Shown piece after piece: positions 1-39,033 of a stretch of DNA of 39,033 nucleotides. Position 1 is the stretch's first letter, and the number at the start of each line of letters is the position of its first letter. Both the position numbers and the translations under genes were made by a program. The notes under the pieces are model-generated. The model did not search any database. It was not told the origin of the DNA and was given only the letters and a program-made list of their open reading frames with translations. The DNA comes from Methylococcaceae bacterium. GTDB lineage: Bacteria > Pseudomonadota > Gammaproteobacteria > Methylococcales > Methylomonadaceae. The DNA lies in contig DAOUSK010000010.1 in assembly GCA_030627265.1 (NCBI GenBank), forward strand, positions 1-39,033, in the 5' to 3' direction.

Positions 1-2
1 AT

Positions 3-205
3 GATTATCTTGAAATGTGTGAACAGGAAAAAAATGCCCCGACAAACCTTTCTCAGGTAAGTTTAGTTTGCGTTTAACGCCAGAGCTACATAGCAATATT
101 GCTGAATCGGCTGCATTAACAAAAACAAGCATAAACTCATGGGTAGTAGAAGCAGTAGAGAGCTTTTTAAATCAAGAAAAAATTAATAAGCACTCCCCTA
201 TTTAA
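3..205 (+). pseudogene. HicB-family antitoxin, 3' part, frameshifted
   Basis: The first 35 bases read as DYLEMCEQEK in one frame. From about base 29 the preceding frame continues as KKCPDKPFSGKF, then SLRLTPELH and SWVVEAVESFL, ending in a stop at 203-205. Joined, these match the usual end of HicB antitoxins: a DYLEMC segment, a (K/E)PFSGKF linker, then a ribbon-helix-helix DNA-binding domain. The join lies at a run of seven A (28-34), and the zero-frame reading there is A AAA AAT, a possible slippery site. A homopolymer indel, true decay or programmed slippage could each explain it. The gene start and any HicA toxin lie outside the window. The family call is good; whether the gene is functional is unknown. 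Confidence 0.6.
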
Positions 206-258
206 AACTATCCAGTGTATTCAGTCGTTAAAAATAGCTAAGCTAATGAGGAAAAATA

Positions 259-1473
259 ATGACACAACAGTATGATGTCTTAATTATAGGCGGTGGCATG
301 GTCGGTGCAACGGTCGCTTGTGCTCTCGGTAATAGTCCTCTAAGCGTTGCATTGATTGAACAAACCACACCCGATGCATTTTCCCCCGAGCAAGCACATG
401 ATATGCGTGTTTCTGCTTTGAGTATTGCCTCGCAACAAATACTGCAAACCTTAGGTGTATGGGAGGCTATTTTAGATATGCGTAGCTGTCCTTTTAAGCG
501 TATGCGTGTTTGGGAAACGGCTGGCGATACGGAATTTAATAGTTCGACCATTGATTATGATGCGTTGGGTTATATCGTCGAAAATCGCGTCACCCAATTA
601 GCCTTATTAGAGCGCGTTAAAGATTTCAGCAATGTGACTTTATTATGTCCTAGCCGTATTAAAAATTTACAATATCAAGAAGGCAATACCACAGTAGAAC
701 TTGAGGATGGCACAAACTTATCAGCAAAAATTACAGTCGGTGCCGATGGAGGGCAATCTCGCTTAAGACAAGCTGCTCATATTGGTGTCACCAGTTGGGA
801 TTATCAGCAACATGCAATGGTCATCAATGTAGCAACAGATTATGAGCAGCAAGATATTACTTGGCAGCGTTTTGTCTCTACTGGACCACAAGCATTTTTA
901 CCTTTAAGTGGAAAAAATGGCTCAATTGTTTGGTACAACACGCCCGAATCAATTAAACGATTGAAAGCACTGCCTTACGAATCGCTGCTCTCCGAAATGA
1001 CTGAAACCTTTCCTGATTGCCTCGGTAAAATCACCACAATATTAGGGCTTGCTAGCTTTCCATTAAAGCGCCAACATGCACAATCTTATGTTAAACAAGG
1101 TATTGCGCTAGTCGGCGATGCAGCACATATGATTAACCCACTGGCAGGACAAGGCGTTAATATTGGATTATTAGATGCCGCTTGTTTAGCTGAAGTTTTA
1201 TTAGACGCAGATAGAGCTGGTAAAAATATTGCTGACCTCACTGTATTAAAACGTTACGAACGCTTACGCCGTAATGAAAATCTAAAAATGATGACGGTTA
1301 TGGATGTGTTTTATCGGACTTTTAGCAATAAAAGCCTGCCCCTGAAATTTTTAAGAAATTTAGGTTTAGGCTTAGCTGAACGCATCACACCGCTTAAAAA
1401 TAAAGTGATGCGCGGCGCAATGGGCTTAGAAGGCAATCTGCCAAAATTAGCCAAAGGTGAAAGCATTCTATAG
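259..1473 (+). CDS. ubiF: UbiF-type FAD-dependent ubiquinone biosynthesis hydroxylase
   Basis: A 404-residue flavoprotein monooxygenase that hydroxylates the aromatic ring of polyprenylated ubiquinone precursors, normally in a membrane-associated Ubi complex. The N-terminal FAD-binding loop is IIGGGMVG (residues 9-16), and the second FAD motif GDAAHMINPLAGQGVN begins at residue 286. Several stretches resemble E. coli UbiF more than UbiH or UbiI: LGVWEAI with DMRSCPFKR, the TWQRF/GPQAFLPL segment, and the C-terminal FLRNLGL. Ring-position specificity varies among UbiF/H/I/M paralogues, so the exact step is inferred. The ATG at 259 has a GAGGAA ribosome site about seven bases upstream. The stop is two bases before the downstream permease start, implying co-transcription. 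Confidence 0.85.
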   Translation: MTQQYDVLIIGGGMVGATVACALGNSPLSVALIEQTTPDAFSPEQAHDMRVSALSIASQQILQTLGVWEAILDMRSCPFKRMRVWETAGDTEFNSSTIDYDALGYIVENRVTQLALLERVKDFSNVTLLCPSRIKNLQYQEGNTTVELEDGTNLSAKITVGADGGQSRLRQAAHIGVTSWDYQQHAMVINVATDYEQQDITWQRFVSTGPQAFLPLSGKNGSIVWYNTPESIKRLKALPYESLLSEMTETFPDCLGKITTILGLASFPLKRQHAQSYVKQGIALVGDAAHMINPLAGQGVNIGLLDAACLAEVLLDADRAGKNIADLTVLKRYERLRRNENLKMMTVMDVFYRTFSNKSLPLKFLRNLGLGLAERITPLKNKVMRGAMGLEGNLPKLAKGESIL

Positions 1474-1475
1474 TT

Positions 1476-2240
1476 ATGAATAATTCTATTGCCTTTCGTA
1501 CTATTTTATTTAAAGAAATTCGCCGCTTCACACGTATTTGGCCGCAAACTTTATTGCCTCCTGCGATCACCACTTCTTTATACTTTTTAATTTTTGGACA
1601 ATTAATGGGTGAGCGTATCGGCCCGATTAATGGTGTCAGCTATATCGACTATATTGTGCCTGGCATTATTCTGATGTCGGTTATTAGCCACTCTTATTCC
1701 AATGTCGTTTCTTCTTTTTACTCAACTAAATTTCAGCGCCATATAGAAGAATTACTCGTTTCACCTGTCCCTAATTGGATTATTTTGACAGGTTATATAG
1801 GTGGAGGTGTGACGCGTGGCGTATTAGTTGGCCTTGTGGTGACAGGTATTTCAATGTTCTTCACCACACTAACCGTGGTTAACCCTTACCTCAGTGTTGG
1901 CGTTGTCATTCTAACGTCCCTACTATTCTCATTAGCAGGTTTTATCAATGCTATTTTTGCTGATAGCTTTGATGATATTTCGATTATTCCTAACTTTGTT
2001 TTAACGCCGCTTAGCTATTTAGGTGGGGTGTTTTATTCGGTTTCTATGCTGCCAGAACTATGGCAAAACATTGCTTTAGGTAATCCTATTTTATATATGA
2101 TTAATGCTTTTCGTTATAGCTTAATTGGCCTGTCTGATATCAATGTTTGTCTCGCTGTCAGCGTTACATCTGGCTTTATCGTACTGCTATTTTCTTTTTG
2201 CTTATGGTTATTGCATAAAGGCATTGGGATTAAGAGCTGA
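1476..2240 (+). CDS. yadH: ABC-2 type transporter permease, YadH-like
   Basis: A 254-residue inner-membrane permease of the ABC-2 family, closely resembling E. coli YadH. It has the same length and the same signature blocks: the N-terminal EIRRFTRIWPQTLLPP, then IEELLVSPVP (about residues 90-99), FDDISIIPNFVLTPLSYLGG and NPILYMINAFRY near the C-terminus. About six hydrophobic segments are visible. The exported substrate of YadGH systems is not established. The start lies two bases after the ubiF-like stop with no independent ribosome site, so translation is probably coupled. The ATPase that normally sits immediately upstream (YadG) is absent here; the permease must pair with an ATPase encoded elsewhere, or the upstream gene has been swapped. 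Confidence 0.87.
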   Translation: MNNSIAFRTILFKEIRRFTRIWPQTLLPPAITTSLYFLIFGQLMGERIGPINGVSYIDYIVPGIILMSVISHSYSNVVSSFYSTKFQRHIEELLVSPVPNWIILTGYIGGGVTRGVLVGLVVTGISMFFTTLTVVNPYLSVGVVILTSLLFSLAGFINAIFADSFDDISIIPNFVLTPLSYLGGVFYSVSMLPELWQNIALGNPILYMINAFRYSLIGLSDINVCLAVSVTSGFIVLLFSFCLWLLHKGIGIKS

Positions 2241-2291
2241 TAAGTCCTGATGCAGGATTATTTCAACTTTTTGGATTAGCAACACAAAACC

Positions 2292-2370
2292 GTAGCCCGT
2301 ATGGAGGTACGGAATACGGGGTAAGCAACTGCAGCGAATGCCTGTATTCCGCAAGCTTCATACAGGCTAC
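2292..2370. repeat. Dispersed palindromic repeat, family A, copy 1
   Basis: An imperfect inverted repeat of about 79 bp. The left arm begins GTAGCCCGTATG and continues to GGAATACGGG; the right arm runs CCTGTATTCCGC to CATACAGGCTAC. It lies between the convergent yadH-like and parA genes and could act as a bidirectional transcript end. A second copy is at 36269-36350, and an isolated arm-like piece is at 29791-29807. Confidence 0.75.
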
Positions 2371-2469
2371 TTACTAATCATTTTATAAACGCTTAATGAA
2401 ATTAAATCGCCTTTAAAAGTACCAATAAACCGCCCCAAAAACACCGTGGAGCGATTTCAAACAATCAAC

Positions 2470-3243
2470 TTAACCATGTATCTCTATATGTAACTCTCTA
2501 AATTCATTAGTCAATTTATGATTAGGCGCATAATGCACTAAAGGCTTTGCCTCACTATGTGATTCACGCACTTTAACCGACGATGAAATTTTAGCTTCGA
2601 GTACAGGCAACCCCTCAGCTATCAACTCATCAACGATTTGTTTAGGTAACTTAGCCTGTGCTTGGAATTGGTTAACAATGATGCCTTCTACTTCTAAGTC
2701 GGAGTTATGGTCTGCTTTCACTTCTTCTAATGCGTGCATCAAGCTATATAAAGCTTCACGTGCAAAGGTATCGCAATCAAAAGGGATTAAACATTTATTG
2801 GCCGCAATTAAAGCAGATTGGCTATAAAAATTAAGCACTGGCGGCGTATCGATATAAATTTCATCGAAGTCTTCTAGCTTATCTAGCTCTTCTTTTAATT
2901 TGAAGATTTTATAGCGTGACTCTAATCGCCCTTGTAGCTGTTCTAATTCGGGGTGTGCAGGTAGTACAAACAAATTAGGAAACGGAGTTTCATGAATTAA
3001 CTCATCCATACTAGCGCCTTGCGCACCAAAGATACCTAAGCTTAAGCAACCTTTAAAAAAGCTTGCGATGGTTTTATTGGCATCCTTTTCTTTCTCGCCC
3101 AATAAATACTGAGTCGAATTAGCTTGAATATCTAAGTCAACGACTAAGGTTCGTTTGCCTTCCATCGCACTGATGGCCGCTAAATTACATGTAATAGTAG
3201 ATTTACCTACCCCACCTTTTTGATTAAAGACAACTCTGCGCAT
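2470..3243 (-). CDS. ParA-family (MinD/ParA/Soj) ATPase, no ParB partner
   Basis: A 257-residue deviant-Walker P-loop ATPase. The N-terminus holds KGGVGKST (residues 9-16) with both the signature and catalytic lysines. The Walker A' region is VVDLDIQANST (about 38-48) and the Walker B-like strand is IYIDTPP (about 129-135). ParA proteins form ATP-dependent dimers on DNA or membrane to position plasmids, chromosomes or protein clusters. No parB, parS-like array or cargo gene is adjacent, so its cargo cannot be read from context. The ATG has a GAGGAA ribosome site seven bases upstream. The gene converges with the yadH-like gene and is downstream of, and in the same direction as, the zinc-ribbon gene, 180 bp away. 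Confidence 0.85.
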   Translation of the reverse strand: MRRVVFNQKGGVGKSTITCNLAAISAMEGKRTLVVDLDIQANSTQYLLGEKEKDANKTIASFFKGCLSLGIFGAQGASMDELIHETPFPNLFVLPAHPELEQLQGRLESRYKIFKLKEELDKLEDFDEIYIDTPPVLNFYSQSALIAANKCLIPFDCDTFAREALYSLMHALEEVKADHNSDLEVEGIIVNQFQAQAKLPKQIVDELIAEGLPVLEAKISSSVKVRESHSEAKPLVHYAPNHKLTNEFRELHIEIHG

Positions 3244-3277
3244 GGTATTCCTCGTTAGTCCCTGCTAGTAAAATGCC

Positions 3278-3306
3278 ATTATAGGCATAAATTCATAAAA
3301 CTATAA
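3278..3306 (-). promoter_or_regulatory. Candidate sigma-70 promoter for the parA-like gene
   Basis: On the minus strand a perfect TATAAT lies at 3283-3278. Seventeen bases upstream is a weak -35-like hexamer, TTATAG (3306-3301). It is 35-40 bases before the ATG at 3243. The -10 is strong, but the -35 matches the consensus in only about three positions. Confidence 0.35.
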
Positions 3307-3423
3307 AAACAACCTAACTTCTTATTATCAACAAACACTGGTACGCAGGTCTGGATAATGAAAAACTACAAAACAACTATTTAAGCTATTGTACCCATTT
3401 ATTAAATAGGTAGTTATAGCTGA

Positions 3424-3912
3424 TTAAATTCGTACAAAAGACGTTGCACCACATTCTGGGCACTCAGGGACAATCCCTGCTTCTTTAAAAGCAATGATTT
3501 TGCCACATTTTTCACAGCGCAATGATCCTGGCCCAGTGACATCGCCTGATTGATAAGTATGGCTGTATTGCTCTGCATTTTGTGCAATCTTATCTAGCTC
3601 TAAGCGTGTTTTATCGGCAACACTTAAAAAAGAATCGAGAGCAAAATTTTCTAGTAATTCAATATCAAACTTTAACCATTCCGCTAAAGAATCATTACTA
3701 TTATCGTCCAATGAATGCGCAGCATGATGTATATCTCGTGAAACAGCATCGGCAATATGGCTGATTTCTTCTTGTGATAAGCCACCAATTTCACTTAATT
3801 TTTCTTTGCCTTGCTCTAAGCTATCAGCAATTGAATGCACCGTATCATCCATTGCTTCATAGGTGTATTCCATAAAATCGTTATACGCTTTTATTAATTT
3901 GTTATCACTCAT
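3424..3912 (-). CDS. ybeL: Zinc-ribbon protein, YbeL/DUF1451 family
   Basis: A 162-residue soluble protein. The first two thirds are helical and acidic (repeated EQGKEKL and HIADAVSRDI-type heptads). The C-terminus is a zinc ribbon with CEKCGK and CPECG pairs of cysteines (about residues 133-155), preceded by YQSGDVTGPGSL, a hallmark of the YbeL family. The biochemical role is not known. I take the ATG at 3912, which has AGGAG eight bases upstream, rather than the TTG one codon earlier. It is divergent from leuS, as ybeL is in E. coli, so the two may share the short 84-bp promoter region. Confidence 0.85.
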   Translation of the reverse strand: MSDNKLIKAYNDFMEYTYEAMDDTVHSIADSLEQGKEKLSEIGGLSQEEISHIADAVSRDIHHAAHSLDDNSNDSLAEWLKFDIELLENFALDSFLSVADKTRLELDKIAQNAEQYSHTYQSGDVTGPGSLRCEKCGKIIAFKEAGIVPECPECGATSFVRI

Positions 3913-3957
3913 CAAAATATCTCCTAAAAAATGGGCTTTAGATTTGTTGCTCTGTAA

Positions 3958-6441
<2,484 letters not shown>

Positions 6442-6463
6442 CTTAGCAGTGCCATCTAAGCTA

Positions 6464-6943
6464 ATGAAAAGCCCAGTGCTTTTCATTATGCTTTTTTTAA
6501 CCACCGCTTGTGGCTATCACTTGCGTGGCAGTGTTGAATTGCCGGAAGCCTTAAATAATATTTTCATCTCTAATGCTTCACCTGCTCTTAAATCAGCGTT
6601 TAACAAAATATATGGAGATAAACTCACTAAATCATCGACTGAAGCAGAGGTGGTGATAAAAATATTAAAAGAAAACCTTATTCGCCGCACTATTTCTACT
6701 GATACATCGGGTTATTCCAATGAATTCGCGCTTGTTTATCGCTTAGACTTTAATATTTTAGACGGCCAAGGAAAAATACTCAGTGCTAATCAAAAAGTAA
6801 GATTAAACAAATCTTATTTTAATGACCAAAGTGGTGCCACGCTATTAGCAAAAGATAGCGAAGAAGCCTTATTACGCAAAGAGTTATACAGCCAAGCGGT
6901 TTATGCTATCACCAGTAAAACTAGAGCGGTGTTAATAAAATAA
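6464..6943 (+). CDS. lptE: LPS-assembly lipoprotein LptE
   Basis: A 159-residue outer-membrane lipoprotein that plugs the LptD barrel and helps insert lipopolysaccharide into the outer leaflet. The start is taken at the ATG at 6464. It gives a short signal sequence, MKSPVLFIMLFLTTAC, with the lipobox LTTAC placing the lipidated cysteine at residue 16. The next residues, GYHLRGSVELP, are typical of LptE. An upstream in-frame start at 6407 would overlap leuS and bury the signal peptide, so it is rejected. It follows leuS by 22 bases and precedes holA by one base, the same order as in E. coli. The ribosome site is weak, suggesting coupling to leuS. Confidence 0.92.
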   Translation: MKSPVLFIMLFLTTACGYHLRGSVELPEALNNIFISNASPALKSAFNKIYGDKLTKSSTEAEVVIKILKENLIRRTISTDTSGYSNEFALVYRLDFNILDGQGKILSANQKVRLNKSYFNDQSGATLLAKDSEEALLRKELYSQAVYAITSKTRAVLIK

Positions 6944-6944
6944 T

Positions 6945-7958
6945 ATGTGGTTAAAAGCAGAACAATTAGCCAGCGCACTTAACAAACAACTGGCTCCCGT
7001 TTATTTTTTAAGTGGTGACGAGCCGTTACAACTGGGTGAAGCAGCCGATGCAATTAGGTTGGCTGCCAAACAAGCAGGCTATGAAAACCGAGAAGTGCTC
7101 ACTGTTGATAAGTCTTTTAAATGGGCTGAACTTTTACAATCTGCTGATTCATTTTCAATTTTTTCCGATAAAAAAATCATTGATTTGCGTATTCCATCAG
7201 GCAAGCCTGGTATGGAAGGCAGTAAGGCGCTAACCGCTTACTGCCAACGCTTACCCGAAGATACGCTATTGCTAATCAGTTCTGGTAAGTTAGATAAATC
7301 TGCTAAAAACTCTAAGTGGGCAACAACGCTAGAAAAATCAGGTGTTGCCATGCAAATCTGGCCCTTAGCGGGCAATGATTTAATTCAATGGCTACAGCAG
7401 CGTTTACAAAGTAAAGGGCTTACCGCGGATAGAACTGACATACAGCTAATTGCATCTCGGGTAGAAGGCAATTTATTGGCTGCGGCTCAAGAGGTCGAAA
7501 AACTCTTTGTCTTATATGGTGCTTGCCAACTAAGCAGTGCGCAAATTGAAAATGCCGTTGCCGATTCATCTCGCTACGATGTTTTCAACTTAGTTGATGC
7601 CGCCTTATCTGGCAAGCTAGATCGCGCAGAAAAAATATTGACCGCCTTAAAGCATGAAGCGATTGCAGCCCCAGTCGTACTCTGGGCTTTAACAAGAGAA
7701 ACACGAAATTTAATCCATATTCAACAACAACTCGCAGACGGACAAGCAAAAAACAGTGTCTTTATGCGCTATCAAGTTTGGGGTAACCGCCAAAAACTGA
7801 TTGACTTTGCACTTGGCAAATTAAAACGCGACAATTTAATGCAAGCACTCTTACTTGCCGCTAAAACAGATAGACAAATTAAAGGCGAAGAACTCGGTAA
7901 TAGCTGGGATAGCCTTTTGCAAATTGTTTGTATTCTTGCAGGTAAAGCAGTTAGTTAA
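6945..7958 (+). CDS. holA: DNA polymerase III delta subunit
   Basis: A 337-residue clamp-loader subunit that opens the beta clamp. The N-terminus LAPVYFLSGDEPLQLGEAADAIR matches the family opening, in which the P-loop-like site is degenerate because delta does not bind ATP. Later landmarks are LLISSGKLDKSAKNSKW (about residue 108) and the central VEGNLLAAAQEVEKL helix. The C-terminal collar domain ends ELGNSWDSLLQIVCILAG. Length and position directly after lptE agree with HolA. In many gammaproteobacteria nadD follows; here the cluster stops and palindromic repeats begin. Confidence 0.94.
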   Translation: MWLKAEQLASALNKQLAPVYFLSGDEPLQLGEAADAIRLAAKQAGYENREVLTVDKSFKWAELLQSADSFSIFSDKKIIDLRIPSGKPGMEGSKALTAYCQRLPEDTLLLISSGKLDKSAKNSKWATTLEKSGVAMQIWPLAGNDLIQWLQQRLQSKGLTADRTDIQLIASRVEGNLLAAAQEVEKLFVLYGACQLSSAQIENAVADSSRYDVFNLVDAALSGKLDRAEKILTALKHEAIAAPVVLWALTRETRNLIHIQQQLADGQAKNSVFMRYQVWGNRQKLIDFALGKLKRDNLMQALLLAAKTDRQIKGEELGNSWDSLLQIVCILAGKAVS

Positions 7959-7967
7959 GCTCTTAGC

Positions 7968-8187
7968 TTTTGGTACGCTGACTTTAGAGACTGTGAAAGT
8001 ATTATGCGTAGGTTGGGCTGAAGCATGAAGCCCAACAACTGACGCTAGATAAGCCATTGATTGTTGTGGCTTCGCAAGCTCAGCCACAACCTACGAAACC
8101 TGTTTTTTAAGGTTATTATTGAATACTTTCACAGACTCTTTGCCTGCTTTTTTAGATAGAAAGCAGGCTAAAGCCAGCGTACCAAAA
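7968..8187. repeat. Nested (three-layer) palindromic element
   Basis: Three concentric inverted repeats are visible. The outer arms are TTTTGGTACGCTGACTTT (7968-7985) and its complement at 8170-8187, matching 17 of 18. The middle arms are AGAGACTGTGAAAGTATT (7986-8003) and 8122-8139, again 17 of 18. The inner arms are GTAGGTTGGGCTGAAGC... (8008-8038) and ...AGCCACAACCTAC (8061-8094), an imperfect pair in which each arm also folds into its own 8-bp hairpin. A further hairpin, GCCTGCTTT/AAAGCAGGC, lies at 8142-8168. There is no coding potential. This looks like one MITE/REP-like sequence inserted within another downstream of holA. Confidence 0.8.
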
Positions 8188-8190
8188 TAC

Positions 8191-8250
8191 GGGTAAAGTA
8201 TGATGCATTGCAACCCTTATCATCCGAAAGGCACGCAATGCGTACCCTAC
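8191..8250. repeat. Imperfect palindrome ending in CCCTAC
   Basis: GGGTA plus GCATTGC (8191-8195, 8205-8211) faces GCAATGC plus TACCC (8235-8241, 8243-8247), with an unpaired bulge on the left arm. It abuts the nested element and resembles the same class of dispersed repeat bounded by GTAGG/CCTAC-type ends. No second copy was found in the window. Confidence 0.4.
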
Positions 8251-8318
8251 TGTAATTCCCTGTCTTTACTCCCTAGCCATAACAATCAGTGCCTAATAAA
8301 TTAATTTTTCTGGCCTCT

Positions 8319-8346
8319 CTTGAAAAACAAATATTTGTCCTAATCT
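8319..8346 (+). promoter_or_regulatory. Sigma-32-like heat-shock promoter for htpG
   Basis: A perfect CTTGAAA (-35 of RpoH promoters) lies at 8319-8325, followed by a 13-base spacer and CCTAATCT at 8339-8346. The -10 agrees with CCCCATNT in six of eight positions. It is 41 bases before the htpG ATG, and htpG is a classic RpoH target. The spacer contains the perfect 12-bp palindrome ACAAATATTTGT. Confidence 0.6.
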
Positions 8347-8386
8347 TATCGGAAGTAATTATTTTTATTTTAGGAACCCCTAGCTC

Positions 8387-10315
8387 ATGACTGTAGAAGC
8401 AAAAAAAGAAACCTTAGGCTTTCAAACGGAAGTTAAACATTTATTACATTTAATGATTCATTCTTTATATAGTAATAAAGAAATTTTCTTACGTGAATTA
8501 ATTTCTAACGCATCTGATGCATCTGATAAATTACGTTTTGAAGCTTTATCGAATGACGGCCTTTATGAGGGTAATAGTGATTTAAGTATTCGCATTGCTT
8601 TTGATAAAGACGCTAAAACTATTACTATTAGCGATAATGGTATTGGTATGACTCGTGATGAAGTTCAAGAGCATATTGGAACGATTGCTAAATCAGGCAC
8701 TAAACAGTTTTTTGAAAAACTAACCGGTGATGAAGCAAAAGATAGCGAGCTAATCGGTCAATTTGGTGTGGGTTTTTACGCAAGTTTTATTGTTGCTGAT
8801 AAAGTAACGCTTGTTACTCGCAAAGCAGGTAGCGAAGAAGCGGTTATGTGGGAGTCAGCGGGCGAAGGCGACTACACATTAGAAACTGTTGAGAAAGTTG
8901 GTCGCGGAACCGATGTTATCTTGCACCTAAAAGACGCTGAAACTGAATTCTTAGATGATTTCCGTCTACGTTCAATTGTTAAAAAATTCTCAGACCATAT
9001 TTCTTTACCTATTGTTATGGATAAAGAAGTGCCTGCTGAAAAAGATGAAGAAGGCAATGAAACAGCGCCTGCTAAAATCGAAGATGAAACAGTTAACAGT
9101 GCTTCTGCTTTATGGACTAAATCTAAAGAAGGTTTATCTGATGAAGACTACAGCGAGTTCTACAAACATGTAGCACATGATTTCCAAGATCCATTAACAC
9201 ATATTCATAGCAAAGTAGAAGGCACCAACGAATACACAATGTTATTGTATGTTCCTGCTCGTGCTCCTTTTGATATGTGGGATAAAGACGCAAAACACGG
9301 TATTAAATTATACGTGCGTAAAGTCTTTATTATGGATGATGCTGATGAATTAATGCCTCGCTACTTACGTTTTATCCGTGGTGTGATTGATACTGACTCG
9401 CTGCCTTTGAACGTATCACGTGAAATTTTGCAACAAAGCAAAAAAATTAACGTTATCAAAGCAGGCGCGGTTAAAAAAGTACTCGGCTTGCTAGAAAGCA
9501 TGGCTAAAAATGACAAAGAGAAATATGCTACATTCTGGAAAGAGTTTGGTAATGTCATCAAAGAAGGCCCGATTGAAGATACTAAAAACAAAGAGCGTAT
9601 TGCTAAATTAATGCGTTTTGCTTCAACAGAAGCAAATACAGATGCACAAGAAGTTTCTTTAGAAGATTACATTGGTCGCATGAAAGAAGACCAAGATAAA
9701 ATCTACTACGTGACTGCGGATAATTTTACTGCGGCTAAAAATAGCCCGCATTTAGAAATCTTCCGTAAAAAAGGCATTGAAGTTCTATTATTATCTGATC
9801 GTGTTGATGAGTGGTTAGTTTCACACCTAAATGATTTTGATGGCAAAGTTTTACAATCGGTTGCTAAAGGTCAATTAGATTTAGATAAATTTGATACTGA
9901 AGAAGATAAAAAAGAACAAGAAGAGACTTCTAAAGATTTCGAATCAGTATTAACTCAAGTGAAAGAAGTACTAGGCGACAAAGTTAGTGAGGTGCGTATT
10001 AGTCACCGTTTAACTGCCTCCCCTTCTTGTTTAGTGTCTGAGCAAGATGCGATGAGCTTAAACATGGAACGCATCATGAAAGAAGCGGGTCAAGATTTAA
10101 GCATGATGGGCATGGGCGGCAACAAGCCAGTGTTTGAAATAAACGCTGAGCACGCTTTAGTCGCTAAACTAAAAGACGAGCAAGATGATGATCGTTTTGC
10201 CGCTTTAACAGGTATTTTATTCGACCAAGCCATTTTAAGTGAAGGTGGGCAGTTAGATGACCCTGCTGATTTTGTACATAACTTAAATGACTTATTACAA
10301 GGTTTATTGAAATAA
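8387..10315 (+). CDS. htpG: Molecular chaperone HtpG (Hsp90)
   Basis: A 642-residue ATP-dependent chaperone dimer. The N-terminal GHKL ATPase domain shows [17 protein letters not shown] (about residues 34-50, catalytic Glu and Mg-binding Asn), then ISDNGIGMT and the lid/GFYASF block ([11 protein letters not shown]). The middle domain carries LPLNVSRE with the conserved Arg of the catalytic loop. The C-terminal dimerisation domain ends [17 protein letters not shown]. The length is normal for the family. The ATG has TAGGAA upstream. A sigma-32-like promoter precedes it and a strong terminator follows, so it is a single-gene transcription unit. Confidence 0.97.
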
Positions 10316-10338
10316 ACAGTTAACAAGTCTGTATAACG

Positions 10339-10366
10339 AAAAAGGCCGCATAATGCGGCCTTTTTT
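10339..10366. terminator. Bidirectional Rho-independent terminator after htpG
   Basis: The stem AAGGCCGCA/TGCGGCCTT with a TAA loop is followed by a run of T on the plus strand and, because of the leading A run, by T on the minus strand too. It separates the convergent htpG and mini PEP-CTERM-like genes. Confidence 0.9.
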
Positions 10367-10391
10367 GTATTTAAATTTCAGTAGAACAGTC

Positions 10392-10568
10392 TCAGCTATC
10401 CGTTTTTTTATTGGCAGCAAAAAAACCCAAAATAACACTACCAAATAACCATATTGCGCTAGGGCTACTATCGGCATAAGCTACCAAATCAGATGTAACT
10501 GCCATAACGCTCGGTACCTGTGTAAAAAATAGTATCAACAAACTGGTACACAATAGAATTTTTAACAT
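10392..10568 (-). CDS. Mini PEP-CTERM-like secreted protein (58 aa)
   Basis: A 58-residue protein starting at the ATG at 10568, which has a near-perfect AAGGAGG ribosome site seven bases upstream; the TTG at 10574 sits too close to that site. The first 23 residues form a signal peptide ending PSVMA. After only about a dozen mature residues comes PSAIWLFGSVILGFF followed by the charged AANKKTDS. This resembles the VPLPxAxWLFGSGLLGLxGxxRRK tail of PEP-CTERM proteins that exosortase recognises in many environmental Gram-negatives. The basic end is weak and the Pro-Glu-Pro element is degenerate. It might instead be a small two-segment membrane peptide. The convergent neighbour is htpG; the divergent neighbour is the TRAP protein. 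Confidence 0.6.
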   Translation of the reverse strand: MLKILLCTSLLILFFTQVPSVMAVTSDLVAYADSSPSAIWLFGSVILGFFAANKKTDS

Positions 10569-10752
10569 AATCAAACCTCCTTTTTCAATTAATCTTTATC
10601 ATATACGAGCAACCCCATTTTAATATTGTCCTTATGTACAAGCAAGCGAAAACAAGCCCCCCACCACATTAAAATAAAAACTATGCAAAATAGGTTTATA
10701 GCTAATTTCAGGTAAAATAATTGAAAAATTATTATGAATAATTGGATAAACA

Positions 10753-11835
10753 ATGAAAAGACGCGATTTTATAAATAAAGCAGGTGCAGGTGCTGTTATT
10801 GCAGGAAGTACGCTACTAACCCCAAGTTTAGTGCATGCTAAAACAAAATATAAATGGAAAATGGTCACGGCTTGGCCTAAGAACTTTCCCGGTTTGGGTA
10901 CCGGTGCTAATTTGCTCGCTAAAATGATTAATGAAATGAGTGATGGCCGCATCAAAGTCAAAGTTTATGGTGCGGGGGAGCTAGTTCCTGCTTTTGAAGT
11001 GTTTGATGCCGTTTCTAAAGGCACAGCTCAAATGGGGCATTCTGGCGCTTATTATTGGAAAGGGAAAGCGGCAGCAACGCAATTTTTCTCTGCCGTACCG
11101 TTTGGTTTAACCGCTCAAGAAATGAATGCTTGGTTATACTATGGCGGAGGTATGGAATTATGGCGCGAACTCTATGCTCCTTTTAATTTAATCCCTGCCG
11201 CTGCGGGTAATTCCGGCGTACAAATGGCCGGTTGGTTTAATAAAGAAATTAAATCAGTTGATGATTTAAAAGGCTTAAAAATGCGCATCCCAGGCTTAGG
11301 CGGCGAAGTTTTACGCAGAGCCGGTGGAACACCTCTTACCATCGCTGGCGGTGAATTATTCACCGCGCTACAAACAGGCACCATCGATGCAACTGAATGG
11401 GTGGGGCCCTATAATGATTTAGCTTTTGGTTTACACAAGGCAGCTAAATATTATTATTACCCCGGTTGGCATGAGCCTGGTTCCACAATGGAAGCGATGA
11501 TAAACAAACCCGCTTTTGAAGAGTTACCTAAAGACTTACAAAGTATTGTGCTGGCTGCTTGTAAAGCCGTTAATATGGATATGATTTCTAACTATACGGC
11601 GCGTAACAACCAAGCCTTGGATACGCTGGTCAATAAACATGGCGTAAAACTTATGCCTTTGCCAGATGATGTTTTAAAAACATTAAAACAACTATCAGAG
11701 GAAGTGGTCTTAGAGTTAGCCAACAAAGACCCTATGTCGATGAAAATTTACACGTCTTTTAACCAGTTTAGAAGCCAAGTTTCCCAATGGAGCTCCCTAT
11801 CTGAGCAAGCCTTTTTAAAGGCGCGTGCACTTTAA
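10753..11835 (+). CDS. TRAP transporter substrate-binding protein (DctP/TakP-like), Tat signal
   Basis: A 360-residue periplasmic binding protein. The N-terminus MKRRDFINKAGAGA is a twin-arginine signal with cleavage likely after LVHA (residue 29). The mature region has the DctP-family blocks: VTAWPKNFPG, MRIPGLGGEVLRRAGG (containing the conserved carboxylate-binding Arg) and LQTGTIDATEWVGPYNDLAFG. The last block, with YYPGWHEPG, is typical of the TakP branch that binds 2-oxoacids, sometimes with a cation. The real ligand is inferred. The membrane subunits DctQ and DctM, usually adjacent, are not in this window. The start ATG has GGATAA upstream. Confidence 0.88.
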   Translation: MKRRDFINKAGAGAVIAGSTLLTPSLVHAKTKYKWKMVTAWPKNFPGLGTGANLLAKMINEMSDGRIKVKVYGAGELVPAFEVFDAVSKGTAQMGHSGAYYWKGKAAATQFFSAVPFGLTAQEMNAWLYYGGGMELWRELYAPFNLIPAAAGNSGVQMAGWFNKEIKSVDDLKGLKMRIPGLGGEVLRRAGGTPLTIAGGELFTALQTGTIDATEWVGPYNDLAFGLHKAAKYYYYPGWHEPGSTMEAMINKPAFEELPKDLQSIVLAACKAVNMDMISNYTARNNQALDTLVNKHGVKLMPLPDDVLKTLKQLSEEVVLELANKDPMSMKIYTSFNQFRSQVSQWSSLSEQAFLKARAL

Positions 11836-11960
11836 CCCAAACATTTACTTGGCGGCCATCTGCTGGGGTGATGAAAATCTAGTTTTTTATCTTATTTTTG
11901 TAAAATTTAAATGATGTGTTTTTCTTCCCAAGCAGAAGAGTTTTAGCATCATAATACAAG

Positions 11961-12020
11961 CTGGGGCGCAGGTCTTTAGCCTGCATTTATACAAGAGCAG
12001 GCTAAAGACCTGCGCCCCAG
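11961..12020. repeat. Perfect 24-bp inverted repeat
   Basis: The left arm (11961-11984) begins CTGGGGCGCAGGTCTTTAGC. The right arm (11997-12020) is its exact complement over all 24 bases, around a 12-base AT-rich loop. No T run follows, so it is not a classical terminator, though it lies between the convergent TRAP and RND genes. A smaller hairpin, GCATAAAA/TTTTATGC, is at 12076-12101. The remaining bases of this 307-bp gap (11836-12142) show no gene. Confidence 0.85.
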
Positions 12021-12142
12021 TGATTGCTGATAATGAGAGTTTGCCAGTGAAGCAAAGTTTGGGAGCGGAAAATCGGCATAAAAAGTGAATCTATTTTATG
12101 CGGCAGAAATTAACGACTTTCATCAGCCCAACCATCTATCTG

Positions 12143-15100
12143 CTACGCCTTCTTACTAAAGCGCTCACTAAAACCTTGCATGACCGCATAAAACACGGGT
12201 GTAAATATCAGCGACATAGTCACTGCAGCAATCATACCGCCGACCACTGCTGTACCAATCGCCTGACGACTTGCCGCACCCGCTCCACTCGCGATCATTA
12301 ATGGCATAAAACCTAAAATTGAGGAAAATGCGGTCATTAAAATCGCACGAAAACGTAACCGAGAAGCTTCAACAGCTGAATCAAAAATACTGATGCCTTT
12401 AGCGCGTTGCTCGGCAGCTAATTCAACAATCAAAATCGCATTTTTACTGGCCAAACCAATAATCAATACAATCCCAATCTGGGTATAAACATTATTATCA
12501 AATCCGCGCATCATTAAGGCGGCAACCGTACCTAATAAGGCTAAAGGCACAACCAGCAATACTGCCATCGGTAAGCTCCAGCTTTCATATTGAGCAGCTA
12601 ATACTAAAAACACGAGAACAATCGCCAAAGCAAAAATAACAGTGGCTTCAGAGCCGACCTGCTTTTCTTGATAAGACATGCCCGTCCACTCAAAACCCAG
12701 TGAGTCAGGGAATTTTTCTTGCGCCATTTGTTCCATTAGATTTAATGCTTCACCGGAACTAAATCCTGGTGCAGCACTACCTGTAATGGAAGCCGCAGGG
12801 TAAAGGTTGTAACGTAAAATTGTTTGCGGACCTAAGGTTTCATCCACTCTAATTAAAGTCCCTAGCGGAATCATTTCGCCTTTTTTATTTCGTACTTCGA
12901 GCTGCCGTATGTCTTCGGGTTTTAAGCGAAACTTAGCATCTGCCTGAACTTTAACCTGCCAAGTGCGACCAAATTGATTGAAATCATTAACATAAGCCGA
13001 GCCTAAATAAGCCTGTAAGGTATTAAACACCTCATTTAAAGGAACCTCTAAAGTTTTTGCTTTGGTACGATCCACTTCAGCAAATAATTGCGGCACCCCC
13101 GCTCTAAAAGTAGAATTAAGTTTCGCTAAGCCTGATTGGCTTTGGCTGTCTACGATCATTTCAGTAGCCATGCGCTGCAGCTCATCTAAACCAATATTGC
13201 CTCTGTCCTGAATCTGCATTTGAAAACCACCAGAAACCCCTAAGCCTGGAATTGCAGGAGGGACAAAGGTAAATACGATGGCTTCTTGAATCTGGCTTAG
13301 CTTTTGGTTTAAATGTTTCAGAATAGCTGCTTGAGTTTCATTTTCAGCGGTGCGCTCTTCCCATGGCTTCATAACCACGAAAATCGTCGCAGCATTAGAG
13401 GCATTGGTTCCATCAATCATGGAGAACCCGCCTAATGATATCCAGTCTTTTAAGCCCGGTATTTCTTTTAAGATATCATCAATTTTCCTGAGTACTTCAT
13501 CAGTACGTTCCTTAGAAGCTGCATCGGGTAATTGCACCGCCGTAATAACATAACCTTGATCTTCTACAGGTAAAAAGGAAGCAGGAATTTTGCCAAACTG
13601 CCAGCCACTGACAACCGCGATACCTAAGGCTAATAACATCATCAAAAATCCACGGCGAACGACGATTTTTAGAAAATTGGCATAGCCATTAGAGCTGGCT
13701 TCAAAAAAACGATCAAAGCCGCGAAAAAAAGCATTTTTGTTTTTTGATGCAGGGCGTAATAATAATGCCGCTAATGCAGGACTTAAGGTTAAAGCATTGA
13801 GCGAGCTGAAAACCGTTGCTACTGCAATGGTAAGAGAAAATTGACGATACATTTCTCCGGTAATTCCAGGTAAAAAAGCGGTCGGTACAAAGACCGCTAA
13901 TAACACCAATGTCGTTGCAACAACAGGGCCAGATACATCACTCATGGCTTGAATGGCCGCGTCTCTTGAGCTCATGCCTTTTTCGATATACGCAGCGGTC
14001 GCTTCGACCACAACAATCGAGTCATCGACCACCACTCCGATGGCGAGTACCAACCCAAATAAAGTCAGCATATTCAAGGAAAAACCCATCATCGCCATAA
14101 CAATAAAGGTAGCAATCAGGGAAACAGGAATAGTAACGGCTGGAATCAGGGTCGCGCGCCAGTCTTGCAAGAAAATAAATAAAACAATAAAGACTAATGC
14201 GCCCGCTTGATACAAGGTGACAAAAACTTCATTAATCGAAGCGCTAACAAAAAGTGTCGTGTCATAAGGAACTTTGTATTCCAAGCCTTGAGGGAAGTTT
14301 TTTTCTAATTCCTGCATTTTTGCACGAACTTGATCGGCAACGTCTAAGGCGTTAGCTCCAGGTAATTGATAAATACTGATGCTAGCTGATGGTGCACCAT
14401 TTACATTGGCACTAATATCGTAGGTTTTACCGCCTAAACCAATGCGAGCAACATCTTTTAAACGAGTAATGGCACCCTTTCCATCTGTTTTGATAATAAT
14501 ATCTTCAAATTGAGCAATATCTGTTAAGCGCCCTAAGACATTAATGGTGTACTGGAAGTTTATACCGGCTGGGACAGGAGGCTGACCAATTTGACCCGCT
14601 GCAACTTGTACGTTTTGCTCACGCATCTCATTTAAAATATCTTGAGTGGTAATGCCCCGCGATTTCATTTGATGAGGATTAAGCCAAACCCGCATACTGT
14701 AATCACTAGGCGGGAAAATCATGACATCCCCTACCCCTTTAATCCGGGCTAATTGGTCACGAATATTTAAAGTCGCATAATTACTTAAATATAGCTCATC
14801 AAAGGTGCTATCTGGTGAAGTCAGGGCAATAAATAAGATAATATTAGCAGATTTCTTTTTGGTACTAACGCCTTGGCGATTCACTTCTTCGGGTAAATTA
14901 GGTGCAGCTAAAGCAACACGGTTTTGCACCATCACCTGAGCAATATCTAAATCAGTACCAACCTCGAAAGTCACTGTTAAATTGTACGAGCCATCACCCG
15001 CACTGGTGGATGACATATACAGCATGTTTTCCACACCGTTAACCTGCTGTTCAATCGGTGCCGCGACTGTTTCAGCAATAACCTGTGCATTCGCGCCCGG

Positions 15101-15250
15101 GTAAGTCGCTTTAACCTCAACGGTAGGTGGGGTAATTTCAGGGTATTGCGCACTCGGTAAAGTTAAAACAGAAACAATACCTGCAATTAATAAGACGATA
15201 GAAATAACGCTAGCGAAAATGGGCCGTTCTATAAAAAATTTAGAAAACAT
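12143..15250 (-). CDS. HAE1-family RND multidrug efflux pump (AcrB/MexB-like)
   Basis: A 1035-residue inner-membrane proton/drug antiporter. The N-terminus MFSKFFIERPIFASVISI and the first periplasmic loop (PTVEVKATYPGANA) are typical of HAE1. The proton-relay pair is present as Asp409-Asp410 in transmembrane helix 4 (VVVDDSIVVVE), and the conserved Lys of helix 10 is in IGLASKNAILIVE. About twelve membrane helices and two large periplasmic loops can be traced. Its start is four bases after the stop of the adaptor gene, so the two form an operon. No outer-membrane channel gene follows, so it probably borrows a TolC, perhaps the one at 19296. Confidence 0.93.
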   Translation of the reverse strand: MFSKFFIERPIFASVISIVLLIAGIVSVLTLPSAQYPEITPPTVEVKATYPGANAQVIAETVAAPIEQQVNGVENMLYMSSTSAGDGSYNLTVTFEVGTDLDIAQVMVQNRVALAAPNLPEEVNRQGVSTKKKSANIILFIALTSPDSTFDELYLSNYATLNIRDQLARIKGVGDVMIFPPSDYSMRVWLNPHQMKSRGITTQDILNEMREQNVQVAAGQIGQPPVPAGINFQYTINVLGRLTDIAQFEDIIIKTDGKGAITRLKDVARIGLGGKTYDISANVNGAPSASISIYQLPGANALDVADQVRAKMQELEKNFPQGLEYKVPYDTTLFVSASINEVFVTLYQAGALVFIVLFIFLQDWRATLIPAVTIPVSLIATFIVMAMMGFSLNMLTLFGLVLAIGVVVDDSIVVVEATAAYIEKGMSSRDAAIQAMSDVSGPVVATTLVLLAVFVPTAFLPGITGEMYRQFSLTIAVATVFSSLNALTLSPALAALLLRPASKNKNAFFRGFDRFFEASSNGYANFLKIVVRRGFLMMLLALGIAVVSGWQFGKIPASFLPVEDQGYVITAVQLPDAASKERTDEVLRKIDDILKEIPGLKDWISLGGFSMIDGTNASNAATIFVVMKPWEERTAENETQAAILKHLNQKLSQIQEAIVFTFVPPAIPGLGVSGGFQMQIQDRGNIGLDELQRMATEMIVDSQSQSGLAKLNSTFRAGVPQLFAEVDRTKAKTLEVPLNEVFNTLQAYLGSAYVNDFNQFGRTWQVKVQADAKFRLKPEDIRQLEVRNKKGEMIPLGTLIRVDETLGPQTILRYNLYPAASITGSAAPGFSSGEALNLMEQMAQEKFPDSLGFEWTGMSYQEKQVGSEATVIFALAIVLVFLVLAAQYESWSLPMAVLLVVPLALLGTVAALMMRGFDNNVYTQIGIVLIIGLASKNAILIVELAAEQRAKGISIFDSAVEASRLRFRAILMTAFSSILGFMPLMIASGAGAASRQAIGTAVVGGMIAAVTMSLIFTPVFYAVMQGFSERFSKKA

Positions 15251-15254
15251 AAAA

Positions 15255-16430
15255 TTATCCTGCTGTTATTGCTGCGTTCTGCGGATTAACAATACTTCCG
15301 GGCCTGGCTTTTTGTAGCCCTTTAATAATCACTTTATCCGTGGCTTTGATGCCTTTTTTAATAACGACTTGTCCTTCAATACGCTGCCCCAATACAACAG
15401 AACGCTTTTCAACTTTATTTTCTGCATCCACAACTAAAACAAATCGCCCGCTTTGGTCTGCAGAAATCGCACGCTCATCAATTAATAGCGCGTTATCTGT
15501 TTTACCTACTGGGAGGCGTAAACGAGTAAATAGCCCAGGAATTAAGCGTGTTGGTTTTTCTGCATTGGCGAATATTCCGCGGAGCTCAATAGTCCCCGTA
15601 CTTGGGTTAAGTGCTGACTCACCAAAATCTAACTCGCCTTTGTGAGGATAAGCTTGTTCATCTACTAGACCTAAAAAAAGAGGTATATCCAAGGCTTGGT
15701 CTGACTGTTTTTCTAGATCATGCCCTATTTTCTGTGCTTTTTCAGCGCGTATATTCATAACACGCAATAAATCACGCTCATTAAGATGAAAATAGGCATA
15801 CATCGGTTTATATTGGGTAATTGTGGTCAACAAAGTTGCCTCACCTTCACCCACTAAATTACCGACATCCACATGATTACGACTGACTCGCCCACTAATG
15901 GGGGCTTTAACTTGCGTGTAACTTAATTGAATTTTTGCACTCTGAACTCTTGCATTTTTTAAACCAATCTGAGCTTGAGCAACATCTCGTTCTGTTTTAC
16001 GACGTAAATAATCCGTTTGAGAAATAAAGTTCTTTTTGATTAAACTATTCGCCCGCTTTAATTCAGCTTGTGTCCGTGCTAATTCGGCTTGCGCACTAAT
16101 TAATTCCGCTTGTGCTGCAGCCAATTCTGCTTGGTAAGGCTCGGGATCAATCACAAATAATAAATCACCCTGCTTTACCTGTAAGCCAGGTTCAAAACGC
16201 ATACTTTTTAAGATGCCACTCGCCTGCGCTTTCACTTCAGCAAAGCCAACCGATTTTGTTGTGCCTGTAAATTCAAGATATTCAATAACACTTTTTTGAA
16301 CAGGCAAGCTAACCGTTACTTTGACAGGAGGTGGTACAACATAAGTATTCTTTCCATCTGAGCAGCTCGTTAGAATAGTTAAAAAACTAATCATCAAATA
16401 GTAGCAATAGTTATTTTTGAAAAAGTTCAT
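15255..16430 (-). CDS. Periplasmic adaptor (membrane fusion) lipoprotein, AcrA/MexA-like
   Basis: A 391-residue adaptor linking the downstream RND pump to an outer-membrane channel. The lipobox ILTSC puts the lipidated cysteine near residue 23. It is followed by a proline-rich linker, a barrel-sandwich half-motif (VKAQASGILKSMRFEPG), and a long alpha-hairpin with repeated AQAELxxAQAELARTQAELKRA heptads (about residues 108-135). The second lipoyl half is APISGRVSRNHVDVGN. The C-terminal membrane-proximal domain ends with the KAxDKVIIKGLQKARPG signature. It is the first gene of a two-gene operon and is divergent from the DUF4136 lipoprotein gene. No local repressor gene is seen. Confidence 0.92.
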   Translation of the reverse strand: MNFFKNNYCYYLMISFLTILTSCSDGKNTYVVPPPVKVTVSLPVQKSVIEYLEFTGTTKSVGFAEVKAQASGILKSMRFEPGLQVKQGDLLFVIDPEPYQAELAAAQAELISAQAELARTQAELKRANSLIKKNFISQTDYLRRKTERDVAQAQIGLKNARVQSAKIQLSYTQVKAPISGRVSRNHVDVGNLVGEGEATLLTTITQYKPMYAYFHLNERDLLRVMNIRAEKAQKIGHDLEKQSDQALDIPLFLGLVDEQAYPHKGELDFGESALNPSTGTIELRGIFANAEKPTRLIPGLFTRLRLPVGKTDNALLIDERAISADQSGRFVLVVDAENKVEKRSVVLGQRIEGQVVIKKGIKATDKVIIKGLQKARPGSIVNPQNAAITAG

Positions 16431-16573
16431 ATTGTTATACCGCTCAAATAAGAAGTTAATTAGAGTTATTTTTCTATTCTACAAGATAAAGTAACTAACA
16501 AGAATGCTCTGTGGAATTTAAATTTTTTTTCAGTTAAAGTGATCGTTTTAATAACAATAACTAAATAATTCTT

Positions 16574-17110
16574 ATGAAAAAAATCTTACCTTTCACTTTA
16601 TTAATCACTGCTCTTTTTTTAACTGCTTGCAATACAACGCCAACTAAAGATATCCAAGTTCAATCTACTAAAGCGCCCGGCGCTCAATTAAAAAATTACA
16701 AAACCTATGCTTGGGCTGGTTCAGCTTCTGTTTTAAATGATCCTGAACAAAAATGGCAAGCTACTGACCTAGATATTTCAGGTACCATTGAGTCATTAAT
16801 TGACCGTGAATTAAAAAAGAAAAACTTGACTAAAGTTCAAGATGAAAATGCTGATATTGCTATGAGCTTTTTTACCGGCGTGGATATGGAAGCAAAAAAC
16901 CTTAAAACAGCACCTGATTCAGATGTTGAAATTCCGACAGACACACCAAAAGCCGCACTCATTATTATCGCACTTGATGTAAAAACAGATTATGTCGTTT
17001 GGGTCGGTGTAGCAACAGCAGATGTCGTTAAAAAAGCCACGACAGAAATAACTAAAGCACGTTTAGATTATGCGATTACTAAAATATTCAACAGTAAATT
17101 AAGCAAGTAA
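16574..17110 (+). CDS. DUF4136-family lipoprotein
   Basis: A 178-residue predicted lipoprotein: MKKILPFTLLITALFLTAC, with lipobox LTAC at residues 16-19. The mature protein has the DUF4136 pattern: an early KNYKTYAWAG segment, a middle block IESLIDRELKKKNL..ENADIAMSFF (the recurrent 'I...L..KG/KN....ADI' motif), and a terminal helix with KIFNSKL. The function of the family is unknown; members are often in cell-envelope neighbourhoods. A second, more distant member lies on the other strand at 18540-19121. It is divergent from the RND adaptor gene, and the 143-bp gap is AT-rich. No ribosome site is obvious. Confidence 0.8.
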   Translation: MKKILPFTLLITALFLTACNTTPTKDIQVQSTKAPGAQLKNYKTYAWAGSASVLNDPEQKWQATDLDISGTIESLIDRELKKKNLTKVQDENADIAMSFFTGVDMEAKNLKTAPDSDVEIPTDTPKAALIIIALDVKTDYVVWVGVATADVVKKATTEITKARLDYAITKIFNSKLSK

Positions 17111-17193
17111 TTAAACTCGCGATAAGCTAATACCAGTCCCAATAAATACTTACTGTTATAAAAATTTGTGATATCGCATTTATTTCACTTTAC

Positions 17194-17302
17194 CCGTAGG
17201 ATGGGTAGAACGTAGCGCCTGTCTTTTTAGGTGCGCAGTGAAACCCATCAACTCTACGTAAAACGATGGGTTTCGCAAAAAGACGCTCTACCCATCCTAC
17301 GG
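17194..17302. repeat. Dispersed palindromic repeat, family B, copy 1
   Basis: A 109-bp imperfect palindrome. The outer ends are CCGTAGGATGGGTAGAACG and CTCTACCCATCCTACGG. The inner arms are GTGAAACCCATCA and TGATGGGTTTC, and an asymmetric CTTTTTAGGTGCGCA insert lies on the left. Related copies are at 24926-25034 (same orientation) and 29602-29706 (inverted). It sits in the 335-bp gap before the AI-2E-family gene; I see no gene in that gap. Confidence 0.88.
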
Positions 17303-17445
17303 AAAACCTGATAGATATATTAAAATATATCCTGTGACGGGATTTAAGTGTTTATATTTTGAGATTGATATAAGGCGTTGGTTCCTCATAAAACTCTGCC
17401 ATCAACTTAATTAGCTCCTCCACCTCGTTTAACTAACTTACCGCT

Positions 17446-18486
17446 ATGCCTATTCAAAAATACCCACTCTTAATTAGCCTTGCGGCAATGTGCATTATCA
17501 TTGCAGGAATGAAAGCCGCTTCGCCTATTTTAAACCCTCTATTTTTATCTGTTTTCATCGCGGTTATTTGCTTACCGGCTCTTTCATGGTTAAACAAAAA
17601 AGGTCTATCTTCCAGCTTAGCCATCACCCTGATTATCAGCGCTTTATTCATTATTATTGGCACGCTAGGCATTTATCTTGCTGGCTCTATTAAACAATTC
17701 TCCCTGCAACTCCCCCATTATCAAAATAACTTAAGTGGCCAAACAAGTCTTTTACTGCACTGGTTAGAAGATCGCGGGGTTAAACAGTATATTAATGTTG
17801 AAACCATTAAAGAATTTAGTGCCAGTAAAGTCATGAAATTTGTGGGTAGCTTAATTTCCGGATTAGGTAATACTTTTGCAGATATATTTTTAATTCAATT
17901 AACGGTCATTTTTCTATTATTTGAAGGCTATGCCTTACCTAAAAAAATACAAGCTGCTTTTGGTAACGCTAGTATCAATCATCATTCCGTTTCAATCACT
18001 AAAAGCATTAACCAATACCTGGGTATAAAAACCATTACTAGTTTAGTCACTGGTTTATTCATTAGCTTATGGCTATCAATACTAGGGGTTGATTTCCCTG
18101 TGCTATGGGGCGTGATTGCCTTTATGCTGAATTTTGTGCCTACCATTGGTTCCATTATTGCGGCAATTCCAACGATGTTATTAAGCCTTGTTCAACTAGG
18201 TCTTGATAGCACTTTATTGGTTGCTCTAGGCTATTTTTTAGTGAATATGGTCGTTGGCAATATTTGGGAACCAAGAATTATGGGTAAAGGCTTAGGCCTA
18301 TCAACCCTCGTGGTATTTTTATCTTTAACTTTTTGGGGCTGGGTTTTTGGTACGGTGGGCATGTTACTTTCCGTCCCTTTTACCATGATCATTAAAATTA
18401 TTTTAGAACAGAACCCTGACACGCATTGGATTGCAATATTATTAGGCTCTGAGGATGATTTGCCTGAAGTAGAAAGCCCTTCTTAA
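17446..18486 (+). CDS. AI-2E/PerM-family membrane transporter
   Basis: A 346-residue polytopic protein of the AI-2E transporter (PF01594, PerM/TqsA) family, with about eight hydrophobic segments. Two occur close together at residues 15-45 and one near 60-85. After a periplasmic stretch (KQYINVETIKEFSASKV) there is a C-terminal cluster containing the family signature: FPVLWGVIAFMLNFVPTIGS, then VGNIWEPRIMGKGLGLS. Family members export signals, ions or other solutes, and the substrate here cannot be assigned. The ATG has no clear ribosome site. It faces the DUF4136 gene on the minus strand, with a hairpin between their ends. Confidence 0.88.
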   Translation: MPIQKYPLLISLAAMCIIIAGMKAASPILNPLFLSVFIAVICLPALSWLNKKGLSSSLAITLIISALFIIIGTLGIYLAGSIKQFSLQLPHYQNNLSGQTSLLLHWLEDRGVKQYINVETIKEFSASKVMKFVGSLISGLGNTFADIFLIQLTVIFLLFEGYALPKKIQAAFGNASINHHSVSITKSINQYLGIKTITSLVTGLFISLWLSILGVDFPVLWGVIAFMLNFVPTIGSIIAAIPTMLLSLVQLGLDSTLLVALGYFLVNMVVGNIWEPRIMGKGLGLSTLVVFLSLTFWGWVFGTVGMLLSVPFTMIIKIILEQNPDTHWIAILLGSEDDLPEVESPS

Positions 18487-18492
18487 ATAACC

Positions 18493-18525
18493 GCCTCTAA
18501 AGACAGTAAAACTGGCTTTAGAGGC
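18493..18525. terminator. Hairpin between convergent genes
   Basis: GCCTCTAAAG (18493-18502) pairs perfectly with CTTTAGAGGC (18516-18525), with an inner CAG/CTG extension. There is no long T run on either side, so terminator strength is uncertain, but the location between two convergent stop codons supports the role. Confidence 0.6.
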
Positions 18526-18539
18526 TAGATTAGCAACAA

Positions 18540-19121
18540 TTAGTCTTGTTTTTGCTTAGGTGGAAATTTCTTTAAAATACCCTTCACCACCTCACTTACT
18601 AATTTATCCATATTTTCTGTTGTTCTTGTCGAAGGTATTCTATCGCTACCTAAGCCACGCCAAACCAATTTATTGGTTTTTGGATCAACAAAATCAATTA
18701 CCAAAGTCCCTTGTTTATAAGTTTTAATCACAGTACTGCTGTGCCCACTCATTCCTCTATAGCCATACCCTGCCCCCCATCCCCAACGAGATGAATATCC
18801 ACCATAGGTTTGATAGCTCTGAATATCTGTTTCATCGCGAGTTAAAACACTGTAGTTAAGCTGTAAATCTGCCACACCTTCAGATTGTTGATAGCCTTGC
18901 ACTGTAAGCTGCTTATTAATGGTATTACGAATTCTCATATCCATAATGTCACTCACTTGTATCTCATCCTTATTCGTGACTGTTTTTGCATTGATCCACT
19001 GATAACTTTTGAAACTTGAAAAGTCAGTGTTTTTATCATGATCAGTACTTACTTTTACGCTAGAACAGGCCATTAACCCAGCAGCTAGTAATAACAGTAA
19101 ACTAGTTTTCTTCAATTTCAT
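18540..19121 (-). CDS. DUF4136-family lipoprotein, Gly/Tyr-rich insert
   Basis: A 193-residue predicted lipoprotein starting MKLKKTSLLLLLAAGLMAC, lipobox LMAC. I use the ATG at 19121, which has GGAG about six bases upstream, rather than the ATG four codons earlier. The DUF4136 elements are present: DFSSFKSYQWIN near residue 37, an INKQLTVQGYQ..GVADLQLNY block, then LVIDFVDPKTNKLVWRGLG and a C-terminal VSEVVKGILKKFPPK. Between them is a Gly/Tyr/Trp-rich stretch (GGYSSRWGWGAGYGYRG) common in this family. Function is unknown. It is divergent from the TolC-MFP-RND operon and could share its control region. Confidence 0.82.
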   Translation of the reverse strand: MKLKKTSLLLLLAAGLMACSSVKVSTDHDKNTDFSSFKSYQWINAKTVTNKDEIQVSDIMDMRIRNTINKQLTVQGYQQSEGVADLQLNYSVLTRDETDIQSYQTYGGYSSRWGWGAGYGYRGMSGHSSTVIKTYKQGTLVIDFVDPKTNKLVWRGLGSDRIPSTRTTENMDKLVSEVVKGILKKFPPKQKQD

Positions 19122-19162
19122 TATTTTCTCCATTTAATTAATTTTTTTGATAAAGTCATTAC

Positions 19163-19193
19163 ATAGTTTATAAAGTAACTATATAGTTTATAA
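19163..19193. promoter_or_regulatory. Paired direct repeats, possible operator
   Basis: ATAGTTTATAA occurs at 19163-19173 and again at 19183-19193, exactly 20 bp apart (about two helical turns). They lie in the divergent gap between the DUF4136 gene and tolC, just before two TATAAT hexamers (19200-19205, 19214-19219). The spacing suits a regulator binding one DNA face, but no -35 is clear and the region is very AT-rich. Confidence 0.35.
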
Positions 19194-19295
19194 GCTTATT
19201 ATAATTTTGTGTTTATAATAGCTTTTATACACAACGTTAGCTCTATTGTGAATTTTCACAGTTCTATACCGCTACTAATTTAGGAATTAGCGCCA

Positions 19296-20609
19296 ATGAA
19301 AAAAACTAGTCTATCATTATTACTTTTATTTTCCAGCTCTCTCTCTGCACAAAATTTATTAGAAACCTATGAGCTAGCATTACAGAATGATCCGGTATTA
19401 CGCCAATCATTAGCTAATAAAATGGCGATTTCTGAAAATAAAGAACAGAGCATTGGACGTTTAATGCCTAGCGTTAACTTAAATGCCTCAACGGGGCATA
19501 ATTGGTCAGATCAGGACTCTCTGTTTAATAGTCAATTTCCTGGTCAATCCAAGGGCAATAATTATTGGGATAACCAATTTTCTATTAATTTAGTGCAGCC
19601 TGTTTTCCATTGGGATATGTGGGTAGAGCTATCGCAATCAGAAAAGCAACTAGCACAAGCTGAAGCAAGCTATCTTGCAGAGCAACAAAATTTAATCCTT
19701 AAAACCACGGAAGCTTACTTTGCTGTGCTAGCCGCAAAAGATGATCTGAAATTTAGCCTATCCGAACAAAAAACGATTGCGAGACAACTAGAGCAAGCAC
19801 AACAACGTTTCCAAGTTGGTTTAATTGCAATTACTGATGTTTATGAAGCACAAGCCGGTTACGACCAAAGTCGGTCTGATGTCATTGCTGCTGAAAATAC
19901 GGTAGAAAACAGCAAGGAAGCTTTAAAAGAAATTATTGGCCATTATTCATCCGCACTAAGCCCCTTAGGTGAAACTCTACCGCTCCCCAAGCCAGACCCT
20001 AGTGACATTAACACTTGGAATACCCAAGCTTTAAACCAAAACCTACAAATCTTAGTCGCTAAACATGAGTCTGAAATTATTCAAGAAAATATCTCATTTC
20101 AACGCAGCGGCCATTACCCTAGCTTAGATATTGTTGGTCAGTTTGGCATGAATGATACGACCGGAAATCTTTGGAGCCAAGGGCATACAGAGAGCATTGG
20201 ACTACAACTCAATGTTCCTTTATTTGAAGGCGGACAAGTAACATCAAGAACCCGTCAAGCAGAATACCAATACACACAGTCAAAAGAACGTTTAATCTCC
20301 ACCCAAAGAGCGGTCACTAAAACAGTGAAAGATGCATACCGTGGTGTACTATCCAGCATTAGCCAAGTAGCCGCCTTACAATCAGCGGTTGTTTCAGGAA
20401 AAAGTGCTTTAGAAGCAACAGAAGCAGGTTTTGAAGTGGGCACAAGAACCATGGTTGATGTATTAACCGCCACTCGTAACTATACCAATGCTCAAAGCCG
20501 CTATGCAAAATCTCGTTACGCCTACATTATCAACAGTATCCGTTTAAAAAATGCAGCCAGCACTTTAAGTGTGATAGATATTGAATCGGTTAATCATTAT
20601 TTGAACTAA
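19296..20609 (+). CDS. tolC: TolC-family outer-membrane efflux channel
   Basis: A 437-residue outer-membrane protein with a signal peptide cut likely after SSLSA (residue 18), followed by QNLLETYELALQNDPVLR, the standard opening of TolC proteins. Two internally repeated OEP domains can be traced. The first has QAQQRFQVGLIAITDVYEAQAGYD (about residues 165-190); the second has the matching ATEAGFEVGTRTMVDVLTATRNY (about 372-395). These are the paired coiled-coil signatures of TolC rather than the CusC/OprM lipoprotein type. It is the first gene of a TolC-MFP-RND operon, with AGGA upstream of the ATG. It could also serve the minus-strand RND pump. Confidence 0.93.
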   Translation: MKKTSLSLLLLFSSSLSAQNLLETYELALQNDPVLRQSLANKMAISENKEQSIGRLMPSVNLNASTGHNWSDQDSLFNSQFPGQSKGNNYWDNQFSINLVQPVFHWDMWVELSQSEKQLAQAEASYLAEQQNLILKTTEAYFAVLAAKDDLKFSLSEQKTIARQLEQAQQRFQVGLIAITDVYEAQAGYDQSRSDVIAAENTVENSKEALKEIIGHYSSALSPLGETLPLPKPDPSDINTWNTQALNQNLQILVAKHESEIIQENISFQRSGHYPSLDIVGQFGMNDTTGNLWSQGHTESIGLQLNVPLFEGGQVTSRTRQAEYQYTQSKERLISTQRAVTKTVKDAYRGVLSSISQVAALQSAVVSGKSALEATEAGFEVGTRTMVDVLTATRNYTNAQSRYAKSRYAYIINSIRLKNAASTLSVIDIESVNHYLN

Positions 20610-20660
20610 ACATGATTACCTTTTTAATACACCAAATCCCAACCAATAGGTTAAAAAATA

Positions 20661-21725
20661 ATGCCACGAATTAAATTAATTTTACTCACCTCTATTCTTG
20701 CCCTTAGCGCATGTGCGGAGCAAACCGAAGAAGTTAAAACGATTAGATTAGTGCGTGCAATGCAAGTGGGTGATGCAAAAGTATTACAAGGACGTAAATT
20801 TCCTGGCAGAGCAAAAGCAGTCGATGAAATTAATTTAGCGTTTGATGTGCGCGGCAAATTAAACAAGAGGCCTGTAAAAGTTGGGGATAACATTAGTAAA
20901 GGTCAGTTAATTGCAAGCCTTGATCCACGAGATTTTATCAGTACAACAAAAGAAAAAAGAGCCGCATACCAAAATTCAAAAGCCAATTTTAACCGCGCAA
21001 AAGAGCTGATTAAAAAAAGTTTTATCTCTAAAGCAGAATATGACCGCTTTAATGCCGCGACTCGTATGGCAAGCGCAGAGCTCGATAAAGCAGTGAAAGC
21101 ACAATCGGATGCGATATTAAAAGCACCGTTCTCGGGTTATATTTCTGAGCTTTATGTAGAAAACTTTCAAGCCGTACAAGCTAAACAGCAGATTGCACGA
21201 TTAGTGAATATCGCTCAAATTGAAATGATTGTAAATATTCCTGAATCAATGATTTCTTTAGTACCTAGTGTAGAAAATATAAGCATTGTTTTTGATAGCT
21301 TTCCAAAGCATAAAATTTCTGCTCAAATTAAAGAAATTGCTAAAGAAGCATCAGCAAGCACACGCACTTACCCCGTTACACTTGTCATAGATCAACCAAA
21401 AGACATACAAATTCTTCCAGGAATGTCCGGCAATGCAACAGGGCAAGTCAAACAAAAATCATTAGATAAAACGACAGCAACAACAGCTATTCAAATTCCT
21501 GCATCAGCGACTTACTCCCCCAAAAATGATGGCAAATCTTATGTTTGGCTAATTAATAAAAAAACAAATATCGTACACCAGCAAGCAATTTCTTTAGGGG
21601 CAATATCTGCGGCTGGCGTTACTGTTTCTTCAGGGCTTAACCCTGGGGACTGGATAGCAACAGCAGGGGTTCATTATTTATATGAAGGCCAAGAAATAAA
21701 AATAATGCAAAAAAAGGGGCAATAA
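20661..21725 (+). CDS. RND efflux periplasmic adaptor lipoprotein
   Basis: A 354-residue adaptor: MPRIKLILLTSILALSAC with lipobox LSAC at residues 15-18. The barrel-sandwich halves are INLAFDVRGKLNKRPVKVGD (about 54-73) and KAPFSGYISELYVENFQAV (about 154-172). Between them is a short alpha-hairpin with FISKAEYDRFNAA. The C-terminal domain has LNPGDWIATAGVHYLYEGQ. The hairpin is shorter than in AcrA-type adaptors, which fits the VexH/AcrB-like branch of the next gene. It is 51 bases after tolC and three bases before the RND gene, so the three are one operon. Confidence 0.92.
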   Translation: MPRIKLILLTSILALSACAEQTEEVKTIRLVRAMQVGDAKVLQGRKFPGRAKAVDEINLAFDVRGKLNKRPVKVGDNISKGQLIASLDPRDFISTTKEKRAAYQNSKANFNRAKELIKKSFISKAEYDRFNAATRMASAELDKAVKAQSDAILKAPFSGYISELYVENFQAVQAKQQIARLVNIAQIEMIVNIPESMISLVPSVENISIVFDSFPKHKISAQIKEIAKEASASTRTYPVTLVIDQPKDIQILPGMSGNATGQVKQKSLDKTTATTAIQIPASATYSPKNDGKSYVWLINKKTNIVHQQAISLGAISAAGVTVSSGLNPGDWIATAGVHYLYEGQEIKIMQKKGQ

Positions 21726-21728
21726 ATT

Positions 21729-24700
21729 ATGAGTCTTACAGCCCTTGCTATTGAGAAAAAATCTGTCACCTATTTTGCTACCTTTTTAATTGTTATTGCT
21801 GGAATTATGAGCTTTTTCCAACTCGGTTGGTTAGAAGACCCAGAATTTACTGTAAAAACAGCGGCTATTACTACCGTTTACCCTGGTGCAAGCGCAAAAG
21901 AAGTCGAACTAGAAGTGACTGATCTGCTTGAACTGAAAATTCAGGAAATGGAGGAAATTAAAAATATTTATTCCGAATCTCGCCCCGGCTTATCCATTAT
22001 TAAAGTTGATATTAAAGATGCTGTTTGGTCGAATGAGCTGCCTCAAGTTTGGGATGTATTACGTAAAAAAATAGGCGATGTTCAATCTGAGCTGCCACCG
22101 GGTGCTGGTAAACCTGCTGTTGGTGATGATTTTGGCTATGTCTTTGGCTTTTTGCTTTCTGTTACAGGTGATGGTTTTACTTATGCCGAATTAGAGCACT
22201 ACGTTAAGCAACTACGAAAAGAACTCAGCTTGGTTGATGGTGTTGCCCGTGTTGATTTATGGGGCGCACAAGAAAAGCGTATTTATTTAGATAGCTCAGA
22301 AAACCAATTAACCAGCCTAGGATTAATGCCGAGTGACATACAAAAAACGTTACAACAGCAAAATAAAATTGTCGATGCAGGTTATATAGAAATTCAAAAT
22401 CAGCGTTTGCGCGTTTCACCGACAGGGGCATTTAACGACCCTCAAGATATAGGCGAATTAAATGTTACCGCCTCTCGCCTGAACAAAAAAGGGAAAAATG
22501 AAATACTACAATTAAAAGATGTAGTGTCTGTTCGCGAAGGCTATTTAACCCCCACTAAACAACTATTACGTTTTGATGGCAAAAATGCAATTTCTATTGC
22601 CTTAGCGCCTATCGGTGGTACTAATATTGTTACCGTTGGTGAGTCCATTGATAAACGCTTAGCCGAGTTACAATCAAGCCTGCCTGTTGGCATAGAAATT
22701 CATAAGATATCGTGGCAATCTGAATCAGTCGATGAGTCAATCAAAGTCTTTATGGTGAATTTACTAGAGGCTGTGATTATCGTCCTTATCGTACTTGCAG
22801 TAAGTATGGGACTGCGTGTCGGTGTCATTATTGGCTTTAGCGGCTTGGTTGTTGCAATCCTAGGAACTTTCATTGTTATGAAAATCGTTGGTATTGATTT
22901 ACAACGCGTTTCATTGGGCGCCTTAATTATTTCTATGGGAATGATGGTTGATAACGCTATCGTTGTTGTTGATGGCTTTGTGGTCAAACTCAAACAAGGT
23001 ATTGATAGAAAACAAGCCGCAATAGAAGCAGCGAGCACTCCTTCTTGGCCTTTATTAGGTGCAACCGTTATTGCTTGCATGGCTTTTTATCCTATTTACA
23101 CCTCAACAGCAAGTACCGGAGAGTACGCAGGCAGTTTATTTGTTGTGGTTTTCATTTCACTCATTTTTAGTTGGGTATTATCACAAACAGTCACCCCGTT
23201 AATGTGTATGGTGATGCTTCCTGACCCTGAGAAAACAGGCGAAGGAGATGCTTATAGTGGGAGCTTTTATCAGAAATTTCGTAATCTATTATCATTCTCT
23301 ATAAAATACAGAGTGCTATTTATGGGAGGGCTGGTTGCTTTACTCTTATTATCCGTCATTGGTTTCCGCTATGTTCCTGTACTATTTTTCCCAGAATCCT
23401 CTCGATTACAAATTATGGTCGACTACTGGGAGCCAGAAGGTAACCGAATCGAAGAAGTTTCTGACAATCTTTATAGTATCGAAGATAAATTACAGTCACT
23501 ATCCCAAGTAGAGAGTGTCAGTAGCTTTATCGGACAAGGGCCGCCACGCTTTTATTTACCTGTAAATCCAGAAAGCCCTCATGCCTCATATGCCCAACTG
23601 GTTGTTAATACCAAAACATTAGACGATGTTGATACGGTGATTGCAGAAATATCACCGTGGTTTAAAGAGAATTATCCCGATGCCTTTATCAGAGTACGAA
23701 AATACCCTGTCGGCAGCTTTGATGACTGGAAGTTTGAAGCTCGCTTTAGTGGACCTGCTGAAGCAGACCCTGAAATCCTACGTGATTTAGCGAGACAAGG
23801 CTTAGCCATCTTAGGGCAAAGTCCTTATACCTTAGAAGCCAGAAGTAATTGGCGGCAACGTATTAAGAAAATAGTCCCAGAATACGATCAAGCCCGAGGG
23901 CGTTGGAGTAATATTTCCCGAAGCGATGTCGCCAATTCATCAAAACGTGCATTTGATGGTATTACCGTTGGGCAATTTCGACAAAATGACGATCTAATCC
24001 CCATTATTTTACGTCACCAAGAAAAAGAAAGACAGGAAGCAGCCGCTAACTTTGAAATGCTGCAAGTCTTATCGCCTACTGCATTAGATGCTGTGCCATT
24101 AGCTCAAGTGACCAAATCCCTTACCGTAGAATGGGAAGACCCTATTATCTGGCGCTGGGATAGACGACGTGCTGTTACCGTGCAAGCCTCTCCAAAAATT
24201 GGTATTACCACGCCGACTTTAAGAGACAGTGTATTAGCAGAGTTTAATGGCATAAAACTGCCCCCCGGCTATAAGCTTGAGTGGGGTGGCGAATACGACA
24301 CCTCTACAGAGTCTCAAAATGGTTTAAAACCCGGTATGGTGCCAGCGTTAGTGATAATGGTATTCATTATCATCGTATTATTTAATGCTTACCGCCCTGC
24401 TCTCATTATTTTTCTGGTGATCCCTTTTGCACTCATTGGAATTACCTTTGGTTTATTAGGCACAGGCACTCCCTTTGGCTTTATGGCGGTACTAGGGGCA
24501 ATGAGTTTAGCCGGAATGATGATTAAAAATGCCATTGTCTTGCTCGACCAAGTCACTTTAAATCTTAAAGAAGGCATGCAGGCTTATGATGCGGTAGTTG
24601 AAGCAGCTGTTGCAAGGTTAAACCCTGTTATTAATGCTGCTGCGACCACTGTATTTGGAATGGCACCTTTATTACAGGATGACTTTTGGGTTTCGATGGC

Positions 24701-24800
24701 CGTTACGATTATGTTTGGGCTGGCTTTTGGTACCGTACTGACAATGGTTGTCGTGCCTGTACTCTATGCTATCTTTTATAAAATAGACGTAAAAAGCTAA
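21729..24800 (+). CDS. RND-family efflux permease
   Basis: A 1023-residue inner-membrane pump. It begins MSLTALAIEKKSVTYFATFLIVIAG, and the first loop has WLEDPEFTVKTAAITTVYPGASA. In helix 4 the proton-relay site reads MVDNAIVVVD, so Asp408 is kept but the following residue is Asn409 instead of the second Asp of AcrB; this is common in other RND branches. The helix-10 Lys is in MMIKNAIVLLD. Substrate cannot be read from sequence; the branch is distinct from the HAE1 pump at 12143. It is the last gene of the operon and is followed by a strong hairpin terminator. Confidence 0.93.
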   Translation: MSLTALAIEKKSVTYFATFLIVIAGIMSFFQLGWLEDPEFTVKTAAITTVYPGASAKEVELEVTDLLELKIQEMEEIKNIYSESRPGLSIIKVDIKDAVWSNELPQVWDVLRKKIGDVQSELPPGAGKPAVGDDFGYVFGFLLSVTGDGFTYAELEHYVKQLRKELSLVDGVARVDLWGAQEKRIYLDSSENQLTSLGLMPSDIQKTLQQQNKIVDAGYIEIQNQRLRVSPTGAFNDPQDIGELNVTASRLNKKGKNEILQLKDVVSVREGYLTPTKQLLRFDGKNAISIALAPIGGTNIVTVGESIDKRLAELQSSLPVGIEIHKISWQSESVDESIKVFMVNLLEAVIIVLIVLAVSMGLRVGVIIGFSGLVVAILGTFIVMKIVGIDLQRVSLGALIISMGMMVDNAIVVVDGFVVKLKQGIDRKQAAIEAASTPSWPLLGATVIACMAFYPIYTSTASTGEYAGSLFVVVFISLIFSWVLSQTVTPLMCMVMLPDPEKTGEGDAYSGSFYQKFRNLLSFSIKYRVLFMGGLVALLLLSVIGFRYVPVLFFPESSRLQIMVDYWEPEGNRIEEVSDNLYSIEDKLQSLSQVESVSSFIGQGPPRFYLPVNPESPHASYAQLVVNTKTLDDVDTVIAEISPWFKENYPDAFIRVRKYPVGSFDDWKFEARFSGPAEADPEILRDLARQGLAILGQSPYTLEARSNWRQRIKKIVPEYDQARGRWSNISRSDVANSSKRAFDGITVGQFRQNDDLIPIILRHQEKERQEAAANFEMLQVLSPTALDAVPLAQVTKSLTVEWEDPIIWRWDRRRAVTVQASPKIGITTPTLRDSVLAEFNGIKLPPGYKLEWGGEYDTSTESQNGLKPGMVPALVIMVFIIIVLFNAYRPALIIFLVIPFALIGITFGLLGTGTPFGFMAVLGAMSLAGMMIKNAIVLLDQVTLNLKEGMQAYDAVVEAAVARLNPVINAAATTVFGMAPLLQDDFWVSMAVTIMFGLAFGTVLTMVVVPVLYAIFYKIDVKS

Positions 24801-24810
24801 GGGCTACCTC

Positions 24811-24850
24811 AAAAATAAGGGCGGCCTATATAATGACTGCCCTTATTTTT
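24811..24850 (+). terminator. Rho-independent terminator of the efflux operon
   Basis: AAAAATAAGGGC (24811-24822) pairs perfectly with GCCCTTATTTTT (24839-24850), ending in a T run, ten bases after the RND stop. The A/T symmetry would also let it work on the minus strand. Confidence 0.85.
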
Positions 24851-24925
24851 AGGAGCGAGAGTTTAATAATACCCTCGCCCCTCAGCAGTGAAAAAGAATA
24901 CTTATCCCGGCTACACGGGACAGAA

Positions 24926-25034
24926 GTTGGATGGATAGAACGGAGCAGCTGTTTTTTAGCTGCGTAGTGAAACCCATCATCAATACGACGTGTAGTGTGA
25001 TGGGTTTCGCAAAAAGACGCTCTACCCATCCTAC
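24926..25034. repeat. Dispersed palindromic repeat, family B, copy 2
   Basis: A 109-bp copy in the same orientation as 17194-17302. The left end is degenerate (GTTGGATGGATAGAACG) and the right end intact (CTCTACCCATCCTAC). The inner arms are GTGAAACCCATCA and TGATGGGTTTC. It is bracketed by ACGGGACA (24915-24922) and its complement TGTCCCGT (25048-25055), and more widely by direct CTTATCCCG repeats (24901-24909, 25071-25079). It fills most of the 284-bp gap before the histidine kinase, which holds no gene. Confidence 0.85.
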
Positions 25035-25084
25035 ATTTTATATGTGTTGTCCCGTCTTAAAATGGTAGCTCTTATCCCGATAAA

Positions 25085-26965
25085 ATGAAAATAGTTAATG
25101 CCCTTAAAAAAACTCTCATTTTAAGCCTTATTGCTATCGCACCTTTATGCTCGAGTAATCTATGGGCAGAGGGTATGACCTCCCCTTCAAAGCGAGTTTT
25201 GGTGATCTTTATCTTTAAGCAGGGAATGCCTTGGCCCTATTATCTTGAAGAAAGTATGCGTACCGCTTTAAGTGCAGAGTTTGGCTCTTCGCTTGAGCTG
25301 AATGTTGAGTACGCGGATCAAACTCGATTTCCAGAAAAAACATATCGATCTAAAGCCATTGATCTGTATCACTATAAGTACAGTAAACAAAAAATGGATC
25401 TGGTTCTAGTGTTAGGGGCAGAGTCATTGGATTTAATGGTTGAATACGGTGGGTTATTATTTGATGATACGCCCGTCGTATTGATCACTTCTGATCAACA
25501 AAGTAAGGCTCGTGACTTATTGAAATCTAACATGGTATCAATGTTTTGGGGATTTGATTTTGCCAAGACAGGAGCGCTTATTCACGAGTTATTGCCGCAA
25601 ACTAAACATCTGTTTGTTATTTCAGGTGTCTCAATGATGGATCAAAATTTAAAGGCTCTGGCGGTTAAGGAGCTAGCTCAATTTGAGGAGCGCTACGCTA
25701 TACACTATCTTGATGATTATTCAAAGCAAGATCTGCTTTTGAAAGTCACACAACTGCCGGATGATTCTGCAATTTTCTTTATATCATTATTTCGTGATGT
25801 AAATGGGAAATCCTATGTTCCACGCGATGTAATGACTGAAGTTTCAGAAAAATCGAACGCCCCCTTATTTGGTATGGTTGATACTTATTTAGGGAATGGC
25901 ATTGTTGGAGGAGATTTGCTGAGTGCAAGCTATCAAGGGAAGAAATATGCCAAAGTGATTGAAAAAGTATTGCATGGAGAGCCCTTAGGTACTTTGAAAA
26001 ACATGAAAAATGGTAATCAGTTAATATTTGACTGGAGGCAGATCAAACGTTGGTCTATAGATGAAGATCATTTACCTGCTGGCAGTATAGTCCGTCACCG
26101 AAAGTTATCTACTTGGGAGGAACATCAATGGGAAATAGTCGGTGTTAGTTTGATTATATCTTTTCAGGCTTTTGCCCTGATTGGCTTATTGATACAGCAT
26201 AAAAGGCGTCGCAAGGCAGAAGAGGAATCCCAAAGGCTTAAAGATGAACGTGCACATATATCACGGGTACTAACGATGGGTGAAATTGCAGCATCTCTGG
26301 CTCACGAAATCAATCAGCCGCTGTCAGCAATTCGTAGTTATGCTCAGGCTGGGTTGCGTTTTCTTAACAATACGCCAGTACAAACTGATGAGGTTAGCAA
26401 GGTTTTAGAAGGGATTATTACTGGTAATAGACGTGCGGAAGAAGTTATACAGCGGATACGAATGGCTTTGAAAAAACAACCGGTTAAACGCACACGTCTT
26501 GATGTTAACGATATAATCAAAGAGGCATCAACACTTTTACAAAGTAAATTCCAAGAGCATAAGATTTCATTAAGACTGGAAATTGCTACTGGTTTGTTGC
26601 CTGTTTTTGGTGATCGTGTTCAGCTGCAACAGGTTCTGTTTAATTTGATTCTTAATGCAATTGACGCGATTACAGCCTCACTAGAAAGTAGCTCAGGTGA
26701 GGTAGTTGTACTGGCACTGACAGATAATAAATTGAAATCTGTCACAATTGCTGTACGAGACAACGGTATCGGTATTGATAAGCAACAAGGAGAAAGTATG
26801 TTTGAAGCATTTTATACGACTAAGCCCGAAGGAATGGGAATAGGCTTGTCTATTAGTCGTTCTATTATTGAAGATCACGGTGGTCAATTCTGGGTTACAA
26901 AAAATCCTGATAAAGGCGTTACATTTTCTTTTACTGTACCGATTTATAAAGGGAGTAACAAATGA
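25085..26965 (+). CDS. Sensor histidine kinase with ABC-substrate-binding-like periplasmic domain
   Basis: A 626-residue membrane kinase. A signal segment (about residues 8-29, ending NLWAEG) leads into a periplasmic region of about 300 residues. Its alternating strands (LVLVLGAESLDLMVEYG, TPVVLITSD, PLFGMVDTYLGNGIVGGDL) resemble the ABC_sub_bind/TtrS-like fold. One transmembrane helix (about 355-375) precedes a charged linker, then the HisKA box SLAHEINQPLSAIRSYAQ with the phosphorylated His at 407. The ATPase domain has NLILNAIDAI, DNGIGID and GMGIGLSISRSI. This H-box is of the FixL/DctB type. The ATG overlaps the response regulator start, so the pair is co-translated. The ligand is unknown. 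No ribosome site is evident. Confidence 0.92.
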   Translation: MKIVNALKKTLILSLIAIAPLCSSNLWAEGMTSPSKRVLVIFIFKQGMPWPYYLEESMRTALSAEFGSSLELNVEYADQTRFPEKTYRSKAIDLYHYKYSKQKMDLVLVLGAESLDLMVEYGGLLFDDTPVVLITSDQQSKARDLLKSNMVSMFWGFDFAKTGALIHELLPQTKHLFVISGVSMMDQNLKALAVKELAQFEERYAIHYLDDYSKQDLLLKVTQLPDDSAIFFISLFRDVNGKSYVPRDVMTEVSEKSNAPLFGMVDTYLGNGIVGGDLLSASYQGKKYAKVIEKVLHGEPLGTLKNMKNGNQLIFDWRQIKRWSIDEDHLPAGSIVRHRKLSTWEEHQWEIVGVSLIISFQAFALIGLLIQHKRRRKAEEESQRLKDERAHISRVLTMGEIAASLAHEINQPLSAIRSYAQAGLRFLNNTPVQTDEVSKVLEGIITGNRRAEEVIQRIRMALKKQPVKRTRLDVNDIIKEASTLLQSKFQEHKISLRLEIATGLLPVFGDRVQLQQVLFNLILNAIDAITASLESSSGEVVVLALTDNKLKSVTIAVRDNGIGIDKQQGESMFEAFYTTKPEGMGIGLSISRSIIEDHGGQFWVTKNPDKGVTFSFTVPIYKGSNK

Positions 26966-27603
26966 TGACTATCGAAGAGGTTGTATTTATTGTTGATGAT
27001 GATGAACTAATTCGCGATTCGTTAGCGCAACTGGTTAAATCTGTGGGGCTTCAAGTGAAGACATTTTCATCAGCGCAGAGTTTTTTGGAATCAGAATTGC
27101 CAGAACAGCCGAGCTGTCTGGTATTGGATATCCGTATGCCTGGAATGAGCGGACTTGACCTTCAGGATGAATTAGAAAAAAGAGATTTATCGATCCCTAT
27201 TATTTTTATTACCGGGCATGGTACTGTCCCGATGAGTGTTAGAGCAATGAAAGCGGGAGCTGTGGATTTTTTACAGAAGCCGTTTGAGGATCAGGATTTG
27301 CTTGATACTATTTACCAAGCTATAGAGCTGGGTAGGCATTCTAGGTTAGAACAAACTGAAAAAAAAGCGATTGAGCGACGCATTGCCTCTTTAACCGTGC
27401 GTGAACATGAAGTTCTTGTTCTTGTTGTGTCTGGTATGCTGAATAAGCAGGTCGCTTATGACCTTAATATGAGTGAAAATACGGTAAAAACACACCGAGC
27501 TCGCATTATGCACAAGATGACAGCTAAATCTTTAGCAGACCTAGTTCGAGCAATTGAAAAGACAGATATACAATTACCTTTACCGCACAATAATTTTAAA
27601 TAA
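26962..27603 (+). CDS. FixJ/NarL-type two-component response regulator
   Basis: A 213-residue regulator. The receiver domain has the acidic pocket VDDDE (residues 11-15), phospho-acceptor Asp56 in LDIRMPGMSGLD, Thr in FITGHGT (about 85) and Lys in LQKPFED (about 107). A LuxR-type helix-turn-helix follows (about 148-205): LTVREHEVLVLVVSG then VAYDLNMSENTVKTHRARIMHKM. This arrangement is that of FixJ/TtrR. The start overlaps the kinase stop by four bases (ATGA), with GGGAG before it. Targets are not evident; the next genes downstream are zwf and glycogen genes, while the efflux operon lies upstream. Confidence 0.93.
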   Translation: MMTIEEVVFIVDDDELIRDSLAQLVKSVGLQVKTFSSAQSFLESELPEQPSCLVLDIRMPGMSGLDLQDELEKRDLSIPIIFITGHGTVPMSVRAMKAGAVDFLQKPFEDQDLLDTIYQAIELGRHSRLEQTEKKAIERRIASLTVREHEVLVLVVSGMLNKQVAYDLNMSENTVKTHRARIMHKMTAKSLADLVRAIEKTDIQLPLPHNNFK

Positions 27604-27999
27604 ACTGACAAATATTCTTCTTATACTAATTCCAGTATCTCCTCAAAATCTATCCAGTCAAACGCGGGCACAAGCTTAATTGGGAATACAGATGTATATG
27701 ATAGATTCCTGCAAAGCATAGCGATGGACAAGCGATTAATAATTTGATTTAAACCTAATGATGGCTGTTAGTCAACTATGGTTTACTAACGAAAAATATC
27801 AATACCTGTATAGTCTTTTATTAGCTAGTGTAATGATTAAATCAAGTCATTAATCAATGGGATTTTTCGTGTCATTACATAATAATATTGCAATATACTT
27901 AAATAGCAATCAATCCTGAATGCAAGCGGCATAGTTTATTAATGAGTATTAAAACTTTAAGTGGAAATATTATGAAAATAAGGATGTTAGGTGGGCATT
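27604..27999. other. Gene-free interval before zwf
   Basis: Nearly 400 AT-rich bases without a supported gene. Direct near-repeats ATTAAATCAA and ATTAATCAA occur around 27837-27857 and could be a binding site. An 11-codon reading frame (27972-28007) overlaps the zwf start; see findings. I see no clear terminator for the regulator gene and no confident promoter. Confidence 0.4.
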
Positions 28000-29520
28000 A
28001 TGAGTGAATTAAATCAACCCCAGAAAGCTCCACCCGCTGTTATTGTTATTTTCGGTGCTGCGGGGGATTTGACAAAACGCAAATTAATACCTGCGCTTTT
28101 TAACCTGACATCACAAGCGTTATTATCTACACAAGTCGCTATGCTAGGCATTGACCGTGTAGAGCAGGATAGTGAGGCTTATCGGCAACACCTAAGCAAA
28201 GATATCGAGTCTTACGTTGGGGAAGGTTTTAATCAGAAACAGTGGGATGCAAATGTTAATAATTTGCATTATATGTCAGGTGATTTTCGTAATGCAGAAA
28301 GTTATCAGCAGTTAAAAGAACGCCTACTCCAAATTGATCAGCAGCAAGGAACCCCAGGAAATTACCTATTCTATTTAGCAACACCACCCAGTTTTTTTGG
28401 CGTGATTGCAACTGAATTAGGCAAGGCAGGATTGACGGAAGAAACTGACCATCAATGGCGACGTATTATTATTGAAAAGCCCTTCGGCCGAGACCTAGAA
28501 TCAGCTAAGGAATTAAATAAGACTTTGCACCAGAGCTTTGCTGAACATCAAATTTACCGTATCGATCATTATTTAGGTAAAGAGACGGTACAGAATATTA
28601 TGGCTTACCGTTTTGGTAATGGTACTGTCGAAGCCACTTGGAATCATCGTTATATTGATCATGTACAGATTACAGTCGCCGAGTCATTAGGTGTTGAAGA
28701 CCGTGCAAGTTACTACGAGGAAGCGGGCGCTCTGCGCGATATGATTGCGAATCACTTATTAGCAGTACTGTCCGTGGTGGCTATGGAGCCTCCCAACTCT
28801 TTTGCTGCTGAAGCGATTCGTGATGAACAACTAAAAGTACTTAAAGCGATTCAGCCATTTGATTCTGAAAAGGTATTAGAGAATACAGTACGTGGTCAGT
28901 ATGCTGACGGAGTGCAAGAAAATGGAGATCCGCTTTCTGCTTATCGTAATGAGCCAGGCATTGCTGATGACTCTTACACTGAAACCTTTGTGGCTATGAA
29001 ACTGATGATTGATTCTTGGCGCTGGGCAGGTGTTCCTTTTTATCTGCGCACGGGTAAGCGCATGCCAGAGCGTTATTCTGAGGTGGTTATTCAGTACAAA
29101 CCTGGTCCTAATATGATGTTTCAGGGGGAAAGTGAGCGACGCACGAATATGCGCCCTAATCATTTAGTGATTAAGATACAGCCCGATGAAGGGATTAATA
29201 TGGACTTTAATGCTAAGCAGCCAGGTGCTGGGTTTAATGTCTCTCGGGTAAGTATGGGCTTTGATTATAAGGACTACTTTAATCAATCCACAGCGCCTAG
29301 TGGCTATGAAACACTGATTTATGACTGTCTCTGTGGAGATGTGACGCTATTCAAACACGCTGATAATATCGAAGTATGCTGGAAGTTGTTACAACCGATT
29401 CTTGATGCTTGGCAAAACCAGCCAACTGATGATTTTCCTAATTACCCCGCTTCTAGTAGTGGGCCTAAAGAGGCTGATGAACTACTCTCTAGGGATGGTT
29501 TTAGCTGGAAGGGAGCTTAA
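28000..29520 (+). CDS. zwf: Glucose-6-phosphate 1-dehydrogenase
   Basis: A 506-residue cytoplasmic enzyme oxidising glucose 6-phosphate to 6-phosphogluconolactone with NAD(P)+. The Rossmann loop is FGAAGDLTKRKL (about residues 18-29), and the substrate-binding and catalytic signature is RIDHYLGKETVQN (about 187-199) after IIIEKPFGRDL. I start at the ATG at 28000 (MSELNQPQ), preceded by a TAGGTGG-like ribosome site, rather than the GTG three codons upstream. No pgl or gnd is adjacent. It is followed by a palindromic repeat and then glycogen-degrading genes, consistent with feeding glycogen-derived sugar phosphate into oxidative routes. Confidence 0.95.
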   Translation: MSELNQPQKAPPAVIVIFGAAGDLTKRKLIPALFNLTSQALLSTQVAMLGIDRVEQDSEAYRQHLSKDIESYVGEGFNQKQWDANVNNLHYMSGDFRNAESYQQLKERLLQIDQQQGTPGNYLFYLATPPSFFGVIATELGKAGLTEETDHQWRRIIIEKPFGRDLESAKELNKTLHQSFAEHQIYRIDHYLGKETVQNIMAYRFGNGTVEATWNHRYIDHVQITVAESLGVEDRASYYEEAGALRDMIANHLLAVLSVVAMEPPNSFAAEAIRDEQLKVLKAIQPFDSEKVLENTVRGQYADGVQENGDPLSAYRNEPGIADDSYTETFVAMKLMIDSWRWAGVPFYLRTGKRMPERYSEVVIQYKPGPNMMFQGESERRTNMRPNHLVIKIQPDEGINMDFNAKQPGAGFNVSRVSMGFDYKDYFNQSTAPSGYETLIYDCLCGDVTLFKHADNIEVCWKLLQPILDAWQNQPTDDFPNYPASSSGPKEADELLSRDGFSWKGA

Positions 29521-29601
29521 AGTTAAAGAGCAATAACTTCCTAGGTAGCCTGTCATTGCCATTAAGTTAAGGTTTTTTTAAATAGAATCAATAGGCTAAA
29601 C

Positions 29602-29706
29602 GTAGGATGGGTAGAACGTCTTTTTGTGAAACCCATCATTTTATGCAAGATTGATGGGTTTCACTACGCGCCTAAAAAGACTGGCGCGCCATTCTACCCA
29701 TCCTAC
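29602..29706. repeat. Dispersed palindromic repeat, family B, copy 3 (inverted)
   Basis: A 105-bp copy bounded by GTAGGATGGGTAGAACG and TTCTACCCATCCTAC. The asymmetric CGCGCCTAAAAAGAC block is on the right side here, so its reverse complement aligns with copies 1 and 2. It lies in the 371-bp zwf-glgP gap, which contains no gene, and the bases after it (TGTGTTTTTTTT) could let it terminate zwf transcription. Confidence 0.85.
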
Positions 29707-29790
29707 AGTGTGTTTTTTTTAAGATTTTGATTTTATTGGTCTATATCTTAACTTAATGCTAATGAGGTAGCTTTTATATAAAGCCCCAAA

Positions 29791-29807
29791 GCGTAATACG
29801 GGCTACG
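29791..29807. repeat. Isolated arm resembling repeat family A
   Basis: GCGTAATACGGGCTACG shares GCGTAATACGGG with the complement of the family A right arm, and CGGGCTAC with its outer end. It may be a deletion remnant of a full copy. Confidence 0.4.
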
Positions 29808-29891
29808 TTAGGTTCCTTAAATCAATCCGCTATTGAAAATGATGGTACGAACATGAACATATCACCCCTGACACAAGCAATGGAGAAAAAT

Positions 29892-32381
29892 ATGAAGCAA
29901 AGTAAAAACCAGAGCACAATTGAAGATGATCGCACCGGAGAGAGTGTCGCTACGCTGACTCGAGCCATCGCTGATAATATGTTTTATGTGCAGGGTAAGT
30001 TTCCAGCTACGGCAACTGAAAATGATGATTACCTTGCAGTTGCCTATACGGTTCGAGACCGTTTATTGCGACGCTGGATTGATACCACCGAAGCCTATAT
30101 AAAAAATGATGCTAGGTTGGTGTGCTATCTTTCGGCGGAATTTCTTCTGGGGCCTCATTTACACAATAACCTAATCAATCTTGGTTTAGTTGAACCCATG
30201 CGCAAAGCTGTGGATTCTTATGGTAAAAAACTGGACGACATTATTGAGCAGGAAGGTGAACCGGGCTTAGGTAATGGAGGCTTAGGTCGTCTTGCTGCCT
30301 GCTACATTGATTCTCTTGCTAGTTTGCAAATACCTGCGATAGGTTACGGTATACGCTATGAATATGGAATTTTTGGTCAGCAAATTAAAGATGGCTGGCA
30401 GGTTGAAACCACTGATAAATGGTTAAATCTAGGAAACCCTTGGGAGTTACATCGCCCTGAGCGCACTTATGAGGTCAAATATGGTGGGCACACAGAATCT
30501 CAGCAAGATGAGCAAGGTAATTTCAGTGTACGCTGGATACCCAACCATGCGGTGATGGGAGTTGCTTACGATACACCTATACTGGGTTATAAAGTCAATA
30601 ACACCAATATATTACGACTTTGGTCGGCACAAGCATCTGAATCTTTTGATTTTCAGGACTTTAATGCCGGTGATTATATGGGGGCGGTAAGAGATAAAAT
30701 GGATTCTGAGAACATCACTAAAGTTCTCTACCCTAATGATGAGCACGAGCAAGGCAAACGCCTACGTTTACAACAGCAATATTTCTTTGTTTCCTGCTCA
30801 CTGCAAGATATGATTTTTATCCAGCTAGAATTGGCTAACGATACACTGGATAATTTTCATAAACGCTTTGCTGGGCAACTGAATGACACCCACCCTTCCA
30901 TTGCCATTGCTGAATTGATGCGTTTATTAGTTGATGAGCATGATATGAGTTGGGATCAAGCTTGGGACATTACTCGTCACACTTTTGCTTATACTAACCA
31001 TACCTTATTACCAGAAGCACTAGAAACGTGGTCTTTACCTTTATTCAAAAGTGTATTACCTAGGCATTTAGAGATTATTTATGAAATTAATCGACATTTT
31101 CTGAAGCAGGTAAAAGAGCGTTATCCTGATGATAATGAGCGTTTAGCCAGAATGTCATTAATTGATGAGACCGGTGAAAAGTCTGTGCGCATGGCTAATT
31201 TAGCCTGTGTCGGTAGTCATGCGGTGAATGGTGTCGCTGAGTTACATACAGAATTACTCACAGCCACTGTCTTGAATGATTTTTATGACTTCTCGCCTGA
31301 GAAATTTAGCAATAAAACCAATGGCGTGACTCCTCGCCGCTGGATAGTATTGAGTAATCCACGCTTGACGGCTTTGATTACAGAAAAGATAGGTAAAAGC
31401 TGGATAACTGATTTGAGTCAACTTAAACAGTTAGAGGCTTTTGCTGATGATGCTAAATTTATTGCACGTTGGCATCAAGTAAAACTGCAAAACAAGCAAG
31501 AACAGGCAGCTTTTGCTTTTAACCAAACGGGTGTGGAGTTAAACCCAGAATCACTGTTTGATGTACAGGTCAAAAGATTGCACGAATACAAGCGTCAATT
31601 GCTGAATGTTCTACATATTATTACTTTATATAATCGTATTAAATCAGACCCTAGTATTGATATTGTGCCGCGCACTTTTGTGTTTGGTGGCAAAGCAGCC
31701 CCTAGCTACTTTATGGCTAAATTAATTATTAAGCTGATTAATTCGGTGGCTGATAGGGTGAATAATGATGCGGATGTTGCTGGACGATTAAAGGTCGTTT
31801 TTATTCCCAATTTTAATGTCAAATTAGGTCATCGGGTTTACCCAATGGCAGATTTATCCGAACAAATCTCTACCGCTGGATTGGAAGCCTCAGGCACGGG
31901 TAATATGAAGTTTTCCATGAATGGCGCACTGACTATTGGTACGCTGGACGGTGCAAATATAGAAATTAGAGAAGAAGTGGGCAAGGAAAATTTCTTCCTC
32001 TTCGGCTTAACAGCTCAGGAAGTGGCTGATCTCAAAGAACAAGGATATAACCCTAGAGATTATTATGATAATAATGCAGTCCTTAAATTAGTGCTGGATC
32101 AAATCCGCGAAGGTTATTTTTCTAAGGGTGATGCTAATTTGTTTATGCCATTAGTTGATGAATTATTAAACCATGATCAATATCTATTGCTGGCGGATTA
32201 TCAGTCTTATATTGATGCGCAGGATAAAGTTAGTGAGACTTGGCGAAACCAAGATTTATGGACGCGCATGTCTATTTTAAATGTTGCACGAATGGGTAAA
32301 TTTTCTTCAGATCGCGCAATGCAGGAGTATTGTGAGGATATATGGAAAGTGAAACCAATATCGGTAGCTTCCGCTAAGTGA
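29892..32381 (+). CDS. glgP: Glycogen/maltodextrin phosphorylase
   Basis: An 829-residue cytoplasmic enzyme releasing glucose 1-phosphate from alpha-1,4-glucan ends. Family landmarks: RDRLLRRWI, the GLGNGGLGRLAACYIDSLA loop, GYGIRYEYGIF, and QLNDTHPSIAIAELMR. The pyridoxal-phosphate lysine is at residue 673 within ASGTGNMKFSMNG. I take the ATG at 29892 because GGAG stands six bases before it; the ATG at 29853 would add 13 residues and has no ribosome site, but it cannot be excluded. The gene is 43 bases ahead of the debranching enzyme, and the two probably act together on glycogen. Confidence 0.94.
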   Translation: MKQSKNQSTIEDDRTGESVATLTRAIADNMFYVQGKFPATATENDDYLAVAYTVRDRLLRRWIDTTEAYIKNDARLVCYLSAEFLLGPHLHNNLINLGLVEPMRKAVDSYGKKLDDIIEQEGEPGLGNGGLGRLAACYIDSLASLQIPAIGYGIRYEYGIFGQQIKDGWQVETTDKWLNLGNPWELHRPERTYEVKYGGHTESQQDEQGNFSVRWIPNHAVMGVAYDTPILGYKVNNTNILRLWSAQASESFDFQDFNAGDYMGAVRDKMDSENITKVLYPNDEHEQGKRLRLQQQYFFVSCSLQDMIFIQLELANDTLDNFHKRFAGQLNDTHPSIAIAELMRLLVDEHDMSWDQAWDITRHTFAYTNHTLLPEALETWSLPLFKSVLPRHLEIIYEINRHFLKQVKERYPDDNERLARMSLIDETGEKSVRMANLACVGSHAVNGVAELHTELLTATVLNDFYDFSPEKFSNKTNGVTPRRWIVLSNPRLTALITEKIGKSWITDLSQLKQLEAFADDAKFIARWHQVKLQNKQEQAAFAFNQTGVELNPESLFDVQVKRLHEYKRQLLNVLHIITLYNRIKSDPSIDIVPRTFVFGGKAAPSYFMAKLIIKLINSVADRVNNDADVAGRLKVVFIPNFNVKLGHRVYPMADLSEQISTAGLEASGTGNMKFSMNGALTIGTLDGANIEIREEVGKENFFLFGLTAQEVADLKEQGYNPRDYYDNNAVLKLVLDQIREGYFSKGDANLFMPLVDELLNHDQYLLLADYQSYIDAQDKVSETWRNQDLWTRMSILNVARMGKFSSDRAMQEYCEDIWKVKPISVASAK

Positions 32382-32424
32382 TTTATAGAGCGAAAAATAC
32401 CTAAAAACAATCACCCTAAGTTAT

Positions 32425-34500
32425 ATGAAACCCTATTCAGTTAATATTGGACAACGTTACCCTTCAGGCGCCACTCCCCAAAAGGGGGGTGTGAACTTCT
32501 GCATTTTTTCTAGGCATGCAACCGCTGTCCAGCTTGTCCTATACGAGAAACCAGACTCCAGTAGCCCGTTTCAGCTTATTGACTTAGATCCAGCGGTTAA
32601 CCGGAGCTTTTTTTTCTGGCATGTATTTGTAGAGGGCATGACCGGCCAGGAAAAGATATCCTATACTTGGAAGGTCGATGGCCCTGATAACGATGATCCG
32701 GGAAGTCGATTTGATCCTTCTATAGAGCTTCTGGACCCTTGGGCTAAAGCAGTCACTGATGTTTTGTGGGAGAGAAATAATAAAGGCTCATCCTCTATGC
32801 GGGCAATGGTCTTACCAAGCAGCAGTTATGACTGGGAAGGTGATCAGCCGCTACGGCAATCTAGTGAAAAGGAGATCATTTATGAACTTCATGTCGGCGG
32901 TTTCACTCGTCATTCTTCATCAGGGGTTAGCCACCCAGGCACCTTTTCCGGAATTATAGAAAAAGTACCGTACCTACAAGAGCTTGGCATAACCGCGGTG
33001 GAACTTCTGCCAGTTATGGCTTTTGATCAGCAGGACCTACCCGATAAAGCACGGGATATGGGCCTGCAGAATTACTGGGGTTATGCGACTCACTCTTTTT
33101 TCAGCCCTCACCCGGGTTACTGTATTGACCCGTTGTCTGGCGGTCATCGGGAAGAATTTCGTGATATGGTCAAGGCGTTACACAAGGCTGGGATTAGCGT
33201 CATCCTTGATGTGGTATTTAATCACACGGCAGAAGGTGGAAAGGAAGGCCCAACGATTAACTTCAAGGGTTTGATGAATAGCGGATTTTATCACCTCGAA
33301 GATGATGATCCGAAACAGTATAAAAACTACAGTGGCTGCGGAAATACAGTGAACTGCAACCACCCTTTAGTAGCCAACTTTATTACCAAATCCCTAGAGT
33401 ACTGGGTTAAAGAGTTTCATGTAGATGGTTTCAGATTTGATCTGGCTTCCATTTTAGCTCGTGGGGAAGACGGTGCTCCCATGTATCATGCACCGGTAGT
33501 CTGGAATATTGAACTTTCCGATACCCTAGCTCATACTCGGCTTATTGCCGAGGCCTGGGATGCTGGCGGGCTCTACCAAGTGGGGAGTTTCCCCGGTTTC
33601 CGTTGGGCAGAATGGAATGGACGTTATCGTGATCTTATTCGACAGTTTATCAAGGGTGATTCGGGAATGATTCCTGAATTGGCGACTAGACTGACAGGCT
33701 CTAGCGACCTTTATCAGAGTTCAGGTCATCAACCGGTTAACTCGGTCAATTTTATTAGCTGTCATGATGGTTTTACCCTTTATGACTTGGTTAGTTTTTA
33801 TGAAAAACATAACCAAGCCAACGGCGAAGATAACCGCGACGGAGATAACAATAACTACAGTTGGAATTACGGTTCTGAAGGCGTAAGCGATGACCCAGAA
33901 ATCAATGCCTTTCGACTGAAACAGGTTAAGAATTTCATGGCAATACTTATGCTTAGTCAGGGTGTGCCTATGATTCTTGCAGGTGATGAAATACTCCGTA
34001 GTCAGCAGGGCAATAATAATGGTTACTGCCAGGACAATGAGTTAAGCTGGTTTGACTGGAATCTACTAGAAAAAAATCAGGAGATGTTTTGTTTTACCAA
34101 AGGCATGATCCAGCTACGAAAACGGCACCCCAGTCTCATGCAACGCCAATACCTCAGTGGTGCAATGAATAATACGTCCAACTTACAGGACATTAGCTGG
34201 CATGGTCAGCAGTTAAATGAACCGCAGTGGGATGACACATCATCTAGGGTTCTTGCCTGCACTTTGAGTAGAGTGAACCCTGACGAGGAAGATCTGCATA
34301 TCATGTTCAATATGTCCGAAGAAAAATTATCTATGGAGTTGCCGACATTGAAAGGCCGCACATGGCATCTAGCTGTGGACACCACCTGCTCACTCTATCG
34401 GGATATCATCGAGCCGGAACAGCAGCAAGAAATTAAAGAAAATAACATTCAAGTTTATTCTCACAGTATTGTTGTCTGCGAGAGCAGATTAAATGAATAA
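32425..34500 (+). CDS. glgX: Glycogen debranching enzyme (GlgX/isoamylase type)
   Basis: A 691-residue GH13 enzyme hydrolysing alpha-1,6 branches left by phosphorylase. An N-terminal CBM48-type domain (about residues 10-110, GGVNFCIFSRHATAVQLVLY) precedes the barrel. Conserved barrel sites are DVVFNH, GFRFD with nucleophile Asp339, AEAWD with acid/base Glu376, and SCHDG with Asp448. The QGNNNGYCQDNELSWFDW block is typical of GlgX and TreX. By eye its base composition is richer in G+C than that of its neighbours, which might mark a transferred gene. No clear ribosome site is seen; coupling to glgP is possible. Confidence 0.93.
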   Translation: MKPYSVNIGQRYPSGATPQKGGVNFCIFSRHATAVQLVLYEKPDSSSPFQLIDLDPAVNRSFFFWHVFVEGMTGQEKISYTWKVDGPDNDDPGSRFDPSIELLDPWAKAVTDVLWERNNKGSSSMRAMVLPSSSYDWEGDQPLRQSSEKEIIYELHVGGFTRHSSSGVSHPGTFSGIIEKVPYLQELGITAVELLPVMAFDQQDLPDKARDMGLQNYWGYATHSFFSPHPGYCIDPLSGGHREEFRDMVKALHKAGISVILDVVFNHTAEGGKEGPTINFKGLMNSGFYHLEDDDPKQYKNYSGCGNTVNCNHPLVANFITKSLEYWVKEFHVDGFRFDLASILARGEDGAPMYHAPVVWNIELSDTLAHTRLIAEAWDAGGLYQVGSFPGFRWAEWNGRYRDLIRQFIKGDSGMIPELATRLTGSSDLYQSSGHQPVNSVNFISCHDGFTLYDLVSFYEKHNQANGEDNRDGDNNNYSWNYGSEGVSDDPEINAFRLKQVKNFMAILMLSQGVPMILAGDEILRSQQGNNNGYCQDNELSWFDWNLLEKNQEMFCFTKGMIQLRKRHPSLMQRQYLSGAMNNTSNLQDISWHGQQLNEPQWDDTSSRVLACTLSRVNPDEEDLHIMFNMSEEKLSMELPTLKGRTWHLAVDTTCSLYRDIIEPEQQQEIKENNIQVYSHSIVVCESRLNE

Positions 34501-34539
34501 CTTCTTACAACTTAGCTATAAAAATCAAAGGAAAGCGTT

Positions 34540-36234
34540 ATGAGTAAAAAATATTTAATAGTTGGTGGTGTTGCTGGTGGCGCATCTGCGGCAGCTAGAT
34601 TAAGAAGATTAGGCGAAGATGATGAAATTATTATGTTTGAAAAGGGACGTGACGTTTCATTTTCAAACTGTTGCCTGCCGTATCATTTAAGTGGTCAAAT
34701 TAAAAAACCTGAACATTTAGTATTAATGAATCCTAAAAAATTCAGCGGGCAATACAATATTGATGCACGAACTCATAGTGAAGTCATTGCTATTGATAGA
34801 GACAATAAGCAAATTGAAGTTAAAGACTTATTATCGGATAAAACCTATAAAGAGTCTTACGATAAATTGATTTTATCACCTGGGGCGCACCCTATCGTGC
34901 CACCTATTCCAGGCATTGAAAAAGCCAATGTTTTTACGGTAAGAAATGTCGTTGATATTGATAAACTCAATCAATTTATTCACAAGGTCAAGCCTTCAAG
35001 AATTACCGTGATTGGCGGTGGATTTATTGGTATTGAAGTGATGGAAAACTTAATAGAAGCGGGACATCAGGTTTCTTTAGTTGAAGCATTGCCACAAGTT
35101 CTGAATCAGTTTGACCATGAATTAGTGCAAATTTTGCACAAAGAAATTATGGATAATGGCGTTGAGTTGATTGTTGGCGATAAGGTAACAGGCTTTGATA
35201 CCAATAAAGTCATGCTGGAATCAGGTAAAGAAATTCATTCAGAAGTCGTGGTTATGTCTATCGGTGTATTACCTGAAACAGGTTTAGCTAAACAAGCGGG
35301 GCTTAAGCTGGGCAAAACAGGCGCGATTAAAGTTGACCCTAATTTCCTCACCAATGACCCTGATATATACGCAGTTGGTGATGCGATTGAAGTGTATAAC
35401 ATTTTGACGCAGGATGAATTCAAATTATCATTGGCAGGACCTGCACTAAAACAAGCGCGTTCGGTGGCAGATCATATTCATGGGCGCATCATTAATAATA
35501 CAGGCTTCATCGGCTCTTCAGTAGTTAAAGTTTTTAATTACAATGCGGCGGCGACAGGCTTGAATGAAAAAATGCTGGCGAACCTAAATGTTGAATATGG
35601 CTGGGTACAAATTATTCCTAAAGATAAAGTCGGCATTATGCCAGATGCGGAAGAGTTGGGTTTTAAAGTGATTTTTGAAAAACCGACAGGCAGAGTACTG
35701 GGTGCACAGGCGATTGGTCATGGTAATGTCGATAAACGTGTCGATGTCATTGCAACAGCGATTAAATTTGGCGCAACCGTTGAGCATTTACGTGATTTAG
35801 AATTATGTTACGCGCCACCGTTTGGCACGGGAAAAGATGCGGTAAATTTTGCAGGTTATGTGGCATCTAATTTATTACACGGTGCTTTTGAGCAGGTTTC
35901 CATGAGTGAAGTACGTGGATTGGTTGAGAGCGGCGCTTATATTCTGGATGTGCGTGAAATGGATGAATATGAAGCGGGGCATATCAAAGTCGCAAAAAGT
36001 ATTCCTCTTTCAGAGCTGCGTGATCGCTATCAAGAAATCCCTAAAGATGTACCGATCTACGTACATTGCCGCTCAGGTCAGCGTTCATACAATGCCGTAT
36101 TAACACTACAAGCGAAAGGCTATCAACAAGTATTTAATATTTCCGGTGGCTTTTTGGGTGTTTGTTGCTATGAATATTTTAATGATAAAACTTTAGGTCG
36201 AGATCCGATAATGACTGAGTATGACTTAAAGTAA
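34540..36234 (+). CDS. CoA-disulfide/persulfide reductase with C-terminal rhodanese domain
   Basis: A 564-residue FAD-dependent pyridine-nucleotide disulfide oxidoreductase. FAD loop GGVAGGASAAARLRR (residues 8-22), single active Cys44 in SFSNCCLPYHL, NAD(P)-binding VIGGGFIGIEVMENL (about 157-171), second FAD motif DIYAVGDAIE (about 275-284). A linker leads to a rhodanese domain (about 460-560) with active Cys510 in VHCRSGQRSYNA. This domain order and length match Npsr-type NADH persulfide reductases and rhodanese-fused CoA-disulfide reductases, which act on polysulfide or CoA-persulfide. The usual Gly after the active Cys is a second Cys here. Ribosome site AAGGAAA. The exact substrate is inferred. 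Confidence 0.9.
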   Translation: MSKKYLIVGGVAGGASAAARLRRLGEDDEIIMFEKGRDVSFSNCCLPYHLSGQIKKPEHLVLMNPKKFSGQYNIDARTHSEVIAIDRDNKQIEVKDLLSDKTYKESYDKLILSPGAHPIVPPIPGIEKANVFTVRNVVDIDKLNQFIHKVKPSRITVIGGGFIGIEVMENLIEAGHQVSLVEALPQVLNQFDHELVQILHKEIMDNGVELIVGDKVTGFDTNKVMLESGKEIHSEVVVMSIGVLPETGLAKQAGLKLGKTGAIKVDPNFLTNDPDIYAVGDAIEVYNILTQDEFKLSLAGPALKQARSVADHIHGRIINNTGFIGSSVVKVFNYNAAATGLNEKMLANLNVEYGWVQIIPKDKVGIMPDAEELGFKVIFEKPTGRVLGAQAIGHGNVDKRVDVIATAIKFGATVEHLRDLELCYAPPFGTGKDAVNFAGYVASNLLHGAFEQVSMSEVRGLVESGAYILDVREMDEYEAGHIKVAKSIPLSELRDRYQEIPKDVPIYVHCRSGQRSYNAVLTLQAKGYQQVFNISGGFLGVCCYEYFNDKTLGRDPIMTEYDLK

Positions 36235-36268
36235 CGAACTTTCCATAGGTCAGTCTACATTTTAAATT

Positions 36269-36350
36269 GTAGCCCGTATGAAGCCTCAAGCGGAATACGG
36301 GAAATCAGCGCATCGAATGCCCCGTATTACGCAAGCTGCATACGGGCTAC
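36269..36350. repeat. Dispersed palindromic repeat, family A, copy 2
   Basis: An 82-bp near-perfect palindrome. The left arm is GTAGCCCGTATGAAGC...GGAATACGGG; the right arm is CCCGTATTACGC...GCATACGGGCTAC. A TTTTT follows directly, so it could terminate the upstream reductase gene. It ends only 17 bases before the next start codon. Confidence 0.85.
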
Positions 36351-36367
36351 TTTTTAGTGAATAAATA

Positions 36368-37240
36368 ATGAACGAAATATTTGAAATAGCGTTTAACCTT
36401 TCCATGCTCTGTTTTGTTGCAGGTAGCATGATAACACTAGGGCTAGGCTTAACCGTTGCGCAAATTTTTGCACCCTTTAAACAAGTGCGAATTGTGATTA
36501 GAGCACTGATTGCCAACTTCATTATTGTCCCGCTATTTGCCATAGGGTTAGTAAGCTGGATTCCTATGTCCGAAGGAGTACGCATAGGCATAATACTGAC
36601 CTCTTTAGGTGGAGGAGCTCCTTTTATCCCAATGATTATAGCAATGGCAAAGGGTCATGTGGGAGGTGGTGTTGGGTTAATGATGTTGCTTTTGATCAGC
36701 ACCGTTTTTTTTATGCCACTTGCTGTGCCCGTGATGCTCTCTGGCGTTTCAGTTAGTGCATTAGAAATCGCCAAATCCTTAGTGACGATTATGCTGCTTC
36801 CTTTAGTGCTTGGGCTTTTGATTAAAGGTCGCTTTTCAAACCTAGCTGCGCGTATTCAGCCTTTTGCAGCTAAATTCACCAATCTATCGATATTGATATT
36901 AATTATTGCGGTATTACTGCGGTACACCGAAACAATTATGGCCAGTATTGATGTACTACCCGTTATTGCTGTCTTTTTTTTAGGCGCAATGATGATCGGT
37001 TACCTCAGTGGCGGAAAAAGGAGAGAGGTACGCATTATTTTTGCTGTGGGTACTGGGTTAAGGAACCCCCCTGTTGCGATATTAGTGGCTAGTCAGAATT
37101 TTGCACCGGAGCCGATAGCAGCCATTGTTCCTTTGCTGGTTGCTATCGTGGGGATATTAATACTATTGCCATTAGCTGTTTTAGAAAGAAAATTACGCGG
37201 AAATCGTCAGATAAAAATTGACACAAATAGCTTAACTTAA
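36368..37240 (+). CDS. Bile acid:sodium symporter (BASS/SBF) family transporter
   Basis: A 290-residue inner-membrane protein with about nine hydrophobic segments, running from FNLSMLCFVAGSMITLGLGL to IAAIVPLLVAIVGILILLPLAV. The family's crossover-like regions are visible as LTSLGGGAPFIPMI (about residues 77-90) and GTGLRNPPVAILVAS (about 225-240). BASS proteins move organic anions with sodium; the substrate is not deducible. The start has no ribosome site and follows a palindromic repeat by 17 bases, so expression may come from inside the repeat or by readthrough. Confidence 0.82.
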   Translation: MNEIFEIAFNLSMLCFVAGSMITLGLGLTVAQIFAPFKQVRIVIRALIANFIIVPLFAIGLVSWIPMSEGVRIGIILTSLGGGAPFIPMIIAMAKGHVGGGVGLMMLLLISTVFFMPLAVPVMLSGVSVSALEIAKSLVTIMLLPLVLGLLIKGRFSNLAARIQPFAAKFTNLSILILIIAVLLRYTETIMASIDVLPVIAVFFLGAMMIGYLSGGKRREVRIIFAVGTGLRNPPVAILVASQNFAPEPIAAIVPLLVAIVGILILLPLAVLERKLRGNRQIKIDTNSLT

Positions 37241-37296
37241 ACGCTTCATATTTTATGCGATGAAGTAAAACAACTTAAACAAAGGTAGATAAAATT

Positions 37297-37557
37297 ATGC
37301 AAGTCATTATTAGTAACCTCCCACCAGAAACCACTAAAGAAATGTTACAGGAAGAAATACAAGAACGGAACATTCAAATTACTGATTTAAAACTAGAAAC
37401 AGCAGGGGACCCCGATAAATTGGCAGCAATTGTTACTTTAGATACAGGCTATGCTGGAGCATCTGCTTTAGAAAAACGAGTGAATGGTAAGTATTGGCAT
37501 GGACGTGTATTAAAAGCTTATGCCATGAGAAAGGAGCCAGGAGCTGATGATAAATAA
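37297..37557 (+). CDS. Small RRM-type RNA-binding protein
   Basis: An 86-residue single RNA-recognition-motif protein. The RNP2-like strand is VIISNLPPETT (residues 3-13). A helix (KEMLQEEIQER) and strand (ITDLKLE) follow; the second half has AAIVTLDT, a helix ALEKRVNGKYWHGRVLKAY, and an acidic tail. The usual aromatic residues of RNP1 are poorly kept, so RNA binding is inferred from the fold pattern. The ATG has AGGTAG upstream. Targets are unknown. Confidence 0.75.
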   Translation: MQVIISNLPPETTKEMLQEEIQERNIQITDLKLETAGDPDKLAAIVTLDTGYAGASALEKRVNGKYWHGRVLKAYAMRKEPGADDK

Positions 37558-37655
37558 TATGGGTGGGCTTTTTACATGACTTTTAAAGCGGTTATGGCTC
37601 TACTCACTCGATTTTTTATAACAAGCATAATGCTCCAGCCCTGATAAAAGAAATA

Positions 37656-38120
37656 ATGAATAATTCACTCGAGTTAAAAATAAACCCTCCTTTGCAAATG
37701 CTGATTAGTCTTATATTAATCTATGTTATCGCAAGTACATTGCCAGTATCGGTCACTTTACTTGAATACAAATGGAGTTTAGGAGGCGTTTGCCTTGCGA
37801 TAGGTTTATTTTTTAATGCTGCTGGTGGTGTTTCTTTTCGATCAGAAAAAACTACGGGTAACCCAAACAAGCCTGAAACGACATCATCATTAGTAACATC
37901 GGGGATTTATCGTTTTACCCGTAACCCAATGTATGTCGGCTTATTATTTTTATTGCTTGCATGGGCAATCTATTTAGGAAGTTTTTTGAGTATGCTCGTT
38001 ATTCCGCTATTTCAGCAGTATATGACTCGATTCCAGATTATTCCAGAGGAACGAGCTTTGGAAGCATTATTTACTGATCAGTTTCCCCATTATTGTAGTC
38101 AGGTTCGCCGCTGGCTATAA
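37656..38120 (+). CDS. Isoprenylcysteine carboxyl methyltransferase-like membrane protein
   Basis: A 154-residue protein with about four membrane segments. The core GIYRFTRNPMYVGLLFLLLAW (about residues 85-105) is the hallmark of the ICMT/PEMT (NnrU-like) family, and the C-terminal EERALEALFTDQFPHYCSQVRRW completes the S-adenosylmethionine and substrate site region. Bacterial members methylate unknown small or lipid substrates. No ribosome site is clear. It is 67 bases before the FUSC-family gene in the same direction. Confidence 0.85.
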   Translation: MNNSLELKINPPLQMLISLILIYVIASTLPVSVTLLEYKWSLGGVCLAIGLFFNAAGGVSFRSEKTTGNPNKPETTSSLVTSGIYRFTRNPMYVGLLFLLLAWAIYLGSFLSMLVIPLFQQYMTRFQIIPEERALEALFTDQFPHYCSQVRRWL

Positions 38121-38186
38121 ATGTCATCATCATTAAATAAAGAAATTAAATATACATGATAAGTTGCCAAATGAGGCTGTTTTAGG

Positions 38187-39033
38187 GTGAATCTTTCTCT
38201 AACTGCAAAAGAATCCATAAAAACCGCGTTAGCAATGACTATTTCCTATGGTATTGCTTTGTCTATGGATTGGGGAACCCCAATGTGGGCAGGTTTTTCG
38301 GTTGCTTTTGTCAGTCTGTCAACCAGTGGGCAGTCTTTTCAAAAATCGACCATGCGCATGCTGGGGACTTTGATTGCAGGTCTTGCCTCTTTAATTCTGA
38401 TTGCTTTATTTCCTCAAGATAGATGGCTATTTATATTCGCGCTCTCTCTTTATATTGGCTTTTGTACTTATATGATGGGCGCAGCCAAATATCAGTATTT
38501 CTGGTTTGTCTGCGGTTATGTGTGCATTATTGTTGCTTTAGAGGCAGGGCCTAATCCCATTAATGCCTTCCACCTTGCTACTTTGCGCGCTCAGGAAACT
38601 GGGCTGGGTATTCTGGTTTATAGTGTGGTTACTGCTTTGCTCTGGCGTAAAAGTAGTATCGATGAATTTAACACCAACATCACGCAATTACAATCGACCC
38701 TGCATCAACTTTACCAAAGCTCCTTTAACTTGATGATTAAGAAAGGCGACCTTACGGCAACGAAAGCGTTAATGGCTCAGTCAGCTCAGTTACAAACGCG
38801 GTTTAAAATGCTGTTAGTAGCGGTACAAACAGAAAGTTATGATGTTAGACAACACAATTTACAGTGGCAGTTGTATCAGAAACAAGTCACCGAGCTGAGT
38901 ACTATTATGGAGCGCTGGCATGATGACCTTGCAAGCGTAAAAACGATTGATCAAAAACAAATAATGCTTAATTTAGAGGCTTTTGATAACGCAATACAGC
39001 AACGGTTTGAACAAATTAAGCGAATGCTAAAAG
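38187..39033 (+). CDS. FUSC-family (aromatic acid exporter-like) inner-membrane protein, 5' part
   Basis: An open frame of at least 282 codons running off the window. It starts at a GTG with GAGG ten bases upstream; an in-frame stop at 38172 rules out a longer start. The protein begins NLSLTAKESIKTALAMTISYG, then LSMDWGTPMWAGFSVAFVSL and several further membrane segments up to about residue 155. A long cytoplasmic helical region rich in Gln follows. This order (FUSC N-terminal membrane half, then a soluble helical domain) is that of AaeB/YccS-type exporters. The second membrane half is missing only because the window ends. Periplasmic adaptor genes often accompany this family and may lie downstream. 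Confidence 0.8.
   Translation, partial: MNLSLTAKESIKTALAMTISYGIALSMDWGTPMWAGFSVAFVSLSTSGQSFQKSTMRMLGTLIAGLASLILIALFPQDRWLFIFALSLYIGFCTYMMGAAKYQYFWFVCGYVCIIVALEAGPNPINAFHLATLRAQETGLGILVYSVVTALLWRKSSIDEFNTNITQLQSTLHQLYQSSFNLMIKKGDLTATKALMAQSAQLQTRFKMLLVAVQTESYDVRQHNLQWQLYQKQVTELSTIMERWHDDLASVKTIDQKQIMLNLEAFDNAIQQRFEQIKRMLK

Follow-up and report, generated by a model that had tools for sequence, protein, structure and literature searches.

A nest of inverted repeats at positions 7968-8187 of the window (the whole stretch of 39,033 nucleotides that was analyzed) very probably arose stepwise: a pair of REPs came first, a MITE, presumably mobilized by an IS1182-family transposase, then entered the loop of one REP, and that MITE already carried GTAG-tagged REPs of its own. 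Serial insertion is well supported. Many relatives of the MITE lie at hairpin tips with the letters of the tip copied, which suggests that folded DNA is what the enzyme aims at; that the transposase recognizes an extruded hairpin is likely but unproven.

The outer arms of the nest (7968-7987 and 8168-8187) match at 19/20 positions, the middle arms (7986-8003 and 8122-8139) at 17/18, and the innermost pair (8007-8015 and 8087-8095) at 9/9. Folded as DNA, positions 7960-8195 gave -66.3 kcal/mol, compared with -24.7 ± 3.3 kcal/mol for shuffled sequences (z = -12.6; 0/200 as good). The initial annotation had described three nested repeats with 17/18 arm matches, one common center, and two small hairpins inside the innermost layer. 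The nesting stood, with the z score of -12.6, as did the two hairpins (8012-8036 and 8063-8090), but the figure of 17/18 holds for the middle pair only, and the common center was refuted by the arm coordinates, which place the centers at 8077.5 (outer), 8062.5 (middle), and 8051 (innermost). A third small hairpin, with arms at 8139-8150 and 8160-8171, lies outside the innermost layer and within the outer one. When 18-nt arms with at most one mismatch were sought within 250 nt, the window gave 16 overlapping hits, equivalent to four repeats, two of them the nest's; 50 Markov sequences, each as long as the window, gave 6 hits altogether. An Rfam scan of the window returned no family at or above its cutoff.

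The nest opens with the left part of the first outer REP (7972-7986, plus strand), read from the sequence and from copies of the REP family as the arm GGTACGCTGAC followed by the loop TTTA (7983-7986), which is also the left target-site duplication. The 152-bp MITE occupies 7987-8138 (plus strand); its copies and an autonomous element define its ends, GAGACTGTGAAAGTATT and AATACTTTCACAGACTC, which closely resemble those of an IS1182-family element. Inside it are two inner hairpins tagged with GTAG. The first (8008-8036, plus strand) consists of GTAG and GTTGGGCT..AGCCCAAC and has copies free of MITE ends (L027, L028, and L043); the second (8063-8094, minus strand), recognized in the sequence, has the opposite orientation, and IS110-family insertion in the congener G009 falls close to its GTAG end. 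The right target-site duplication is TTT (8139-8141, plus strand), its A presumed lost; exact TTTA or TAAA stands on both sides at 34/77 insertion sites. Next come the right half of the first outer REP (GCCTGC), a spacer, and GCAGGC of the second outer REP (8142-8168, plus strand), which by themselves make a small hairpin. The second outer REP (8163-8183) is uninterrupted and inverted, its sequence on the minus strand being GGTACGCTGGC-TTTA-GCCTGC. The arrangement is thus GCTGAC-TTTA-[152 bp]-TTT-GCCTGC: the MITE parts the two arms of one REP, with a copy of the loop on either side, the right one without its A. Pattern copies include an uninterrupted outer-type REP pair at 11963-12018, a variant that has GGTC ahead of the TTTA loop, which serves as an unoccupied comparison within the window. 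Right after the outer REP pair, another GTAG-tagged palindrome is found at 8196-8250 (minus strand GTAGGGTACGCATTGCGT..); similar sequence is present in L014 and, behind a MITE-like left end, in L042.

Without the insert, the outer unit is 57 bp long (7972-7986 plus 8142-8183) and comprises a pair of hairpins in inverted orientation that follow the pattern GCTGGC-TTTA-GCCTGC. As in REP pairs, or BIMEs, the hairpins are short and imperfect; their core is found at 31 places, and both outer arms are kept in 18/21 pairs. An intergenic position is established for the window copy, between holA and htpG. RAYT genes usually have their own REPs on both sides. In L038, a 175-aa Y1_Tnp gene (1108-1635) is flanked on either side by pairs of the outer type with TTCA loops; it scored above the Pfam cutoff for Y1_Tnp and reached 66.5 bits, below the cutoff of 80, with the NCBIfam model for REP-associated transposases. 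Because such pairs flank this gene, the name RAYT-type REP pair is used here for the outer layer; the product of the L038 gene may have mobilized it. Outer REPs in the 21 pairs read start mostly with GGTAC or GGGGC, and the inner REPs start with GTAG. The loops in these sampled pairs were TTCA (23), TTTA (16), TCAA (2), and CTTA (1); two of the TTTA loops adjoin a MITE.

The initial annotation had offered either serial insertion of one palindromic element into the loop of another or one long cruciform-forming element, and had proposed a genome search with each layer separately. We searched the genome of origin (2.3 Mb in 182 contigs, 91.5% complete) and found separate copies of the outer, middle, and inner layers, as stepwise insertion predicts. 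Positions 7940-8210, used as the query, gave at least 60 matches (40/73 candidates scored). The borders of the layers divide these matches; one class covers query positions 47-200 (the middle arms and everything between), and another covers query positions 203-245, often matched on both strands at one place, as a palindrome should be. A pattern search of this genome placed the outer core AGCCTGC..GCAGGCT at 31 positions, compared with 0 for a control pattern. Twenty-one of these pairs were read with their flanks; 18 are free of an insert, including the one at 11963-12018, and three have a MITE in one loop. Middle and inner layers occur as one unit in eight copies with at least 140 aligned bases, the window's included, and in shorter ones; this combined unit is found at many places, so the MITE would have carried its GTAG-REPs beforehand. 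The middle element is also found without the inner REPs: L053 has a version of 83 bp, and L058 has one of 56 bp that likewise lies in an outer-type palindrome. Other interiors occur in L060 and in most copies read in the congener G006. The inner hairpin stands alone in L027, L028, and L043 and at a second place in L014, with no MITE end nearby in an end scan. Serial insertion was borne out by insert-free outer pairs (18/21), middle elements with other interiors, and inner hairpins alone, and insertion "into the loop of another" proved right for a single REP hairpin, the TTTA loop that holds the MITE belonging to one member of the REP pair. Beyond this genome, the nest query was matched in 20 of 41 genomes (own included), several of them through the inner REP only.

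The MITE of the middle layer, which has ends of about 17 bp (GAGRCTGTGAAAGTATT), is multicopy in its own genome and in congeners. With up to two mismatches allowed, the own genome contains 31 occurrences of its 17-bp end, compared with one for the reversed control; with up to one mismatch, the end is found in 13/18 genomes of the genus, own included. Elements of 1,698, 1,705, and 2,702 bp in G009 have a left end identical to that of the MITE and a right end with one mismatch; the 2,702-bp element is interrupted by another IS. A transposase fragment from this congener (P0001) scored 274.2 bits with the IS1182 model NF033551 (NCBIfam cutoff, 270), and the target duplications of its IS1182-type elements are TATT, TAAA, and TTTA. 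All of the G009 copies are broken, and a 523-aa open frame is found in G013, in a 1,696-bp element (L183) with similar ends. An IS1182 transposase was detected in 3/18 genomes of the genus but not in the own genome, which is 91.5% complete. The 152-bp MITE, having its ends in common with the autonomous IS1182 element, appears to belong to the IS1182 family; it is free of a transposase, multicopy, and flanked by an exact duplication of 3 or 4 bp at 51/77 sites, the window's being degraded. The IS256 family was considered as the source of the MITE ends and rejected, the autonomous copies being IS1182. In L121 (G006), consecutive MITEs are separated by a single TTTA, and the facing MITE ends form a hairpin with a TTTA loop.

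We collected 77 distinct sites with both element ends, 10 of them in the own genome. The longest exact duplication was 4 bp at 40 sites, 3 bp at 11, and 2 bp at 3; 23 sites had none, the window among them. The 4-bp duplications were TTTA (19), TAAA (15), TTAA (2), TATT (2), TGAA (1), and CTTT (1). Pairing was scored as the number of pairs among the first eight flanking positions, with shuffled flank partners as the control, and two L121 rows were dropped from the 4-bp set (40 to 38) because their flanks are MITE ends. The 38 sites gave 4.5/8 pairs versus 3.48 ± 0.23 for shuffled partners (0/5000), and the 11 3-bp sites gave 5.9/8 versus 4.96 ± 0.28 (5/5000); the best mean palindrome center coincided with the center of the duplication in both groups. 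At least five pairs were present at 18/38 4-bp sites and 9/11 3-bp sites (27/49 together, L121 dropped), and at most three at 11/38 and 2/11, respectively; ordinary TTTA or TAAA sites of the window (n = 880) had a mean of 2.05 pairs, with at least five pairs in 4.1%. When look-alike flanks were strictly removed, which reduced the 49 sites to 28, a weaker pairing excess remained: 23 deduplicated 4-bp sites gave 3.78 pairs versus 3.18 ± 0.24 for shuffled partners (91/10000), and five deduplicated 3-bp sites gave 4.4 versus 3.64 (150/10000). The 3-bp group consists mostly of one repeat type, CCCACGC-TCC-GCGTGGG and its relatives, and one of its members, L056, is probably a decayed 4-bp case.

Eight MITEs of the own genome were read as lying in the outer REP family, some with one readable side (the window, L009, L010, L011, L015, L016, and L019, from the 22 places shown, plus L058). 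All eight are at TTTA though TTCA loops are commoner, so the loop sequence matters too. Four sites (L105, L126, L152, and L167) have TTTA on one side and TAAA, an inverted copy of the loop, on the other, and their flanks still partly pair; loop inversion and recombination between copies are both possible origins of these mixed loops.

From 80 IS1182 loci in named genomes we obtained 31 distinct copies with both GAGRCTGTGAAAG-like ends; only such ends were counted, because the boundaries of distant copies are ambiguous from inverted repeats alone. A duplication of 3 to 5 bp was found in 18 copies and no exact duplication in 13. The 18 gave 4.44/8 pairs versus 2.86 ± 0.31 for shuffled partners (0/5000), with at least five pairs in 11 and at most three in 6; examples are L270, with 13/14 positions paired around TGGA, and L256, with the first nine paired around TCCT. 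L263 in this set is apparently the G013 element L183, which is among the 77 sites: the contigs are equal in length and the flanks identical. In four IS1182 copies without a duplication (L260, L261, L266, and L276), palindromic arms abut or nearly abut the element. The arms that abut it are long in L266 (14/14 positions shown) and L261 (the first seven, by eye); those of L260 and L222 are long once shifted by one or two bases (by eye). By analogy with IS1272, duplication-free copies with abutting arms may represent an outcome in which the stem-loop is lost.

A further reading, which we rate at a little under even odds, is that a widespread IS1182 branch picks its targets by the shape of the DNA, entering the loop of an extruded hairpin and duplicating exactly that loop, with REPs as landing pads. 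The length of the duplication (3, 4, or 5 nt) would then be set by the target loop and not by the enzyme. Acting on double-stranded DNA, DDE transposases normally produce duplications whose length is fixed. An alternative account, which strikes us as somewhat doubtful, is that the transposase reads a symmetric motif in duplex DNA (core GGC-TTTA-GCC) with a near-fixed stagger, and that REPs are hit for that core only. It would accommodate the C or G at position 1 outside the duplication in 20/23 deduplicated 4-bp sites and the G or C at positions 2 and 3 in 11/23 each, and it fits the 34/40 share of TTTA and TAAA among 4-bp duplications, the 20/38 4-bp sites with fewer than five of eight pairs, and the fact that no insertion was seen in a TTCA-looped REP among the sites examined; it is harder to reconcile with flank pairing above that of partner-shuffled flanks, with a palindrome centered on the duplication at both 3 and 4 bp, and with targets such as CCCACGC-TCC-GCGTGGG, GCAATAGC-TTTA-GCTATTGC, and CCCACGC-TGGA-GCGTGGG, which have only the palindrome in common. 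A pure shape rule, for its part, is opposed by the many copies without pairing or duplication, by the preference for TTTA, and by the mixed-loop sites.

Each layer has separate copies, the MITE ends are close to IS1182 ends, and the duplications of 3 to 5 bp are on average centered on a palindrome. For the nest as a whole, we propose the following course. A 57-bp RAYT-type REP pair, made of two inverted TTTA-loop hairpins, would have settled between holA and htpG. The 152-bp MITE, mobilized by an IS1182-family transposase, would then have entered the first REP at its apical TTTA loop, duplicating the loop, with the two inverted GTAG-REPs already aboard on arrival. The transposase would recognize the extruded hairpin, in the form of a cruciform or a single-stranded REP, and join both 3' ends to the loop on its 5' side; repair would then duplicate the loop alone, and the arms would end up flanking the element. 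If targets are chosen by shape, REP families spread by RAYTs would serve as landing pads, and nests could grow in rounds (REP, MITE, REP, and IS110). A fourth layer is present in G009, where three MITEs (L095, L096, and L097) sit in CAATAGC-TAAA-GCTATTG-like palindromes, each broken by an inserted stretch at about MITE position 107, not far from where the inner REP has its GTAG end. The splitting stretch has an IS110-family gene, and the one scored (333 aa) gave 191 bits with NF033542; L096 has a further DDE transposase gene.

Passages of PMC5678879 and PMC4923244, both citing Siguier and colleagues, mention IS1182 members that target palindromes; in the former, such targeting is said to lack detailed data, and duplication of the loop alone is drawn as a hypothetical route (pathway c), one of three possible outcomes. 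IS1272/TnSha1, of the same transposase family, is described in these passages as targeting inverted repeats with no common sequence, and according to PMC5678879 IS1272 removes all or part of the stem-loop and makes no duplication. Here, in contrast, duplications the size of the loop are common, with retention of the arms; the window keeps both REP arms and a degraded duplication. Insertion within REPs is described in part of PMC1525189 for IS1397, ISKpn1, IS621, ISPsy8, ISRm22, ISPpu9, and ISPpu10, and the nearest geometric precedent there is ISRm22, which enters at the axis of the palindrome (REP) with a 6-bp duplication. Those elements belong to the IS3, IS110, IS4, IS256, and IS5 families, IS1182 being absent from the text, whereas the inserted element here is a MITE and several palindrome families are used. 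QMITE2 of Coxiella burnetii, a MITE with a GTAG REP that is itself an IS1111 target (a passage of PMC10969869), parallels the IS110-family insertions of G009, although that passage does not place the MITE itself in a REP loop. The GTAG-tagged, RAYT-associated REPs treated in a section of PMC3733652 resemble ours in the tag, the short stems with loops, the dimers, and the association with a transposase gene; the outer family differs in having GGTAC or GGGGC, not GTAG, before the hairpin.

In the literature examined on IS1182 with hairpins, MITEs, and REPs we found no account of loop-only duplication in REPs by an IS1182 element, and an earlier one in the Siguier reviews is possible. The IS1182 family and its taste for palindromes are known, and a duplication of loop length in REPs by an IS1182-type MITE is apparently undescribed. 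For IS1272, the explanation given was that the stem-loop is lost; our set of natural insertions suggests a second outcome, in which only the loop is duplicated, and supplies ready REP targets along with an open IS1182 reading frame (G013). Palindromes of independent origin accumulate in this manner into long cruciform-forming repeats in bacterial spacers.

The nest is located between holA (6945-7958; TIGR01128, 258.5 bits) and htpG (8387-10315; NF003555, 832 bits). It is unlikely that it was kept there for a role in RNA, as a terminator or an mRNA stabilizer; its predicted RNA fold (-110.9 kcal/mol; z = -12.2) and intergenic placement would suit such a role, which could also be a side effect, but parts of the nest are copied at many other places and the congener G015 is without the nest at the same place. 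G015 (L207) is the only one of 15 congeners with an htpG match in which holA lies beside htpG, judged over about 1.5 kb on either side and limited by contig ends in some. Its HtpG fragment is 98% identical, and about 190 bp separate HolA residue 335 from the start of htpG. Relatives had been suggested as a source of empty sites, and none of the layers was found in this spacer; it is not a clean empty site, however, because HolA is only 83% identical. A single composite element, with outer, middle, and inner layers moving together, is highly improbable and was rejected as the origin, since each layer has independent copies: the outer and middle layers do occur together in the window, L009, L010, and L019, and the long cruciform-forming element of the initial annotation survives insofar as the whole can still fold as one structure, but the outer flanks differ in sequence among those four places, 18/21 outer pairs lack an insert, and the middle layer is found in other flanks (L012 and L053) and, in congeners, in other palindromes.

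The host probably belongs to the Methylococcales, a gammaproteobacterial order of methane oxidizers. A gene for pMMO/AMO subunit A was found in 8/12 congeners searched and in 6/8 other members of the order, but a search of the own genome (91.5% complete) revealed none. The window also holds a separate repeat, at 17195-17302 and 29601-29706, which is an inverted pair, GTAGGATGGG..CCCATCCTAC, with inner repeats. This repeat gave at least 40 matches in the own genome (40/130 candidates scored), including both window copies and one tiny match.
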